This document shows, piece by piece, positions 1 through 64,000 of a stretch of DNA of 64,000 nucleotides. A program made the position numbers and the translations under genes. Position 1 is the stretch's first letter; each line of letters opens with the position of its first letter. Source of the DNA: Arcobacter sp. (GTDB lineage: Bacteria; Campylobacterota; Campylobacteria; Campylobacterales; Arcobacteraceae); contig PKUJ01000004.1 of NCBI GenBank assembly GCA_002869565.1, positions 1 to 64,000 on the forward strand. Direction: 5' to 3'. The notes beneath the pieces are model-generated. The model was not told the DNA's origin. It saw only the letters and a list, made by a program, of their open reading frames with translations, and made no database searches.

Positions 1-99
1 AATCTTCACTTTCAATAGCTTTTAACTAAGTAATATATATAATTATATATAAATAACAAAAGCACAAGGTGGAAGATGGAGTGCAGGTTTTTGGAGTGG
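1..99 (+). repeat. Direct repeat A, copy 1 (flank and start of pre-toxin linker)
   Basis: This stretch is identical to 1541-1639 and may extend left of the window. It holds about 50 noncoding bases ending in a TATATATAATTATATATA palindrome, then the first codons of the toxin linker. Because the shared segment includes noncoding flank, the two toxin-tip cassettes look like duplicated or recombined modules rather than independently evolved genes. Confidence 0.9.
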
Positions 100-642
100 A
101 TTTGTAGCATCAGGATTTGCTGCACCAAATAGTTGGGGAATTGAAAGGGGAACTATGTTTACATCTTTAGTATCAGGTACTGTTTCAGAAATAAGTGGTG
201 GTAAGTTTGCTAATGGTGCTGCTTCAGGGGCATTTGTACATTTGTTTAATACTGAGATGCTATAGGAAAAATGATTAGAGATGTATCTGGTAAATTAAAT
301 TCTGATTTCGAAAAGAAAATGTTTACTAGGTATTGGAATGGAGATGGAGATTATAAATTAACAGAGAATGAATTTAATGATATATTATCTAATGCTAGAG
401 CAACAGCAATTAGTGGTAATGCAATTACCATATCCTTATATCATGATGATACATATGATTATGCTATAGGAAGTGCAACTTTATATTTTTCTACAGATAG
501 TGCTAATTTACGTTTTTATGATAATTATAATTTTGATTCAAAACCTTGGGGTGGACGGAATTATTCAGCAGAAATTGCGACACGTTTAATTGGTATTGCA
601 GGTCGTAGTCATGGTGCAAAATCTTTTTCAATTACTAATTAA
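53..642 (+). pseudogene. Orphan polymorphic-toxin tip, frameshifted
   Basis: The open frame begins after a stop at 50-52 and reads AQGGRWSAGFWSG, then GGKFANGAASGAFVHLFN. That second block is the conserved linker preceding variable toxin domains in Rhs-type polymorphic toxins. The linker frame stops at 263-265 just after FNTE, while the toxin tip continues in the next frame (ATG at 271, 123 codons, containing RYWNGDGDYKLTENEF and a C-terminal HGAKSFSITN). A single missing base around 256-259 would rejoin them. There is no start codon or signal for the large N-terminal body, so this is a displaced C-terminal module. The tip's activity is not recognised. The downstream gene is its presumed immunity partner. 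Confidence 0.7.
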
Positions 643-653
643 GGATAAATACA

Positions 654-1046
654 ATGTGGTATAAAATTGCAATATCAGTTATAATTACAATTCTTACGAT
701 ATTAATTTCTATAAATATACTTGATAATAAAAATATGAGTATAACACTCAAAAATATTATTGGATTAAACTCTAATCAATTAGAATTAATTAATAAATAT
801 ACTGGAGGATATGGGACACCTGTATCTATGGTAAGTTATATTTATAAAATTAAAAATAAAAAAGAATTAAATTGTTCAGTATTATCTAAATTTGAGAATA
901 GTGAATTTGTATTTGATGATTTTGAAAAACAATATATAAATATGAAATCAAAATATTGTAGCGTATCTCTATCCCAGAAGAACAATAGATTAATTTATAT
1001 TCTTATTCAAAATTATATTTTTATTATTAAAATATTTACAGATTAA
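654..1046 (+). CDS. Hypothetical membrane protein, candidate immunity protein
   Basis: Not recognised by family. It encodes 130 residues, with one N-terminal hydrophobic segment (about residues 4-24) followed by a polar domain with two cysteines (about residues 74 and 103) and a hydrophobic C-terminal strand region. It starts 11 bases after the toxin tip above. Position directly after a polymorphic-toxin tip, small size and very low GC are the usual hallmarks of immunity genes. A single membrane anchor would fit a toxin that acts in the periplasm or at the membrane. The function is inferred from context only. Confidence 0.5.
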   Translation: MWYKIAISVIITILTILISINILDNKNMSITLKNIIGLNSNQLELINKYTGGYGTPVSMVSYIYKIKNKKELNCSVLSKFENSEFVFDDFEKQYINMKSKYCSVSLSQKNNRLIYILIQNYIFIIKIFTD

Positions 1047-1062
1047 CTATATCTAAAAAGAA

Positions 1063-1149
1063 ATTAGGGGTCGTCAGGTGATAACGATAACCTCTTTGGC
1101 CCTAAAGCTCCAGCTTTGAGAGCCTATAAGTTGTAAGTTCCGGGGACAG
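1063..1149 (+). repeat. Intergenic repeat R1 (toxin-immunity array)
   Basis: About 87 bases that recur at 2563-2648 with few differences. Both contain GATAACGATAACCTCT, a hairpin built on AAAGCT/AGCTTT around CC, and GAGAGCCTATAA. A shorter start of the same repeat (AATTAGAGGTCAG) recurs near 3493. Each copy follows a candidate immunity gene, so it marks module boundaries and could be a recombination substrate or processed RNA element. Confidence 0.8.
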
Positions 1150-1214
1150 TTTATCTAATTGACTAAACAGTTAATTTAGTATCATGTCCCCAGAATTTAA
1201 TAAAAGGAAAATAA

Positions 1215-1526
1215 ATGAGTAACAAAGAGGCTGTATTTGATTATATTATTGATAAAACTTTTAAAGAAATTAAAGGAAAAACATACTTTGCTCCAGCAGG
1301 AATTTATTGGAAAGCATATATTTTAGAGAGTAAAGAACAAGTTAATGAATTAAAAGAATTTTTAAGAAAGTTTTTGTGGATTGTTTTAATTTTAATTGTT
1401 ATTAGTATTTTTTCATTTAAACCATCTTTGTGTTTTCCTTTGTATATATCAATTATTTTTTTTGCATATTTTATTAGTATTATGAAAGCTAAAAGTATTC
1501 AGAAACAGAAAAAGAAAAAAGATTAA
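1215..1526 (+). CDS. Small two-helix membrane protein, orphan immunity candidate
   Basis: Not recognised. It encodes 103 residues: a soluble N-terminal part (about 1-50) containing FAPAGIYWKAY, then two adjacent hydrophobic segments (about 53-70 and 74-90) and a lysine-rich tail (KAKSIQKQKKKKD). A good ribosome site (AAAGGAAAATAA) precedes the ATG. It sits between repeat R1 and the second toxin cassette with no toxin tip of its own, so it is probably an orphan immunity gene left behind after module turnover. Confidence 0.55.
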   Translation: MSNKEAVFDYIIDKTFKEIKGKTYFAPAGIYWKAYILESKEQVNELKEFLRKFLWIVLILIVISIFSFKPSLCFPLYISIIFFAYFISIMKAKSIQKQKKKKD

Positions 1527-1540
1527 CACCCCTGAGGATG

Positions 1541-1639
1541 AATCTTCACTTTCAATAGCTTTTAACTAAGTAATATATATAATTATATATAAATAACAAA
1601 AGCACAAGGTGGAAGATGGAGTGCAGGTTTTTGGAGTGG
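1541..1639 (+). repeat. Direct repeat A, copy 2
   Basis: Identical to window positions 1-99, including the noncoding flank before the linker frame. After 1639 the two linkers diverge in sequence and then converge again at GGTGGTAAGTTTGCTAATGG, giving the mosaic pattern expected when tips are exchanged by homologous recombination at the linker. Confidence 0.9.
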
Positions 1640-1706
1640 TTTTGCTTCTTCTGCCTTTAGTGTTGGAAATAAAGGTTTTGGTGGTAAACCAATTAGAACA
1701 GTTATA

Positions 1707-2213
1707 ATGGGAATTGTAGGTGGTACTGTTTCTGTGATTGCTGGTGGTAAGTTTGCTAATGGTGCTGCTTCTGGGGCATTTGTACATTTGTTTAATACGG
1801 AGTTTAATAGATATATGTTGGGAATACATTCTAATGTATCTTCCAAAGGAAGTTTTAGTTCAGGTCATGCGTGGATTAGTATTTATGATAAAATTACAGG
1901 TAAATTCAATACATATGGACTTTGGGCTACAGAAAGTGGTTTAAGTTCTAATGGTTCAGGTGGCGTATTTGAAAATTTAGAACTATATAAAAATTATTCT
2001 TTTGAGTCAAACTTATTAGTTGATATTTCAGAGGTTCAATATGACAAAATATCTGGAATGTTGGAGTCAGGTTCTGATACATGGTATGTAACTCATACTT
2101 GTGCAGATTATGCTAGGGATGTTTTTTATAAAGCCTCAGGTACTTATCTTAATGTAGATGATTATTTTGGAATAGAAACACCTAGAAAATTGGCAGAAAG
2201 TATAGGTAATTAG
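1707..2213 (+). CDS. Orphan toxin tip with permuted papain-like fold
   Basis: The frame is open from 1593, where it reads AQGGRWSAGFWSGF, but the first in-frame ATG is at 1707. It contains the KFANGAASGAFVHLFN linker followed by a tip with SSGHAWISIYD, TYGLW and a late THTCADYARDVFYK. The order His (GHAW) before Cys (TCADYA) is that of circularly permuted NlpC/P60 (LRAT-like) cysteine hydrolases, so a peptidase or amidase acting on peptidoglycan peptides is plausible. The large N-terminal toxin body is missing, so this is either a silent donor cassette or a remnant. The following lipoprotein gene is its likely immunity partner. Fold assignment is by motif only. Confidence 0.65.
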   Translation: MGIVGGTVSVIAGGKFANGAASGAFVHLFNTEFNRYMLGIHSNVSSKGSFSSGHAWISIYDKITGKFNTYGLWATESGLSSNGSGGVFENLELYKNYSFESNLLVDISEVQYDKISGMLESGSDTWYVTHTCADYARDVFYKASGTYLNVDDYFGIETPRKLAESIGN

Positions 2214-2215
2214 AT

Positions 2216-2560
2216 ATGGTAAACTATTTAAAAATTTTTATTATAATTGTGTTATTTTCAAGTTGTTCAATAAATCAAAATGAATATAAAGAAATTTCTA
2301 AAGAATTATTAAAAAAAGAATTACTTATAAGTAAATCATCAAAAGACTATGATTGTAATTGGATGTATGGAAAAAATGAGATATATCATTTTTTTTCATT
2401 TGTTTGTACTAAAAAGCATATACAAGATAGTTATTTGAAAGTAGTTAAACAATATAAAATAAAATATAATAAATTAACTGTAAAATTACAAAATGAGATT
2501 AAAAATTCAGATGCTGCTTGGGTAGCAATATATAATGATAATATTTTAATATTGTGGTAA
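2216..2560 (+). CDS. Lipoprotein, candidate immunity protein
   Basis: It encodes 114 residues with a short hydrophobic signal ending in a lipobox (LFSSC, Cys at about residue 17), then a lysine-rich polar domain. It begins 2 bases after the stop of the papain-fold toxin tip, so the two are translationally linked. A lipid-anchored periplasmic protein is what one would expect to neutralise a periplasmic cysteine hydrolase. The family is not recognised. The pairing is inferred from position and predicted location. Confidence 0.6.
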   Translation: MVNYLKIFIIIVLFSSCSINQNEYKEISKELLKKELLISKSSKDYDCNWMYGKNEIYHFFSFVCTKKHIQDSYLKVVKQYKIKYNKLTVKLQNEIKNSDAAWVAIYNDNILILW

Positions 2561-2562
2561 TA

Positions 2563-2648
2563 AATTAGGGGTCAGGAGATAACGATAACCTCTCTGGCCC
2601 CAAAGTTCCAGCTTTGAGAGCCTATAATTTGTAAGTTCATGGCACAGG
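2563..2648 (+). repeat. Intergenic repeat R2 (copy of R1)
   Basis: Second copy of the element at 1063-1149, again directly after a candidate immunity gene. It keeps the GATAACGATAACCTCT core and the CCAGCTTTGAGAGCCTATAA segment. Confidence 0.8.
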
Positions 2649-2734
2649 ATACATAATTAACTAAATAGTCAAAAATATGACTGTTTTCGAAGTTTTTAAA
2701 ACTTATAAGTAAAAAATAAACAAAGAAAAAATTT

Positions 2735-3110
2735 ATGAAAAAATTATTAGTTTTAGTCGTTTTAATAGCAAGTTCTGCATTTGCAGGGGGAAGTTCATCT
2801 TCTGGAAAAATAAGTAATTTATATTTTATGAAAAATGGAGCATTACTTTTTTCACATAACGGAAATAGATCGAACCCTGCTACCGATGATGCATGTGTAA
2901 TGGCACAGCATTAAGAGTGGGCAATTGATGGGTCTACAGACCTAGGAAGAACACAAATTTCAGGGCTATTAATGGCATATTCCATGGGGAAAATATTACT
3001 GTTTATGGACTAGGAAAATGCCTTGCTGAAGTGCATAAAACTCGAGAAACAGTAGTGCAAGAGACTATAAAGGGATAAAAGGTATTATTGATGTTGAAAA
3101 GTTATGGTAA
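2735..3110 (+). pseudogene. Decayed small secreted protein
   Basis: It starts with a clear signal peptide (MKKLLVLVVLIASSAFAGG) and stops at 2912-2914 after CVMAQH. The same frame then continues with EWAIDGSTDLGRTQISGLLMAYSMGK. After a frame change it reads ITVYGLGKCLAEV, and after another it ends in YKGIKGIIDVEKLW and TAA. At least one nonsense change and two frameshifts are needed to rebuild it. The pattern (two cysteines flanking a WAID/STD/GK core) resembles small exported proteins often found beside polymorphic toxins. I cannot name the family. Confidence 0.65.
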
Positions 3111-3122
3111 GTGTAGTATTTA

Positions 3123-3144
3123 TTCCCAAGCTGGAGCTTGGGAA
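3123..3144 (+). repeat. Perfect hairpin between toxin-array genes
   Basis: TTCCCAAGCT and AGCTTGGGAA form a 10-bp stem around GG. No T-run follows, so it is not a classical terminator. It echoes the AAGCTCCAGCTT hairpin in repeats R1 and R2 and is probably the same class of boundary palindrome. Confidence 0.6.
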
Positions 3145-3161
3145 CTAGGAAAAGTTAGAGT

Positions 3162-3473
3162 ATGCGAATAATTGAAAAAATAAAGTTAATTACTAATCCA
3201 TTCGATATTTTTCTGATAAAAACAGGAAAAGTATTTGAATTTAAAGGCAAATGTTATCGTACAAATATGATATTTAGAGTTTTTTACAGATTTTATTATG
3301 GAGGTTTATTTATAGTTCCTTTATTATATTTTCTAAATAATTCTTTTTTTGATTATAACGATTTTATTTTTAAGATAATTGAATCAATAATAGTTTTACT
3401 TTTTATTGAAGTTTTTATAATAGTCTTTCTTCCTATGGAAGAAGTATCTTGTTATGATAATTTAAGAAAATAA
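3162..3473 (+). CDS. Small two-helix membrane protein, possible immunity
   Basis: Not recognised. It encodes 103 residues, with a basic amphipathic start (MRIIEKIKLI), the stretch TGKVFEFKGKCYRTN, then two hydrophobic segments (about 45-60 and 72-92). Same length, topology and setting (after a boundary palindrome, before a partial R repeat) as the gene at 1215, which suggests a related role, but the sequences do not obviously align. Confidence 0.5.
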   Translation: MRIIEKIKLITNPFDIFLIKTGKVFEFKGKCYRTNMIFRVFYRFYYGGLFIVPLLYFLNNSFFDYNDFIFKIIESIIVLLFIEVFIIVFLPMEEVSCYDNLRK

Positions 3474-3547
3474 AGGAAAAAATAAAATAAAAAATTAGAG
3501 GTCAGTCGCCACCTTAAAAAAACTTGAAATTTACAAATTTTAACTAA

Positions 3548-3715
3548 ATCAAGAGTAGTTATCTACTCTTGAAGTCCACAACTTTTTTTATAAAACTTTG
3601 CATCATATTGTTTGTCATTTTTATATAAAGAATGAGCAATAATTATCATCATATCTAATGGCTGTTAATACTCCCATAAATAAACTTCCTTTATATACCC
3701 TTGACCTAAAAAATA
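3548..3715 (-). pseudogene. Relic of an IS110-type transposase (3' end)
   Basis: Read on the minus strand this gives YKGSLFMGVLTAIRYDDNY, then after a frameshift HSLYKNDKQYDAKFYKK and a TAG. The block LyMgvLtAIRyd followed by LYKNdkqYD matches the C-terminal region of IS110-family transposases. Only about 55 codons survive and they are in more than one frame. A 9-bp palindrome (CAAGAGTAG/CTACTCTTG) at 3550-3571 covers the end. Confidence 0.5.
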
Positions 3716-4080
3716 CTAATATAAGTACTAAAATAAATTTAGTTTTATATTTCTCTTTAAATTTAATATTGATATTTATTGCATAACAAATGAAATTAAT
3801 TTAAGAAAAAATTATATTTTGAAATTTTCTAAAGATTTAATCTTTAAATTTCTACTATTTTAACCTTTTTATTATGGTATTATGGATAATATTAACAAAC
3901 ATTTTAAATAAATTATATATGGAAATGTTATATCAATTTGAATAAATAATAAAAATTATAAATTGAATTTCTTCTTATCTTTTATACATATTATTTTACT
4001 TAATTAAAATAATTGTAATCAAAAAAAATAGAAGTTTAGCTATGATAAAATCATAAAAAATATTGAAAAAGGAAAAGATA
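3716..4080. other. AT-rich noncoding region before the secretion operon
   Basis: No convincing gene is visible. The sequence is almost pure A/T and should contain the promoter of the type II secretion operon. I could not single out one promoter with confidence. Confidence 0.4.
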
Positions 4081-4455
4081 TTGAAAAAAGCGTTCTCTTT
4101 AATGGAGCTTATGGTTGTTATTATTATACTTGGTCTTCTTGCTGCATTTGTTTTGCCTAATCTTGTAGGTAAGAGTGAGGAATCAAAAGGTAAAATAGTA
4201 TGTATACAAATGAAAAGTGTTGGTCAAGCACTTAAACTTTATAAACTAGATAATTCTTCTTATCCTACTACTGATGAAGGGTTAAATCTTCTTGTAGAAA
4301 AAAAATATTTTGAAGATGAAAAGCTTCCAAAAGATTCTTGGGGAAATAGTTTTATTTATATTCAAAAAGAAAAATCTTTTGATTTGATATCTATGGGTGC
4401 AGATAAAAAAGAGAGTACGGAAGATGATATTTACTACTATAAATGTAGTAACTAA
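4081..4455 (+). CDS. gspG: Major pseudopilin GspG
   Basis: Type II secretion major pseudopilin, which polymerises into the periplasmic pseudopilus that pushes substrates through the secretin. It starts MKKAFSLMELMVVIIILGLLAAFVLPNLVG, a class III prepilin leader with Glu5 and a hydrophobic helix, followed by the GspG signature YKLDNSSYPTTDEGL and the C-terminal SWGNSF. I chose the TTG at 4081 because GGAAAAGATA precedes it at good spacing. An upstream TTG at 4063 has no ribosome site. The residue before the cleavage site is Ala rather than the usual Gly. First gene of a rightward operon. Confidence 0.9.
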   Translation: MKKAFSLMELMVVIIILGLLAAFVLPNLVGKSEESKGKIVCIQMKSVGQALKLYKLDNSSYPTTDEGLNLLVEKKYFEDEKLPKDSWGNSFIYIQKEKSFDLISMGADKKESTEDDIYYYKCSN

Positions 4456-4473
4456 CTTAAAAAGTCTATTAGA

Positions 4474-5001
4474 GTGAAAAAATCATTTACTCTAATAGAA
4501 CTTATTATTGTAATCCTTCTTATTTCTATTGTTTATTTTCTTGCTTTTTCAAGTTTTAGCGTAAAAAACGAAAAAGTGTATAAAGTAAATCTTGAAAATT
4601 TAAAAGAGTTTATGTTTAAAAATTTTACATATGAAAAAAACTTGTCTTTAGTTTGTATAGAAGATGAATCAAAAGATTGTTATATTTTTATTGATGATAA
4701 AATAGATAAAGATATAAAAATCAGTAATCTTTTTAGACAAATTCCTGATGTTTATAATTACAATAAAGATTTAACTAGATATGATTTTACAAAGATAAGA
4801 TTAGATGATATTGAGTATGAACCTTTTTTTGAACTAAAAATAGATAGTGATAAAAAACATAAAGATATTGTTTTGGATACTTTGAATGAAAAAGTTTATT
4901 TATTTTCCTCAATATCAAAAAATGCAGAACTATTTAACAACACAAATGAGATTATAGATAAGTTTTCTGAAAATGAAATAGAGGTAAAAGATGCTTTATA
5001 A
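4474..5001 (+). CDS. Minor pseudopilin, GspH-like
   Basis: It begins at GTG with MKKSFTLIELIIVILLISIV, a prepilin leader and transmembrane helix with Glu5 after the predicted cleavage site, followed by a divergent soluble domain of about 150 residues. It lies 18 bases behind gspG and overlaps gspF by 11 bases. Assignment as GspH is by position after gspG and single-helix pseudopilin architecture. The soluble part is too divergent for me to confirm. Ser occupies the -1 position of the processing site. Confidence 0.7.
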   Translation: MKKSFTLIELIIVILLISIVYFLAFSSFSVKNEKVYKVNLENLKEFMFKNFTYEKNLSLVCIEDESKDCYIFIDDKIDKDIKISNLFRQIPDVYNYNKDLTRYDFTKIRLDDIEYEPFFELKIDSDKKHKDIVLDTLNEKVYLFSSISKNAELFNNTNEIIDKFSENEIEVKDAL

Positions 5002-6205
5002 ATATAGTGGTTTTGATTCAGCAGGTTTAAAAGTAAAAGCAAAAGTTGAAGCAATATCTTTAGAAGAAGCAAAGACAAAATTAAAAGTAAAAGGTATTTT
5101 ATATACAAAAATAGAAGAAGATAGTTTTAATTTTGGAAAAATCTCTTTTAAAAGAAGTATAAAACTTGATTTATCTACACTTTCATATCTTAGTCGTGAT
5201 TTAAGTATATATTTAAAATCTGGAATTACACTTATGAGTTCTATGAACTTACTTAAACAAAGATACAAAGAGAACAAGCTTTTATATACTTTTTTTGATA
5301 CAGTAAAAACATATCTTGATGAGGGTAAGACTTTTTATGATGCTTTAGATTCACAAAAAATTGTTAGGCTTCCTGATTTTTATAAACAATCTATAAAAGT
5401 GAGTGAAAGTGGAGGTCTTTTAGAATCTGTACTTTTAGAACTTTCTGTATTTTTAAAAGAACAAGATAGAATAAAGAAGCAAGTAACTTCAGCTATGGTT
5501 TATCCTTTATTTATACTTTTTGTATCATTTTTTATGGTTGGTTTTATGTTGAGTTTTATTGTCCCAAAAATCACATCTATTTTTACTCAGTTAGATAAAG
5601 AATTACCTCAAAGTACAAAAATTGTGATTGCCTTAGGAGATTTTTTTTCAAATAATTATATTTATATTTTATTATCTTTAATTTTTCTAATTTTTACATT
5701 TATATATTTTCTTAAAAAAAGCATTATTTTTAAATATAACTTTGATAAGTTTTTACTAAAACTTCCTTTCTTTTCAAAGTTAATAGAACAAGCTGAACTT
5801 GCAAGATTTTCTTATATGAACTCAATCTTAATTAAATCAGGTGTACCTATTGTACAGTCCATTAATCTGAGTGCAAACATATTAAAAAATTCTGTTATAA
5901 AAAAAGTTTTTGTTGAGTCTTCAAATAGTGTAGTAGAAGGGAAAAAACTATCAACACTTTTGTTTAATAATAAGATTTATAAAATAGATGAATCTTTTAT
6001 TCATTCTGTTGCAATTGGTGAAGATACAAGTAGATTGAGTGAGATTTTAAATAATCTTGCCCAACTTTACAATGAAGCGAATAAAGATAAAACTGATATT
6101 TTTCTATCTTTGCTAGAACCTATTTTTATGCTTTTTGTAGGTACTATTATTGGGTTTATCGTTATATCAATGCTTTTACCAATATTTTCTATGAATCTGG
6201 GATAG
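4991..6205 (+). CDS. gspF: Inner-membrane platform protein GspF
   Basis: Polytopic platform protein that couples the secretion ATPase to pseudopilus assembly. It encodes 404 residues, the normal family length. The duplicated cytoplasmic domain is visible (LSRDLSIYLKSGITL and RFSYMNSILIKSGVPIVQSI), each followed by a membrane region, with three predicted helices near residues 170-195, 220-240 and 370-395. The last carries the conserved LLEPIFMLFVG. Translationally coupled to the pseudopilin gene upstream. Confidence 0.93.
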   Translation: MLYKYSGFDSAGLKVKAKVEAISLEEAKTKLKVKGILYTKIEEDSFNFGKISFKRSIKLDLSTLSYLSRDLSIYLKSGITLMSSMNLLKQRYKENKLLYTFFDTVKTYLDEGKTFYDALDSQKIVRLPDFYKQSIKVSESGGLLESVLLELSVFLKEQDRIKKQVTSAMVYPLFILFVSFFMVGFMLSFIVPKITSIFTQLDKELPQSTKIVIALGDFFSNNYIYILLSLIFLIFTFIYFLKKSIIFKYNFDKFLLKLPFFSKLIEQAELARFSYMNSILIKSGVPIVQSINLSANILKNSVIKKVFVESSNSVVEGKKLSTLLFNNKIYKIDESFIHSVAIGEDTSRLSEILNNLAQLYNEANKDKTDIFLSLLEPIFMLFVGTIIGFIVISMLLPIFSMNLG

Positions 6206-6211
6206 GATTTT

Positions 6212-6850
6212 ATGAAAAAAGGTGTGGTATTACTAATTACTATTTTTTTTATTGCTGCATTTAGTTTGCTTATTTTGAAAAATCTTGATGATACAGATAT
6301 TTTTATAGAAAAAGAAAATTATATTTTAAATAATACCCAAGTATTAATAGCTATTAAAAATACTAAAAATGAAGTTTCTAAGCTTTTAGTAAAACATAAA
6401 AATGATATAGATAAAGCTTTGGAGAGCGAAGTTTTTCAAACATTAATACCTATAAAAGTCAATGATTTAGATATTAAGTTTGGTATAAAAAAATATGAAA
6501 AAATTGACTTAAATGAGATAAATAATAAAGATTCAAAAGTTGTTGAAGAATATTTTGTATCTTATAATGTATTTGATTATGAACTTTTTAAAGATATATA
6601 CACAGAAAAGTTACAATTTGGAAATAAAAAAATTGAGACTAGTAAGCAATTAAGTGATATAATCGAGACTTTTATTATAAAAAGTTATAGTAAAGAGATA
6701 TTAAGAATTAAAGAAAATCTAGGTTTTTTTAAAGCTGAAAATTTATATGAACTTAATATTGATGTTAAATATAATGGTGCAGTTGCAAGTGCATATTATA
6801 TTTTAAAAAATGATGGGAAGGTTGAATATTTTGACATTAGTTTCAAGTAA
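6212..6850 (+). CDS. GspK-like minor pseudopilin
   Basis: It encodes 212 residues starting MKKGVVLLITIFFIAAFSLL, which matches the GspK type N-terminus (G-V-x-LL-x-x-x-F and no Glu5). The soluble domain is shorter than in classical GspK (300 or more residues) and I do not see the usual calcium-binding insertion. It follows gspF by 6 bases and its 3' end overlaps the next gene. The role would be to cap the pseudopilus tip together with the H, I and J-like proteins. Assignment rests on N-terminus and order. Confidence 0.65.
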   Translation: MKKGVVLLITIFFIAAFSLLILKNLDDTDIFIEKENYILNNTQVLIAIKNTKNEVSKLLVKHKNDIDKALESEVFQTLIPIKVNDLDIKFGIKKYEKIDLNEINNKDSKVVEEYFVSYNVFDYELFKDIYTEKLQFGNKKIETSKQLSDIIETFIIKSYSKEILRIKENLGFFKAENLYELNIDVKYNGAVASAYYILKNDGKVEYFDISFK

Positions 6851-7751
6851 AGAAACACAGAAAATATTTTTAACAACAAAAACTAAAATTAGTCATTTTG
6901 TTGGAAAGATTGATATTATTATCTCTCCTGAGTTTTATTGGGTTAGAAAGTTTGAAATCCCTGTTAAAACTGAGACACAAGCGCGACATGTTTTACCTAC
7001 ACTTTTTGAAGATATTATTGATGATACTTCAATTTTGACTTATCAAGTGATAAAATTAGAGGAAAATCTTTTTTTATGTTTTGCTTACAACAATAAAAAA
7101 ATTTATGAAGTTATAAAAACTTTAAATATACCTATTTCAAGTATCTCTTCGATTTATTTTGCTCAAAACGAATGCCAAAACTTTAAATCTTTTAAAGTTG
7201 ATGAATTGAAGTTTATGTATACACCAGAGGGTATTCTAGTAAAAATACCAAATAATTTACTAGATGATGTGATGGATTTAAAAAAAGTAATTAATAGTAT
7301 AAAACTTAGTACGTATAAGCTGCAAATCAAATTATATAATGATGCAATTAATATAAAATATTATTATTGGATATTTTTCTTTTTTGCTGTGTTGATATTG
7401 ATAAACCTTGTAAAGTATATTGATTTTTCTTCTCAAATTAATAAAAATGAAACTACAATAGAAAAATTAAAAAATTTGAATAAATTACCTTCTAGTATGA
7501 TTCAGACAAATGCTATTTTAAATAAATATGATAAAACAATAGAAAAAGAAAATAAAAAAAGGGAAGCAATTACTTATGTTATGAGTGATCAACGATTTGA
7601 TTTAAAAAGTTTAAATATAGAAAATACTATTTTAAATTTAGAATATTTATCTGCTGATAAAAGTGAAGTAGACAAATTTTTATCAAAGAAATATAAAATT
7701 CTTTCAAGTACTGTTAACTCCTTTGCTTTAAGTGTTAGGATTCAATTATGA
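6831..7751 (+). CDS. GspL/PilN-like assembly protein
   Basis: Bitopic inner-membrane protein: a cytoplasmic domain of about 180 residues (IISPEFYWVRKFEIPVKTE is the actin-like L-type start region), one transmembrane helix (YYYWIFFFFAVLILINLV), then a periplasmic coiled-coil and ferredoxin-like tail. I place the start at the TTG at 6831 because GGGAAGG at 6815-6821 lies 9 bases before it. ATG codons at 6810 and 6813 lack a ribosome site. It overlaps the gspK-like gene. It would anchor the secretion ATPase to the membrane. Confidence 0.65.
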   Translation: MTLVSSKETQKIFLTTKTKISHFVGKIDIIISPEFYWVRKFEIPVKTETQARHVLPTLFEDIIDDTSILTYQVIKLEENLFLCFAYNNKKIYEVIKTLNIPISSISSIYFAQNECQNFKSFKVDELKFMYTPEGILVKIPNNLLDDVMDLKKVINSIKLSTYKLQIKLYNDAINIKYYYWIFFFFAVLILINLVKYIDFSSQINKNETTIEKLKNLNKLPSSMIQTNAILNKYDKTIEKENKKREAITYVMSDQRFDLKSLNIENTILNLEYLSADKSEVDKFLSKKYKILSSTVNSFALSVRIQL

Positions 7752-8140
7752 ATAAATTAAATCCTGCCTATTTATTAGGACTTATAGTTATTATATTTAT
7801 AATTTCTTCTGTTTCTGTTTCAAATCAAAAAGAAAAATATAAAAATAGTATTCAAGCCTATGAAAGTATGAAAATTAAATCAAAAAATTTTAAAGAGTAT
7901 AAACAGACTTGGTTTAATAAAAGTGAAGTAAGAAAAAAAATAGATAGTATTGTTCGAAATTCTACTTTTAGAAAAGAAAAAATATTAAAAGTTGAACAAT
8001 CAAATATTATAAAACTAAAAATAGAATCAAGAAATCCAAGAGTTTTAAATAAATTTTTAAATAGAGTATTAAATGAAAAGATAATACTAAAAAAGCTTGA
8101 TGTTCAGAAAAGAAGTATTTCAATGGAAATAGGAATTTAA
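7748..8140 (+). CDS. GspM/PilO-like assembly protein
   Basis: 130 residues: one N-terminal transmembrane helix (PAYLLGLIVIIFIISSVSV), a basic coiled-coil and a small alpha-beta periplasmic domain (KILKVEQSNIIKLKIES through EIGI), the architecture of GspM. The ATG overlaps the stop of the GspL-like gene by 4 bases, typical of the L-M pair, which form a heterodimer. Family similarity is weak; order and topology carry the call. Confidence 0.6.
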   Translation: MNKLNPAYLLGLIVIIFIISSVSVSNQKEKYKNSIQAYESMKIKSKNFKEYKQTWFNKSEVRKKIDSIVRNSTFRKEKILKVEQSNIIKLKIESRNPRVLNKFLNRVLNEKIILKKLDVQKRSISMEIGI

Positions 8141-8142
8141 AA

Positions 8143-8670
8143 ATGAAATTTATAATAAAAACTATCTTACTTATTTCTATTTTTTTTGTATCATTATTGA
8201 TTTTTTTACCTAAAGAAAATTTGTATAATTTATTTGAAAAGGAGCTGTTTAAACATAATATTGTAATTTCAGAAGAGACAAGAAATGAAAAACTTTTTTC
8301 TTTGAATATAAACAGTTCTGAAGTATATTATGAGGGAATAAATACCGCATTTATTGAAGATATTGATATAAAAACTTTTTTAATTTTTTCAGAAGTTAAT
8401 GTAAAAAAAATCAGTGTTTCTCAATCCTTTAAAAACTTTTTACCTTCAAAAATAGAAAAATTAAAAATATCCCATTCTCTTATAGATTTTGCTAGTATAA
8501 AGATTGATTCTAGTGGAGACTTTGGTGAATTTAAAGGGACTTATTCGATTTTTGATAAAAATATTTCGGGGGAATTAGTTCCTTCAAAAATTATGAAATC
8601 AAAATACAGTAATATATTAAATCAGTTTAAAGTAAAAGAAGGGAAGTATTATTATGAATATAAATTATAA
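8143..8670 (+). CDS. GspN-like periplasmic protein
   Basis: 175 residues with a signal-anchor (TILLISIFFVSLLIFLP) and a beta-rich domain (NINSSEVYYEGINTAFIEDIDIKTF and similar). The beta-rich, AsmA/GspN-like make-up and position between the M-like and C-like genes suggest GspN, but the sequence is not diagnostic. The gene downstream overlaps its 3' end by 17 bases. Confidence 0.5.
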   Translation: MKFIIKTILLISIFFVSLLIFLPKENLYNLFEKELFKHNIVISEETRNEKLFSLNINSSEVYYEGINTAFIEDIDIKTFLIFSEVNVKKISVSQSFKNFLPSKIEKLKISHSLIDFASIKIDSSGDFGEFKGTYSIFDKNISGELVPSKIMKSKYSNILNQFKVKEGKYYYEYKL

Positions 8671-9472
8671 TACTTTTATAGAAAAGATTATTCCTTATGC
8701 ATTTGTAATATTATTTGCGTATGTTCTTACAACAATTTTTTCTTTATTTTTACCAAAAAGTGGCGTTGATTTTTCTGATAGTTCAAATATTAATTTAAGA
8801 TATCAAAAGTATGATGGATTTTACTCTAATGTTAGAATTGATACTCCAAAAATTGATAAAAGAATAGAAACAAAAAATATTGAGACTCTTTCAAAATATG
8901 AATTAAAAGCCGTTTACTCAACTGAAAATAATGGAGGATGGGCGATAATCCAAGAAAAGACCTCAAATAAAAGTACAATAATAGAACAGTATGAAAAGTT
9001 TAATGAATATACTCTTACTAAATTATATAAAAATCATATAATATTTGAAAAAAATCTAAAAGAGTTTAAAATAGAATTACCTCTTGATAAAAAAGTATCA
9101 TATAAAGTTGAAAATAAAACTTTATCAGGATATGAAAATGTAATTGTGAATGAAGGTATGGTAAAAGTTAAAAGAAATTATCTTAATTCCTATGTAAATA
9201 ATCTTGAAAAAGTTTGGAAAGATATTGCAATAAAAGATGTTAGAAAAGCTGGGAAAATTGATGGTTTTATAATTGATAATGTAAATAAAAATTCTGTTTT
9301 TGGAAAACTAGGTTTAAAGAAAAATGATGTTATTAAAAGCATCAATGGAAATAAAATGACTTCATATGCAGATGCCTTTAAGGTGTATAATCAGATAAAT
9401 AAAATAGAGTATTTGAATATTGAAGTTTTAAGAAATAATGAAATCGTGGAGTTAGAGTATGAAATTGATTAA
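8654..9472 (+). CDS. GspC-like protein with PDZ domain
   Basis: 272 residues: a transmembrane helix (ILFAYVLTTIFSLFL), a homology-region domain with AVYSTENNGGWAIIQ, and a C-terminal PDZ domain (IDGFIIDNVNKNSVFGKLGL followed by KNDVIKSINGNKM). In type II secretion GspC links the inner-membrane platform to the N0 domain of the secretin and its PDZ helps select substrates. It overlaps the secretin gene by 14 bases, fitting the usual C-D pairing. Confidence 0.8.
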   Translation: MNINYNTFIEKIIPYAFVILFAYVLTTIFSLFLPKSGVDFSDSSNINLRYQKYDGFYSNVRIDTPKIDKRIETKNIETLSKYELKAVYSTENNGGWAIIQEKTSNKSTIIEQYEKFNEYTLTKLYKNHIIFEKNLKEFKIELPLDKKVSYKVENKTLSGYENVIVNEGMVKVKRNYLNSYVNNLEKVWKDIAIKDVRKAGKIDGFIIDNVNKNSVFGKLGLKKNDVIKSINGNKMTSYADAFKVYNQINKIEYLNIEVLRNNEIVELEYEID

Positions 9473-11414
9473 AGTTTTTTTGGTAGTGGTTTTATTAACT
9501 TGTGTTTCTTTTGCAAAAGAAGAAAAAATAAATATAAATTTTAAAGATTTACAGATAATGGATTTAGTAAAAATCACATCTAAAATCATAGATAAAAATA
9601 TACTTGTAACGCAGGATATAAAGGGAAAAGTAGACTATATATCTAATAAACCAGTATCTAAAAATGAACTTGTAAAAATTCTAATTTTTGTACTTGAATC
9701 AAAAGGGTTTACTTTAATAAATAATGAAAATATGTTAAGAATAGTAAAACTTAATGAAGGTGCAAATAGTAATGTTCCCGTTATAACATCAAGTTCAAAA
9801 CAAAACTATAATCAAATGGTAACTGAAGTTTTCAAAGTTTATAACGCAAATGTAGATTATATAGCTTCAAAAGTAAGACATCTAATTTCAAAAAATGCAA
9901 AGCTTGTAACAAACAAAGATGCAAATACACTAGTACTTACAGATTTTCAAGATAATATAGTAACTGTAAAAAAAGTAGTTGAGATAATGACTTCTGGGGC
10001 TAAAAAAATTATGGAAGTTGTTGAACTAAAAAATATTCAAGCAATAGATGCAAAAAAGAATTTAGATGCAATTTCAAAATCTATTTTTAATCCGAAAATT
10101 GAAACTGAAAAAGTTGAAATTGTAGCTAATAAAGATAATAATTCATTGGTGATTATTGGAAATAGGACTAATACAAATTATCTAAAAAAGTATGTTATAA
10201 AAATGGATTCAAATGAGTCTTTGATAAAAAGAGTTGTTGAAGTATATACCCTAAAAAATGTTGAAGCCATAAATGTTATAAAGATAATTGAAGGGATTAT
10301 AGGAAAGAAAAAATATATAGACCCAGATAGTAAACCTTTATCTTCTGTTGATGAAGAGACAAACTCAATTGTATTAATGGGACCTAGTGATGAAGTTGAA
10401 TATATAAAGGTTTTATTATCTCAGCTTGATAAAGATAAAGCCCAAGTTTATGTAAAAGCTAGAATCATAGAAGTTAATAATGACAAAGTAAATGATATAG
10501 GTATTAAATATGGAATACTAGGAGGAAAAAGTAATAATTCAGGATTATTTAGTTTTTCTTCAAAATTAAATAATGGAACAGCCTTACCTTTTGACTTAGG
10601 CAGTATTGGGCTTGATATACCTACTTTAAGTTCAGGTCTTGCACTTGGTGCTTCAATTTCTTTTTTAAATCAAAACTATGCTTTAAATGTAGTTTCAGAA
10701 CCGTCAATTTTATGTATTAATAATAAAGAAAGTTCAATTTATGTAGGTGAAACTATTTCAATTCAAACAGGATCTAGTACAACAGATGGTGGTACAGTTA
10801 ATAACTCTTTTGCAAGAGAAGATATTGGATTGACATTAAAAGTAAAACCAAGAATATCAAATGATAATAAAGTAACATTAGAAATCAATACAGTTTTGGA
10901 AGGTGTAAAACAAACAAATACTTCAAGTGGAAATCCAGATACTTCTAAAAAAGAGGTAAAAACTACTGCAATTGTGAATAATGGAGAGAGTGTAATTATT
11001 GGAGGTCTTATAGAAGATCGAAAAGAAAGCACACTTGATAAAGTCCCTGGATTTGGTGATATCCCTCTATTAGGTAAATTTTTCAAAAATGATGCAAAAA
11101 ATACTGAAAGAAAAAATTTAGTAATAATCATAACTCCTTATTTGATTCCAAAGGCTAAAGATTTAACATATGTTAGAAATGAACTTTCAAAGTTAAAAGC
11201 TATTGAAGATGAATATTTAAAGAAATCATTAATTAGACTAAAACAAAACCAAATAAAAGAACAAAAAAAGAATAAAGAATTTGAAGAAAGACTACGTGAT
11301 TTAGATGATGAACTTAATACAGTAAAAAGGGAAAATAATGCCTCTAAAACAAATGGAAGCATAAATGATAATCAAAAGCATCAACAAAGAATGAAAGAAT
11401 ATTTCGGTATTTAA
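9459..11414 (+). CDS. gspD: Type II secretion secretin GspD
   Basis: Outer-membrane secretin of 651 residues. A signal peptide (MKLIKVFLVVVLLTCVSFA) is followed by an N0 domain (NINFKDLQIMDLVKITSKII), repeated N1-type modules (EVFKVYNANVDYIA, EVVELKNIQAIDAKK, EVYTLKNVEAINVIK) and the secretin core (VYVKARIIEVN, LNVVSEPSILCINNKESSI, VPGFGDIPLLGKFF, NLVIIITPYLI). The last 85 residues are a charged coiled coil. No lipoprotein pilotin gene is seen nearby. Confidence 0.95.
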   Translation: MKLIKVFLVVVLLTCVSFAKEEKININFKDLQIMDLVKITSKIIDKNILVTQDIKGKVDYISNKPVSKNELVKILIFVLESKGFTLINNENMLRIVKLNEGANSNVPVITSSSKQNYNQMVTEVFKVYNANVDYIASKVRHLISKNAKLVTNKDANTLVLTDFQDNIVTVKKVVEIMTSGAKKIMEVVELKNIQAIDAKKNLDAISKSIFNPKIETEKVEIVANKDNNSLVIIGNRTNTNYLKKYVIKMDSNESLIKRVVEVYTLKNVEAINVIKIIEGIIGKKKYIDPDSKPLSSVDEETNSIVLMGPSDEVEYIKVLLSQLDKDKAQVYVKARIIEVNNDKVNDIGIKYGILGGKSNNSGLFSFSSKLNNGTALPFDLGSIGLDIPTLSSGLALGASISFLNQNYALNVVSEPSILCINNKESSIYVGETISIQTGSSTTDGGTVNNSFAREDIGLTLKVKPRISNDNKVTLEINTVLEGVKQTNTSSGNPDTSKKEVKTTAIVNNGESVIIGGLIEDRKESTLDKVPGFGDIPLLGKFFKNDAKNTERKNLVIIITPYLIPKAKDLTYVRNELSKLKAIEDEYLKKSLIRLKQNQIKEQKKNKEFEERLRDLDDELNTVKRENNASKTNGSINDNQKHQQRMKEYFGI

Positions 11415-11415
11415 C

Positions 11416-12921
11416 ATGAATATAAAAGAAATACACGATATTAAATTAGTTCCTTTTACTGAAATAAAAGCATATGATAAAGCTTTAAAAAATTATGTGC
11501 TTTTTACAAAATTAGAGGAAAGAATTGTTATTGCTTTATCCAATGATTATATAAGTATTTCCTTTGATTATCTTTCAAAGCGTGATTATGATTATGAAAT
11601 TGTTTTCTTAGATGAACTCTCATACGAAAAGCTTTATAATAGATTTTTAGAAATAAAAACCGACAAAGAAATGAGTGCAATTCAAGAAGAGCAAAAAGAT
11701 GCAACCCTTGAAGATGTAGATTTTCAAGTAAGTGAATTTTTAAAAGTTGGGAGTGATATTTTAACATCAGAAGAATCTGCACCAATAATTAAATTTGTAA
11801 ACTCTTTATTTTATCAAGCAATTAAGAAAAAAGCTTCAGATATACATATTGAAATGCATGAATATAAATCAGATGTAAGATATAGAATTGATGGTGTTTT
11901 AGCTAAACATATTGAGCTTGATAAAAATATAATGTCTTTGGTAATATCAAGAATTAAAGTTATCTCAAATCTTGATATTAGTGAAAAAAGAATTCCTCAA
12001 GATGGACGAACTCAAATAAAGATTGCTGGAAATACTTTGGATATAAGGGTCTCTGTTCTTCCGACTTTTTACGGAGAAAGAGTTGTAATGAGAATCTTGA
12101 TGCAAAGTGATGAATTATTAAATTTAACAGAGCTTGGTTTCCCTTCTTATATTACAAATGAGCTTGAAAAAGTTGTTAGAAATTCGTATGGAATGGTGCT
12201 TGTAACTGGACCTACAGGAAGTGGAAAATCAACTACTTTGCACTCTTTATTACATCAAGTTGTAAGTGAAGAAAAAAATATTATCACAGTTGAAGATCCT
12301 GTAGAGTATAAATCAAATGATTTTTCTCAAATTCAAGTAAACAATAAAGTAGGTCTTACTTTTGCTTCAGGGCTTCGATCTATTTTAAGACAAGATCCGG
12401 ATATTATTATGTTAGGTGAAATTAGAGATAGCGAGACTGCTTCTACTGCTGTTCAAGCTGCCCTAACCGGACATTTACTATTCTCTACACTTCACACAAA
12501 TAGAGCTCCTGCTGCAATCACTAGACTTATTGATATGGGAGTTGAAAAGTTTTTAATTTCATCTTCTTTACTTGCTGTTCTGGCCCAAAGATTAGTAAGA
12601 AAACTTTGCTCAGAGTGTAAATGTGAAGATGAATCTACAGCTTCCCATGAACTTTTTGGTTTAGATAGTACTAGTAAAATATATAAAAGTGTAGGGTGTA
12701 AATCGTGTAATTTTACAGGTTATACAGGTCGTGTTGCTATAGGAGAGCTTTTTCTTATAAGCGAAGAGATTCAAGAGTATTTAAAAGGCGAGGTTGATGA
12801 TAATACCTTGATGAAATTAGCTTCAGAAAATAAAATGATCCCTTTACATGAGCAATTAAAATTAATGCTAATAAATGGGGATACTTCAGTTGATGAAGCT
12901 GTTAGAATCGGTATAAAATAG
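11416..12921 (+). CDS. gspE: Type II secretion ATPase GspE
   Basis: Hexameric cytoplasmic ATPase that drives pseudopilus growth. 501 residues with an N-terminal GspE domain, the KKASDIHIE block, Walker A (GPTGSGKSTTLHS), the Asp box, Walker B (PDIIMLGEIRDSETA), the His box (HLLFSTLHTN) and a zinc-binding CxxC pair (KLCSECK and GCKSCNFTGYTGR). It starts one base after the secretin stop. All catalytic motifs are intact. Confidence 0.96.
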   Translation: MNIKEIHDIKLVPFTEIKAYDKALKNYVLFTKLEERIVIALSNDYISISFDYLSKRDYDYEIVFLDELSYEKLYNRFLEIKTDKEMSAIQEEQKDATLEDVDFQVSEFLKVGSDILTSEESAPIIKFVNSLFYQAIKKKASDIHIEMHEYKSDVRYRIDGVLAKHIELDKNIMSLVISRIKVISNLDISEKRIPQDGRTQIKIAGNTLDIRVSVLPTFYGERVVMRILMQSDELLNLTELGFPSYITNELEKVVRNSYGMVLVTGPTGSGKSTTLHSLLHQVVSEEKNIITVEDPVEYKSNDFSQIQVNNKVGLTFASGLRSILRQDPDIIMLGEIRDSETASTAVQAALTGHLLFSTLHTNRAPAAITRLIDMGVEKFLISSSLLAVLAQRLVRKLCSECKCEDESTASHELFGLDSTSKIYKSVGCKSCNFTGYTGRVAIGELFLISEEIQEYLKGEVDDNTLMKLASENKMIPLHEQLKLMLINGDTSVDEAVRIGIK

Positions 12922-12925
12922 ATTT

Positions 12926-13351
12926 ATGATGAAGAGAAAGAAACCCCTACTTACATACAAAAAAGCATTCTCTTTAATGGAAGTTATCATTGCTATTACT
13001 TTACTTTCAGTTGTGATGCTTTCACTTATTCAAATAAAAAGTAATAATATTTTTATGTTAGAGAAATCTACTCAAGAGAAAAAAAACAAAGAGTATCTAC
13101 TTCTTGCACTTGATACAAAAGAGAACAAAAATAGAAATGAGAATATCAATATGGATAAGTTTTTTAATATTCAAGATGATGATTTAAGAAAAGAATTTAA
13201 AGAAGTGAAAATAAATATAAAAGACGAAATTTTGGATACACAAGAGTATAAAAATGATGATTTTTCCTTAAAAGTTAGTGAATATAAAACTTCATATAGT
13301 TTTGAAAATGGTATTAAAAAAGATATTTATAGGTTTAAATTAGAACTTTGA
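12926..13351 (+). CDS. Minor pseudopilin, GspI-like
   Basis: It has a prepilin leader of about 14 residues ending KKA, then FSLMEVIIAITLLSVVMLSLIQI (Glu5 present), then a short soluble domain. The EVIIAITLLSVV pattern and the position directly before a J-like gene support GspI. Its stop overlaps the next start in a TGATG, so translation is coupled. Confidence 0.75.
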   Translation: MMKRKKPLLTYKKAFSLMEVIIAITLLSVVMLSLIQIKSNNIFMLEKSTQEKKNKEYLLLALDTKENKNRNENINMDKFFNIQDDDLRKEFKEVKINIKDEILDTQEYKNDDFSLKVSEYKTSYSFENGIKKDIYRFKLEL

Positions 13352-13884
13352 TGAAGAGAAATGGAATCATGATTACAGGTAAAAAGGCATTTACATTACT
13401 TGAAGTAGTGATTTCTATTACAATATTTATGATTATCTTAATTTTTATGTACAAAACTTTAGATGATACAAAATTATCAAATAGTAGTTTTGAAAATCAT
13501 ATAAATAAAAAAGATGATGTTAACCATCTTTATAAAATATTTGCTGAAGATATTGCCGAATCAAAAGGGAAAATAGACTTTTTACAAGATAGAGATAAAA
13601 ATTCATTAGTGATTTTTAAAAGCAATAATAGTTTTCATAATGCTTTTTATTCAAACATAACATATATGGTATCATCAAATAATTATTTAGTTAGAATAGA
13701 AAGTAAAGATAAGTTTCAAAAAGAAAAATCTACCTTAGAGTTTTATAATAACAATTATATCGATACTTTACAAAAAGATATTGAAAAATTTATAGTAGTT
13801 CAAAAAGATGACAAAGTTATATTTATAATAAAACAAAAAGATAAAGAGAAAATAGTTTTCTCTACTTTTATAATGGAAAATTGA
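13351..13884 (+). CDS. Minor pseudopilin, GspJ-like
   Basis: Leader ending GKKA, then FTLLEVVISITIFMIILIFMY with Glu5, followed by a soluble domain of about 130 residues containing a run of strands. The FTLLEVVISITIF block is typical of J-type pseudopilins, which form the tip complex with I and K. The start ATG is in a TGATG overlap with the upstream gene, and the same coupling is used for the next gene. Confidence 0.75.
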   Translation: MKRNGIMITGKKAFTLLEVVISITIFMIILIFMYKTLDDTKLSNSSFENHINKKDDVNHLYKIFAEDIAESKGKIDFLQDRDKNSLVIFKSNNSFHNAFYSNITYMVSSNNYLVRIESKDKFQKEKSTLEFYNNNYIDTLQKDIEKFIVVQKDDKVIFIIKQKDKEKIVFSTFIMEN

Positions 13885-14465
13885 TGATTAGATATGTATT
13901 TTTTGTAGTGTTAAGTTTTAATATTTTGTTTGCAAATGATAATGTTGTAAAAACATCTGAATTAGAGCTCTTTTTATTTAAAGTAGGTTTTGAAAGTTTG
14001 TTAAAAGATGTATCTCTTACAAAAGATAAGAGTTCTTTAAATACAAATGAAATAGAAAAGATAAATGAAAAAATAGAATTAATTATGAGTGAACTGTATA
14101 AAGATAAAAGAGTTATAATAAATAATTCAAATGAAAATCAAAGTCCAAATATAAATACAGAAGAATTTAATAATTTAAAAAATGAAATAGCTTTTTTAAA
14201 AGATGAAATAAATAAGTTAAAAGAAAAAGAAAAAATTAAAGAAAAAGAAACAAAAATTCTAACAATCGAAAAAAAATCAAAAAAAACAAATACTATGAGA
14301 GTAGCATCAAATATAGCAAATATATATGATAAAGCTTCTTCTTCAGGAAATATTGTAAGTACGCTTAAAAGAAATGATTTAATAAATATAGAATTTTGTA
14401 CTAAATTTGAATGGTGTAAAATAGCAGATAGTAAATTTTTTGTTAAAAAGTTTATTTTGAAATAA
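13884..14465 (+). CDS. Periplasmic SH3-domain protein at operon end
   Basis: 193 residues with a signal peptide (MIRYVFFVVLSFNILFA), a long charged coiled coil (about residues 50-135) and a C-terminal bacterial SH3 domain (TMRVASNIANIYDKASSSG through WCKIADSKFFVKKFIL). Bacterial SH3 modules commonly bind peptidoglycan, so it may help the secretin or platform pass the cell wall. It is coupled to gspJ by TGATG and is the last gene of the operon before the split terminator. Confidence 0.7.
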   Translation: MIRYVFFVVLSFNILFANDNVVKTSELELFLFKVGFESLLKDVSLTKDKSSLNTNEIEKINEKIELIMSELYKDKRVIINNSNENQSPNINTEEFNNLKNEIAFLKDEINKLKEKEKIKEKETKILTIEKKSKKTNTMRVASNIANIYDKASSSGNIVSTLKRNDLINIEFCTKFEWCKIADSKFFVKKFILK

Positions 14466-14485
14466 AAAAAGGTAGAAGTTTTAAA
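14465..14485 (+). terminator. Left half of the operon terminator, interrupted by the IS
   Basis: AAAAAAAGGTAGAA plus GTTTTAAA here, and after the IS GTTTTAAA plus CTCCTACCTTT. Removing the IS and one copy of the 8-bp duplication restores AAAGGTAGAAG / CTCCTACCTTT, an 11-bp stem (one mismatch) with flanking A and T runs: a bidirectional terminator between the secretion operon and the convergent superoxide reductase gene. Confidence 0.7.
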
Positions 14486-15835
14486 GGTAGTGTAAAAATA
14501 ACTGTGTAAACCTTAAAAATATCAATTTATTAGATAGAATTTATCTAGTGAATTAATTTTAAGGATTTACATTATGGGAATATTAAATTTAGAAGAATTA
14601 AAGAAACAAATTAAAGAAGGAACATTTACAGGTTTAGAATCATTAGAGAATGAATTTAAATCAATGTTAAAAGAAGTTCTACAAGAAACTGCAAAAGAAG
14701 AATTAACATCTCATCTAGGTTATGAGAAAAACCAACCCTCAGATAATACAAACTCACGTAATGGTTATAATAAAAAGAAACTCAATTCAAAGTATGGCAA
14801 AGTAGATTTGGAGATACCAAGAGATAGAGATTCTTCTTTTGAACCACAATTAGTTAAAAAAAGAGAAACTATATTGGAAGGTAGTGAAGAACTTATAGTA
14901 TCTTTGTATGCTAAAGGAATGAGTGTAAGAGATATTCAACTTCATCTTGATGATTTATATGGATATGAACTATCAACAGAAACTATTTCAAATATGACAA
15001 ATAAAGTACTTGAACTGGCAAAAGATTGGCAAAATAGAGCCTTAGATCAAATGTACCCAATAATATTTATGGATGCCACTGTTTTAAAAATTAGAATAGA
15101 TAGAGTAGTTAAAAATGTAGCTGCTTATATAATGCTAGGAATTACAGCAGAAGGCAATAAAGAAATAATAGGTATTTGGATTGGAAATAATGAAACTTCA
15201 AAATATTGGCTATCTCTTTTAAATGAAATAAAAAATAGAGGTGTAGAAGATGTGCTCATCTTTGCAATAGATGGTTTAAATGGGTTTAATGAAGCAATAC
15301 AAGCTATTTATCCTAAAGCTGAGATACAAAGATGTATAGTTCATCAAATAAGGAGCTCCTTGAAGTTTGTATCTTGGAAAGATAGAAAAGCAATAGCAAA
15401 AGATTTAAAATCAGTTTATACTGCAAATAATGAAGAACAAGCATTAGAAAATCTAAATGAATTTCATGATATCTGGGGATCTAAATATCCACATATAAAA
15501 CAATCTTGGTTAAATCATTGGAATGAATTAGCTACTTTTTTCAAATACCCAGAAGCTATTAAAAAATTAATTTATACAACAAATCCAATAGAATCACTAA
15601 ATTCAACAATCAAAAGAAAGACAAAATCAAAAGGTTCATTTCCAACTATAGATTCAGCTTTTAAAGTTTTATACTTATCAATTCAGGAGGTTCAAAATAA
15701 ATGGAAAAATTCAAAGGTTAGAAATTGGAGTGAGATTTATCCACAACTTCGTATATTTTTCAGTGAAATTATGGAAAAATATACAAAGTAGTTAAGAGAT
15801 AACTGGTGGGTTTACACAGTTTCATTTACAGGGTC
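14486..15835 (+). mobile_element. Complete IS256-family insertion sequence
   Basis: 1350 bp. The ends are 27-bp imperfect inverted repeats (20 of 27 match) whose inner parts share AACTGTGTAAACC. The element is flanked by an 8-bp direct repeat GTTTTAAA at 14478-14485 and 15836-15843, the target-duplication size expected for this family. The intact duplication and open transposase frame indicate a fairly recent insertion. Confidence 0.88.
14574..15791 (+). CDS. IS256-family transposase (mutator type)
   Basis: 405 residues, full family length. The start EELTSHLGYEKNQ and RNGYNKKKLNSKYG blocks, the catalytic Asp in YPIIFMDATVLK, the second Asp in FAIDGLNGFNEA, IQRCIVHQIR, and the Glu in TTNPIESLNSTIKRKTK are all present, so the DDE triad is complete. 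It catalyses copy-paste transposition through a circular intermediate in this family. Probably active. Confidence 0.95.
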   Translation: MGILNLEELKKQIKEGTFTGLESLENEFKSMLKEVLQETAKEELTSHLGYEKNQPSDNTNSRNGYNKKKLNSKYGKVDLEIPRDRDSSFEPQLVKKRETILEGSEELIVSLYAKGMSVRDIQLHLDDLYGYELSTETISNMTNKVLELAKDWQNRALDQMYPIIFMDATVLKIRIDRVVKNVAAYIMLGITAEGNKEIIGIWIGNNETSKYWLSLLNEIKNRGVEDVLIFAIDGLNGFNEAIQAIYPKAEIQRCIVHQIRSSLKFVSWKDRKAIAKDLKSVYTANNEEQALENLNEFHDIWGSKYPHIKQSWLNHWNELATFFKYPEAIKKLIYTTNPIESLNSTIKRKTKSKGSFPTIDSAFKVLYLSIQEVQNKWKNSKVRNWSEIYPQLRIFFSEIMEKYTK

Positions 15836-15852
15836 GTTTTAAACTCCTACCT
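15836..15852 (+). terminator. Right half of the operon terminator
   Basis: GTTTTAAACTCCTACCTTT is the complement of the segment left of the IS. Alone it cannot form the original hairpin. A similar intact hairpin exists at 26730-26765 beyond the integrated element, which suggests that the element carried a copy of the region around the attachment site. Confidence 0.6.
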
Positions 15853-15875
15853 TTCCCATAAAATCGAATGTTGGA

Positions 15876-15914
15876 CTATTGTGCAACTTCTACTGTTACG
15901 GGCGTACCTTCCCA
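15876..15914 (-). pseudogene. Displaced native 3' end of the superoxide reductase gene
   Basis: On the minus strand this reads LWEGTPVTVEVAQ followed by TAG. That corresponds to the C-terminus of the intact enzyme at 26783-27169 (IWEGTPVEVSVAE). The two differ, so this is not a recent copy: it is the original chromosomal gene end, separated from the gene body when the element integrated and supplied its own replacement end. Confidence 0.82.
15904..15914. repeat. Left attachment-site core (attL)
   Basis: GTACCTTCCCA, identical to 26811-26821. Flanking bases differ between the two sites, so strand exchange most likely took place inside or next to these 11 bases, which encode Trp-Glu-Gly-Thr of superoxide reductase on the minus strand. 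Confidence 0.7.
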
Positions 15915-16042
15915 CAAAAACCCAAATAAGTATGAAACTTAAATGAATAAAAAAGAATAGATAAAACACTACAAGTACGAAGTTTCAAGAGATTTTTAAA
16001 TTAACTTATTATATCATACCTAATCATTAAAATATTACTTTG

Positions 16043-16063
16043 GGTGTAAAATAGGTGTAAAAA
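16043..16063 (+). repeat. Integrase arm-type repeat, left
   Basis: Two GGTGTAAAA units 11 bases apart immediately before the integrase start codon. The same 21-base arrangement recurs at 26704-26724 near the right border. Paired short direct repeats at both ends of an element are typical of tyrosine integrase arm-binding sites. Confidence 0.7.
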
Positions 16064-17200
16064 ATGGGCTTAAAATTAGAGAAAACAAAATACACTGGTG
16101 TCTTTTTTAGAGAAAATGCTAATAGTGAAAGAGTTTTCTATATTAGGTATAAAAGATTTGGAAAGTCAGTAACTGAAAAAATAGGTACTAAAGCTGAAGG
16201 AGTTACTGCTGCTTATTGTAGTAAGGTTAGATCAAAACAGACTTCAATTGAAAGATTGAAAGATGAAGCACCTTTGAATGTGAAAGTTATACCAACTTTT
16301 GACGAAATTGCAAATGAATATTTTGAATTAAAAAGTGATAGACCTGATAATGAAAACAACAAAGGTAGATATAAAAACCATTTAAAAGATACATTAGGGA
16401 ATCTCAAATTAAATGAGATTGATTCAGATATTGTTAATAGCTTAATTAAGAAGAAAAAAACTGAGATAAGTCCCAAAACTAATAAAACTTATGCACCCAA
16501 GACTATAAATGATATGATTAATTTAACTGGAACTATATTTAATTTTGGAATAAAGCAAAAAGATCTAAAAGTCATTAATCCCGTATCTAATCATAAGGTA
16601 GAAAAATTAAAAGTTGATAATGATAGAGAAAGATATTTGGATATTAATGAAATTAAAAAATTAATTGAATACTTAGAGAATAGAGATGGTAAAGAGTATG
16701 TAAATGAGTACATAATGATTTTCATCAAAATATCATTATCAACTGGTGCAAGACTTACAAGTGTTCTAACTATTACAAAAGCAGATGTTAATTTAAACCA
16801 GGAAACAATTACAATAAAAAATCATAAATCTAATAGAACTTATACTGGTCATATTCATTCTTCATTAAAACCATTACTTGAAAAGAGACTAAGAAATTTA
16901 AGTCCTATTGATTATTTAATTAGTGGTACTCCAACTGTACTTAGTAGAAATGCAATAAATAAAGTTCTACAACCAGTTTTTGATAAACTTTTTAATCAGG
17001 GATTAGCAAGTGATGATAGAAAAAGAAGGGTTGTGATTCACACATTAAGACATACTTTTGCAAGTTTATTAGCTATTCATGGAACACCAATTTATACAAT
17101 TAAAAAACTTATGGATCATTCTGATATAAATCAAACAATGAGATATGCAAAACTACAGCCTGAAGCTGGTGCAAGTGCAGTAAAGGATTTAGATATATGA
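16064..17200 (+). CDS. Tyrosine-family site-specific integrase
   Basis: 378 residues, phage-type length. An N-terminal arm-binding region (GVFFRENANSERVFYIRYKR) and a SAM-like core-binding domain (FDEIANEYFELK) are followed by the catalytic domain with the first Arg in STGARLTSVL, HTLRHTFASLLA, and the nucleophilic Tyr in LMDHSDINQTMRYAKL. It integrates and, with an excisionase, excises the element at the superoxide reductase gene. The gene abuts the left attachment site and overlaps the following gene by 4 bases. Confidence 0.95.
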   Translation: MGLKLEKTKYTGVFFRENANSERVFYIRYKRFGKSVTEKIGTKAEGVTAAYCSKVRSKQTSIERLKDEAPLNVKVIPTFDEIANEYFELKSDRPDNENNKGRYKNHLKDTLGNLKLNEIDSDIVNSLIKKKKTEISPKTNKTYAPKTINDMINLTGTIFNFGIKQKDLKVINPVSNHKVEKLKVDNDRERYLDINEIKKLIEYLENRDGKEYVNEYIMIFIKISLSTGARLTSVLTITKADVNLNQETITIKNHKSNRTYTGHIHSSLKPLLEKRLRNLSPIDYLISGTPTVLSRNAINKVLQPVFDKLFNQGLASDDRKRRVVIHTLRHTFASLLAIHGTPIYTIKKLMDHSDINQTMRYAKLQPEAGASAVKDLDI

Positions 17201-17397
17201 ATAGAAGAGGTAGACCGAAATCAGATGATCCAAAAATAAAACTTGATAATGTTAGATTAAAAACTTCAACTTTAATTGATATTGAACTTATTGCAGATAA
17301 GTTGGATATTACACAAAGTGAGCTAATTAGAAGTATTATTGAAAAAGAAGTAAAAATATTGAAATCTGAATTAAATATAAAGGTTTTAAATGACTAA
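17197..17397 (+). CDS. Small ribbon-helix-helix-like protein
   Basis: 66 residues: a basic start (MNRRGRPKSDDPKIK), a short strand (LDNVRLKTSTLIDIELIAD) and two helices with TQSELIRSIIEKEV, which fits a CopG/Arc-type ribbon-helix-helix DNA-binding protein. It overlaps the integrase stop and the next start, so it is cotranscribed with int and may regulate it or act as a directionality factor. Function inferred. Confidence 0.6.
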   Translation: MNRRGRPKSDDPKIKLDNVRLKTSTLIDIELIADKLDITQSELIRSIIEKEVKILKSELNIKVLND

Positions 17398-18181
17398 AGA
17401 AGTTATAGAACAAGCAGTAAAAAATATAGCAATTATTCACAGTGTTAAACAAAGGGAACTTGATAGTGTTTGGAAAACAATAATTAGAAAAGAGGTTGAT
17501 AATCTTCCTGAAGGTGTATCTAGAAGAGGGGCAACAAAAGAACTAAATGCTTTAATTAAATCATTTGAAAATGAAATTAAAGAGGATATGGATCTAAATA
17601 ATGAAATACTGGAACAGTTTTCAAGTACAATATTAGAGTATTATGAAATGGGTACTAATAAAGATATTGAAAAACTCTTTAATCCATTATATACTATTTC
17701 AGACTTAACAGATGTTACACCAGGTGCATATTTTTCTTGGGATAATATGGAGTTAGTGACTATTAGTGTAATTCATAATATATTTAGTGATATTCAATTT
17801 TTAAAAAAGCATAAAAAAAGGTTTTTTGAGAATAGAAGGGAAAAAAATAAGGCAATAGATAATTTAAAGAAAAGTATAGATATTGCAAAAAACTTTAACA
17901 ATCAATTACTTATATATGAATTAGAAAGTATGATAGATCAAATTAAAGAAGAAAATCTAATTACAGAAGAGATTATTTATAAAAGTTGTTTTTATGGTTT
18001 ACATCAATCATTATCAGAAGAGTTTTCAAAAACTACTAAAGCTGTTGATATTGCGAATAGCTTATTAGATAGTTTTTTCTATTTAAATAAGCAATATAAG
18101 CCTAGCAAAAATATAGATAAGAAAGACTTCTTTGAACAAGGATACCGAGAACCAAGAAGTTTTTATTATTATAAATCATAA
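17390..18181 (+). CDS. Hypothetical protein, integrase operon
   Basis: Not recognised. 263 residues, mostly helical and charged, with no signal peptide or membrane segment. A run of Lys-rich helices (LKKHKKRFFENRREKNKAIDNLKKSID) lies in the middle and the C-terminus is aromatic (RSFYYYKS). It overlaps the preceding gene by 8 bases, forming a three-gene unit with int. Confidence 0.6.
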   Translation: MTKEVIEQAVKNIAIIHSVKQRELDSVWKTIIRKEVDNLPEGVSRRGATKELNALIKSFENEIKEDMDLNNEILEQFSSTILEYYEMGTNKDIEKLFNPLYTISDLTDVTPGAYFSWDNMELVTISVIHNIFSDIQFLKKHKKRFFENRREKNKAIDNLKKSIDIAKNFNNQLLIYELESMIDQIKEENLITEEIIYKSCFYGLHQSLSEEFSKTTKAVDIANSLLDSFFYLNKQYKPSKNIDKKDFFEQGYREPRSFYYYKS

Positions 18182-18281
18182 TTTACCCAATTACATGTAA
18201 AAAACTACATTAAATTAGCCTAACACATTACTATTCCTTTCCTCTACAATACTCCTACAAAGACATAATAAGGAGTATAAA

Positions 18282-18530
18282 ATGAGTAACCATGAAGAAA
18301 TTAAAGAATTATCAGGTTTACTATTTAGCAAATTTAATTCACTTACATTAACTACAGAACAAACAGCACAAGCAACACAAAGAAGTGTTATATCATTGCA
18401 AAGAGATAGAAGAAATGCTGCTGGGATACCATATACAAAACTAGGAAATAAATGTGGTTCTGATAGAGCTTTATATAGTATAACTGATATTGCAAAATAT
18501 ATTGTAAACAATAAAGTAAAGACAATATGA
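18282..18530 (+). CDS. AlpA-like helix-turn-helix regulator
   Basis: 82 residues with LTTEQTAQATQRSVISLQRDRR (helix-turn-helix) and RALYSITDIAKYIV, the pattern of small MerR/AlpA-like DNA-binding proteins that act as excisionase or activator in P4-like elements and phage satellites. A strong ribosome site (AAGGAG, 7 bases before the ATG) and a start that follows a 100-base gap suggest that it opens a new operon running to the terminase-like gene. Confidence 0.65.
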   Translation: MSNHEEIKELSGLLFSKFNSLTLTTEQTAQATQRSVISLQRDRRNAAGIPYTKLGNKCGSDRALYSITDIAKYIVNNKVKTI

Positions 18531-18874
18531 TGAAAAATTTTAATATAGAGTCATATTTAATTAGTGATTATCTTTTAGTAAGTTGTTTATTGAATGGTGA
18601 AACATTATCTTGGGAAGAATCTAAAATTAAAATACTTTCTAGTAGAGCAGCAAATCATGTATCAAATATAAGAAAGATCATTGGGAACTTTAATTGTATA
18701 AAAAACGAAGCTGTTAATACTATGGATTCTTATTATGAACAATACAAGTTAAATAAAGAGTTTAAACAAGAGTTTCAAGATTTAAAAATGCAATATGAAT
18801 CAAATGCCAAGTTTATAAAGCGATTTAATAAAAAAATGGAAAAAATAAGTTCTTCTAGAAAAGAGATTAGATAA
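18527..18874 (+). CDS. Hypothetical helical protein
   Basis: Not recognised. 115 residues, predicted helical with a C-terminal coiled coil (EFQDLKMQYESNAKFIKRFNKKMEKI written here in outline: alternating charged and hydrophobic positions). It overlaps its neighbours by 4 bases and 1 base, so it is coupled to the AlpA-like and RepO-like genes and probably belongs to the replication unit. Confidence 0.55.
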   Translation: MMKNFNIESYLISDYLLVSCLLNGETLSWEESKIKILSSRAANHVSNIRKIIGNFNCIKNEAVNTMDSYYEQYKLNKEFKQEFQDLKMQYESNAKFIKRFNKKMEKISSSRKEIR

Positions 18875-19284
18875 TGGCAAGTAAACTTAAACTAGGAAAT
18901 AAAGAAGAGGGTTTTGCTATTTTAGACGAGTTTTATAAGTCTTTAATGTTTCAACAGTTAATGGATTCTGATTTAAATAGAAATGAAAGAGATGTTCTGT
19001 TAGTTGTTTTTAGAAAAACATTACATTATGAAAAATGGAGTGACCGAATTAGTATGCATTGGTTATCCAAAAAAGGTGTGGGTATAAGTATAAATACATT
19101 AAGGGTTACACTAGAAAGATTAGAAAATAAAGGTTTAATTGAAATTACTAGATCTACTGGTGGGAAGTCTGAAAGTTCAAAACGATTTAATGAATTTAAA
19201 ATTAGTGATTATTTACTTGGTACTGTATATCGTAGATGGGAAGAAATTAAAATCGAAAATGGATTTACAATTGAATATGAATAA
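18874..19284 (+). CDS. RepO-like replication initiator (winged helix)
   Basis: 136 residues. FQQLMDSDLNRNERDVLLVVFRKTLHYEKWSDRISMHWLSKKGVGIS, with TLRVTLERLENKGLI after it, matches the N-terminal winged-helix DNA-binding domain of phage lambda O-type replication proteins (written here in parts). There is no C-terminal helicase-loading domain visible. In a satellite it would recognise the element's origin, for which the hairpins just downstream are candidates. Confidence 0.6.
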   Translation: MASKLKLGNKEEGFAILDEFYKSLMFQQLMDSDLNRNERDVLLVVFRKTLHYEKWSDRISMHWLSKKGVGISINTLRVTLERLENKGLIEITRSTGGKSESSKRFNEFKISDYLLGTVYRRWEEIKIENGFTIEYE

Positions 19285-19331
19285 TTTGATTAGTAATAAA
19301 ATTTAAGTAGTTTTTCTTTTATATTAAATAG

Positions 19332-19395
19332 CATACCAAATTAGAACCCCTTTACTTTAAACCCTTTAAATTAAAGGGGCTTTGTTTTGGTATAC
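19332..19395 (+). other. Nested stem-loop after the initiator gene (candidate origin or terminator)
   Basis: The outer arms ATACCAAA and TTTGGTAT enclose CCCCTTT (19347-19353) and AAAGGGG (19373-19379) with an AT-only loop. It lies 50 bases after the RepO-like gene. It could terminate the operon, but the second, outer stem is unusual for a terminator and typical of replication origins placed next to initiator genes. Confidence 0.5.
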
Positions 19396-19424
19396 AACAA
19401 AGAATAAACATCCATATAGAGAAA

Positions 19425-19595
19425 ATGTATTACATAGAAAAAATTAATAGAGAGGATAGATATCGTGGTTTTATCCTCATAAAGAAAGTAATAAAAAACA
19501 AGGTAGAAATTATGTATAGAAATAGGTTAGAAAAACTAATATTTAAAGACTATGAAATAATGGCTTTAAATATAGATATAAAGGTAGGTTTATGA
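19425..19595 (+). CDS. Small hypothetical protein
   Basis: 56 residues (MYYIEKINREDRYRGFILIK at the start), basic, no recognised family. The stop overlaps the ATG of the next frame (ATGA), supporting both as a coupled pair. Confidence is limited because the region also contains strong inverted repeats. Confidence 0.4.
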   Translation: MYYIEKINREDRYRGFILIKKVIKNKVEIMYRNRLEKLIFKDYEIMALNIDIKVGL

Positions 19596-19849
19596 GGATG
19601 GGTACTATAGCAATTAAAAGTAACTATGTGGAATATTATTTAGGAGTAGTAAATAAGCTAGATGTAAGATTAAAAGGTACTTCCTGGAGTATTCCTCTTG
19701 AGGGTGTTTGCAAGTTCAGAAAAGCTCTATGTATGACTTTTAGAACTTGCTTATATTTTCTACAGTTAAGTAACAATGCCTTAAATGCCGTGAAAAAGCA
19801 CTTATGGGATTTTTATAAGTTACTTATATTTTTTAGAAAGAGGTTATAA
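19592..19849 (+). CDS. Small hypothetical protein in a structured region
   Basis: 85 residues, not recognised. The start is supported by AGGTAGG upstream and by the ATGA overlap. The middle of the frame coincides with a strong hairpin (GCAAGTTC at 19710-19717 with GAACTTGC at 19743-19750), so part of the constraint may be on RNA or DNA structure rather than protein. Confidence 0.4.
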   Translation: MRMGTIAIKSNYVEYYLGVVNKLDVRLKGTSWSIPLEGVCKFRKALCMTFRTCLYFLQLSNNALNAVKKHLWDFYKLLIFFRKRL

Positions 19850-19850
19850 A

Positions 19851-20498
19851 ATGGCGAGAAAGTATATATCACAAGCTGATTTAGCTGCATTTTGTGGGTG
19901 TGAGCAACCTTATATTTCACAGTTAAAAAGAGAAGGTGTTTTTGATGATGTCCTTGATACAAATGGAAAGTTTTTAAGAAGTAGATCAACAGAGTATGCA
20001 AAGATATATGAGGATAGAAAAGACTTATCAAGAGAACCCCAGCGAGAAGCAAATCAAAGGAAAAAGAATAGTGGTGAAATTTCCCAGGGGAAAAATGATG
20101 TAGCTGGATTAACTAATACTTCAAAAAGTTTTGGAATGTTTGATGTTTCATATCTAGGTGCTGAAGCCCAGGTTGAATTAACAACATTGATTGAAGAGGG
20201 TGGTAAAAAAAGTGCAGTTCAAAAAATTCAGATCAAAGATGCATTTATAGAAAGTAAGAAAAAAGAGAATGAATTTAAAAAAGAAATAGGAGTTCTCATA
20301 GAACTTGAAGAAGCTGAAGCAGTAATGGAGTTAATCTTATCAAATATGAAAAACAAAATGTACAACACACCACATCTTTTAAAAGCTAAGTTTCCAAAGA
20401 TTACAAAAGAACAAGTTGAATATCTATATATGTTAATTGACGAAGCATTTTCAGAGTTTAATAAGTATGGGTTAGATGAAAGATCTGATGCTGATTAA
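19851..20498 (+). CDS. Terminase small subunit-like protein (Nu1 type)
   Basis: 215 residues. The start YISQADLAAFCGCEQPYISQLKREGV is the winged helix-turn-helix seen in lambda Nu1-like small terminase subunits. A low-complexity linker and a helical C-terminal part (residues about 105-205) follow. Such proteins select DNA for packaging. In an element that lacks its own large terminase and head genes, it would redirect a helper phage's packaging motor, as in phage-inducible islands. No large subunit is present nearby. Confidence 0.6.
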   Translation: MARKYISQADLAAFCGCEQPYISQLKREGVFDDVLDTNGKFLRSRSTEYAKIYEDRKDLSREPQREANQRKKNSGEISQGKNDVAGLTNTSKSFGMFDVSYLGAEAQVELTTLIEEGGKKSAVQKIQIKDAFIESKKKENEFKKEIGVLIELEEAEAVMELILSNMKNKMYNTPHLLKAKFPKITKEQVEYLYMLIDEAFSEFNKYGLDERSDAD

Positions 20499-20680
20499 TT
20501 ATGTAGTGATTCTGTGTATGATTGTTTTATAAGACCAATAAAACCTAGAATGAAAATAATGGTTATTATTGCAAGAGATAGGGAAATGTCTTTAGTTATT
20601 AATGTAACGATAATACCTGTTATAATTGTAATAAAAAACAATCCCAAAAAAGAAACTATAGTGTTGATAAAATGTTTCAT
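20495..20680 (-). CDS. Small membrane protein (two helices)
   Basis: 61 residues, two hydrophobic segments (TIVSFLGLFFITIITGIIVTL and the IITIIFILGFIGLI region). Last gene of a leftward three-gene unit headed by the repressor. Unknown family. Small membrane proteins beside a repressor are often superinfection-exclusion factors, but that is only a guess here. Confidence 0.45.
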   Translation of the reverse strand: MKHFINTIVSFLGLFFITIITGIIVTLITKDISLSLAIITIIFILGFIGLIKQSYTESLHN

Positions 20681-20684
20681 TGTT

Positions 20685-20870
20685 TTATCTTGTTTTATTT
20701 ATCAAATTATAAAATAGTTTGTAAAATAAAGCTGTGAATAAGATCATTACAAATAAAAACCCTAAAATATGATCAGTATTTGTTAATGAAATTTCCTTGG
20801 GGAAAGTTATAGGTAATATTATAAAATATGTAAATAGTGATGAAAGAATACCTATTGCAATACTTTTCAT
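20685..20870 (-). CDS. Small membrane protein (two helices)
   Basis: 61 residues, two hydrophobic segments (AIGILSSLFTYFIILPITF and ILGFLFVMILFTALFY). It sits between the repressor and a second small membrane gene of identical length and topology, 1 base after the repressor stop. The pair may be duplicated or form a complex. Not recognised. Confidence 0.45.
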   Translation of the reverse strand: MKSIAIGILSSLFTYFIILPITFPKEISLTNTDHILGFLFVMILFTALFYKLFYNLINKTR

Positions 20871-20871
20871 A

Positions 20872-21084
20872 CTATTTCTCTATGTATGGTTTAATTGTAT
20901 TTATTATAGTTTCAAGATCTTTGGCTTTGATGTAGTTTTCTAGCCAAGATTCAACCCATACTGGTATATTATTATTAGAACCCCAGGCATTAACTGTGTT
21001 ATATTGCATATTAAGAAGTTCTGCAAATTGTTTTTTGTTTAGTCCAGCTTTTTTTAAAAGTTCTTTAAATCTAGATAATTCCAT
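20872..21084 (-). CDS. Cro/CI-type repressor
   Basis: 70 residues: FKELLKKAGLNKKQFAELLNMQYNTVNAW is a canonical XRE helix-turn-helix. A short helical tail follows. Transcribed left, opposite to the genes from 21278, across an intergenic region full of ATGTATT/AATACAT half-sites, the layout of a genetic switch. Probably controls the element's state. Confidence 0.75.
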   Translation of the reverse strand: MELSRFKELLKKAGLNKKQFAELLNMQYNTVNAWGSNNNIPVWVESWLENYIKAKDLETIINTIKPYIEK

Positions 21085-21277
21085 TAAAAATTCTTTTTAT
21101 TGGATTATATCAAATTTACATAAAAAATATACCTGAATACATTAAAACAGAAGTATTTATATATTTTGATATGTAGTTTAAATTTATATTAATGTATTTT
21201 AATATATAGTTTTAATATATAAAATGTATTTGAATACATAAAAATGTATTTTAAATATTAGAAAAAAAGGTACAAAT
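21085..21277. promoter_or_regulatory. Switch region with ATGTATT/AATACAT operators
   Basis: The divergent intergenic region between the repressor and the rightward genes. A perfect 7+7 palindrome ATGTATT-TG-AATACAT is at 21224-21239. Additional half-sites occur at about 21135, 21191 and 21243. These are likely binding sites of the adjacent small repressor. Confidence 0.7.
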
Positions 21278-21391
21278 ATGAAAATAAAAATTTATTTATT
21301 AAATGGAAGTTGTAGTGTTGTAAGAGTTAATACATTAAATGATGTAAAAACAATAGCAAATAAATATGAAAGATGGGAGTATATATTATGA
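21278..21391 (+). CDS. Very small hypothetical protein
   Basis: 37 residues (MKIKIYLLNGSCSVVRVNTL at the start, ending RWEYIL). The ATG follows GAAAAAAAGGTACAAAT and the stop overlaps the next ATG (ATGA). First gene rightward from the switch region. Not recognised. Confidence 0.45.
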   Translation: MKIKIYLLNGSCSVVRVNTLNDVKTIANKYERWEYIL

Positions 21392-21636
21392 TTAAAATAA
21401 AAGAGATAAGTAAAACACTTAAAAAGAATAAAAGTTTTCAGTACTGGAATAAAGAGATAGGTTTGTCTTTTGAAGATTTTGATCTTATTGATATGGATAA
21501 AGATGAGATAATTTCCCACGGGAAAAAAGATATAGGTAATTACACTTTATTTCTAAAAAATGGAAAAATTGAAAGTGCATTCTTTGATCTTGATAATGAA
21601 TCTGTAAGAAATATAAAAATAAAAAAGGTTGCATAA
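21388..21636 (+). CDS. Small hypothetical protein
   Basis: 82 residues, not recognised; acidic middle (FDLIDMDKDEIISHGKK). The ATG at 21388 is preferred over one at 21373 because GGGAG at 21374-21378 is the ribosome site and the start overlaps the previous stop. It also overlaps the next gene by 1 base, so these three small genes are coupled. Confidence 0.55.
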   Translation: MIKIKEISKTLKKNKSFQYWNKEIGLSFEDFDLIDMDKDEIISHGKKDIGNYTLFLKNGKIESAFFDLDNESVRNIKIKKVA

Positions 21637-21869
21637 TGGAAAAATTAGATATTACAAAATTAGTAAGTAGCGATAATATTAGAGATATTGAAGAAAACTT
21701 AAAAGGTGCAATAGCTCTTTTAGCTGGATTACAATTTGCTGATGAAGCTGGACAACATATCTATCAAAGGGAATCATATATCACATTACAAATTGCGCTT
21801 GGTAAAGCAGTTAAAGATTTAGAACAGATAAAAGGATCTGTTGATTATATGATGGAACAAATTAATTAA
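21636..21869 (+). CDS. Small helical hypothetical protein
   Basis: 77 residues, all-helical, no signal or membrane segment; contains NLKGAIALLAGLQFADEAGQ. Third gene of the rightward early unit. Not recognised. It could be a phage-inhibition or induction factor, but the sequence does not show it. Confidence 0.5.
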   Translation: MEKLDITKLVSSDNIRDIEENLKGAIALLAGLQFADEAGQHIYQRESYITLQIALGKAVKDLEQIKGSVDYMMEQIN

Positions 21870-21940
21870 ATATAATTATTTTTTTCATATTTTCTATAAC
21901 TATTTTGATATACTTTTAAATATTTAATAATGAGTAAACA

Positions 21941-23386
21941 ATGAAATATCCCAAAAAAAGATTAAGTCTATCAAAACAAGTAAAATTAAGAAAGCGAGAA
22001 TCAAGTTCTATTATAATGCTTTTAAGAGAGTATTCTTTATCTCAATGGTTAGAAGCACTTAGACAGCTAAATATCAATTATGATAAAAATAATGACCTGA
22101 TAAAATCGAAGCCTGAATTTTTAGTAGTGGGAGCAGATTTAGCTTTAAAAGCAGCTAGGAATAATACAAATGCTAGACTCCCAACAGAACAAGAGTGTTA
22201 TAATCTATTTAATGCTGAAATCAATCTTTCAGAAGGTAGACAGAGTTTAATAAAGTTATTTGGATTAGGGGGTGTTTCTTTTTTAGCTGCCTGGCAAAAT
22301 AGATTTCATTATACTCCTTCAAATATGGTGGGAAGGATGCTTGTTCTATATGAGTCTTATAATGAGAAATTATTAGAGTTTTTAGGCTTTACTATTGAAG
22401 ATATGTATTTAATTCTTATGCTTATAACTGGTGCCTATCAGAATGAATATAAGTTTTATTTTAAAAAGGAAGATTTAGTTATTGAAGATTCTGACTATAT
22501 GTCTGAAGAAAAAATAACAAGTTTTTTGAATACTTTTTCAATTATACAAGAAGAATATCAAGAGATTGCAAAAGCCCAAAAAATATATGAAAAAAGCTTT
22601 GGAAAGTTTAAATTTCTTATTAGGTATCCAATAATAAAAATTGATGATAAATATACTATACCTGTCTATGAACAACTACTTGATACTCTTTCTAATAATC
22701 TTTATTTTTTACTTCTTGAGAACTATGCAAAAATTGATTCAAGGTCTTCAAGAGCTTTTTTAGATGAATTTGGATTAGTTCTTGAAGAGTATGTACTAAA
22801 TCTAGCTAGAGTAAGGTTTAAGAAAAATCAATTAGTTGATGCAAATAAAATAGTAACAAAGAAAAAAGAATTTAGATGTGAAGCTGTTATCTTTCATAAA
22901 AAACAAGCTTTAGCAATAGAAGTTAAGAAAATGTATTTTAGAAGAGATGATGTTATTAATATGGATAAAGAAAATATTGATAAACTTCTTAAAAATCATA
23001 TAGTAAAAGCATTTAAACAAATTGAAAATACATTAACTTACATACGTTATGAAGTTTATTACGGACTGATTGTTATACCTGATATAATGATCGGTTTAGA
23101 ATCTATTAGAACATATATTGAAAATGAATTTAAAGAAGAAGCACATTTTGATAAAAATATATTTATATGTACTTTATCTTTTTATGAATCACTTATGGCA
23201 AATGATAATGATACAATTTTTAATATATTAGATACAACTAAAAATAGAGATTTTTCTGAAGGTACAGATATTATCATGGTAATGTTAAATATGAGAGAAT
23301 CAGATCCTTCAATAAAGTTTCAAAATTCTTTACTTTCAGAAAAAAGAGATGAATTATTGCAAAAATTTATACCGAAAAGAATATAG
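21941..23386 (+). CDS. Large protein with a PD-(D/E)XK-like nuclease motif
   Basis: 481 residues, family not recognised. Residues 1-300 are mostly helical. A C-terminal domain carries Glu314 (FRCEAVIF) and Glu327-Val-Lys329 (ALAIEVKKMYF), spaced and flanked by strands as in PD-(D/E)XK nucleases. The rest of that domain reads YYGLIVIPDI, a possible later strand. It is followed after 2 bases by a GIY-YIG-like gene, so the two probably work together. Location in the cargo region of a satellite suggests phage interference. The nuclease call is motif-based. Confidence 0.5.
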   Translation: MKYPKKRLSLSKQVKLRKRESSSIIMLLREYSLSQWLEALRQLNINYDKNNDLIKSKPEFLVVGADLALKAARNNTNARLPTEQECYNLFNAEINLSEGRQSLIKLFGLGGVSFLAAWQNRFHYTPSNMVGRMLVLYESYNEKLLEFLGFTIEDMYLILMLITGAYQNEYKFYFKKEDLVIEDSDYMSEEKITSFLNTFSIIQEEYQEIAKAQKIYEKSFGKFKFLIRYPIIKIDDKYTIPVYEQLLDTLSNNLYFLLLENYAKIDSRSSRAFLDEFGLVLEEYVLNLARVRFKKNQLVDANKIVTKKKEFRCEAVIFHKKQALAIEVKKMYFRRDDVINMDKENIDKLLKNHIVKAFKQIENTLTYIRYEVYYGLIVIPDIMIGLESIRTYIENEFKEEAHFDKNIFICTLSFYESLMANDNDTIFNILDTTKNRDFSEGTDIIMVMLNMRESDPSIKFQNSLLSEKRDELLQKFIPKRI

Positions 23387-23388
23387 AT

Positions 23389-23871
23389 ATGAAGAAAAAA
23401 GATGTAAATAATATAGAATATTTTATGAAACAAAGAGACTCTTATATTAAGGAAGCAAGGGAACGTGAGAATAGATTGTTGTTTGAAGAGAAAGTTGAAC
23501 AGGAAGAGCAAAGAATTAAGATAGAAGAAGAAAAAAAACTTCAAATTAAGAAAGAAAAATTAAATCTAAGTATAGTAAGTAATTTTGTAATAAATAAAAA
23601 TGCAGATAATAGATTATACTATTTTAGATTTATCTTTAAAGGGCAAACTTTTTATAAAATTGGAATCACTTCTCAAACTTTAAAGAATAGATATAGTAGT
23701 GAGTATTCAAAGATAGATAAAGTTTTATATGATGAAAAAATAGATGAAGCAATAAAAGTTGAGAAAGATTTAAAAAAGAGATTTAAGGCTGATATATTTC
23801 CTTTGGCTTATTTAAATGGTGGTGGACATACAGAAACTTTTGATAGAGATATATTAGGCTTAGATAATTAA
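23389..23871 (+). CDS. GIY-YIG/T5orf172-like protein with coiled coil
   Basis: 160 residues: a charged coiled coil (about 1-58) and a compact domain with LYYFRFIFKGQTFYKIGITSQ, an Arg-Tyr pair (NRYSS), EKDLKKRF and a terminal GGGHTETF. The strand-YKIGIT-R-E arrangement is that of the T5orf172 branch of the GIY-YIG nuclease fold. Paired with the upstream PD-(D/E)XK-like gene. Converges, with a 4-base overlap, on the DUF4238 gene. Confidence 0.55.
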   Translation: MKKKDVNNIEYFMKQRDSYIKEARERENRLLFEEKVEQEEQRIKIEEEKKLQIKKEKLNLSIVSNFVINKNADNRLYYFRFIFKGQTFYKIGITSQTLKNRYSSEYSKIDKVLYDEKIDEAIKVEKDLKKRFKADIFPLAYLNGGGHTETFDRDILGLDN

Positions 23872-24854
23872 CTAGTAAATCTAAATCCTTCTTTATATTT
23901 TTCATTATCATTAATCATTTCTTTAATTAATGGAAAATCTTTTTTTTCACTATAAATGTATTGTTCAGCAAAAGATACTTGCAGGCTATTATAAAACTTT
24001 ACATTTTCACATGTTAACTTAATAGAATTTTTAGTTGTAAAATTTTTAATACTTTTACATATTGAATCAATATTTTTCATTGTTTGTTCATCAACTAATG
24101 TATTCTGTAGTAACCACATTGCATTTTGTTTTGATTCTTCTAGATCAATAAGATATGATGGACATAACATCCCTAAAATTAAGGTTGAAGATAATGGTAG
24201 ATAAACTTGAATTCCTTTAACTGCAAGTCCTAAGTTTCCATATGGACGCAAGTCTAGTTCATTATGAAGCACAACTGGATGATCAGAGATAAAGAAAGGA
24301 TTATCTTTATCTGTTTCAAAAAGATGCCAATTTTTTTTTGAGATATATTGTTTTTGTTCTATGCATCTAGGAATCATACTTAAAAAACTATTTTTTAAAT
24401 TTGCGAAGTCATTGTATTTTAAATCTTTTACATCTTTAGGGTTAAACCCCATATTTCTGATTTTGGAAGCAACAGATTCAATCATTGATTCTTGCATTTT
24501 AAAATGCCCATATGTTCTAAAATATTGACTTAATACAAATATTGAAAGCATTTCCTTTTTTTCTTGATTAAGAGTCGATAAAGATTTATTTTTTATAATT
24601 TCATTAATAATTACTGCTGAATTAGATTCTATTGTTCCTAGAAATGATTCTAAACTTAATTGTTTTGGATCATCTACAAAGTTATAGAAGGAACTTCTAA
24701 CTGTTGCATCATTTACCGATTGCTGAAATGCTCTTTCATTTTTTTTATCAAATGTAAATAATCTTTTTTTACTTTCTTTTCTTCCAAACCCAAAATTTTT
24801 TAAAAGAAATTTTGGAACAGTATGTTGTCTTTTTACATTGGTAGTATATTTCAT
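23868..24854 (-). CDS. DUF4238-family protein
   Basis: 328 residues. The start KRQHTVPKFLLKNFGF and the later NPFFISDHPVVL with LPLSSTLILGMLCP are hallmarks of DUF4238 proteins, which are common in variable regions of bacterial genomes. Biochemical role unknown. No membrane segments. It is transcribed alone toward the nuclease pair, with its own promoter in the divergent gap before 24965. Confidence 0.8.
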   Translation of the reverse strand: MKYTTNVKRQHTVPKFLLKNFGFGRKESKKRLFTFDKKNERAFQQSVNDATVRSSFYNFVDDPKQLSLESFLGTIESNSAVIINEIIKNKSLSTLNQEKKEMLSIFVLSQYFRTYGHFKMQESMIESVASKIRNMGFNPKDVKDLKYNDFANLKNSFLSMIPRCIEQKQYISKKNWHLFETDKDNPFFISDHPVVLHNELDLRPYGNLGLAVKGIQVYLPLSSTLILGMLCPSYLIDLEESKQNAMWLLQNTLVDEQTMKNIDSICKSIKNFTTKNSIKLTCENVKFYNSLQVSFAEQYIYSEKKDFPLIKEMINDNEKYKEGFRFTS

Positions 24855-24964
24855 CTTTTTATGATACTAAAGTATTAATATGATTAAGTATAAATAACAA
24901 TACAAGTTAAATAAAGATATCATTTAGAATTATTTTAGTTGATTGATGATTTCTAGGAAAATTA

Positions 24965-25810
24965 ATGTATGTACAAGAATATATAAGAAGAATATTAAAC
25001 ATTGCAGCAAATACTGATGGTAGATTTTTTCTTATTGTTGAAGCAACTAATAATAAAACATATCAGGTTAAATTTAATGTATCAAATCAAAAATCAAATA
25101 TAAATGAATTTATAACAAGTTATATAGGAAAATTGATTAATGCACCAGTACTCAACGGAGCCTTTTTAACATTTACAAATAAACAAATTACTAATATACA
25201 TAAAAAAATCAATCTAAATTATCCTCAAATAGAATTGGATATGAGTGATATAAAGAATAATCAATTTTTTGGAATTGAATGGCAAGATTCATTAATAACA
25301 CTAGAAACAAATAGTGAATTAGAAATAATGCTAACAAAAATCAATAATAAAAAAGAATTTTATTCACTATATCCTTATGACCAATATTTAAAAAACTATG
25401 ATAGACATATTGGTAATCATTTAATTTTAAAAGATGGTAAGAATTTGCCTTCACAGTATTGTCTAATAGATGGAGATAGAATATTTGGATCATTATATTG
25501 GAATAAAATAGAAGAATTAACTGATAACTTTTCTTGTTTAGAAATTGGGGTTGATTGGCATAAGTATTTATATGGACTAGTTACAGAGAATGAATACATT
25601 TTTGTATTAGAGTACTCTTTACTTATAGATGAAATAAAAGAATCAGATATAGAAACATTAGTAAGTATTATTCTCTCAATATATAATGTTGATAAGAAGG
25701 AATGTGCTATAATTAAAGACTATTTGGAAAAAAGAAGCAAAGACTTTTATGCTGTTTGCTTAAATAATTCAACATGTTTTCCTCAAATAATACAAAGAAG
25801 GCTAGGATAA
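24965..25810 (+). CDS. HipA-like kinase (HipA_2 type)
   Basis: 281 residues. The catalytic core is visible: NYDRHIGNHLI at residues 144-154 (HipA-type D-R-H-x-G-N loop) and CLIDGDRIFG at 166-175 (the metal-binding Asp). The short N-terminal lobe lacks the canonical HipA N-terminal subdomain, as in the stand-alone HipA_2 kinases. The next gene starts after its stop with no gap and encodes the DUF3037 partner usually found with these kinases. Likely a Ser/Thr kinase of a two-gene toxin or defence module. Confidence 0.75.
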   Translation: MYVQEYIRRILNIAANTDGRFFLIVEATNNKTYQVKFNVSNQKSNINEFITSYIGKLINAPVLNGAFLTFTNKQITNIHKKINLNYPQIELDMSDIKNNQFFGIEWQDSLITLETNSELEIMLTKINNKKEFYSLYPYDQYLKNYDRHIGNHLILKDGKNLPSQYCLIDGDRIFGSLYWNKIEELTDNFSCLEIGVDWHKYLYGLVTENEYIFVLEYSLLIDEIKESDIETLVSIILSIYNVDKKECAIIKDYLEKRSKDFYAVCLNNSTCFPQIIQRRLG

Positions 25811-26659
25811 ATGGACTTATCTAATATTTTGATTGATAATAGAGTATCTACTCTAAATGATTATACTTATTCGTTAATTCAATTGAAATTGCCCAAGACA
25901 TACGAAATATTTAACCTAGGAGTTATTATTTCTGATGAAAGTAAAAATATAGAAATAAAAACAGTTGAGAATATTTATAAAGCTAGTGAATGCTTAGCTC
26001 TTGAAAACCCTGAGGGGATAGAATATGCTCTTAATATTTTAATTGATAGAGTTATTAATTATAAAGAATTCAATGAAGGTTGTATCTCTCAATCATTATT
26101 TCTATCTGAATCAAGAAGTTATTCTTCAGATGAATCTTTAACTGAAGCCTTAGAAAACCTTTACAATATAACTACTACAATAAAAAAGGCATTTAAAGAA
26201 AAAAATAGAACAATAAATATGCATGATAAGCCACATATTTTAACAAATTTAAGAAAAGTTGTTTTAGAAAATAAATATACAAATATTTACTTTAATAAAA
26301 AAGTAAAAAACCTTCATAAAAACATTGATACTACTGTAACTGGATTAGATGAACATGATAAAGAAAAAATTATAATTGCAGCAGAGGTTGTATCTCCACA
26401 TGTAACAGATTTTTTTAAGAATTTTAGTGAAAGCTATATCTTGATGCAAGAATTAATGAAATTTAATGATATAAAACATAAGTTTTTATTCATGCCTAAA
26501 CTAACTAATTTAACAAAAGAAGAAAATAAAAATTATCTTATTGCATTAGAAATTGCAAGCAATAATAAAAATATTGAAATAATCACCAACCCTGATTATC
26601 AAAAATTTATTCATAATATTGATTCTTTAGGTCATCAATACAATCAAAAACTTTTTTAA
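25811..26659 (+). CDS. DUF3037 partner of the HipA-like kinase
   Basis: 282 residues. The start NDYTYSLIQLKLPKTYEIFNLGVIISD is the DUF3037 signature. A helical C-terminal extension makes it longer than the roughly 120-residue minimal domain. It begins immediately after the kinase stop codon, so the products are made together. Its function is unknown; it may be a regulator, substrate or sensor for the kinase. Confidence 0.75.
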   Translation: MDLSNILIDNRVSTLNDYTYSLIQLKLPKTYEIFNLGVIISDESKNIEIKTVENIYKASECLALENPEGIEYALNILIDRVINYKEFNEGCISQSLFLSESRSYSSDESLTEALENLYNITTTIKKAFKEKNRTINMHDKPHILTNLRKVVLENKYTNIYFNKKVKNLHKNIDTTVTGLDEHDKEKIIIAAEVVSPHVTDFFKNFSESYILMQELMKFNDIKHKFLFMPKLTNLTKEENKNYLIALEIASNNKNIEIITNPDYQKFIHNIDSLGHQYNQKLF

Positions 26660-26703
26660 TTTAGTTAGTATTTTTAAGGCTTAAAAGAAGAAAAACTTTT
26701 TTT

Positions 26704-26724
26704 GGTGTAAAATAGGTGTAAAAA
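26704..26724 (+). repeat. Integrase arm-type repeat, right
   Basis: The same double GGTGTAAAA motif found at 16043-16063, here about 90 bases inside the right attachment core, in the same orientation. Confidence 0.7.
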
Positions 26725-26727
26725 TAA

Positions 26728-26765
26728 AAAAAGGCAGAAGCTTAAAAAGCTCCTACCTTTTTGAT
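26728..26765. terminator. Bidirectional terminator after superoxide reductase
   Basis: AAAAAGGCAGAAGCTT, a short A loop, then AGCTCCTACCTTTTT: a stem with flanking A and T runs. It resembles the chromosomal terminator split by the IS at 14465/15852, so it was probably carried on the element as part of its attachment region. Confidence 0.75.
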
Positions 26766-26782
26766 ATAGTGGTATGTATAGA

Positions 26783-27169
26783 TTATTCAGCTACAGAAAC
26801 TTCTACAGGAGTACCTTCCCAGATACCATGTTTTGTACAGTAACCGTGAGCTACTAGGTTAAGTTTTTTACCAGTTGGAATAATTGTAAATGTTGTAGTA
26901 TTATGAGCTTTAACATTTCCTAATGTTCCTGGAACATATGATGCTTTTGCTAATAAAACTTCTCCATTAAATAATGAAACTGATTCAATATAATGATCAA
27001 AATCATCTGGATGAGTATATTCATTACCCATTTTTACAGTTACTTCAAATGGCTCTCCTGCTTTTGCAGTTTCAGTACAGTGAATGAATGGTGAATGTCT
27101 ATCAATTAAATCCTTCTTCGCTTCTCTCTCTACAGTATCAATATCAACATATTTGTTAATTTTTGGCAT
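26783..27169 (-). CDS. Superoxide reductase (desulfoferrodoxin family, neelaredoxin type)
   Basis: Reduces superoxide to hydrogen peroxide at a mononuclear iron centre in the cytoplasm. 128 residues. The iron ligands His25, His53, His59, Cys111 and His114 are visible in RHSPFI, THPDDFDHYI and GYCTKHGIWEG. The usual E-K-H-T/V-P loop is D-R-H-S-P here, so the conserved Lys is Arg. The start at 27169 follows AGGAG. The last about 12 codons came from the integrated element: the native end remains at 15876. Confidence 0.92.
   Translation of the reverse strand: MPKINKYVDIDTVEREAKKDLIDRHSPFIHCTETAKAGEPFEVTVKMGNEYTHPDDFDHYIESVSLFNGEVLLAKASYVPGTLGNVKAHNTTTFTIIPTGKKLNLVAHGYCTKHGIWEGTPVEVSVAE
26811..26821. 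repeat. Right attachment-site core (attR)
   Basis: GTACCTTCCCA within the superoxide reductase coding sequence (codons for residues 117-120), identical to 15904-15914. Integration keeps the gene intact by replacing its last codons. Confidence 0.7.
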
Positions 27170-27302
27170 TAATCTTCTCCTAAAATAAATTTGCACATAT
27201 TATATCAAAAAATAATTAAATAAAATAAGATAATTATTATCCTAATTAATAATTTAAGTAAAAAATCAGAAAACAAAGGACAATTATGTTAATATTCGCT
27301 CC

Positions 27303-28139
27303 ATGAGTAAAGAGAATAAAGAAAATTATTTTATAAAACAATTTAGCAAAAATTCAAAAATTATTGGTGATGATGGTGCAGTTATTGGAGAATTTGTTTA
27401 TAGTAATGATGCATTTTTTGAAAATGTTCATTTCAAAAAAGAGTGGATGAGTTTAAAACAGATTGCAAGAAAAGCAATGCTTGTTAATATTTCTGATGCA
27501 ATTGCAATGAACGCAAAACCAAAATATGCATTATTAACAGTGGCAATTCCAAATGAGTATTCAAAAAAAGATATAAAGAGTTTAGCTTCTGGTTTTTTAG
27601 AAGTTGCTAATGAATATGGAATAGAGATTATTGGTGGGGATACTATTTCAAATAGTAAACTTGATATTAGTGTGACAATCATTTCTAAAACAAAGAATGC
27701 GAAATTAAGAAGTGGAGTAAAGAAAAATGACTTGCTTTGTTATACAGGTACATTAGGAACTTCTAAACGAGATTTAAAAACACTTTTTATGGGAGGAAGA
27801 ATTCCAAGAAAATCAAAGTTTATAGAGCCAAAATTGAATCCTTCTTTTTTTTATGAAGCTTCAAAATATATAAATGCTTCTATGGATATATCTGATGGAT
27901 TATTTTTTGAACTTGAAAGACTTTCAACGGAGAGTAAAAAAGGATTTAGTTTTTTCTATGATATCCCAAAATATATTGGATGTTCAGGAGAAGAATATGA
28001 ACTTTTATTTTCATTTTCTCCTAAATATTTGGCTAAAATAGAAAATATAGCAAAAAAGCATAACGTAAGAATAAATATATTTGCAAAAGCGATTTCTGGC
28101 AAATATAGCTGTGATTGTAAAAATCATCATTTTAATTAA
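27303..28139 (+). CDS. thiL: Thiamine-monophosphate kinase
   Basis: Converts thiamine monophosphate to thiamine diphosphate with ATP. 278 residues. GDDGAVIG at the N-terminus binds metal and ATP; DAFFENVHFKK, VNISDAIAMNAKPKYAL, IIGGDTISN and MDISDGLFFELERL are the family blocks. The length is slightly short for ThiL but all motifs are present. It is divergent from superoxide reductase and followed by truD after 17 bases. Confidence 0.92.
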   Translation: MSKENKENYFIKQFSKNSKIIGDDGAVIGEFVYSNDAFFENVHFKKEWMSLKQIARKAMLVNISDAIAMNAKPKYALLTVAIPNEYSKKDIKSLASGFLEVANEYGIEIIGGDTISNSKLDISVTIISKTKNAKLRSGVKKNDLLCYTGTLGTSKRDLKTLFMGGRIPRKSKFIEPKLNPSFFYEASKYINASMDISDGLFFELERLSTESKKGFSFFYDIPKYIGCSGEEYELLFSFSPKYLAKIENIAKKHNVRINIFAKAISGKYSCDCKNHHFN

Positions 28140-28156
28140 TAATCTAAGGAAAAATA

Positions 28157-29221
28157 TTGAATAAGCTACAAAGATATTTAAATCATTCAAAAATTGATGT
28201 TTTATTTAAACAAAATAGAGATGATTTTGTTGTAACTGAAATCCCACTATATGAGTTTAGTGGAGATGGTGAGCATATAATTATAAAGTTTAGAAAAAAA
28301 GATTTAACAACTTGGGATGCAGTTCAAATATTTTCTGAGCAACTTGGTTGTAAAAGTAGAGATATAGGTTATGCAGGATTAAAAGATAAAAATGCCATGA
28401 CTATTCAGCAAATTTCAGTACATAAATCTTGTGAAGAAAAATTAAATAGTTTTAAACATGAGAATATTAAAATATTAGAAACAAACAGACATAATAATAA
28501 GATTAAAATAGGACACCTAAAAGGGAATAAATTTTTTATTAGATTAAAAAGAGTTACTGTAATGGATTCTAAAAAAATTCAAGAAGCAGTTTCTAAAATA
28601 GCAACTTTTGGCATGCCTAATTATTTTGGATTTCAAAGATTTGGAATTGATGGTGATAATTATAAAAAAGGTGAAGCTATTATAAAAGGTGAACTTAAAG
28701 AGAAAAATAGAAAACTTAGGCAAATGTATATAAATGCATATCAAAGTCACCTTTTTAATTCTTGGTTATCAAAAAGAATAGAGATTTCAAAATTAGTAGA
28801 TACTTTTGAACCAAAAGAGATTTATGAAAAGTTGAATTTACCTTTAGATATTGTTAAAAATATGAAAAAACAAGAGCACCCATTTAAATTATTACCTGGT
28901 GATTTAATGAGTCATTATCCTTTTGGAAGAATTTTTAATGTTGAAGATTTAACAGTAGAGGCAGAGAAATTTTATAATAGAGATAGAGTTCCAACTGGAC
29001 TTTTATGTGGTAAAAGGGTAAAAAATTCAGTTGAATTAGCCTATGAAATTGAAAAAGAGTATGATATAAAAATTCCTGAAGATGGTGCAAGAAGATTTTC
29101 TTGGGTTTTCCCAGATGAAATAGAAACAAACTACAAAGAAGATAAGAATTGGATGGAGATACAATTTTCTTTACCAAAAGGTTCTTATGCAACAGAATTT
29201 ATATCAGAAATTATTCATTAA
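28157..29221 (+). CDS. truD: tRNA pseudouridine-13 synthase TruD
   Basis: Modifies U13 of tRNA-Glu. It starts at TTG with AAGGAAAA upstream. DDFVVTEIPLYEFSGDGEHIII is the TruD entry block; the catalytic Asp is in GYAGLKDKNAMTIQQIS, and PNYFGFQRFG, RQMYINAYQSHLFNSWL and GARRFSW follow. 354 residues, normal length. Probably cotranscribed with thiL. Confidence 0.95.
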   Translation: MNKLQRYLNHSKIDVLFKQNRDDFVVTEIPLYEFSGDGEHIIIKFRKKDLTTWDAVQIFSEQLGCKSRDIGYAGLKDKNAMTIQQISVHKSCEEKLNSFKHENIKILETNRHNNKIKIGHLKGNKFFIRLKRVTVMDSKKIQEAVSKIATFGMPNYFGFQRFGIDGDNYKKGEAIIKGELKEKNRKLRQMYINAYQSHLFNSWLSKRIEISKLVDTFEPKEIYEKLNLPLDIVKNMKKQEHPFKLLPGDLMSHYPFGRIFNVEDLTVEAEKFYNRDRVPTGLLCGKRVKNSVELAYEIEKEYDIKIPEDGARRFSWVFPDEIETNYKEDKNWMEIQFSLPKGSYATEFISEIIH

Positions 29222-29328
29222 TTATTAATCTGTTTAATTTAAGTACATATCTTAGGTAAGTACTTAAGTTTAAATAGGTTAAACTATCTTTTATATAAGT
29301 AATTGGGTTACTTTTTTGGGAGAAATAA

Positions 29329-29694
29329 ATGACGTATGAAGAATTAATCAAAGAACTTTGTGATGTAATTAAGGAATCAGAGATAAATTCAATCTCTATT
29401 TATGAAAATCTTGAAATAATAGATCAAGAGATTGATACTTTTGATTTACCATCACATAAATTAAAAAAAATACAGGATCTAATTTTTGATTCTTATGGGA
29501 TGTTACAACATCAAGATTTACATAGACAAAAAATAGAAAGAGTTGTAAATCATGTTTGTGAAAGAAATAATATTGATGCTACACAGTATAACATTGCACC
29601 TTCAGCAAAAAATATAAGTAATAATGAATCCGGAGATTTAGTCTCAGATGATGAATTAGAAGCTTTAATTAAAAGTATGGGAAATGCAAATTAA
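29329..29694 (+). CDS. cheZ: CheZ-like CheY phosphatase
   Basis: 121 residues. MLQHQDLHRQKIERVVNHV (residues 58-76) aligns with the CheZ active-site helix, placing Asp63 and Gln67 at the catalytic Asp and Gln. The C-terminus SDDELEALIKSMGN resembles the CheY-binding tail peptide of CheZ. It is much shorter than the 214-residue enterobacterial protein, as expected for the reduced Campylobacterota form. It would remove phosphate from CheY-P to reset flagellar switching. Converges on a chemoreceptor gene. Confidence 0.7.
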   Translation: MTYEELIKELCDVIKESEINSISIYENLEIIDQEIDTFDLPSHKLKKIQDLIFDSYGMLQHQDLHRQKIERVVNHVCERNNIDATQYNIAPSAKNISNNESGDLVSDDELEALIKSMGNAN

Positions 29695-29697
29695 AAT

Positions 29698-29719
29698 AAA
29701 AAGGGTTTTAATCCTTTTT
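29698..29719. terminator. Bidirectional terminator between cheZ and the chemoreceptor
   Basis: AAAAAGG and CCTTTTT form a stem around GTTTTAAT, with A and T runs outside, between two convergent genes. Confidence 0.7.
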
Positions 29720-31904
29720 ATTTTTTACAAGCATCTTTTTTAAGTGCATTTAGAGTTCCAAATATTCTAAGAGATTCAATTTCCACTTCTTTTGCATTTT
29801 CATTAAGAACCTCATTTGATGCTCTATCTTTATTTGAATTAACAAGGGTTTGAAGTTTTGTATTTAAATTTAAATTTAATGTTTTTAAGTCATCAATAGA
29901 ATTCATATTTGCATTAGGATTTAGGTGAATATAATTATTAATCCATTCATCAAGTGATTTATTTTTTTCTACTTGTGAAAAGTTGTATTTACCAAGGTCT
30001 GAATAAACTCCATCTTTAAGTTTTAAAATATCTACTTTTAATTTTGCAGTATCATACACTAAATCAACATTACAAACTTGCTCTCTTGCATCTACTAAGA
30101 AACTAGCTCTTGAAGCAGCAGTTACAAGTGAATTTGACATATCTGCAATTTGTGTTGACATTTTAGATATTTCCTCTGCTACATGGGCATTTTCTTGTGT
30201 CGCTTTATCCAACATATTTACAGCATCATTAATTTGAGTAATACCTCTTTCTTGTTCTTTGGATGCAGTAGCAACAAGGTCAATCTTTTCAATAGTTGAG
30301 CTAATATTTTTATTTAATTCTTCATATCCAGTAATCATTTCATCAGATATTTTTTTACCATCATTTGCTTTATTAGATGCTTTTTCAACAATTTCTTTTA
30401 TCTCTTTTGCAGCATCAGCAGAACGTGATGCCAGATTTCTAACTTCTTGTGCAACAACAGCAAAACCTTTTCCAGCTTCACCTGCAGTTGCAGCTTCAAC
30501 CGCTGCATTTAATGATAAAATATTTGTTTGAAATGCAATTTGATCAATTACTTCAATTGCTTCATTTATAGAACTAACTTGTTTATTAATTTCATCCATT
30601 GCTCCAGCAGTTCTATTAGCTAAGGCTTGGCCATTTTGTGCTGATTTTGTAACATCATTTGCAAGGTTAGCCATTTCCGTTGATGCCTGAGTATTTCCTT
30701 GAATATTTGCAGTGATTTGTTCAAGTGCTGCTGCTGTTTCTTCTAAAGAGGCAGCTTGCTGATTTGATGAACTTGACAAATTACCAGAAGCTTTTGAAAG
30801 TGTGTGGGTATTTTGATTTAATGAATCACCTGTATTCATAATCATTGCTAAGATTTCTGATGTATTATTACCAACAAGTTTAATTCCGGCAGTTAATGAA
30901 CCTAAATCCCCATATATTCCATTATCATCAATTTTATAATCAAATTTAGATTCTGAATAGTTTCTTAATGTTATATTTATTCTATCTAATGTTTCTTTTG
31001 TACTCAAAATCATTTGATTTAGTTTATTTTTTAAGTCTTCAACATATGGATTTGATGCAGTAGAGTTAACTTGATATACAAAGAAACCATTCCCTGTCTT
31101 TTCTAATATATCATTTGATTCTTCAATGACTAATTTATCTTGTCTTAGGCCGTCTCTAACTTTGTCCATATAATTATTAAATAAACCTGCAACTTCTCCT
31201 ATTTCATCTTTTGATTTAATATCTAATTTTATATTTGTATCATTTGAGTGAAGTAAGTTTTCAAAACCTTCTTTTAATTTTCCTATTGGACTTGTCGCTT
31301 TTTTTACAATTAAAAATATTAATCCAATTGTAATCCATCCAAATAATGTAGACATAACTAAAATATCAATTACTAATTGGCTAATTCTTGAATCTGATTC
31401 ATTTAATGAAAAAGTTAAGTCCATAACTCCTACAACATCACCAACTGCTTGATTTGCATGACAAAGTAAACAATCTTGCGTTGCAACCATTGGTTTAATC
31501 ATTCGTAAGGAGTGTGTCTCCCCCGTATTATTTTCAATTAATTGTTCTTCTTTAGTATTAAAAGATTTAAGAATATTCGTATCTTTTGTAAATTTTTCCC
31601 CTGGAGAGTACATCTCAATTAGTGGTTGACTTTTTGCTATTGTAAGGTTAGATACACCTTTAATTTTTCTTGCTTCATCTTCCGCCTTTTTGATTTGAGC
31701 AGTGTCCCCTGTATTCATTGCATTTCTTAAACTTTGAAACATAGCTGTATTTAACATTTCAAGGTTTTCTTTTGTTGTTACAATAGAATCTTTTTCAACT
31801 TGCTCTGTAGTAAAATAAGTTACAATTAAACTGGATAAAGACATAAGGATGAATAAGGACAAAATTATTTTATTACTTATCTTTTTTGTTATAAATTTTA
31901 GCAT
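29718..31904 (-). CDS. Methyl-accepting chemoreceptor with periplasmic CxxCH
   Basis: 728 residues. Transmembrane helices at about 12-32 and 178-201 flank a periplasmic sensor that contains CLLCH at 145-149, a covalent haem-attachment motif (DUF3365-like haem sensor type). A HAMP domain follows (about 202-255). The cytoplasmic hairpin tip [20 protein letters not shown] and [19 protein letters not shown] mark a full signalling domain. The last 125 residues form an additional helical domain that resembles a CZB domain in layout but lacks its zinc-binding His/Cys set. Probably a redox or gas sensor. Confidence 0.9.
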
Positions 31905-32000
31905 GATTACCTACTTTTTATTTAAGTTGATTTATTATATAATGTATATTATTTATTATTAATTAAAATTACACAAATTTTTGAAAATCAAGAGAAAAGT

Positions 32001-32564
32001 ATGATAGTAGGCTTAGAAGGCAATATTGAAAAAAAAGAACCGACGTTATTAAATTTAAATGTTAATGGAATTATCTATGAAATTTTTATCTCTATTAATT
32101 GCAGTTCAAAAATTATAGATAATAAAATCAAGTTATTTATTACACACATTATAAGAGAAGATTCTCAGTCACTTTATGGTTTTTTAGATGCAAATGAAAA
32201 AAAACTTTTTGACACAGTTATCAAGATAAATGGAGTAGGGCCAAAAGTTGCACTTGCAATTTGTTCTACTTTTACTCCAACATCTTTTTCCCAAATAGTA
32301 AGTGCAAATGATGTATCTATGCTCAAAAGGGTTCCTGGCATTGGTCCAAAAGGTGCAAGTAGAATTCTTGTAGAGTTATCAGGATTTATAATTGATGGCG
32401 AAGATACTGATGAAAATAGTTCGGCAAGTACAACTTTAGAAGCTTCTTTAGCTTTAGAATCTTTAGGGTTTAAAAAGGATATAGTTTCAAAAGTATTAAA
32501 AACTTGTGATGCTACAAATACGAGTGAACTGGTTAGACAGGCATTAAAAAAATTACAAAAATAG
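32001..32564 (+). CDS. ruvA: Holliday junction helicase subunit RuvA
   Basis: 187 residues: N-terminal OB fold ([24 protein letters not shown] in outline), the helix-hairpin-helix pair [18 protein letters not shown] and [16 protein letters not shown], and a C-terminal domain that contacts RuvB. It binds four-way junctions and loads RuvB in recombinational repair. Starts a unit with ddl, a hydrolase and murF. Confidence 0.95.
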
Positions 32565-32590
32565 AATTACAATACATATAGGAGATAGAT

Positions 32591-33625
32591 TTGAAGATAG
32601 GAATAGTTTTTGGTGGAAAATCATATGAACATGAAATTTCAATTGTTTCTGCAATTGCAATGAAAGATGTTTTAAAAGAAGAATTAATATATATTTTTTG
32701 TGATCAAAATAGAGATTTTTATCATATTCCAAATAATACAATGAAATCAAAACTTTTTAGCACTGGTGAGTATAAAAAATGTGATGCTTTGACGCTAAAA
32801 AAAGGCAACTTTACAAAAAAAGCAATGTTTGGTGATAAAAATTTAGAAGTTGATGTAATTTTAAATATTACTCATGGTGGAGATGGAGAAGATGGCCTTT
32901 TTGCTTCAATGTTTGAATTTTATAATCTTCCATATATAGGTCCAAGAAAAGGCGCTTGTTCTGTTAGTTTTAATAAATTTTTAACTAAAGGTTATTCTCA
33001 TAGTGTTGATGTAAAAACTATTCAATATAAATATTATACAAAAAATGATTCTATAAATGTTGTTCAATATCCTGTTATTATAAAGCCTGTTACCTTAGGA
33101 AGTTCTATTGGTGTTTCTATTGTAAAAACGCCCGAAGAATTAGAATATTCTTTAGATGTTGCTTTTGAATTTGATGATGCAATTATTATTGAACCTTTTA
33201 TTAACGGAATTAAAGAGTACAATCTTGCTGGAACTAAAATCAATGGAGAATTTACATTTTCTATAATTGAAGAGCCTCAAAAAGCGGAATTTTTAGATTT
33301 TGATAAAAAATATTTAGATTTTGCAAGAACATCAACTGCATTAAAAGCTGATATAAGCGAAGAGTTACAAGTCAAAATTAAAGAGTCATTTAAAAAGATT
33401 TATAATACACAATTTGATGGAGCTCTTATAAGATGTGATTTTTTTGTACAGGATAATGAAGTATATTTAAATGAAATAAATCCTATCCCTGGTTCTATGG
33501 CAAATTATCTTTTTGAGGATTTTAATAATACACTAACATCTCTTGCAAAAGCACTACCAAAAACAAAAGATATTAAAATTACATATGACTATGTAAATAA
33601 AATCCAAGCTTCAAAAGGTAAATAA
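32591..33625 (+). CDS. ddl: D-alanine-D-alanine ligase
   Basis: ATP-grasp enzyme making the D-Ala-D-Ala dipeptide for cell-wall precursor synthesis. TTG start after AGGAGATAGAT. FGGKSYEHEISIVSA, NITHGGDGEDG, PVIIKPVTLGSSIGVSIV, and LNEINPIPGSMA carry the substrate and metal sites. 344 residues; the Ddl ligases of Campylobacterota are similar in length. It precedes murF, the enzyme that uses its product. Confidence 0.95.
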   Translation: MKIGIVFGGKSYEHEISIVSAIAMKDVLKEELIYIFCDQNRDFYHIPNNTMKSKLFSTGEYKKCDALTLKKGNFTKKAMFGDKNLEVDVILNITHGGDGEDGLFASMFEFYNLPYIGPRKGACSVSFNKFLTKGYSHSVDVKTIQYKYYTKNDSINVVQYPVIIKPVTLGSSIGVSIVKTPEELEYSLDVAFEFDDAIIIEPFINGIKEYNLAGTKINGEFTFSIIEEPQKAEFLDFDKKYLDFARTSTALKADISEELQVKIKESFKKIYNTQFDGALIRCDFFVQDNEVYLNEINPIPGSMANYLFEDFNNTLTSLAKALPKTKDIKITYDYVNKIQASKGK

Positions 33626-34357
33626 TTGGCTCTAAAAAGTATAAACTTATTAGATAAACAATTTGATATTTCATACGAGATAGTAAATCCTCTTGCCGAT
33701 AAAGATATTGTTTTTCTTCACGGCTGGGGATCAAATAAAGATATTATGAATCAAGCTTTTTCAAGCTACTTACCAAACTACAGACATATTTATATCGATA
33801 TGCCAGGTTTTGGAAAGAGTTCAAATGAATATGCACTTACGACAAATGACTATGCCAAAATAATTGAAGAATTTTTTAATACATTAAATACTAATGTTAT
33901 TGCAATTGCAGGGCACTCTTTTGGTGGGAAAGTTGCAACTTTACTAAACCCTCAAAATCTTATTTTATTAAGTACAGCGGGTATTTTAGAAGAAAAATCT
34001 TTTGATGTAAAAATGAAAATTAAGTTAGCAAAAACTTTTAACTCTTTTGGTTTAGGCAAAATCACAAAAGCTTTTAGAAGTAAAGATGTGGATAGAATGA
34101 GTGAAAATATGTATGCTACTTTTAAAAATGTTGTTGATGAAGATTTTACAAAAGAGTTTGAAAATTACAAAAAAAATGCTATGATTTTTTGGGGAGAAGA
34201 TGATACTGCGACAACATTAGCTTCCGGTAAGAAGATAAATAGTTTAATAAAAAATAGTAGCTTTGTTACATATTTAGGAGATCATTTCTTTTTTATTAAA
34301 TATGCGCAAGATATTTCCCTTAGAATTGAAAATGGAATAAAAGATGGAATACTTTAA
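33626..34357 (+). CDS. Alpha/beta hydrolase
   Basis: 243 residues, TTG start directly after the ddl stop. FLHGWGSNKD is the oxyanion-hole loop, GHSFGGKVA holds the nucleophilic Ser, WGEDDTAT the acid and GDHFFFIKY the His, so the catalytic triad is complete. The substrate is unknown. It overlaps murF by 14 bases, and this position between ddl and murF suggests a link with the cell envelope. Confidence 0.88.
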   Translation: MALKSINLLDKQFDISYEIVNPLADKDIVFLHGWGSNKDIMNQAFSSYLPNYRHIYIDMPGFGKSSNEYALTTNDYAKIIEEFFNTLNTNVIAIAGHSFGGKVATLLNPQNLILLSTAGILEEKSFDVKMKIKLAKTFNSFGLGKITKAFRSKDVDRMSENMYATFKNVVDEDFTKEFENYKKNAMIFWGEDDTATTLASGKKINSLIKNSSFVTYLGDHFFFIKYAQDISLRIENGIKDGIL

Positions 34358-35780
34358 TATATTTACACATATCATACTAATCATGGCACTTGGTTGGTAT
34401 TTAATCACAAATTTACAATGGTATAACTATAAGTTAGAAAGAGTTGTTTTAAAACATCACAAATGGCAATGGCATATTACGTATTTTGTCGCACCTATTG
34501 TTCTCTTTCATCTGTTGCCAGACTTGTATTTTGCAATTTATTTTTATCCTTTATATTTAACAAGTTTTATTTTATGGAATAAAAAACTAGATAGACCTTT
34601 GGTATTAACAGGTCGGGTAAAAAGATTTTTAGCAATTTTATTGTTCACAACATTTGCTATTACTTCTTTATGTTTAGCTAGTGAATCATGTCATGCAACA
34701 GCTATATTTATACCTCTATTTTTAGCTTTTGGAGTTTCACATATTTTAGAAAAAATATTTTTTATCTCTTTTAAGCATAAAGCAAAAGAGAGATTCTCTG
34801 CAATTAATAATTTAAAAACTGTAGCTATTACAGCTTCATATGGAAAAACTTCTATTAAAAATTATTTATATCAAGTTTTAAGAAGAAAATATAAAGTATA
34901 TAAAACACCAAGAAGTGTAAATACAATTGCAGGAATAGTTTTAGATGTAAACAGAGATTTACCTCTTGATACACAAATTTATATTGCAGAAGCAGGTGCT
35001 AGAGAAAAAGGTGATATAGAAGAAATCACTATGTTTTTAGAACCTGAATATTGTGTAATTGGTTCAGTTGGAGAACAACATATAGAGTACTTTAAAACTT
35101 TAGATAATATTATCCATACAAAGATGGAATTACTAAAATCTCCTAAAATGATTCATGGTTTTGTACATGAAAGTGTACCTATGAAAGAGTATGAAACTAT
35201 CACAAAATTTCCAGATAATTTAAATGTGACTATGTCAAATCTTGATGGTATTTGGTTTGATATTATTATTGATGGACAGCAACAACATTTTCATGCTCCA
35301 ATCTTAGGAAGTTTCAATGCAATAAATCTTACAGCTGTAATATTAGTAGCTTATAAACTTGGAATGAGTATCGATGAAATTAAACTTGCGATAAAAGATT
35401 TACCACAGGTAGAGCATAGATTGCAAAAGATTGAAGCCGGTGGTAAGATAATTATTGATGATAGTTTTAATGGAAATCTAGAAGGAATGTTAGAAGCTAT
35501 AAATATTTGTTCTTCATATGAAGGAAGAAAAGTAATTATAACTCCAGGACTTGTAGAATCAACTTCTGAGGCAAATATATTACTTGCAAATGAAATAAAT
35601 TAAAAGTTTGATTTGATAATTATTACAGGAAATTTAAATACACATCTTTTAAGTGCAAATATTGATGAAAATAAACTATTTGTTTTAAAAGAGAAAAAAG
35701 ATATGGAATCAACATTAGCTGAAAAAACAAAAGTAGGTGATTTGATATTATTTGCAAATGATGCACCAAACTTTATATAG
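34344..35780 (+). CDS. murF: MurF-type ligase with in-frame TAA
   Basis: UDP-MurNAc-tripeptide:D-Ala-D-Ala ligase. Unusually for the enzyme family, residues 1-140 form several membrane helices. The Mur ligase core follows: ITASYGKTSIKNYL (P-loop), EAGAREKGDIEEI, VGEQHIEYFKT and IDDSFNGNLEGML. The frame is interrupted by TAA at 35601-35603 after LLANEIN, but the same frame continues without gaps as KFDLIIITGNLN through DAPNFI and stops at 35778. The last 58 residues belong to the C-terminal ligase domain. Either a nonsense mutation, a sequence error or readthrough. Confidence 0.85.
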
Positions 35781-35788
35781 GAATTATT

Positions 35789-36280
35789 ATGGAAAGAATA
35801 TATGCACCTTGGCGATTTGAGTATGTAACAGAAGATAAGATTGAGGGGTGTGTATTTTGTCATATATATGACAATCCAAATGACGATGAAAAACTTGGAG
35901 TAGTTTTTAGAGATGAAAATTGTTATATAGTTATGAACAAATATCCATATAGCCCAGGTCATATGATGATTATTCCAAATATACATACTGATAAAATAGA
36001 AGAACTAGACGATAAAGTCTGGTTAGAAATGTCTCTACGAGTAAAACAAGCCACAAAAATGTTAAAAGAAGTATTAAAAGCAGAAGGTGTAAATATAGGT
36101 ATGAATCTAAGCAAAGCAGCCGGTGCAGGTATTGCTGAACATGTACACTATCATGTATTGCCAAGATGGCTAGGTGATACGAATTTTATAACAAGTATTG
36201 GGAATACAAGGATTTATCCAGTAGATTTCGACAAAATATATCAAACGTTCAAAGAGAATTCCTCCAAATACTTCATTTAA
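35789..36280 (+). CDS. HIT-family hydrolase
   Basis: 163 residues. Histidine triad EHVHYHVLPRW preceded by GMNLSKAAGAGIAEH, and a zinc-type CVFCHIYD near the start; NKYPYSPGHMMIIP is the family block. It likely hydrolyses or phosphorolyses dinucleoside polyphosphates or nucleotidyl adducts. The end of the gene runs into a long inverted repeat that covers the stop codon, so the last residues may have been changed by that insertion. Confidence 0.88.
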   Translation: MERIYAPWRFEYVTEDKIEGCVFCHIYDNPNDDEKLGVVFRDENCYIVMNKYPYSPGHMMIIPNIHTDKIEELDDKVWLEMSLRVKQATKMLKEVLKAEGVNIGMNLSKAAGAGIAEHVHYHVLPRWLGDTNFITSIGNTRIYPVDFDKIYQTFKENSSKYFI

Positions 36281-36400
36281 AAAGCCATCTTTTTCATGAT
36301 TTCTGCGTTGAAGGACTTTTTTTATTCGGTCACATACTTTAGTATGCTCCCTCACAAAAAAAATCCTTCGCCTTGAACTAATAAAAAATATGACTTTTTA
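36279..36400. repeat. Long imperfect inverted repeat
   Basis: The arms start AAAAAGCCAT and end ATGACTTTTT, contain TTGAAGGACTTTTTTT against AAAAAAATCCTTCGCC, and meet at a CATACTTTAGTATG palindrome. About 120 bp overall, able to fold on itself on either strand. Resembles a nonautonomous repeat. It overlaps the HIT stop codon and precedes the kinase gene. Confidence 0.7.
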
Positions 36401-36520
36401 ATATACTTTAATATTCTTAGAGAGATAAGTGAAATAATCTAATCTTTTATATTGCAAAATGTAATATTTTCAATTTAATTATTCTAAATCTAGTATAATA
36501 AATAAAAACAAGGTTTTATA

Positions 36521-37636
36521 TTGACAAAAAATAAGATTATTGAGTTTATAAGAAAAAAAGATTTTAAACTTATTGAAGAATTAAATAGTGGTTCTTTTGG
36601 AAAAACAGTTTTGCTTCAAGATGATAACATAAATCATAAATTTGTATGTAAAAAATATGAGCCTCAAACAGGTATTAATAAAAAAGAGTATTATAACAAT
36701 TTTATTAATGAAATAAAGTTACTACATTTATTATATAATGATAATATAGTAAGAATTTTCAATTACTATTTATATCCAGAAAAATATACTGGATATATAA
36801 TGATGGAGCATGTTAAAGGGCAAGATATATATTCTTACTTAAGAGAATACCCTGAAAATTTAAATAATATTTTTGAGCAAACAATAAAAGGCTTTGTCTA
36901 TCTTGAAAAAAATAAAATATTACATAGAGACATCCGTCCTGGGAATATAATGGTTAATGAAAATTCAATTGTTAAAATAATTGACTTTGGGTTTGGTAAA
37001 AAAATAAACTTTCAGAATGACAATCAAAAAAGTATTTCTATTAATTGGTGGGGGAATATACTTCCAAATGATTTTGATAAAAAAATATATGATAATAGAA
37101 CAGAAATATTTTTTGTTGGCATGTTATTTCAAGATATTATTCAAGAAATTGATAGTTCCTTTAAATATAAACATATATTAAAAAAAATGGTAAATAGTGA
37201 ATATGATAATCGTATCAATTCATTCAATGATATTTTAAAAAGTATTGTTGAGAATGATAATAATATTGCATTGTTTACAAGTGAAGAAAAGAAAATTTAC
37301 CAAGATTTCGCTAATATTATTACAGAATCAATATCTGAGAAAGAAAATTCTTCTAAAGTAATAATGGATATAGATGCTATATTAAAAGACTTAGAAGACT
37401 TAAAACAAAAAACAATGTTAGAAGATTACGTTAAGTCAAAAAGTATTTTAAAGATTTTAGTAATTGGTCAATTTAAATATTATGAACAAAATCATTCAAC
37501 AAAATTTATAAATGATTTTTTTCAATTTTTTAAAAGTATTTCAAAAGAAAAACAAAATATTGTTCTTTATAATTTAGAAACAAGATTAGATAATATTAGA
37601 ACATACTACAATGAAGATGATGAAATCCCATTTTAA
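36521..37636 (+). CDS. Eukaryote-like Ser/Thr protein kinase
   Basis: 371 residues, TTG start. The glycine loop LNSGSFGKTVLL (21-32), a lysine pair KK (44-45), the catalytic HRDIRPGNIMV (135-145) and DFGFGK (155-160) make a complete kinase core. The C-terminal 110 residues are helical and not recognised. No membrane segment or PASTA repeats. Such kinases are uncommon in Campylobacterota housekeeping regions. Its position between two long inverted repeats, away from any operon, suggests acquisition. Substrate unknown. Confidence 0.8.
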   Translation: MTKNKIIEFIRKKDFKLIEELNSGSFGKTVLLQDDNINHKFVCKKYEPQTGINKKEYYNNFINEIKLLHLLYNDNIVRIFNYYLYPEKYTGYIMMEHVKGQDIYSYLREYPENLNNIFEQTIKGFVYLEKNKILHRDIRPGNIMVNENSIVKIIDFGFGKKINFQNDNQKSISINWWGNILPNDFDKKIYDNRTEIFFVGMLFQDIIQEIDSSFKYKHILKKMVNSEYDNRINSFNDILKSIVENDNNIALFTSEEKKIYQDFANIITESISEKENSSKVIMDIDAILKDLEDLKQKTMLEDYVKSKSILKILVIGQFKYYEQNHSTKFINDFFQFFKSISKEKQNIVLYNLETRLDNIRTYYNEDDEIPF

Positions 37637-37683
37637 TATAAATATATATGACAGTTTTAAACTTTCTTTTTCCCCAGACTTTA

Positions 37684-37824
37684 TTGAAGCCGGAAGTTTT
37701 AGAATTATTTTCGGAAAAGACCGAGGACGTGTTTGACTGTATAAAAGGTACTAAACGTACCTTTTAGGAAGGAGTCCCGCAGGTCAGAAAATAATTCTAA
37801 AACTGTAGGGGACTTTAGCTTCAA
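37684..37824. repeat. Large cruciform-forming repeat with inner hairpin
   Basis: TTGAAGC ... GCTTCAA at the outside, then a perfect 18-bp pair starting AGTTTTAGAATTATTTTC (37695-37712 with 37787-37804), and inside it AAAAGGTAC/GTACCTTTT (37743-37751 with 37757-37765). More GC-rich than its surroundings. No coding frame. This is a repeat or structured RNA element after the kinase gene. Confidence 0.75.
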
Positions 37825-37988
37825 GAACTCGTCTGGTGGCTTTTGTTTTACTTTTGCCATCAAAAGTAAAGAAAGCGAAGAACTTCAGTTCTTCAAGAGC
37901 ATTTACAAAGTTAAAAAAAATAATAGAACATACAAATAATGATTTTCTCAATTAATTTAAATATAATAAAATAAAAAAAGAAATTCAC
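37825..37988 (+). other. Noncoding stretch with two more hairpins
   Basis: TTACTTTT-GCCATC-AAAAGTAA and GAAGAACT-TC-AGTTCTTC palindromes follow the cruciform repeat. No gene is seen. The final 60 bases should hold the promoter of the deformylase gene. Confidence 0.5.
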
Positions 37989-38513
37989 ATGTTAAATAAA
38001 AACTGTACAATTGCAAAACTCGGCGAACCCATATTAAGAGAAAAAGCAAAAAAAGTAAAAGAGATAAACTCTCCTGAGATTCAAGATATTATAACTAAGA
38101 TGCTTCATTGTGTAAAACAGAGCAAAGGAGTAGGTTTAGCTGCTCCACAAATCTTTGAATCATATCAAATCTTGATTATTTCATCTCATCCAAACGAACG
38201 TTATCCAAATGCTCCACTTTTGAAAGATGAGGTTTTGATAAATCCAAAAATCATAAATAAATCTAAAGAGAAAGAAAAAGGTTGGGAAGGTTGTTTGAGT
38301 ATTCCAGGTATTCGTGCCTTGGTTCCCCGACATATTAATATTGAAGTTGAATATACCTCTGTAGATGGAAATATAAAACAAGTTATATTTGAAGATTTTA
38401 TTGCTAGAATTTTTCAACATGAGTTTGACCATTTAGTAGGAAAAGTTTATATTGATAGAGTTGAGGATAATATAGATATTATCTCAGAAGAGCTATATTT
38501 TAAAATAATCTAA
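37989..38513 (+). CDS. def: Peptide deformylase
   Basis: Removes the formyl group from nascent proteins. GVGLAAPQ, EGCLSIPG and QHEFDHLVG give the metal site (Cys, His, His) and catalytic Glu. 174 residues. The third motif is H-E-F-D-H, as in true deformylases. A second deformylase elsewhere in the genome is possible because the gene stands outside the usual fmt context. Confidence 0.93.
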   Translation: MLNKNCTIAKLGEPILREKAKKVKEINSPEIQDIITKMLHCVKQSKGVGLAAPQIFESYQILIISSHPNERYPNAPLLKDEVLINPKIINKSKEKEKGWEGCLSIPGIRALVPRHINIEVEYTSVDGNIKQVIFEDFIARIFQHEFDHLVGKVYIDRVEDNIDIISEELYFKII

Positions 38514-38561
38514 CAGCTTAGAATGGTATACTTCGCTTCAAAAAATTTATTAGGATATAAA

Positions 38562-38912
38562 ATGATTATAAGAAAACAAGTAAATGAACGAATGAGTAGA
38601 ATAGTAGAACACAATGGAACTATTTATTTTGCAGGTATTGTATCAGACCAAAAAGATTTGGATATTAAAGGTCAAGCTAAAAGAGCATTAGAAATTGCAG
38701 AAGAGAGATTCAAAGAAGCTGAAACAGATAAAGATACATTATTAAGAGCTGAAATCTTTTTAAAAGATATATACAGTGATTTTGCAGATTTTAATGAAAT
38801 ATGGGATGAATGGGTATCAAAAGAAAATCCACCTGCAAGAGCTTGTGTTGAAGCAAATATGGCAAGTACTAATACTCTTGTTGAAATAATATTTACAGCA
38901 GCGAAAGTTTAA
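38562..38912 (+). CDS. RidA-family imine deaminase
   Basis: 116 residues from the ATG at 38562, chosen because TTAGGATATAAA precedes it; an earlier in-frame ATG at 38523 would add residues not seen in the family. GTIYFAGIVSD, LRAEIFLKDI and PPARACVEANM (the substrate-binding Arg) are Rid family blocks. It hydrolyses reactive enamines and imines. Next to a D-amino acid dehydrogenase whose imino acid product would be its substrate. Confidence 0.85.
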   Translation: MIIRKQVNERMSRIVEHNGTIYFAGIVSDQKDLDIKGQAKRALEIAEERFKEAETDKDTLLRAEIFLKDIYSDFADFNEIWDEWVSKENPPARACVEANMASTNTLVEIIFTAAKV

Positions 38913-38961
38913 TAAAAAACTCTATTAAATATAATAGTACAAAGTTTCAAAGGAGACTTGA

Positions 38962-40203
38962 ATGAAAAAAGAAGTAATTGTTATTGGTGGTGGTATTGTT
39001 GGGCTTATGTGTGCTTATAATTTACACAAGGCTGGGCAAAAAGTAACTGTCATCGATGAAGGTGATATTACTAATTGTACCTCATTTGGAAATGCAGGAT
39101 TATTATCTGCTTTTGATAAAGGATGCTTAGCTTATCCTGGTGTTATATCAAATACAATGAAACAGATGATTAAAGGTGAATCTCCTGTAAAAATTCATCC
39201 AAAACTGGACCCAAAACTTTTTACTTGGCTTTTCAAATTTGCTGCAAGTGCAAATGAAAAGAGATTTAAAAAAACAGTTATGCTTTTTGAAAAGTATGGA
39301 GAAGATACTTTAAAATTATATGAAAAGATGCAAAAAAATGATAAGTTGGATTTTGATTATCACAGAAAAGGTATGCTTTCTGTATTTACAGAAGAGAGTA
39401 CTTATGAGAAAAAGTTAAAAGAGTGTGAAACAAAAGATAAAAGTACTTATAAAATATTATCAAAAGAAGAGACAAAAGAGTATTTACCTTGCGGAAATGA
39501 GAAAATAAAAGGTTCTATTCTTTTTACTAGAAATGCACATCTTGACCCTAAAAGAGTTATGTTAGAGACAAAAGAATTTTTAGAAAAAGAGGGCGTAGAG
39601 TTCATATTAAATGAAAAAATTATAGACATAAAATTTGAAAATAAAAAAGTAAAATCGGTAAGTTCAGCTACAAATACATATGAAGCAGAAAACTTTGTAC
39701 TTTCAACTGGCTACCAAACTCTTCTAGCAGATATTAGAAAGAAAAGTTTGATGATGACACCTGCAAAGGGTTATAGTATCACTTTTTCTATGCCAGAAGA
39801 ACTTAAACCAAAAACATCAACACTCTTTAGTGATTTGTTTATAGTAATGACTCCAAGACGAGATAGTGTAAGACTTACATCAAAATTAGAATTAGGTTCT
39901 ACTAATACAAAAGTAGTAAAAGAGCAAATAGATAGTATAAAATCAAACTTTGAAAAATATACTCTACCCTTTGAAATGAAAGATGTAAAAGAATGGTCAG
40001 GATTTAGACCTCTTACTCCAAATGATATACCCCTATTTGGAAGAGATGAAGAGTATAAAAACTTAGTATATGCTATGGGAATGGGATGGCTAGGTATGAC
40101 TTTTGCTCCAAGTATTGGAAAAATAGTTAGAAAAATTATTACGAAAGATTTAGATAATAAAAACAGCGATGATGTTTTACTTTTTTCAGGTTTTTATCAA
40201 TAA
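38962..40203 (+). CDS. dadA: D-amino acid dehydrogenase (DadA-like)
   Basis: FAD-dependent oxidative deamination of D-amino acids, passing electrons to the respiratory chain. 413 residues: VIGGGIVGLMCAYNL dinucleotide fold, FGNAGLLSAFDKG, ILFTRNAHLDPKR, TPAKGYSI, and GFRPLTPNDIPLFGR with GWLGMTFAPSIGK at the end. Adjacent RidA fits removal of the iminoacid intermediate. Confidence 0.88.
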   Translation: MKKEVIVIGGGIVGLMCAYNLHKAGQKVTVIDEGDITNCTSFGNAGLLSAFDKGCLAYPGVISNTMKQMIKGESPVKIHPKLDPKLFTWLFKFAASANEKRFKKTVMLFEKYGEDTLKLYEKMQKNDKLDFDYHRKGMLSVFTEESTYEKKLKECETKDKSTYKILSKEETKEYLPCGNEKIKGSILFTRNAHLDPKRVMLETKEFLEKEGVEFILNEKIIDIKFENKKVKSVSSATNTYEAENFVLSTGYQTLLADIRKKSLMMTPAKGYSITFSMPEELKPKTSTLFSDLFIVMTPRRDSVRLTSKLELGSTNTKVVKEQIDSIKSNFEKYTLPFEMKDVKEWSGFRPLTPNDIPLFGRDEEYKNLVYAMGMGWLGMTFAPSIGKIVRKIITKDLDNKNSDDVLLFSGFYQ

Positions 40204-40244
40204 AAATTAATCTTATCTTATAGTTTATTTGTTATTATTAAAAG

Positions 40245-40772
40245 ATGAATAATAAAATAGAAAATATATTAATAAAAGACAAAAAAGTATTTGAAGAAAT
40301 ATGTTTAAAACTTGATGAAGTAGGTTACGTAAAACTTGCTTCAAATACTTCTCTTACTGAAGAGATGATAAATATAATTTTTGAAAAAAATATTCCCAAT
40401 GCAAATATAAACTTACTTAGAAATTCCAAATGTCCAAAAATAAAACTAGATTTTTACATAAAAGAAGATGACAAGGTTTATAATATTGCTATGGCACATA
40501 ATGAAAATTTAGATGAGCACCAATTTAATAAACTGTATCACCATAGAGATTTTGATGTTAATATCTCTTTAGCTCAAAATATTAATACACCAATAAAAAT
40601 ATTGAAACAATTAGTGATCTTAAACAATAAGTATATAAATGAAGCTCTATGCACAAATGTTAACATTCCAATTAATACTTTAAGGCAGTTTCAATATGAT
40701 GAACAGTTAAAACCAATATTATTAAAGCATAAAACCTTTAAAGAGTTCATAGATAATGAGTATAAAATTTAA
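40245..40772 (+). CDS. Hypothetical protein with short helical repeats
   Basis: 175 residues with at least two copies of a motif like NISLAQNINTPIKILKQL and NEALCTNVNIPINTLRQF, which resembles variant leucine-rich repeats. No signal peptide. Convergent with the next gene. Function unknown. Confidence 0.6.
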   Translation: MNNKIENILIKDKKVFEEICLKLDEVGYVKLASNTSLTEEMINIIFEKNIPNANINLLRNSKCPKIKLDFYIKEDDKVYNIAMAHNENLDEHQFNKLYHHRDFDVNISLAQNINTPIKILKQLVILNNKYINEALCTNVNIPINTLRQFQYDEQLKPILLKHKTFKEFIDNEYKI

Positions 40773-40775
40773 CCT

Positions 40776-42056
40776 TTATTTTGACAAGATCCCATTTACT
40801 GCTCTAATCCCTGATGCCCATGCCGCAGTAATACCTCTTGAAGTTCCTGCTCCATCACCAATAATATAATAACCGTCTTTTACCATAAAATTATCATTTA
40901 CAAATTGTGGTTTATTTGAGTATGTTTTTATCTCTGGATAATAAAGAATAGTAGAAGGATGTAAAACACCAGGAACTATAGAGTCTAGTTTTTTTAGTGC
41001 ACTCCAAATATCTCTTAATATTTTTGCAGGCATACTTAGACTTAAATCAGCAGCAACTGCATTTGAAAGTGTTGGTTTAAAATCATATAGATCATTATTA
41101 AAAGTCTCTTTTTTACTTCTTTGTCCAAGTCTAAAATCTCCAACTCTTTGCATAATAACAGAACCACCACTAAGCTGCATTACCATTTCTCCAAGGATTT
41201 TACCAAACTGTTGACCACTCACAACAGGTTCAGTCAAACGTATAGTTTTTAGCATAGCAAAGTTTACAAGATTATTTGCTTTTTTTTCTTTTGAAAGTGA
41301 GTGACCATTTACAGAATAGTAACCTTTATATTTTTCTCTTACAATATTTGCACATCCTGAATTTGTACAAAAAGTTCTAACTTTATTTGGAAAAAGTATT
41401 TTAGGGTCATAATAATCTTTTACAATAGAATAATTTTCTTCTTTCATCTCAACTCTAATTCCAATATCAACTATATTATAACTATATTCAACACCTAATT
41501 TATTCATCTGCTCTTGCATCCAATCATAATCAGCTCGACCAGGTCCAAGTATAATATTGTCAAAAGCTATTATCTCTCCACTTTCTAATATCATTTCTTT
41601 TTTGTCAGATACTAATTCTTTAACTTCAGTTTCAAGGGCAACGTCTACACCTAAAGTTTTTAATTGTTTAATTAGTCCGTTAATTAGTTTTGATGATTTA
41701 TCAGTCCCCACATGAGCTTGATCAATAGCAAGTATATCAACACCAAGTTTTTCAGCTCTTTTTATATACTTATCAATATTTAATCGTGTTTCCATTTTTG
41801 GTTTTAAGTGGGTGGCTACTTCTTCAAGCAAAACATCAGCATTTTCTTTTTTCCAATGTTCTAAGGGAAATCCTACTGGGTAAGTATAGTTTTGTTTACA
41901 GTCATTTCTAAGACCACCTGAGCTAATCTTTTTTTTCTCAATTAATAAAATAGAAGAATCAGAATTCTCAGCCATTTTAAAAGCAGCTCCAAGACCAGCT
42001 GGTCCTGAACCTACAATTATCAAATCATAATAGTTTTTTAATTTTAAATTTTCCAT
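40776..42056 (-). CDS. FAD-dependent dehydrogenase (COG2509 type)
   Basis: 426 residues. GSGPAGLGAAFKMAE binds FAD; GGLRNDCKQNYTYPVGFP, the ARADYDWM-like GPGRADYDWMQ block and GDGAGTSRGITAAWASGI at the C-terminus match the uncharacterised dehydrogenase family COG2509. Substrate unknown. Confidence 0.85.
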   Translation of the reverse strand: MENLKLKNYYDLIIVGSGPAGLGAAFKMAENSDSSILLIEKKKISSGGLRNDCKQNYTYPVGFPLEHWKKENADVLLEEVATHLKPKMETRLNIDKYIKRAEKLGVDILAIDQAHVGTDKSSKLINGLIKQLKTLGVDVALETEVKELVSDKKEMILESGEIIAFDNIILGPGRADYDWMQEQMNKLGVEYSYNIVDIGIRVEMKEENYSIVKDYYDPKILFPNKVRTFCTNSGCANIVREKYKGYYSVNGHSLSKEKKANNLVNFAMLKTIRLTEPVVSGQQFGKILGEMVMQLSGGSVIMQRVGDFRLGQRSKKETFNNDLYDFKPTLSNAVAADLSLSMPAKILRDIWSALKKLDSIVPGVLHPSTILYYPEIKTYSNKPQFVNDNFMVKDGYYIIGDGAGTSRGITAAWASGIRAVNGILSK

Positions 42057-42116
42057 AATTAAAATTATATCTTAATTTTAAAGTAAGATATAAATAAAAT
42101 GTATACTAATTAGAAC

Positions 42117-42383
42117 CTAATGTTCTTTACTCTCTTCAATCATATTTAAAATATTTTGATAGACATCACTATCTTGTTCATCATCTAATTTGTCTTCTTC
42201 AATAACCAAAATAATATTTTGTAATTCTACTAAAAATGATTCCATTTCTCTAATGGCATCCATATCATCATCTGTAGCTTTATTCTCTTCTAATAATGTA
42301 TGTAAATCATTTAAATAATCTTCCACTTCAGGAATCATCGTAACTTCTATAACATCTTTTAAGTTTTGTTTTACTTCTGACAT
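42117..42383 (-). CDS. Small acidic hypothetical protein
   Basis: 88 residues, strongly acidic and helical (VIEEDKLDDEQDSDVYQ near the end). No recognised family, no membrane segment. Single gene with a plausible ribosome site. Confidence 0.6.
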   Translation of the reverse strand: MSEVKQNLKDVIEVTMIPEVEDYLNDLHTLLEENKATDDDMDAIREMESFLVELQNIILVIEEDKLDDEQDSDVYQNILNMIEESKEH

Positions 42384-42427
42384 TTCTTACCTTTTTATAT
42401 TTTGATTATTATATCTTGTTTAGTATT

Positions 42428-43282
42428 TTAGTTATGTAAAGGAGAACTCTTTAAATATAAGGATTTTTTAATCCAATTTTTAGAGTGATAATTTGTAGTA
42501 TTTTTATTTCCAATATTATACCAATAGTGTTTTTGATTAAACATGGCAATAGGCTTATACTTTAGTGCCATAGTAGTAGGTATAAATGCTTTTAAAATAT
42601 TGGTTTTTTGAGTTGCTTCAATAATATATTCATTGTTATCTTTAAATAATACAACCCATGCATGACCATTATTTTTAAATTCACCTAATACAACTCTTGC
42701 ATCTTCACCATTTTCAATTAGCCAATCTGCTATAATTATTGCATGGTCCTCACAATCACCTCTTGGTAGGGAAAAAGCTTCACTACTTTTTTGCCAAACC
42801 TCTTTTTTATGTAATGAACCTAATTGATCATACTGATAAGTTTTCTTACTTGCAATTACAGAAAGAGGTGTCCATATTTCTGATGTTTTATATGGTGCAA
42901 AACCTTCAAGAAAATAGTTTGAAATATGAAAACTATTATCTGTTCCTAGTGCAATTACATTTATATTCTTAAATTTACTAAAATTTAAAAAATGTATATA
43001 ATCATCATACATAGAGTTAAATTTTTTGCTAATAGATTTTTCTTTAAAGTACATATTTGCTTCAACTATATATAAATAATTTTCTTTATTTGTAATAGTT
43101 TTTTGATAGCTATCAATAACTTTTGTATAAATATCATCTATATCTTTTTTTTGGTACTCTAATTTTTTATTAGCATAATTTTCCTTTGAGTTTGAATCTA
43201 AATATATAATTAAATAACCAATAGAAAATGGAATAATAACAAGTATAAAGTATATAAAAAAATTAAATACTTTTTTTATCAT
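42428..43282 (-). CDS. Membrane-anchored transglutaminase-like cysteine protein
   Basis: 284 residues. One N-terminal membrane helix (FFIYFILVIIPFSIGYLIIYL), then a periplasmic domain. LPRGDCEDHAIIIADWL contains the catalytic Cys, GHAWVVLF the His and IIEATQK the Asp/Glu region, the core of bacterial transglutaminase-like cysteine proteinases (LapG-like superfamily). A periplasmic protease or amidase role is likely. Same direction as the DUF350 gene, 9 bases apart. Confidence 0.75.
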   Translation of the reverse strand: MIKKVFNFFIYFILVIIPFSIGYLIIYLDSNSKENYANKKLEYQKKDIDDIYTKVIDSYQKTITNKENYLYIVEANMYFKEKSISKKFNSMYDDYIHFLNFSKFKNINVIALGTDNSFHISNYFLEGFAPYKTSEIWTPLSVIASKKTYQYDQLGSLHKKEVWQKSSEAFSLPRGDCEDHAIIIADWLIENGEDARVVLGEFKNNGHAWVVLFKDNNEYIIEATQKTNILKAFIPTTMALKYKPIAMFNQKHYWYNIGNKNTTNYHSKNWIKKSLYLKSSPLHN

Positions 43283-43291
43283 TTTTAATCA

Positions 43292-43522
43292 TTAGGCTTT
43301 AAACCCAAATATAACAATAAGTGCAACAAATACAAGAATAGATGATGCAAAAAGAGAAACTGCAATATTTCCATTTTTTATCTCTTCTTGAATGTTTATC
43401 CCTTTAAGTAATCTTTCATCAACTACGATAAGTGCCTTAATCCCAACGAATAAAGCAACAATTGTGTAAACAAGATTAATTGTCAAATTTATAAGTGAAG
43501 CTCCTAAAAACTCAAATTCCAT
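43292..43522 (-). CDS. DUF350-family membrane protein
   Basis: 76 residues with two transmembrane helices (LTINLVYTIVALFVGIKAL and IAVSLFASSILVFVALIVI) separated by a polar loop with GINIQEEIKNGNIAV, the DUF350 pattern. Unknown function. Heads a two-gene unit with the transglutaminase-like protein. Confidence 0.75.
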   Translation of the reverse strand: MEFEFLGASLINLTINLVYTIVALFVGIKALIVVDERLLKGINIQEEIKNGNIAVSLFASSILVFVALIVIFGFKA

Positions 43523-43612
43523 AATAGACCTTTAAAATAATATTTAGCAGTATATTTAAAAATCACTTATAAGTTTAATAATATTTATCTGATTGTTAAC
43601 ATATTGAAGATT

Positions 43613-44029
43613 TTAAAAGACAAAAGATATATCTAATATACTAATAAAATAAATTTGTACTTTTACTCCATCTGAATCTAAAATAGAATATTTTATTGTT
43701 AAATTATTTGCATTTGTTATTTCAGGATTGTTTAAAACAAATTGTGAATATTTTTCATAATCTATAATCGAATAAACAAATTGTGCCTTCTCTTTAAATT
43801 TATCATTATCTATATATTGATTAAAAATTTCTTTTTCAGTTTCTCTATTATATTTGTTTTCAAAGTTTATTTTATATAAATCATTAACTAAATCTTGTTT
43901 ATTAAATTCAATTGTATTATATAAAAAATAGTCATTTGCTAACAAATTTTCTAATTCATCACTTATTTCAAAATGGTTAAATCTTTTATATCCATTCTCA
44001 TCAGATAATAGATGTGTTTGTTCAATCAT
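43613..44029 (-). CDS. Hypothetical protein
   Basis: 138 residues, soluble, AT-rich codons, not recognised. It is the last gene before the presumed prophage boundary. It starts just after a plausible ribosome site on the minus strand. Confidence 0.5.
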   Translation of the reverse strand: MIEQTHLLSDENGYKRFNHFEISDELENLLANDYFLYNTIEFNKQDLVNDLYKINFENKYNRETEKEIFNQYIDNDKFKEKAQFVYSIIDYEKYSQFVLNNPEITNANNLTIKYSILDSDGVKVQIYFISILDISFVF

Positions 44030-44145
44030 GTAGTAATTCCTTTTTATTTTTAAAACTGTAAGGGAGTAAAAGAAATGTTAGCACTATTTCAAAAGGCGAT
44101 TTTATAGTTTAGAGCCTATTTTATCGATTGTTTGAGCTTTTTTAC

Positions 44146-44330
44146 TGACTGGTTGTAAAAAAGTTAGTGACACTCTTTTTTCCCTAGTTCCCTTTATTTT
44201 CATTTTCCTGGTAAAAATCATAGAAATTTACTCTTTTCATTTGGCGAGATAATAGCGATATACACGTTAATATGCAATAAAAAAAAGTTGAGAAATAAAA
44301 AGGAAAGAATTTATCTTATTTAAAATCTAA
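44146..44330. other. Candidate left end of the Mu-like prophage
   Basis: TGACTGGTTGTAAAAAAG at 44146 begins with TG and contains TGGTTGTAAA, shared with the three downstream array units. Mu-type elements end in TG/CA with transposase sites just inside. No gene is seen here. The boundary cannot be proven without the right end, which is outside the window. Confidence 0.35.
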
Positions 44331-44625
44331 AAGTGGTTGTAAAGTGTAGTAATGTAACCTTTGCAATGTAAACAATGTAATTAAAAATTTGTTTATAAAA
44401 AGTAAGTAAAGATTATTTTATATAAAAGGTCAAAGTGGTTGTAAAGTGTAGCAATATACCCTGAGTAATATATCCAATATACCCAAAGTATTTGCTATTA
44501 AAAAGTAAGTTAATTTATCTTATATAAAAAAGTCAAAGTGGTTGTAAAGTGTATCAATACAAGTGAAGTAATACAAGTAAAACAAGTAAATATTTGTTTG
44601 TGAAATGTTAGTTTAGTTGTATTTA
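44331..44625 (+). repeat. Three-unit tandem array, period 102-103 bp
   Basis: AAGTGGTTGTAAAGTGTA occurs exactly at 44331-44348, 44433-44450 and 44536-44553. Between copies the backbone continues with TATAAAAAGTAAGT and TTATATAAAA-type segments. Right after each conserved core a unit-specific word occurs about three times: AATGTAA in unit 1, AATATACC in unit 2, AATACAAGT in unit 3. Helical-turn spacing near a prophage end suggests transposase-binding sites; an RNA or regulatory array is the alternative. Confidence 0.75.
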
Positions 44626-44697
44626 AGAAGTTTTCTATAATAATCTTTTTATAGATAAATATTTTAAAATAGTATTTAAAAAATAAAAGGCATATTA

Positions 44698-45579
44698 ATG
44701 GGTAGAGAAAAAATTTTGAAACTAGGAGCTATTAATATAGTTCAACATCCACACACTGAAGAAAAACAAGAATATATTGAATTATTCGAAGAAATAGCAA
44801 AGAATCCAATTCCTACTAAAATTAGAGGTCAATATTATGGTTTAATTGATAAAGTCGAAGTTAATAGAAAAGAGGGATTCATTTTTGGTAAGTTTTATAG
44901 ATATACGAATATAAATAAAAATTCTCCATGGTTAAATATAAAAGAAAAAAGTCCAATTGTTGATGATGATGGAAAAGCAGTTCAGCAAGTAGAAGATCAT
45001 ATTAAACCAAATTTAAAAGAAATATATTTTTATTTCATCATAAAAAATCATAGATTAGTTTTTGATAGTAAAATAATTTCTCCTAATTCAATAAAAGAAT
45101 TTCTAAGGAATGTAATTTCAAATACAGATTTTAAAAACATAAAAAGAGAAAGTGTAAATATTACAGTAGAACAATCTGCAGAAAGTTTAGATGAAATTCT
45201 AAATATGTATTTTATAAGTCAAATAGACTTAATTATTGATAGACCTAATCCTGATGATATATCTCCGAACTTAGAAACAGGTGTTAAAAGAAGACTTGAA
45301 AATATGGAGGCTGATTCATATCAACAAGTTATTAAATCAGATCATTCAAGTATTAAACCTGATAAAGAACTGAAAGACTATATGGGTGTTGCACGATCAA
45401 ATGGAAGTGTGAATGTTAAAGGGAAAGATGAAACAGGTAAAAGTATAAGTGAGTCGACAGAATCTCATTCTCTTGAAGTAAAAACAAGTTATAATGATGG
45501 AGAAGAAACTTATTTGGGAGCCTTTAAAAGTAGAGCTTTTATTGTTGTCTCTGATATCATGGAGAAATTAAGAAATTAA
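44698..45579 (+). CDS. DUF4747-family protein
   Basis: 293 residues. QHPHTEEKQEYIELFEEI at the start, GFIFGKFYRYTNI, IYFYFIIKNHRLVF, SPNSIKEFLRNVI, VNITVEQSAESLDEIL and DLIIDRPNPDDIS are the blocks of DUF4747, a family found mainly in accessory regions. Biochemical role unknown. It is followed after 1 base by a membrane protein gene. The pair is probably cargo of the Mu-like prophage, or a two-gene defence unit beside it. Confidence 0.75.
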   Translation: MGREKILKLGAINIVQHPHTEEKQEYIELFEEIAKNPIPTKIRGQYYGLIDKVEVNRKEGFIFGKFYRYTNINKNSPWLNIKEKSPIVDDDGKAVQQVEDHIKPNLKEIYFYFIIKNHRLVFDSKIISPNSIKEFLRNVISNTDFKNIKRESVNITVEQSAESLDEILNMYFISQIDLIIDRPNPDDISPNLETGVKRRLENMEADSYQQVIKSDHSSIKPDKELKDYMGVARSNGSVNVKGKDETGKSISESTESHSLEVKTSYNDGEETYLGAFKSRAFIVVSDIMEKLRN

Positions 45580-45580
45580 A

Positions 45581-46117
45581 ATGAAGTGTAAATTATTTGA
45601 CTATTTAAAAATAAAAAGTTTTAGTACATATTGGGATAATTATGGTGGTTTTGCTGCAATAGTTAGCTCTCCTTATTTTAGAATATCTATATTAATTTCG
45701 TTAATTATAATTATGTTTGGTAGTACTGAAAAATGGTATGATTTACCATTGAATGTTCTTCCTAATTTACTTGGATTTTCAATAGGTGCATATGCTGTAG
45801 TTTTAGTATTAGGAAATGGTGATTTTTGGAAATTTATCGCTCAAGATAATCAAGATAATTTATTTATGCAAATAAATAGTTCTTTCGTTCATTTTATCTT
45901 TGTTCAAGTAGTTTCTATTATATTTGCATTAATATGTGAATCGTTATCAACTACAAATTCACTAATTGCATTTATAGGTTATTTCTTACTTATATATGCA
46001 ATTTTTACTGCATTTGCTGCCACATTAGCAATTCTTGAAGTTTCTAAATATTATCAAGTTTTTTTAATTGAACTTGATAAAAAGAAAAAAAGAGAACAAG
46101 CAGAAGGCAAAGAATAG
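45581..46117 (+). CDS. Four-helix membrane protein, partner of DUF4747
   Basis: 178 residues with four hydrophobic segments (ISILISLIIIMFG; VLPNLLGFSIGAYAVVLVLG; FVHFIFVQVVSIIFALI; LIAFIGYFLLIYAIFTAFAA) and a lysine-rich tail. It starts 1 base after the DUF4747 stop. A membrane effector next to a soluble partner is a common defence layout. Not recognised. Confidence 0.65.
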   Translation: MKCKLFDYLKIKSFSTYWDNYGGFAAIVSSPYFRISILISLIIIMFGSTEKWYDLPLNVLPNLLGFSIGAYAVVLVLGNGDFWKFIAQDNQDNLFMQINSSFVHFIFVQVVSIIFALICESLSTTNSLIAFIGYFLLIYAIFTAFAATLAILEVSKYYQVFLIELDKKKKREQAEGKE

Positions 46118-46141
46118 TAAACTATAGCATAGGTGTTTAGA

Positions 46142-46831
46142 TTAAAATGGTTTTATTCTTGCTCTTACAATACCTATAATACTAAGAGCTTGAATTTCAT
46201 CTTGAGATTCTAGAGAGATATCTCCATATATTTCATTATCACTAACTAGTTTAATCCATTTTTTAAATGGATCAGCTTGATATCTTTTAACATAAACTTG
46301 ACCATTAATATTTGCAATAACAGTTTCACCATTTCTGGCATTTTGATCTCTTTCTAGCATAACTAATTCGCCATTATGTATAAAAGGTTCCATAGAATCA
46401 CCAACAACTCTTATAATATCAAGTTTCTCAAATTTTCTTACATTTAAAAATTGTTCTATAAAGTTTCTATCAAAATTCATTATTTGAGGTTTTGCATCAC
46501 CATTTATTGCACCATATCCTGCTGCTGCATATACATCAGGATAATAATTGATTCTAACTACATCATTAGATAGTGTTTTATTTGAGATAATTGGAGTAGA
46601 TGATACTTCATTTAAAAACATATCACCTTTACCAGTTTGAATCCAATTTAAATTAATATTTTCTTTTTCACAAATTAAACATATTGTTTCATTTAATGCA
46701 AATTTTCTTTTTAATTGTCCTACTGATTGTTGTGTAATATCATACTTTTCAGCAATATGTCGATTGTTTTTACCTTTATAAATAGAGTCCAAAGCACGTT
46801 CAAAGCGACTACCTACAGTTTCGTCAAACAT
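46142..46831 (-). CDS. LexA/CI-type prophage repressor
   Basis: 229 residues: an N-terminal helix-turn-helix (RHIAEKYDITQQSVGQLKRK) and a C-terminal S24 autoprotease with Ser146 in GDSMEP and Lys182 in VYVKR. Autocleavage on RecA filament contact would induce the prophage, unlike Mu c repressor. Transcribed left, divergent from the ner-like and transposase genes, with a shared operator region. Confidence 0.88.
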   Translation of the reverse strand: MFDETVGSRFERALDSIYKGKNNRHIAEKYDITQQSVGQLKRKFALNETICLICEKENINLNWIQTGKGDMFLNEVSSTPIISNKTLSNDVVRINYYPDVYAAAGYGAINGDAKPQIMNFDRNFIEQFLNVRKFEKLDIIRVVGDSMEPFIHNGELVMLERDQNARNGETVIANINGQVYVKRYQADPFKKWIKLVSDNEIYGDISLESQDEIQALSIIGIVRARIKPF

Positions 46832-46855
46832 GTATAATCCTTAAATTGAAATATT

Positions 46856-46898
46856 TTGTTTCAAAAGTATTGACAAATGAAACAAATTGTTTTATAAT
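46856..46898 (+). promoter_or_regulatory. Early promoter with overlapping operator
   Basis: TTGACA at 46870-46875 and TATAAT at 46893-46898, 17 bases apart: a perfect sigma-70 promoter facing the transposition genes. The inverted repeat TTGTTTCA (46856-46863) / TGAAACAA (46878-46885) brackets the -35 box and is a likely operator of the adjacent repressor. Confidence 0.82.
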
Positions 46899-47220
46899 TC
46901 TCTCGTAATTATTCAACATATAGGGTGTAATTATATCAGAAAAAGTATTTTTCAACAAAAAATAAGAAAAAAATGTTTTTTTGTTCTTTTTAAATGATCT
47001 TTTAAAACCCATTGTTCAAATCCCCAAATATTTAAGATGTAAATAGACAGCATCTAGGAGGTATTACTCGCCCAAAGAGGTTAAAGAGTGATTTTGTTTA
47101 TTGAGGTTTGTACACAGTACCAAGAAAAGAAAAACTGTGGAATTTTGTATCTATATTTAAGTTTTTATTCTGCAAGGTTTTAAGACTTAATTATGAATAT
47201 TTGAAAATAAAAGGTTTGAA
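46899..47220 (+). other. Long early leader
   Basis: About 320 bases between the early promoter and the ner-like gene, with no long frame. A possible 31-codon frame starts at a GTG at 47088 behind GAGGTTAAAGA. The region may contain the transposase enhancer sequence found here in Mu. No clear repeats seen. Confidence 0.4.
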
Positions 47221-47451
47221 ATGAATATGAAAAAAATAAGAGATATGACACTTAAAGAGAGGTTTGATAGAAGAGGCTTTGGAGTGACTGCATATGCTAG
47301 AGCGTATGGAGTTGATGCTTCTATTTTATCAAAAGTTTTGCAAGGTCAATTTGATGGTTCAAAAGGTCATCGAGGTGGTAAGACAAGAATAATTATTTTA
47401 CAACTTAAGAATGACAAAGTATGGATAGGCAAGTTGCCTTGGGAGAAATGA
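47221..47451 (+). CDS. Ner-like DNA-binding protein
   Basis: 76 residues with KERFDRRGFGVTAYARAYGVDASILSKVLQGQFDG, a helix-turn-helix like that of phage Ner regulators (given here as one short region, residues about 11-45). In Mu, Ner turns down early and repressor promoters. It starts 1 base before the transposase gene and follows the early leader. Confidence 0.72.
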   Translation: MNMKKIRDMTLKERFDRRGFGVTAYARAYGVDASILSKVLQGQFDGSKGHRGGKTRIIILQLKNDKVWIGKLPWEK

Positions 47452-47452
47452 T

Positions 47453-49549
47453 ATGGAGTTTACAGCTAAACAACTAACTAATAAATTAAATATTTCGCAT
47501 GTAGCTTTAGTTTCTACACTTAGAGAAGTAGAATTTAAACTCAAAAAGCTTGAAGGCTCATCAAAGCCAGTCAAGCACTACAAATTTGAAGACCTTCCTT
47601 TACGATACCAGGACAAATTAAAACTCCAGGGAATAGAACCAAAAAAAAAGAAAAATGATACTAACAATTCAAAAGCAAATTTTACGAAAAAGTATCTTTT
47701 AGCTACTCCAGATAAACAAAAGAAAGCAGTTTTGAAATGTAGGCTCATTGAGTTTTATTTAAAAAAATCAAATGAGTTCTCAGTTACTAAATGGCTCAAA
47801 GAAGTTGTAGAAAAAGATATTCAGTTTGATGAACTTGGACATGTTTCTCAAAAGCAACTTTTTGATTGGTTAAAAAAGTATAAAGACTCGAGAGCAAAGG
47901 GAACTAATCTTGTTGAATCTTTCATAGATGCAAGGGGAGCTCAAAAAGGTGTAAAAGCATTAAGCTCTGAACAAAAAGCAACAGCCCAAAGATACTTTTT
48001 AAAAACCTCAAGACCAATGATAACTGAGATATATAGAAATATGTGTCATGACTATGGAGATACTATGCCTTCATATGATGCTTTGAATAACTATTTTAAA
48101 GAGTGGAAAAGAAAAAATCCACTTCTTTATGAGTTTAGTAAATCTCCTGATTCTGCTAAGAACAAATTCTTAGTTGCATATGGTGATGAGAGTGAAAAAG
48201 CAAAATATAAAAATCACTATTGGGAGCTAGATTCTACTCCAGCTGATGTTATCTGTGAAGATGGGAAGAGATATGCAATCATAGCTGCTCTTGATATCTT
48301 TTCAAGAAGAGTTGTATTTCATGTATGTGAGAGTTCATCTGCTTATACTATTTCTCAACTACTTAGAAAAGCAATTTTAAAACTTGGTATTCCTGAACAT
48401 GTTGTTATTGATAATGGTCGAGATTATACATCTAATCATTTTGAAACAGTATGTATAAACTTAGGAATTGAAAAGATTGTTGTTCCTCCTTTCTCTGGAG
48501 AATGTAAACCTTTTGTAGAGAGAATATTTGGAACTTTATCAAGAGAACTTTTTGAACAAATACCAGGATATATTGGTCACGATGTAGCTCAAAGAAAAGA
48601 GTTACAAGCACGTCAATCTTTTGCAGACAAAATCAAATCTAGAGAAAAGTGGAGAGAAGAACAAAAGCTAAAAACAGATGATGAAAGAAAAGCTTGGCGA
48701 GATGCCTGGAAACTAAAAAAAGAGAATGTAGGTTTAGATTTAACTGTCCTTATGTCAGCTGATGAACTACAAATGTGGATTGATAATTGGGTTGATAAAA
48801 TCTATGAACAAAGAGAACATAGCACTATTAAGACAAAACCAATTTTAAAATGGAATAGAGATATCACTCCAGTTCAATCAATACCAGATGAACGTATGCT
48901 TCTGATGCTTTTAGGTGAAAGTGTTGTTAGACGAGTTGGTAAAAAAGGTATTGCATATGATGGGTGTCAGTATTATCATTTAAATCTAGTAGAACTTACA
49001 GGTCATTATGTTTATGTAATGTCATCTGAAGACTTGGGAATAGTTTATGTCTTTGATGAAAGGATGCAATTTATTTGTACAGCTGAAGATAAATCAAAAA
49101 TAGGTGAGAATAGATATCTAATTAGAAAGGCCAAAAAGAAATCACTTGCACTTATGAAACAGATGGACAAACTTGTTAAAGAAGCTGAGTCTATTCAAGA
49201 TACAACTATCTTAACAAGAATAGAAGCTGTAAGTGATGAAATACAAAGTAGAACTACTGCTGTTACAAAGAGAACTCAAACTGTGGATGCCTTACTTAAA
49301 GAGTCTCCAAAAATTGAAGCTCAAGATAAAAAAGATTTAGAACAATCAAATCATTATGACTTTAAAAATAGAGATGAAAACGGCAAAGCCCAAAAAGTAC
49401 TTCCATCAGGAAGACCAATGTTTACAAGTTTTATAGACAGATTTGTTTGGGATTTAGAAAACAATATGGTTGACGAATCTACAAATAATTTAGCAGCAGA
49501 ATATCCAGATATGTGGAAAATAGCACAATCAAAAGCAAAGGTTGGATAG
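47453..49549 (+). CDS. MuA-type DDE transposase
   Basis: 698 residues. N-terminal DNA-binding region, then a retroviral integrase-type core with Asp260 (WELDSTPAD), Asp320 (VVIDNGRDY) and Glu356 (KPFVERIFGTLS), the last two 36 residues apart as in this superfamily. C-terminal region (from about 550) is helical and would contact the ATPase partner. It catalyses replicative transposition and integration of the prophage. Confidence 0.94.
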   Translation: MEFTAKQLTNKLNISHVALVSTLREVEFKLKKLEGSSKPVKHYKFEDLPLRYQDKLKLQGIEPKKKKNDTNNSKANFTKKYLLATPDKQKKAVLKCRLIEFYLKKSNEFSVTKWLKEVVEKDIQFDELGHVSQKQLFDWLKKYKDSRAKGTNLVESFIDARGAQKGVKALSSEQKATAQRYFLKTSRPMITEIYRNMCHDYGDTMPSYDALNNYFKEWKRKNPLLYEFSKSPDSAKNKFLVAYGDESEKAKYKNHYWELDSTPADVICEDGKRYAIIAALDIFSRRVVFHVCESSSAYTISQLLRKAILKLGIPEHVVIDNGRDYTSNHFETVCINLGIEKIVVPPFSGECKPFVERIFGTLSRELFEQIPGYIGHDVAQRKELQARQSFADKIKSREKWREEQKLKTDDERKAWRDAWKLKKENVGLDLTVLMSADELQMWIDNWVDKIYEQREHSTIKTKPILKWNRDITPVQSIPDERMLLMLLGESVVRRVGKKGIAYDGCQYYHLNLVELTGHYVYVMSSEDLGIVYVFDERMQFICTAEDKSKIGENRYLIRKAKKKSLALMKQMDKLVKEAESIQDTTILTRIEAVSDEIQSRTTAVTKRTQTVDALLKESPKIEAQDKKDLEQSNHYDFKNRDENGKAQKVLPSGRPMFTSFIDRFVWDLENNMVDESTNNLAAEYPDMWKIAQSKAKVG

Positions 49550-49614
49550 GGGAGTGAGAAATCACTTCCTGTTCGAGTCTTTGGACGGACTTAATTAAAC
49601 AAACAGGAGTGAAT

Positions 49615-50331
49615 ATGAAAGATACATTTCTTCATACGCGAAATTATAACAAATTTTACGAGGCGATACAAGGTGTTGAAGATCTTCCTAAAAGTGCACC
49701 CAAGATGGGACTTGCATATGGGAAATTTGGTTTAGGAAAAACAATGAGTTTAGAAAGGATTGCAGCAGAAAAACATGCTTTACTTTTTAGAGCTGTACAG
49801 ACCTGGAATAAAACATCAGTTTTAAGAGAGCTTTGTATTGAACTTAGAGTTGATCCACAAGGCAATGCATCATTTTTATATCAAAGGATTAAAAAGAAAT
49901 TACTTCAAGAACCAAGAATGATAATAGTTGATGAAGTAGATGCCATATTGAAATATACAAAAAATGAGGTTCTAGAACTTTTTAGAGATATTCATGATGA
50001 GTGTGGAGTAGTTGTTTTCTTCATAGGAATGGAAGAAGCAAAAGCAAAGTTTGCAAGACACACTCACTACGAATCACGAATAGTGGAGTTTGTAGAGTTT
50101 GAAGATATTTCAAAGGAGGAGATTCGGGAATTCTGTGCATTAAGTGAGGTAAAGATTGAAGAAGATCTTATAGAACATTTTCATAAGAGGTTTCCGAACT
50201 TAAGACAAATAAGAGTTTTTTTAATAAGACTTGAAAAAATATGTAAATTGAATGGAATTGGAGAAGTTAATCTTCAAATGTTTAATCAAAGTGGAGTGAA
50301 CCATGTCTCAACGAGATCAAAAAAAGCTTAA
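49615..50331 (+). CDS. MuB-type target-selection ATPase
   Basis: 238 residues from the ATG at 49615, chosen for AGGAG 5 bases upstream. Walker A (GKFGLGKTMS), Walker B (MIIVDEVD), and sensor segments (VVFFIGME). It binds DNA, delivers targets to MuA and confers immunity. Somewhat shorter than Mu B. It overlaps the next gene by 29 bases. Confidence 0.9.
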   Translation: MKDTFLHTRNYNKFYEAIQGVEDLPKSAPKMGLAYGKFGLGKTMSLERIAAEKHALLFRAVQTWNKTSVLRELCIELRVDPQGNASFLYQRIKKKLLQEPRMIIVDEVDAILKYTKNEVLELFRDIHDECGVVVFFIGMEEAKAKFARHTHYESRIVEFVEFEDISKEEIREFCALSEVKIEEDLIEHFHKRFPNLRQIRVFLIRLEKICKLNGIGEVNLQMFNQSGVNHVSTRSKKA

Positions 50332-50920
50332 TTATAAGAAGAATAAAAAGCATCAAACTATTTGGAACTATATGAGAAGAAATAGACACTTTAGAATGGG
50401 TGATGTGATGATGGTCTGTGATGTTAGCTTGGGATATCTTCAAAAGTATATAAAAGTGCTGGAGGAGACTGAATATATTATTCATACAAACAAAAATAAA
50501 AGACCTTATTCTAATAGAGAATATACACTTTATAACTATACAGGTGTTGCAGCTCCAAGAGTAGTTCCTGAAGGTTTATATGATGAGAATATAAATGAGA
50601 CTCATGTTTTATATGAAGAAAGAATTGTTCATCTTCCAGAAAACTTACCTGAGATTTTGGAATCTATGAAATCAAATGATGCAGCAACAAAAGTTGAACT
50701 TTGTAAAGCATCTGGAGTTACAAGAAAAAAGTTAAATGATTGGTGGAATGTGATTGAAAAACTTGGAGTTGTAAAAGATAGATTTCAAGAAGTTGTTAAT
50801 AAAAAGTTAGTTGATGTTTATATTTTTGATTCTTCAAGAGTTAGAGAAATTATAAAAGAGTTAAAAGCTGGAGCTTACAAAGAAGAAGATAAAGAATTGA
50901 GGTCTTTATGGATGCATTAG
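50303..50920 (+). CDS. Early protein with two helix-turn-helix domains
   Basis: 205 residues. Two winged-helix-like parts: RMGDVMMVCDVSLGYLQKYIKVL near the start and ATKVELCKASGVTRKKLNDWW in the second half (each given in short form). No family name recalled. Lies in the early operon between MuB and a small HTH gene, so it is probably a regulator. Confidence 0.6.
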   Translation: MSQRDQKKLNYKKNKKHQTIWNYMRRNRHFRMGDVMMVCDVSLGYLQKYIKVLEETEYIIHTNKNKRPYSNREYTLYNYTGVAAPRVVPEGLYDENINETHVLYEERIVHLPENLPEILESMKSNDAATKVELCKASGVTRKKLNDWWNVIEKLGVVKDRFQEVVNKKLVDVYIFDSSRVREIIKELKAGAYKEEDKELRSLWMH

Positions 50921-51156
50921 AACTATTATCACAGCAACTTAAGATAAAGAGTCTTGGAAAGATAGCAAAAGAACTTGAGGTGTCTAAATCATCTCTTTGT
51001 CTAATACGAAGTAAAAAGTATCCAAATCCTCAAAAGATGTATAGCAGGATTGTTGATAAATATGGAAATAAACAAGAGATTATAGGAATAAGCGTTAGCT
51101 CAGTAGATGAGCTTGAAGATTTAGCAAATTTAATAAAGGACATTGAATGTATTTAG
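50908..51156 (+). CDS. Small HTH early protein
   Basis: 82 residues: LGKIAKELEVSKSSLCLIRSKKY is a helix-turn-helix. It overlaps both neighbours (13 and 10 bases). Early Mu-like operon. Not recognised beyond the fold. Confidence 0.6.
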   Translation: MDALELLSQQLKIKSLGKIAKELEVSKSSLCLIRSKKYPNPQKMYSRIVDKYGNKQEIIGISVSSVDELEDLANLIKDIECI

Positions 51157-51269
51157 AAGGTGGAACAATTGCATTAATTGTAGTGGGATTTATGATTTTA
51201 GGAGCAGCTGCTAATGAAGCTGCAGCAAGATACTTTGCAAATAAATACAAAAAACCTTTTAAGGACTAA
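51147..51269 (+). CDS. Tiny membrane protein
   Basis: 40 residues (MYLEGGTIALIVVGFMILGA at the start) with one transmembrane helix and a basic tail KYKKPFKD. It starts inside the previous gene and ends 2 bases before the next one, so it is well embedded in the operon. Confidence 0.55.
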   Translation: MYLEGGTIALIVVGFMILGAAANEAAARYFANKYKKPFKD

Positions 51270-51271
51270 AG

Positions 51272-51496
51272 ATGAGTGATATTGATTATGCTCAAGCTTA
51301 CTTTATGGAAACAGGTGATGTAGCAATTGAAGGTGATGAACAAAAGATTGAAGTATCAGAAGAGACAGCTAGAAAGTTAGCTGTTAGGTTATGTAGAATT
51401 TTTGGCTGGGGGATTAGACCTTCTGAGAGTGTAAATATAGGTTTTCTTGGAAAAGCAAATGAGAACTGTACAAAAGAAAATCCAATAGGGAAATAA
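51272..51496 (+). CDS. Small early phage protein
   Basis: 74 residues, acidic N-terminal half (DVAIEGDEQKIEVSEETARKL) and a C-terminal part with RIFGWGIRPSES. No recognised family. Early operon. Confidence 0.5.
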   Translation: MSDIDYAQAYFMETGDVAIEGDEQKIEVSEETARKLAVRLCRIFGWGIRPSESVNIGFLGKANENCTKENPIGK

Positions 51497-51560
51497 GTTT
51501 TCATAGAGCAGCTGTTGAGCTGTTCTATTGAGTACTCAATTTTATAAAAAAGGAAAATAT

Positions 51561-52178
51561 ATGGCAAAAAAAGATGAAAAAGGTTGGTGGTATAAGAAAA
51601 ATGGTGATTTAGTTCATCCTGAAAGAGTGAAGGTTGAAGATAAATTAAAAGATGAGATGATTGATAAGATACTTGAAAAAGCAGGTGTAGTTACTGAGGC
51701 TATAAAAGTTTTTAAAGAAGAGGCTTATGATGAAGTAGATGCATACTTTTTACTACTCCTTGATAAGTATGGAATCGAACCTAAAAAAGGTGCAAAAGGT
51801 AATTATACCCTGGAGAACTTCTCTGGAACTGCAAAGGTACAAGTATCAACTGCAGACAATATTTTGTTTGATGAAAAGTTACAAGTTGCAAAACAAAAGA
51901 TAGATGAGTACTTGCATGAGATAACTCAAGATTCAAATCCTGATATTCAAATTCTTATTACTAAAGCTTTTGAAGTGGATAAAAAAGGAGAGGTAAATCC
52001 CAGAAAGATTCTAGCTTTAAGATCATACGACATTACTCATAAAAAATGGTTAGAGGCAATGGTTATTATTGCTGAGTCAATTGAGGTTGTTTCTACAAAA
52101 TCTTATATTAGATTTTACACTAGAAATAATACAACAGAATCTTATCAACAAGTTTCATTAGATATTGCAGGGGTTTAA
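51561..52178 (+). CDS. DUF3164-family early phage protein
   Basis: 205 residues. GWWYKKNGDLVHPERVKVEDKL, LLLLDKYG, NYTLENFSGTAKVQVS and ALRSYDITHKKWLEAM are the blocks of DUF3164, a conserved protein of Mu-like early regions whose function is unknown. I chose the ATG at 51561 (AAAAAGGAAAATAT before it) over an upstream TTG. Confidence 0.85.
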   Translation: MAKKDEKGWWYKKNGDLVHPERVKVEDKLKDEMIDKILEKAGVVTEAIKVFKEEAYDEVDAYFLLLLDKYGIEPKKGAKGNYTLENFSGTAKVQVSTADNILFDEKLQVAKQKIDEYLHEITQDSNPDIQILITKAFEVDKKGEVNPRKILALRSYDITHKKWLEAMVIIAESIEVVSTKSYIRFYTRNNTTESYQQVSLDIAGV

Positions 52179-52180
52179 TT

Positions 52181-52654
52181 ATGAAAGAGGGAGAAGAAAT
52201 AAAAGGTTTAGTTTTTCATTGTTCCGATTCTTCATTTGGAAGTGCCACCATGATAAAAGGGTGGCATGTAAATGAAAGAAATTGGAGTGATATAGGTTAT
52301 TCAATAGTTATTTGTAATGGACATGTTGAAAATGATACTTTTATGCCTTTTATGGATGGTGCTATTGAATGGGGAAGAGATATTGATAGAGAAGCAGCTG
52401 CTCAAAGAGGCTTTAATGATATGGAAGCTGTTTGTATGATTGGGAAAAGTGGAGTTTTTACCATAAGTCAACTTGAATCTGCAAGAAGATTGATTCTTTA
52501 TTTTATAGAACATCATGGATTAACAGCTGATAAGATTTATGCTCATAGTGATTTAGATAGTAGAAAACCACATTGTTGTGGTCTTCCAATAAAAGAGTTT
52601 GTTCAGGCTTGTATCAATCTTGAATCGCTTGATAGATTTGTGAAGGGTAGATGA
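52181..52654 (+). CDS. N-acetylmuramoyl-L-alanine amidase (endolysin)
   Basis: 157 residues of T7-lysozyme type (Amidase_2). Zinc ligands His13 (LVFHCSDS), His122 (AHSDLD) and a Cys at 132-133 (KPHCCG), with WHVNERNWSDIGYSIVI for the substrate cleft. It cuts peptidoglycan. In the Mu-like phages of this group it sits in the early/middle region, away from the holin. No signal peptide. Confidence 0.88.
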   Translation: MKEGEEIKGLVFHCSDSSFGSATMIKGWHVNERNWSDIGYSIVICNGHVENDTFMPFMDGAIEWGRDIDREAAAQRGFNDMEAVCMIGKSGVFTISQLESARRLILYFIEHHGLTADKIYAHSDLDSRKPHCCGLPIKEFVQACINLESLDRFVKGR

Positions 52655-52717
52655 AGAATCATAGTTTCATAGAGTCTTAATTGTAAGGCTCTATTGAGAT
52701 TATTTACAGGAGATAGA

Positions 52718-52831
52718 ATGATTGAAAAGTTTTTTATACAAAAATCTTGTTGGAAATATAGATATAGGATAGATTTTTTTAATAAATATCCTTGTAGGTG
52801 TCCAAAGTGCAAGAGGGAGAAAGTAAAATGA
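52718..52831 (+). CDS. Tiny protein with CxCxxC motif
   Basis: 37 residues (MIEKFFIQKSCWKYRYRI at the start) with CRCPKC near the end, a possible zinc-binding motif. AGGAGATAG precedes the ATG and the stop overlaps the next start (ATGA). Not recognised. Confidence 0.5.
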   Translation: MIEKFFIQKSCWKYRYRIDFFNKYPCRCPKCKREKVK

Positions 52832-53136
52832 AATTAGCACCACAAACAGGAAACGAACAAATGGATGAAGCATATCAAAGAATGCAAGTTCATGTTGATA
52901 AATGCAATAGCTTTGAACAATTTCATAACTATTTCAATCAGGTATTAAAAAGTAATGATAAAGAAAAACTAAATACTTGGCTTTTAAAAGTTATATACGT
53001 GCATTTAAAACAACCAAAGCATGAGTTTGACCAAATGCTTGAGCTGTTAGAAAAGAATGAGCCTGAGAAAGTACAGAGGCTTAAAGTATGGCTATCAAAT
53101 AGTTTATTTGAAGCAAAAGAAGGAGGTGCTAAATGA
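52828..53136 (+). CDS. Small helical early protein
   Basis: 102 residues from the ATG in the ATGA overlap with GAGGGAGA upstream. Helical, no recognised domain. It overlaps the ATPase gene by 4 bases, so it may be a partner of that ATPase. Confidence 0.55.
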   Translation: MKLAPQTGNEQMDEAYQRMQVHVDKCNSFEQFHNYFNQVLKSNDKEKLNTWLLKVIYVHLKQPKHEFDQMLELLEKNEPEKVQRLKVWLSNSLFEAKEGGAK

Positions 53137-54047
53137 GTTTTAATTTTTTACAAGATGTAGTACTTACACCTGAAGACTTTGATATACAAGACCAAAAAGT
53201 ATTTATAAAAGATTTTTTATATTCAAATACAGTAACAGTTATTTACTCTCCACCAAAGCAAGGTAAGACTTGGCTTGGATATGGACTTGCTACAACAGTT
53301 GCAAAAGATGATAGTGTGGAAGAGGTTATATATCTTGATATGGATAACTCATTGAATACTCTAAAAGATAGAGCTGTAAATGAGATACTTCTTCCTCATC
53401 CAAAGATTAGATATGTGAGTAACTCAAAACTTAGATGTACTCCTATAGAGCATTTAAGACAGATTTCAAAAGAGGCAGTTCCTGGAAACTTTGAAGGAAT
53501 AGTATTTTTCCTTGAGACTACAAAAGATTATGTAGATACAGATAGTAAATCACAGTCTGAAGAGTTTATGAAAATAGTTATGAAGATGAGAGATGCAGGT
53601 GCAACTATAATCATCATGCATCATGCTACAAAAGCAGGAAGAACAATCTCTGGAGTTCAAGTGTTTATAAACTCTCCTGATAATGTATATGAACTTATAC
53701 AAAAAGCTAGAGACAATAACAGCTTACATTTTATGTTAAATGTAACTCATGCAAGAAATCTTGTAAAAGATGCAGGACTTACAGTCAATACAAAAACTTT
53801 AAAGCTTGAGAAACTAGATGAAGTATATTCTACTATGAGTACTTATGAAGAAGAGTTTGTTAGAAAAGCAAAAGATGCTTTAGAAAAGAACAAAGCTGGA
53901 CTAGGACAAACTGAACTTTTAAAAGCTACAGGACACGAAAAATCAGATAAGACTGCTAGAGATACTCTTGAAAAATATGTTGATAAATTTTGGTCAAAAT
54001 ATCAAGAAAGAAAAGGTCGACCAGTAACTTACAACCTTATCGCTTGA
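53133..54047 (+). CDS. RecA-like ATPase, RepA-type
   Basis: 304 residues. YSPPKQGKTWLGYGLATTVA holds Walker A, EVIYLDMDN the acidic residue, GIVFFLETT a second strand and ATIIIMHHATKAGRTISG the RecA-fold sensor loop, as in RepA/AAA_25 proteins. The C-terminal 70 residues form a winged helix (GLGQTELLKATGHEKSDKTA). Not found in Mu. Probably a DNA replication or repair function. Confidence 0.75.
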   Translation: MSFNFLQDVVLTPEDFDIQDQKVFIKDFLYSNTVTVIYSPPKQGKTWLGYGLATTVAKDDSVEEVIYLDMDNSLNTLKDRAVNEILLPHPKIRYVSNSKLRCTPIEHLRQISKEAVPGNFEGIVFFLETTKDYVDTDSKSQSEEFMKIVMKMRDAGATIIIMHHATKAGRTISGVQVFINSPDNVYELIQKARDNNSLHFMLNVTHARNLVKDAGLTVNTKTLKLEKLDEVYSTMSTYEEEFVRKAKDALEKNKAGLGQTELLKATGHEKSDKTARDTLEKYVDKFWSKYQERKGRPVTYNLIA

Positions 54048-54125
54048 AACCGTTACAACCACTACAATAACCTACAGTAAAGCCCTTAAAGGTGGTAGTT
54101 GTTTGGGTTGTAAAGGTTATAGGAA
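54024..54125. repeat. Cluster of GGTTGTAA motifs
   Basis: On the minus strand AAGGTTGTAAGTTA (around 54027-54038) and AGTGGTTGTAACGG (54051-54064); on the plus strand GGGTTGTAAAGGTTAT at about 54105-54120. AGTGGTTGTAA is shared exactly with the array at 44331-44553. These may be internal transposase or regulator sites. Confidence 0.5.
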
Positions 54126-54310
54126 AATCAATCTTTCCATATTTCAAGAAATTTAATTATAAAAAATATTAGTCTTAATAGGTCTTTGAAATTCATATTT
54201 ACTCCTTTGGATTTCAAAACACTAGCACAAAATCTTTGCTATTTTGTCCATACTTTTTTGTATCAGATAGAAATATACATAAAAATAAAAAATCATGACA
54301 GGGGGGATAA
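54126..54310 (+). other. Noncoding gap before gemA
   Basis: No gene recognised. It should contain the promoter for gemA. A GGGGGG run at 54300-54306 is the probable ribosome site. Confidence 0.4.
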
Positions 54311-54316
54311 TTGAAA

Positions 54317-54703
54317 ATGACAGCAGCACAAATAAAGTTCAAAAAGCAACTAATTCAAAAAATACAAGTATTTAAATCAAATGTATTTATTGATGATGAA
54401 AGTAGACGTGAGTTTATGCTCTCAAGATTTGGAGTTGATAGTACAACTAAAATGAGTATTGATCAGCTTAAATTATTGTGTGACTTTTGTAATAGAAAAG
54501 TTAGTGATATTCCAGTTGATAGAGCAACTGAAGCTCAAGTAAAAAAGATATATGATCTATGGTTTGAAAAAGCTAGAGATAAGAGTTTAGATGCCTTATA
54601 TAGCTTTATATTTAGGATTACTAAGAAAGATGTATCTGAAGTAGCAGAATTACTTAAGTGTGAAGCCACAAAGGTTATTGTGGCTTTATCTAAGATGGAT
54701 TAA
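54317..54703 (+). CDS. GemA-like protein (DUF1018)
   Basis: 128 residues. The blocks KKQLIQKIQVFKSN, FMLSRFGVDSTTKMSIDQL, RATEAQVKKIYDLWFEKAR and SLDALYSFIFRITKKD follow the DUF1018 pattern of Mu GemA (gp16), which modulates host gene expression and supercoiling. Start codon ATG at 54317; a TTG at 54311 is also possible. Confidence 0.75.
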   Translation: MTAAQIKFKKQLIQKIQVFKSNVFIDDESRREFMLSRFGVDSTTKMSIDQLKLLCDFCNRKVSDIPVDRATEAQVKKIYDLWFEKARDKSLDALYSFIFRITKKDVSEVAELLKCEATKVIVALSKMD

Positions 54704-54710
54704 TTTTTAA

Positions 54711-55730
54711 TCAACTCCTATTTCTTTTTTCTGAATCAAAAAATCTTATTTTTGGAACTTTTGGAATCTCAATGGATGGAACTTTTGGAATCTCAATGGA
54801 TGGAACTTTTGGAATCTCATATCTTCTTATTCCTGAAGTTGTTTTTGATGAAGATTTTTTATTTCTATTATGCATCTTTGTCTTATTTAATGTGTCGTCA
54901 ATTCTTTTTTTTAAAATATCTTTTTCTAATGTTTTCTTACTATCTTTTAATGATTCTATTACTGATTCGTATCTTTTCTTTTCATTTTTAAGCTCTTGAA
55001 TTTCATTTTTTATAGAGGTGTTTTGGATAATTATTACATCCATATGTTCTTCTACTTCATCTTTAAGTTTAGTATCTTCTATTCGTTTTTCTTCTAAGTT
55101 TTTAATCTCTTTTTTTAATAAATCAATATTTTCTCTTAATTCTTTCTGTTCTTTGTTTAAAACTTTTTCTTCCTCTTTTGCAAGTTCTATTTTTCTCTCT
55201 TTTTCATCGTTTTCTTTTTTAGCAAGTTTTATTGATTCTTCTTTTTCTTTGTTTTCTATCTCTTTTAATGCATTTGTTTTTTCTTGTGCTTTATTATTTA
55301 CTTCTTGTAATCGTGCAGCTTGACTATCAAGTTCCAATTTCATTGTATCTTTTAAAAATTCTGTTGTTTGAAGTTTCACTCTTTCTACTTCTTCTATTGA
55401 TTCATAATGTTTTTTTAACATTTCATTTTTATGTTTTTTTATTTCTTTATCAATGTATTTGTTATACGGGATAACAATTAATAAGTTTAAAAATGGTATT
55501 GCATAGATATAGAATGCAGCCAGAAGAGTTGGATAAACTAGGCCTTTCATTAATCCAATAGGAACATGTTGAATATAAAGTATTTTATGGCTTATTGTCA
55601 TATTATCAAACAGCATAAAAAACATAATATCGTAGTTTACAATAGCCCAAGCAATAATAAAGTTTAGTAAGAGCATATTTTTAACTCTTGCTATAAATAC
55701 ATCTTGAAGGCCTTTCAAAAAATCATTCAT
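54711..55730 (-). CDS. Membrane protein with long coiled coil (TIR module gene 3)
   Basis: 339 residues. Two hydrophobic regions near the N-terminus (about 16-36 and 58-85), then a coiled coil from about 100 to 275, a basic linker, and a C-terminus with tandem IEIPKVPS repeats (24-bp DNA repeat) before RNRS. Not recognised. Last gene of a leftward unit with a TM protein and a TIR protein. It could be a membrane sensor or scaffold for the TIR effector. Confidence 0.65.
   Translation of the reverse strand: MNDFLKGLQDVFIARVKNMLLLNFIIAWAIVNYDIMFFMLFDNMTISHKILYIQHVPIGLMKGLVYPTLLAAFYIYAIPFLNLLIVIPYNKYIDKEIKKHKNEMLKKHYESIEEVERVKLQTTEFLKDTMKLELDSQAARLQEVNNKAQEKTNALKEIENKEKEESIKLAKKENDEKERKIELAKEEEKVLNKEQKELRENIDLLKKEIKNLEEKRIEDTKLKDEVEEHMDVIIIQNTSIKNEIQELKNEKKRYESVIESLKDSKKTLEKDILKKRIDDTLNKTKMHNRNKKSSSKTTSGIRRYEIPKVPSIEIPKVPSIEIPKVPKIRFFDSEKRNRS
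54754..54819 (-). repeat. 24-bp tandem repeat in the coiled-coil gene
   Basis: GGAACTTTTGGAATCTCAATGG plus AT, two full copies at 54754-54777 and 54778-54801 and a partial third, encoding repeated IEIPKVPS. In-frame (24 = 8 codons), so copy number can vary without breaking the protein. Confidence 0.9.
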
Positions 55731-55740
55731 TCTTTTCCTT

Positions 55741-56301
55741 TTATTTTAATTCATCCATAAAGTTTCTGAGCTCTTTATAGCAAGTTGCTTTTAATGGTCT
55801 GGTCTTTTTCTCTACTTGATCATATTCTTTAGAGCTTAAGAATACTCTTTCACATTTAGCTATATCATTTCTATATTCAATAATACATTTATCATAATCT
55901 AGTATTAGTTTAATTACTTTCTCTGCTCCAAGAAGTTGTAATTTGCAAAGAGCTTCTGAACATTCTTTTATTCCTTTTGTATAATCATCATCACATTCTT
56001 TATACTTTGCCATTAAGTCTTCTCTTAAGTCAGTTGCTAATAAATTTGAATCTTTAAATCCAAACCATTGACTTTTTATACTATTTGCAGCATCAAAATA
56101 TGTATGCATTGATACAGAAACTTCTTCAAGTATTTGCATTTTTCTATTTAGTTTTTCTTTTGATACTTCATGTTTATGACTTAATTTTGTAACAAAGTAA
56201 GTTGCAAAACCACTAATTAATGCACCTAAACCAATCTTTAGTGCAGTATCTATAAGTTCGTATATTTCTTTAGTATGATCTATTGTATTAACATCTGCCA
56301 T
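55741..56301 (-). CDS. Membrane-anchored helical protein (TIR module gene 2)
   Basis: 186 residues, one transmembrane helix near residues 20-40 (IGLGALISGFATYFVTKL) and a helical C-terminal domain. Not recognised. 9 bases after the TIR gene and 10 before the coiled-coil gene on the minus strand, so part of one transcript. Confidence 0.6.
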   Translation of the reverse strand: MADVNTIDHTKEIYELIDTALKIGLGALISGFATYFVTKLSHKHEVSKEKLNRKMQILEEVSVSMHTYFDAANSIKSQWFGFKDSNLLATDLREDLMAKYKECDDDYTKGIKECSEALCKLQLLGAEKVIKLILDYDKCIIEYRNDIAKCERVFLSSKEYDQVEKKTRPLKATCYKELRNFMDELK

Positions 56302-56310
56302 TGTAATCCT

Positions 56311-57138
56311 TTATATTAGGTCTTTACTTATTTTATATCCTGCTGCTTTTAATTCATCAGCAAGCTTATATCTCCATGCTCCATGCTCATCCATTTTTTC
56401 ATAGAGAACTCCAGAGATATCTCCGGGAGTTTCTACTCTTCCTTTTACTAGAGGGAAAGTATTCTCTCTTCCAATTTTAGCCATTAAATAACCATGTTCT
56501 AAAACTACATTTTGTCTTGCTCTTCTTTGAAGATCATCTTTTTCTTTTCCTCCCCAATCACATTCTGTGTAAAGAACTACTGCAAAACCAATATCTTCAG
56601 TATGTGCTTCAATTTTTTCTATAACAGTATTACTTCTACTTACCTGATCTCTTAAAACTATTGGTTCAAGATTTAGTTTTCTTACTATGTCAGATACTTG
56701 ACTTATTGCTAATTCATCATGTCCATGAACTATAAAAACTTTTGTTTTTGGTATATCCTTTTGTATATTAATAATATTAAGAGTAACGTTGTCGCTATAT
56801 GTTGTGTTAACATCTCTTGCACTATGTTCTTCCCATTCTTCTACTTCTTCAATAAAAGATTCTATTAACATTTTTTTATCTATTATTGACTTATTAAATC
56901 TGCTAAGCTCACCATTGGAATTGTATACATCATCAAAACCTTGTGCTAAAGGGCTAGGTTCAAATTTTGTTTTTTCAAGATCACTAAGATATGTGCTACC
57001 AAAAATCTTTTCAATTATTCTTTTTATTTTTCTATGCCATTTATGATAAACTGGATTGTTGTCAAGTTTATATTCAGGTAAATTATCACCTTCTTTTAAT
57101 AATTCATTCAATTTATCTAATGCTTCTTGTTTTTCCAT
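56311..57138 (-). CDS. TIR-domain protein (PF10137 type), candidate defence effector
   Basis: 275 residues. KVFIVHGHDELAISQV (133-148) begins the TIR-like domain, NTVIEKIEA (170-178) and RQNVVLEHGYLMAKIGR (208-224) complete it, with Glu214 in the position of the conserved acidic residue. PF10137 TIR domains include the NAD-degrading effectors of cyclic-nucleotide-activated (Pycsar and CBASS) anti-phage systems. The N-terminal 125 residues are helical and may sense the trigger. No cyclase is encoded nearby. Confidence 0.85.
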   Translation of the reverse strand: MEKQEALDKLNELLKEGDNLPEYKLDNNPVYHKWHRKIKRIIEKIFGSTYLSDLEKTKFEPSPLAQGFDDVYNSNGELSRFNKSIIDKKMLIESFIEEVEEWEEHSARDVNTTYSDNVTLNIINIQKDIPKTKVFIVHGHDELAISQVSDIVRKLNLEPIVLRDQVSRSNTVIEKIEAHTEDIGFAVVLYTECDWGGKEKDDLQRRARQNVVLEHGYLMAKIGRENTFPLVKGRVETPGDISGVLYEKMDEHGAWRYKLADELKAAGYKISKDLI

Positions 57139-57281
57139 AATCTCTCTTTTATAATAAAATCTGATTATTTTATCTAAAATATAGTTATTCGTTATTGAAT
57201 ATCAAAATGCAATATAATTGTAAATATCTTGCAATTTGTAATTAAACTTGTTATACTTTCAAAAAACTTAAGGAGGCTTAT

Positions 57282-57563
57282 ATGAATGATGGTGCTGTAA
57301 CTAACTACGATTTATTTGAAGAGTTTTTTAATTTTATTAAAAATCCAGAGACTGATTTAAACAGTGCAATCAAAGAGTTTGGTGGCTCATCCTTTTATGT
57401 ACCTTCTTATAAAACCACTTGTAGAAATGATGAAATAATAGAAGAATATAAAGAAAGACTTGGTGAAAAGCATCTAGCTAAAAAACTTGCTAAGAAGTAT
57501 GATCTTAGTGAATCTCAGATATTTATAATTACTAAGCCTTTACGAGAGCCTTCTTTATTTTAA
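57282..57563 (+). CDS. Mor-like transcription activator
   Basis: 93 residues. GGSSFYVPSYKTTCRNDEI and LAKKLAKKYDLSESQIFII match the Mor/C family of Mu-type activators (strand region plus helix-turn-helix). In Mu, Mor switches on middle transcription. AAGGAGGC precedes the ATG. It is the last rightward gene before the convergent head operon. Confidence 0.78.
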   Translation: MNDGAVTNYDLFEEFFNFIKNPETDLNSAIKEFGGSSFYVPSYKTTCRNDEIIEEYKERLGEKHLAKKLAKKYDLSESQIFIITKPLREPSLF

Positions 57564-57621
57564 GTTAGAAAAATATATACTTTTATTATCAGTTCTACAA
57601 AGATATTCAATAAATATTTTT

Positions 57622-57706
57622 GTAGAGTTGACTGAATGGTAAGGTGCTCGATTGATACTCGAAGGCTAGGGGCAACCCTAAGCAGGTTCGAAACCTGTAC
57701 TCTCTG
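57622..57706 (+). tRNA. tRNA-Ser-like gene with GAU anticodon
   Basis: An 85-base class II cloverleaf: 7-bp acceptor (5' GTAGAGT, 3' ACTCTCT, with a U-C mismatch at pair 2), D-arm ACT/GGT, anticodon arm CTCGA-TTGATAC-TCGAA (27-43 mismatch), a long variable arm TAGGG-GCAA-CCCTA, and T-arm GCAGG-TTCGAAA-CCTGT. Discriminator G73 and the long variable arm are seryl identity features. The anticodon at 57654-57656 is GAT (isoleucine). CCA is not encoded. A terminator follows at once. Confidence 0.7.
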
Positions 57707-57707
57707 C

Positions 57708-57731
57708 AAAACTCCCCTCGGGGAGCTTTTT
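57708..57731 (+). terminator. Rho-independent terminator after the tRNA-like gene
   Basis: CTCCCC-TC-GGGGAG followed by CTTTTT. It serves the tRNA-like transcript and, read on the other strand with AAAACTCC, may also stop the convergent head operon. Confidence 0.85.
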
Positions 57732-58195
57732 CAGTTTAAAGCACTTTCTACAAACTTAATAACTATATCCTGAAGTTCTTTTTCAACCCCACCATAAAGT
57801 TTTCCATTTGAATCTATAGGCATAAAAGCTCTAGCTGGCACGCTTCCATCATCTTTTCCAAACTGCATTACTACAGGATAAGGAAAGCCTTTATAAGTGG
57901 CACTTGTTCCAACACTTGCTTCATCTTTTGAAGCTGATTGGATAAATTTTCCTTGCAAGTCACCTTCATTATACAACATCTTTGCAGTTGATTTATATTT
58001 TAAAGTTGATTCTTTTAGTGGTGTCCAAGCTTTACCATCTGGGGTTCTTCCATCTTCAAAGCTATCCATACTTATGTTATAGAGGTGATTTGATAACTCT
58101 ATCATCAGAGGTTGTGTATCTGAAATAGATGTTTGAGCATTTTTAAGAGTTTTTATAGCTTCAGTAAAACCAAATGCCTGTAAAGTTATTTGCAT
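57731..58195 (-). CDS. Virion morphogenesis protein, Mu gpG-like
   Basis: 154 residues. SFEDGRTPDGKAWTPLKEST and MQFGKDDGSVPARAFMP are typical of the phage virion morphogenesis family (Mu gpG/tail completion protein S). It is the last visible gene of the leftward head operon; a possible RNA pseudoknot precedes it. Confidence 0.85.
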   Translation of the reverse strand: MQITLQAFGFTEAIKTLKNAQTSISDTQPLMIELSNHLYNISMDSFEDGRTPDGKAWTPLKESTLKYKSTAKMLYNEGDLQGKFIQSASKDEASVGTSATYKGFPYPVVMQFGKDDGSVPARAFMPIDSNGKLYGGVEKELQDIVIKFVESALN

Positions 58196-58242
58196 AATAT
58201 TTCCTAATTAGTTATAATTTTCTATATATAAGAGAAATGGGA

Positions 58243-58294
58243 CTACAGATATGGCATGTCGGATTGCCCTGCAAACTGTAGCCTTTAATCCGAC
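58243..58294 (-). promoter_or_regulatory. Predicted RNA pseudoknot between head genes
   Basis: Read on the minus strand: GTCGGATT, then GGCTACAG, then AATCCGAC, then CTGTAG. The first pairs with the third (8 bp) and the second with the fourth (6 bp), so the stems interlock. The first strand overlaps the stop of the gpF-like gene (TCG GAT TAA). Could control reinitiation or expression of the gpG-like gene. Confidence 0.65.
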
Positions 58295-59460
58295 TCTCTT
58301 TTATATATAAGTTTTTCTATTCTTCTTTTATCCATTTGAGTACCATTATCTAAAAAGTATGCTGTTACTCCTTGAGTCTTATCTTTTAAATATTCAAATA
58401 TAACCAATATAGCTCTTCTTTTGCCATTGTCATTATAGTATCTAAACATTTTTTTTATAAGTCTATTTTCTTTTGTTATCTTTCCTTTTGCATACTCTAG
58501 ATATATTTCATCTGGATCTTTTATGGTTTTTGCTATTTCATCTAGGTATAGATGTCTATCTCTTTTTTTGATTTTACTATGTCCTGAAGCTGCTTTAAAA
58601 AGGTTATCATCTATTATTATAGGATCATTGATTTTATCTATGAATACATCAGCTTCTTTTATGGCCAAAGTTTTATAAAATCTCTTTTTTAAATCCTCTT
58701 CACTCATATCTTTTAAGGCATTGTTTTTTATACTTTTTAAAGTTGTAAGTGCTGCTAAAGATGAAGACAAGTCTAATTTACTTATAGTTGATACTTTTGA
58801 GATATCTCCTACGTTGTAAGCCCAATCTTTTGATGCTATACCTTTTATTTTTCCTTTGTAAATATTAAGACCTCTTTTTTCTAAATCTTTTTCACTATGA
58901 GCTGTGACACTACATTTACAGTTCCAATCATTTGGAGGGTAGTTTGTACTCCAAAAACTATGATCTCTTGGAAGTACAGTTCTATGAAGGTCTCTATGCT
59001 TTTCCCTGGTGTTTTCTAAAAGAGCTGATCTATACATCCAATAAGTTGATAAAGGAAGTTGCATCATCTGTTTATATCTATATTGTTGATAAGCAACTCT
59101 CATATTTGTATCAAAGATAGTTTTTAGTCTTCTAGAACCTATAAGAACTTTTTTTATTTCTCCTGTCTTAGGATTAATTATCTCTTGTTCTCCCCACCAA
59201 CCTTTTTTCTTTAAAGTAGGAAGAATGTCTTTTTTAAACTGTTTGAAGTTCTTACCATCTTTCAATGCATCAGTTAAAGCACCATGAATATCATTTAATA
59301 AATCGGCTCTAGTAACTTTTGCAACTGTGAAGGTTTTATGATGTGCCTCTTTTATCATCTCATCATAATCAAAAGTTAGTTTAAAACCTTTGTTTTTTAG
59401 ATAATTTATAATCTCTTCCGGTGGTTTAGTAAAGTCAAGTTTAACCATCTTTATTCTCAT
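58285..59460 (-). CDS. Head morphogenesis protein (Mu gpF-like) with PBECR domain
   Basis: 391 residues. The first two thirds contain the SPP1 gp7/Mu F minor head domain (RLKTIFDTNMRVAYQQYRYKQ, NDWNCKCSVTAHSEKDLEKRG, given in pieces). Residues from about 285 form a second domain (SGHSKIKKRDRHLYLDEIAKTI, IYLEYAKGK, RRAILVIFEYL) of PBECR type, an RNase/nuclease-like fold fused to phage head proteins and thought to be injected with the DNA. It starts inside the portal gene's 3' end. Confidence 0.8.
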   Translation of the reverse strand: MRIKMVKLDFTKPPEEIINYLKNKGFKLTFDYDEMIKEAHHKTFTVAKVTRADLLNDIHGALTDALKDGKNFKQFKKDILPTLKKKGWWGEQEIINPKTGEIKKVLIGSRRLKTIFDTNMRVAYQQYRYKQMMQLPLSTYWMYRSALLENTREKHRDLHRTVLPRDHSFWSTNYPPNDWNCKCSVTAHSEKDLEKRGLNIYKGKIKGIASKDWAYNVGDISKVSTISKLDLSSSLAALTTLKSIKNNALKDMSEEDLKKRFYKTLAIKEADVFIDKINDPIIIDDNLFKAASGHSKIKKRDRHLYLDEIAKTIKDPDEIYLEYAKGKITKENRLIKKMFRYYNDNGKRRAILVIFEYLKDKTQGVTAYFLDNGTQMDKRRIEKLIYKRESD

Positions 59461-60850
59461 CTTCTATTTGAGCAGCAGCTAAAAGTTGAGCATTTGCTAT
59501 ATTTTGGAAAAGAGTATCTTCTAAAGTAGAGGTATTCATATTTGGATATAGTTCAAAAAGTTTATCTAACATCTCTTCATATGAATCACTATTATTTATA
59601 ACATCAACTATTTGCTTTTGAAATGTGATTGCAATTTGTGTGATATCTATCTTGTCACTATTTTTATCAAGTTCATCATTGAAAATATTCTTATTTGAAG
59701 TTATTAATGAATTATTTGTTTGTGAAATGTGATTAAGACTTAGCTCCTCTTTTTTATCTTCTACATTAATATTGTATGTTTTTTCAATATACTCTTTTGT
59801 AGGAGTGTATCCCATATCATGAATTACTTTATCTCTATCAACAAGTAGTTTATTTGGATCATCTTTATCTTTTAGTGTTCCTGTTATATCTTCACTTATT
59901 TGGTTTAATTCTTTAAAAGATTTAAGAACTTCTTTGATAACTTTATTTACTATATTTTCATCAGCTCTGGCCAAATCTTCTCTAATTTCATTGTGAACAG
60001 TAGCAGCTGCTTGTGAACCACCTTTTACTTGTCCTGTAAGATTACCACCTAATAAAACCATTCTTATTTGGTCATCTATATATTCAACTATTTCTTTGAA
60101 GTTTCCTTTATCTGTTGCAGTTTTTAAATCAATTTCATCTTCAGTATCAACAACAGCTCCATCTCCTCCTAGCATATTATATATTTCATCTGCAAGTTCG
60201 TTTTTATTTCCTTCAGTTTTTGCTATCACCCAAGGAGTACCAAATCTCTCAAGAAGTTCTACCCAGAACTCTAAAGAAGCATTTTTAAATTCAATTAGCC
60301 AAAATAGAGTTGTATAAATTGCTTGTCCATATGGTTTGTTTGCTTTTGATTTATATGTCGAGTATATTGCTTTATGCATAGGTATATCTTCAGGCATACC
60401 ATCTGAAAAGTATTTTAAAACATTTTTCTCCAGGATAAAGTTCTTATAATCTCTTTCTACTAAAACGGGGTAAAGTCTGTTTTTATCTTCTTCCCAGTTT
60501 AATTCAAACACTCCAAAACCCTGGTATGGAATATCTAATATTGAATCTAAAGTATCATAATCAAAGATATCTTCTAATCTTGATTTTATTGTAGAATCTT
60601 TACAATCTATTAAAATCTCTTTTTTTAACGTTGCAGCTTTTCTTGAACCAATTGAAGCACTAACAGTTCCATCTCTTAGGATTTTATCAATAGCTTCATT
60701 ATCAAGCCATGAGCTTTGAACAGGTAGTTCAAATAGTGAAGTTAAAATATCTTTTTGTTTTGAATTTAATTTTACTGATGTTCTTTCTTCTTTTTTATTG
60801 TTTGTTAATATTGAGCCTTTAGCTCTTTTAAATAAATTCTTTAATTTCAT
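59441..60850 (-). CDS. Portal protein (DUF935, Mu gp29-like)
   Basis: 469 residues. LPVQSSWLDNEAIDKILRDG, DIPYQGFGVFELNW, FWVELLERFGTPWVIAK and MVLLGGNLTGQVKGGSQAA are DUF935 blocks. It forms the dodecameric portal at the head vertex. It overlaps the terminase gene (4 bases) and the gpF-like gene (20 bases). Confidence 0.9.
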   Translation of the reverse strand: MKLKNLFKRAKGSILTNNKKEERTSVKLNSKQKDILTSLFELPVQSSWLDNEAIDKILRDGTVSASIGSRKAATLKKEILIDCKDSTIKSRLEDIFDYDTLDSILDIPYQGFGVFELNWEEDKNRLYPVLVERDYKNFILEKNVLKYFSDGMPEDIPMHKAIYSTYKSKANKPYGQAIYTTLFWLIEFKNASLEFWVELLERFGTPWVIAKTEGNKNELADEIYNMLGGDGAVVDTEDEIDLKTATDKGNFKEIVEYIDDQIRMVLLGGNLTGQVKGGSQAAATVHNEIREDLARADENIVNKVIKEVLKSFKELNQISEDITGTLKDKDDPNKLLVDRDKVIHDMGYTPTKEYIEKTYNINVEDKKEELSLNHISQTNNSLITSNKNIFNDELDKNSDKIDITQIAITFQKQIVDVINNSDSYEEMLDKLFELYPNMNTSTLEDTLFQNIANAQLLAAAQIEDENKDG

Positions 60851-62583
60851 CTTCTACCTCTTGGAGTTCTTTTATTTCTACTTTCTCTTTTATGTCTTAA
60901 TCCTCTTTGATTACTTCTTCTTGAACCATTTTGAGAATCTTTTTTTAGTCTTCTTAATTTGCTTAATTTATATATTGCAGAAACAGGATCATGTAAATCA
61001 TCGTGTTCAGATTCAGGGAAATCATTCATTTGGTTAAATAGTTCAGGATGATCTCCCACAAAAACAATATCTTTATCATCAATAGGAAACTCTAATTCTC
61101 CCATACGGTCCTCTTTGTTTTCACTCCAATGAATAAACTTTGTATTTGGCATAGGAACATTTGCATTCCAAGCTGCATCTTTTATCCAATCTCTAAGCAT
61201 GTAAAAACCACCATTTTTATCTCCAGAGAGTAGATATATTTTCCAAAGATTCATAAGTCTTAGAGTTTCAGTTACAACGGGTTTCCCTTTAATACGCATC
61301 TGTTTGGTGTAAAAAATATAGAGTTTTTTCGTTGTATCTGATACTCCACCTGCTACAAATCCACAAAAGTCACCTTCTTCTGAATCTCCTTTTGCATCTA
61401 CATATAAATAGATTCTGTCTAGTTTTGGCATTTGAGTTGAAGTTATTTTCTCAAACTTTGAGGAGTCAAACTTTTGGTTCTCAGAGTTTGGATTGTTCTG
61501 CTGTTCTTTTTGAAAGGCTTTATTATTAGCAGCTCTTTTTTGCATAAGAAACTCTAACTTAACTGCATTCCAAAGTAGAACTGCACCTTCATCCATAAGT
61601 TTTTTATTTTCTAAATAGAAGTTTCTAGCTTCTTCTACACCTTCATATTTATATATTTTTGTGTATTCTTCCCATAAATCCATATTTTTTGGATAGGAGA
61701 TTAAAGCTCTAAAAATTACAGGATGCCAAAACTTCAGCTTGAGCTTTCTTGATAATACTGAGTCTCTATGTAAAATAGTTCCTATATATAAAATATCAAG
61801 TGAACCATCAACACTTCCTAAGTTATCAATAGCTTCATCAAGCCACTCTTCTAGTTTATCTCTTTGTTTTCTGCTTCTTACATTTGTATCATTTTCTAGA
61901 TCATCTATTATTGCAAGGTCTGGTCTATAAACTCCATGCTTAACACCTCTTACTCTTTTTCCTGATCCATAGGCTTTGATTTTTACATTGTTATTTGTAA
62001 CTATCTCTCCTATTTTCCATATCTTTCCTACTCCACAACTTTCAGGAAAATCAGCTTTTAATCTTTCATTCTCTTCTAGTTCTGCCTTAATTGCTTCAAC
62101 TAGAGTCTCAGCTAGTTCTATTGCATCAGAGAAGATAGTTGGAAAGTTTTTATATCCATTTACAATACACCAAATAGGAAATACAACAGAAACATCAGTT
62201 GATTTACCAAATCCTCTTGGAGCTGCTTTTGCAAACTTTAATCCCATAGGTTTATATTTATCTATGATTTTGTAGTAAGTTTTATCTAGGTCTTCTTGCA
62301 GTTCACTCTTTCCAGGAAGTGTATAGTAATGAGGAAAGTAAGTCATTCTAAAATAATGAAAGTTTGTCTTTTGCTTATCTCTTCTTTTTTGTTTATCTTT
62401 TGGATCTAAAAGGTTAGAGACTTTTATCTGCTCTTTTAAGCCAGCAGAGAATTTTCCTAACTCTTCTTTAAATACTCTTCTTGATATCTTTCTTGCTGCA
62501 AACTTGCTTTTACCTTCTTCTAAAGCTTCATTGTATGAATTATTTATAAGTTCAAGTAGTTCGCTTTTTTCAAATAGAGACAT
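60847..62583 (-). CDS. Terminase large subunit (Mu gp28-like)
   Basis: 578 residues. FAKAAPRGFGKSTDVSVVFP is the Walker A region, LAIIDDLENDT the Walker B, and the nuclease domain has YLYVDAKGDSEEGDFCGFV with a later acidic EHDDLHDP. It packages phage DNA by headful from the transposed copy. Basic C-terminus (RRSNQRGLRHKRESRNKRT). It overlaps the small subunit by 14 bases. Confidence 0.9.
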   Translation of the reverse strand: MSLFEKSELLELINNSYNEALEEGKSKFAARKISRRVFKEELGKFSAGLKEQIKVSNLLDPKDKQKRRDKQKTNFHYFRMTYFPHYYTLPGKSELQEDLDKTYYKIIDKYKPMGLKFAKAAPRGFGKSTDVSVVFPIWCIVNGYKNFPTIFSDAIELAETLVEAIKAELEENERLKADFPESCGVGKIWKIGEIVTNNNVKIKAYGSGKRVRGVKHGVYRPDLAIIDDLENDTNVRSRKQRDKLEEWLDEAIDNLGSVDGSLDILYIGTILHRDSVLSRKLKLKFWHPVIFRALISYPKNMDLWEEYTKIYKYEGVEEARNFYLENKKLMDEGAVLLWNAVKLEFLMQKRAANNKAFQKEQQNNPNSENQKFDSSKFEKITSTQMPKLDRIYLYVDAKGDSEEGDFCGFVAGGVSDTTKKLYIFYTKQMRIKGKPVVTETLRLMNLWKIYLLSGDKNGGFYMLRDWIKDAAWNANVPMPNTKFIHWSENKEDRMGELEFPIDDKDIVFVGDHPELFNQMNDFPESEHDDLHDPVSAIYKLSKLRRLKKDSQNGSRRSNQRGLRHKRESRNKRTPRGRR

Positions 62584-63073
62584 CGCTTAACTCTTCTTGG
62601 ATTGCATAAACTCTTTCAATAACTTTTTCCATGCTTTCAGTTGGTATATGATCTTTGATATCTAAAAGTATAGTTTCAATTGTATGTTTTATAAGTCCAT
62701 ATTTATAAGCTTCAGGATCTTCAGCAGCTGCTACTTTCCTCATTTTAGAGAAACTATCTCCTAAAGATACAAGCATTTGAGCTTTTGCTTCAACACTCAT
62801 CTTTTCATTTTCTCTAATCTCTTTTATACTTTGATACATATAATTTACAAATAAAGAGTACATATTTTCTTTTGTTTCACTTGACTCTTTTATGTATTTA
62901 GCAGCTCTTAGCGTTAGCCAATCAAAACCTTCAGCTTTATCTTTACTTTGATAGTTGGAGATAGTTTTATCTCCAACTTGTAAAATCTGGGCTATTTCAA
63001 TTTGAGACTTTGAGGCATCTATAAAAAGCGACCTTGCTAACATTCTATTTTTATCTGCATTACTTAGTTTCAT
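62570..63073 (-). CDS. Terminase small subunit (DUF1804, Mu gp27-like)
   Basis: 167 residues. ARSLFIDASKSQIEIAQILQVGDKTISNYQ is the DNA-binding helix-turn-helix start (about residues 13-42) and GFDWLTLRAAKYIKES follows, as in DUF1804. Its start overlaps the gp36-like gene by 4 bases. Confidence 0.85.
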   Translation of the reverse strand: MKLSNADKNRMLARSLFIDASKSQIEIAQILQVGDKTISNYQSKDKAEGFDWLTLRAAKYIKESSETKENMYSLFVNYMYQSIKEIRENEKMSVEAKAQMLVSLGDSFSKMRKVAAAEDPEAYKYGLIKHTIETILLDIKDHIPTESMEKVIERVYAIQEELSDVSI

Positions 63074-63477
63074 CTAAAACCTTCTGTTCTTACTCTTTTT
63101 TTATCTCTATGTCTAAATGCATATGATTTGCTACTTGCAGGAATTGTAACTGTAGTGTTATTCTTATGTTCAGTTATTAATCTTCCTGTACTCATTTTCA
63201 TAAGATATGATTCATTCTCTTTTTTGAGTTCTTTATCTCCCTCACTTATAAGACCATTTTGTGCTCTTAGTTCATAGATTGTTAAATCAACAGTAATCTT
63301 TTTTAAAAGTGCTGTTGGATTTTCAGGTTGGATAATAAAAGATTCAATAAAAGAGATTGCATCATTTAGTGCATCATCTATTACGTCTTGATTTAAATTT
63401 CCTGTTGCATTTAAATCTGAAAGTTGAGTAAGTTCTGTTTGGCTTATCTCTTTTAGTAAATCTTCATTGGTAATCAA
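63070..63477 (-). CDS. DUF1320 protein (Mu gp36-like)
   Basis: 135 residues. MITNEDLLKEISQTELTQLSD, DVIDDALNDAISFIESFI and LKKITVDLTIYELR match DUF1320, a head-tail joining family next to gpT in Mu-like phages. Here it precedes the terminase gene. Confidence 0.85.
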   Translation of the reverse strand: MITNEDLLKEISQTELTQLSDLNATGNLNQDVIDDALNDAISFIESFIIQPENPTALLKKITVDLTIYELRAQNGLISEGDKELKKENESYLMKMSTGRLITEHKNNTTVTIPASSKSYAFRHRDKKRVRTEGFR

Positions 63478-63559
63478 TTTTAAATCCTTTTACTTTAGCG
63501 TTTAAAACCCGTTTAAAAACTCTAAACTATTTTTAGTCGATACATTTATCGTTTCAATA

Positions 63560-63583
63560 AATAAAAGCCCTTAAGGGCCTTTA
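63560..63583 (-). terminator. Hairpin between the capsid and gp36-like genes
   Basis: AAAGCCC-TTAA-GGGCCTTT-type stem with flanking A and T tracts. It probably trims or partly terminates the abundant capsid transcript before the downstream genes. Confidence 0.75.
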
Positions 63584-63597
63584 TTTTGAATATTGCA

Positions 63598-64000
63598 TTA
63601 AGCTGAATAAATAAGCTTGATTAACGCACCAGGTCTTGTACAATATGGAATGATTTTTGTTTCAGTCTCAATTGCCCATCCTTTACCTCTTTCTAATTCT
63701 TCAGGAGATGCAGCAAAGAACATTTTTGGAGCTGCTTTCATGGCTTGAGTATGATCTGCTCTTCCATAAACAACTTCATATACTTTCTCAGACTTAGGAA
63801 TAACTACAGCTTTACCTTCTTCAATAAAAGGTTTTCTGTTTCCATTTTCATCTTTCCACGAAGCTCTAAATGGAATAAATCTCTTACCATGAATAGTAAG
63901 TACTCTTTTTCCATTTTCATCAATATATTTTGCAGGACCATTATCTTTAAAGTCTCCAGCTGCTTTTGCATTTGCAACTGTTCTATTAAAGAAAGTAGAA
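63598..64000 (-). CDS. Major head protein, Mu gpT-like (partial)
   Basis: Only the C-terminal 133 residues are in the window; the 5' part is cut off by the right edge. The end reads MFFAASPEELERGKGWAIET and then IIPYCTRPGALIKLIYSA. The setting (followed by gp36, gp27, gp28) and the segment MFFA-SP-ELE support the Mu gpT major head subunit. Confidence 0.75.
   Translation of the reverse strand, partial: STFFNRTVANAKAAGDFKDNGPAKYIDENGKRVLTIHGKRFIPFRASWKDENGNRKPFIEEGKAVVIPKSEKVYEVVYGRADHTQAMKAAPKMFFAASPEELERGKGWAIETETKIIPYCTRPGALIKLIYSA

Follow-up and report, generated by a model that had tools for sequence, protein, structure and literature searches.

A serine-bodied tRNA with an isoleucine anticodon

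The window analysed here, the first 64,000 nucleotides (nt) of contig PKUJ01000004.1 of an Arcobacter sp., contains a Mu-like prophage that encodes MuA, a MuB-like ATPase, an S24 repressor, Mor, a Mu portal protein (Portal_Mu), Mu F (Mu_F) and a virion morphogenesis protein. Between the gene for the Mor-family activator (PF08765; 57282–57563, + strand), which is not part of the RNA, and a convergent late gene for a Phage_tail_S virion morphogenesis protein (PF05069; 57731–58195, − strand) lies a small unit (57564–57730, + strand) that includes the sole tRNA of the window (57622–57707, + strand). The initial annotation, made from the bare sequence, had suggested a tRNAscan-type analysis, and both ARAGORN and Rfam call a tRNA here: ARAGORN labels it tRNA-Ile(GAT), and Rfam (RF00005) scores it at 35.3 bits with a cut-off of 29 bits. 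It is the lowest-scoring of the 38 tRNAs above the Rfam cut-off in the genome, the other 37 reaching 46.7–74.4 bits. The host has a normal class I tRNA-Ile(GAU), as well as normal tRNA-Ser(UGA) and tRNA-Ser(GCU).

In the ARAGORN cloverleaf, the tRNA has a class II, serine-type body with 7/5 geometry and open end pairs. Its acceptor is formed by the 5′ strand GTAGAGT (nt 1–7; 57622–57628, + strand) and the 3′ strand ACTCTCT, which is followed by G at position 73 (57699–57706, + strand), with no CCA encoded. Pair 1–72 is a G-U wobble, 2–71 is a U × C mismatch and 27–43 is a C × A mismatch. The anticodon GAU (57654–57656, + strand) lies in the loop TTGATAC (57652–57658), followed by a long variable arm of 18 nt (GGCTAGGGGCAACCCTAA; 57664–57681, + strand). 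An intrinsic terminator (CTCCCCTCGGGGAG and a T-run; 57712–57733, + strand; hairpin 57712–57725) explains why the feature had been drawn to 57731. The initial annotation had described a serine-type tRNA with an isoleucine anticodon, mismatches at 2–71 and 27–43 and a terminator of its own, carried by a prophage, and each of these points was borne out. Its list omitted an 18-bp leader hairpin (57590–57630, + strand; arms 57590–57607 and 57613–57630, with three G-U pairs), the fold of which has a z score of −6.6 against 500 dinucleotide shuffles. The 3′ arm of this hairpin contains tRNA nt 1–9, including the acceptor 5′ strand, and competes with the acceptor stem.

The tRNA is a cassette present in some relatives

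A near-identical phage in IMG/VR (L078) differs from the window phage at 1 position in 13,525 bases. More distant relatives differ at the tRNA slot itself. It is empty in L040, where mor directly abuts a virion gene whose product is 72% identical to that of the window, and likewise in L299 (genome G003). In L044 (genome G008), the slot is filled by a class II serine-type tRNA with the anticodon GAA and an acceptor, ATAGGGT/GCCCTCC, that is open at both 1–72 and 2–71. This pattern of presence and absence identifies the tRNA as a cassette, and the GAA of the L044 orthologue means that GAU is not obligatory. Among 397 sampled genomes of the phylum, the GAU pattern found one real tRNA, that of the window. 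A comparison with the host tRNAs, also proposed at the outset, placed the window body closer to serine-type GAU tRNAs of other mobile elements; its closest match is in a Flavobacterium (L115), and no host tRNA is as close. A search of annotated phages for close relatives of the cassette returned only weak tRNA-Ser or chance matches, and the similarity between a window membrane protein and the L115 proteins was not significant (E = 0.02). Three Bacteroidaceae contigs (L072, L086 and L087) have Mu portal and F genes in common with the window phage and are Mu-like.

A family with an open acceptor end

We searched viral and genome collections with patterns that joined a D arm of serine type to an anticodon loop with GAU and, after a long gap, to a T arm. 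Filtering with ARAGORN and removal of duplicates left 51 tRNAs, 50 of which have an intact inner acceptor stem. As controls, we used class II tRNAs that equivalent patterns retrieved for GCU and for about 38 further non-serine anticodons. Pair 1–72 or 2–71 was mismatched in 34 of the 50 GAU tRNAs and in none of the 23 controls. After post-hoc exclusion of six archaeal and five non-serine-type phage sequences, the acceptor was open at 1–72 or 2–71 in 35/40 GAU tRNAs versus 0/24 controls (P = 5 × 10−13), with 5′ ends assigned automatically; one of them (L091) was read in the wrong frame and is by hand open at 1–72 but paired at 2–71. The open state was found in 34 of the 38 sequence clusters of the post-exclusion set. 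It is reached through 18 different end combinations, including GG with AT(T) (eleven times), GG facing GG, GT facing CT in the window copy, and AC, TT, TC, CC or GC opposite a normal CCG end. About half of the tRNAs in the pattern set have a base other than G at position 73.

Further scans gave a similar picture. When the AAGG/D-arm condition was dropped, five of seven serine-bodied GAU tRNAs, sorted by hand, were open. A scan that looked for the TATT acceptor end and ignored the anticodon recovered open serine bodies with GAU (six), UAG (one) and UGA (one). All of nine canonical serine tRNAs from phages and plasmids were closed, and the one GAU tRNA in that set, from a Brachybacterium plasmid, was open. 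Overall, the number of distinct serine-bodied GAU tRNAs comes to about 40, from bacteria and temperate phages of about ten phyla, including Campylobacterota, Pseudomonadota, Bacteroidota, Bacillota, Actinomycetota, Acidobacteriota, Chloroflexota, Verrucomicrobiota and Gemmatimonadota. The window copy shares the whole set of features: a serine body, GAU, broken 1–72 and 2–71 pairs, stems that are otherwise intact apart from 27–43, and a mobile element as its carrier. From sequence, the recurrence of this odd combination suggests a family of tRNA mimics that has been overlooked, and not a junk gene.

Two other groups came to light. Rhizobiales-like phage contigs carry the same open TATT acceptor with UAG (L208 and L214, near-identical loci) or UGA (L213). 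Mostly large phages (L182–L198) have class II tRNAs in which perfect acceptors are combined with anticodons for Asn or Lys (GTT, TTT and CTT).

The open end as a possible part of a regulatory RNA

If the leader and the acceptor formed a two-state switch or a processing signal, the open acceptor end could reflect a second pairing and the cassette would encode a regulatory RNA. The minimum-free-energy structure of the full window transcript does favour the leader hairpin over the acceptor stem, and L044 has an equivalent hairpin (z = −5.9), again reaching over tRNA nt 1–9, in which the sequence has changed and the pairing is kept by compensation. Similar hairpins overlap the tRNA 5′ end in L111, L131, L105, L140 and L134. 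However, most GAU members, above all those with the TATT end, have no such hairpin, and a comparison across the whole GAU family found no overall difference in upstream hairpin strength from the controls. The inverted repeat could instead act as DNA, as an operator, and a transcription start within the repeat would abolish the leader hairpin. We regard a regulatory role of this kind as unlikely.

Structural conservation argues against decay

The initial annotation had also raised the possibility of a decayed tRNA. A passenger tRNA that was copied between mobile elements and is now decaying would fit the lowest tRNA score in the genome, the empty slot in two relatives and the different anticodons in the two filled slots. 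The distribution of mismatches points the other way. Over all 40 tRNAs, they number 17, 33, 6, 1, 0, 0 and 0 at pairs 1–72 to 7–66, compared with 7, 1, 0, 1 and 1 along the anticodon stem and 1, 1, 1, 0 and 0 along the T stem. Apart from the terminal acceptor pairs, the only pair enriched in mismatches is 27–43 (7/40). When 23 open members were aligned, both partners had changed in 14 of 20 pairs, and outside the two terminal pairs only 9 of 414 cells were unpaired; the set was gathered with patterns in which parts of the D and T arms are fixed, and tRNAs with intact stems are more readily accepted by ARAGORN. Terminators are also retained: a strict search, which misses even the window's own terminator, matched 17 of 40 downstream flanks compared with 4.8% of shuffles. 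Because the mismatches are concentrated in the terminal part of the acceptor and the remaining stems keep their pairing and co-vary, plain decay is unlikely for the class, and a non-functional relic is an improbable account of the window copy. The low fold scores of the related tRNAs are due in part to the shared acceptor feature.

An origin of the open end in an attachment site was considered and rejected, as the window phage and the three Bacteroidaceae elements are Mu-like and integrase att sites cannot explain it.

The open end removes serine identity elements

According to a review of tRNA identity, G1–C72 and G2–C71 are absolutely conserved in Escherichia coli and most bacterial tRNA-Ser, and the listed serine determinants are G2–C71, C72 and G73 (PMC9976931). 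The window copy has several features of a tRNA-Ser, namely the 18-nt variable arm, C11–G24, an R4–Y69 pair (G4–C69) and G73. At the acceptor end, it has G1-U72 and U2 × C71 in place of G1–C72 and G2–C71, and its anticodon is GAU instead of a serine anticodon (NGA or GCU). As the family breaks pairs that seryl-tRNA synthetase (SerRS) needs, its RNAs look built to escape this enzyme. Under identity rules established mainly in E. coli, they would probably not be charged, and selection against charging is the simplest reading of the open end, one that would suit a mimic or decoy better than mistranslation.

Deliberate mistranslation, in which SerRS would charge the tRNA and serine would be inserted at AUU and AUC codons, had been among the first suggestions. 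SerRS is blind to the anticodon, the window copy keeps the long variable arm, G73, C11–G24 and R4–Y69, and allo-tRNAs with non-serine anticodons insert serine in E. coli (PMC7609411). The apparent escape from SerRS speaks against this proposal: the determinants G2–C71 and C72 (PMC9976931) are lost in the window copy, nearly all relatives have at least one of them disturbed (1–72 or 2–71 being open in 35/40), and position 73 departs from G as noted above. Constant Ile-to-Ser errors would also burden the lysogen, and we consider mistranslation quite improbable.

An isoleucine tRNA in a class II body is the weakest reading, with both of its parts (an open end that repels SerRS while isoleucyl-tRNA synthetase reads GAU, and an odd body that resists a nuclease destroying normal tRNA-Ile) very unlikely: the strong GAU preference, the U36-A37 that t6A37 requires (the loop TTGATAC carries GAU with A37) and the precedent of phage tRNAs that evade tRNA-targeting defences (PMC10264068, PMC11555353) are set against a window copy with G73, G4–C69, C38 and a class II body where bacterial tRNA-Ile has A73, C4–G69, A38 and a class I body, against the variation of position 73 in the family and against the GAA of the L044 orthologue.

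An initiator-like tRNA was likewise rejected, as it combines a 1–72 mismatch with three G-C pairs in the anticodon stem and a purine 11–pyrimidine 24 pair; the window copy has CTCGA/TCGAA and C11–G24.

A candidate decoy in tRNA conflicts

We tentatively favour the explanation that the window RNA is a mobile, poorly chargeable tRNA mimic that would act as a decoy for a tRNA-targeting host factor, which accords with the decoy listed among the first possibilities. The serine-type body would be combined with GAU and, through the opening of the two terminal acceptor pairs, would be poorly charged by SerRS. The RNA would be transcribed as a small stand-alone unit and would stay largely uncharged. 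To the advantage of its phage or island, it could then be a decoy for, or compete with the substrates of, a factor by which tRNAs are handled or attacked, such as a nuclease that cuts the anticodon loop, a toxin that modifies tRNA or a synthetase. The preference for GAU points to the anticodon loop as the part that is presented. For the wider group, a possible reading, which we hold with similar reserve, is an undescribed family of charge-evading mimics that has spread horizontally on phages, plasmids and islands and provides RNA decoys or inhibitors in tRNA conflicts. If these RNAs are uncharged mimics, they would represent a novel type of RNA in counter-defence or regulation and offer a direct approach to the question of why phages have tRNA genes; if they are charged instead, they would exemplify a switch of tRNA identity that occurs in nature.

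Relation to known tRNA systems

No description of a serine body combined with GAU and an open acceptor was found in the open-licence literature searched. Annotation tools label such genes ‘tRNA-Ile’ or ‘tRNA-Ser’, and the combination has therefore gone unremarked in that literature. Nematode nev-tRNAs also have class II bodies with Gly or Ile anticodons; they are eukaryotic, leucine-charged and not known from phages. The family comes closest in kind to the allo-tRNAs (Mukai et al. 2017, reviewed in PMC7609411), which are likewise serine-type tRNAs that combine a long variable arm with non-serine anticodons and come from mobile or metagenomic settings. Unlike the family described here, which has 7/5 geometry, a dominant GAU anticodon and an opened 1–72/2–71 end, allo-tRNAs have a 12-bp acceptor branch (8/4 or 9/3) and many anticodons. 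One allo-tRNA subgroup, with the anticodon UAU, has destabilized stems, adjoins a transposon gene, is non-functional in translation and has been proposed to be part of mobile elements or toxin–antitoxin systems (PMC7609411).

Phage tRNAs that evade host defences (PMC10264068, PMC11555353) are similarly phage-borne and likely to be tied to host attack on tRNA. Those tRNAs, however, are chargeable replacements of normal identity, whereas in the present family the body and the anticodon point to different amino acids and determinants of charging have been lost. In tRNA-dependent lysogeny (PMC10865867), a temperate phage also carries a tRNA gene, but its product takes the place of a host tRNA that the integrase has disrupted; the window prophage is Mu-like, and its tRNA has a sequence unfit to replace a normal isoacceptor.

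Genes and RNAs near the tRNAs

Family members lie among genes of mobile elements. Tyrosine integrases adjoin the tRNAs of L065, L094, L109 and L146, and other neighbours encode a terminase (L068), a large serine recombinase (L108), a transposase (L140), an endolysin (L076), DNA methylases (L089 and L142) and a ParA/VirC1-like protein (L161), with plasmid genes also among them. In L103, the neighbour is a phage portal protein fused to an Acb1 anti-CBASS domain (6712–7998, − strand). In L109, which comes from a metagenome-assembled genome of the Arcobacteraceae, the tRNA follows downstream of a tRNA-Leu and is flanked by genes for an integrase and an AAA ATPase of defence type. An all-against-all comparison of the proteins neighbouring the family found no common partner. 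A serine-bodied GAU tRNA with a closed acceptor lies in a Rhizobium beside a gene for a 917-amino-acid AAA_13 protein, of the PrrC/RloC-type ATPase family (L155; 409–4811). Near the Flavobacterium family member, there is a match to the c4-2 antisense RNA family (L115; 2211–2290, + strand).

The window prophage also encodes, as cargo, a TIR-domain protein that matches the candidate defence family PDC-S35 (56311–57138, − strand), and its Mu F protein (58285–59460, − strand) is fused at the C terminus to a PBECR2 nuclease domain, which is colicin E5/D-RelE-like. A role of the tRNA as an RNA antidote to this neighbouring nuclease was rejected because the two do not occur together throughout: L040 encodes the nuclease but lacks the tRNA, and in L072 the tRNA is present while PBECR2 is missing. 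The late-gene strand also carries a strongly structured intergenic RNA between the Mu F and virion genes (58218–58312, − strand; z = −4.05), in which a pseudoknot is possible and which matches no Rfam family. A short motif, GCAGGGCA/GCATGGCA...TTGCC(A/G)TAT, resembles this RNA and occurs at the same place in L042 and L045. In a related prophage (L043), the interval between Mu F and the virion gene holds an odd tRNA-like RNA (1349–1445, − strand) with an 8-bp acceptor (GGCAAGTA/TACTTGCC) and a long anticodon stem.
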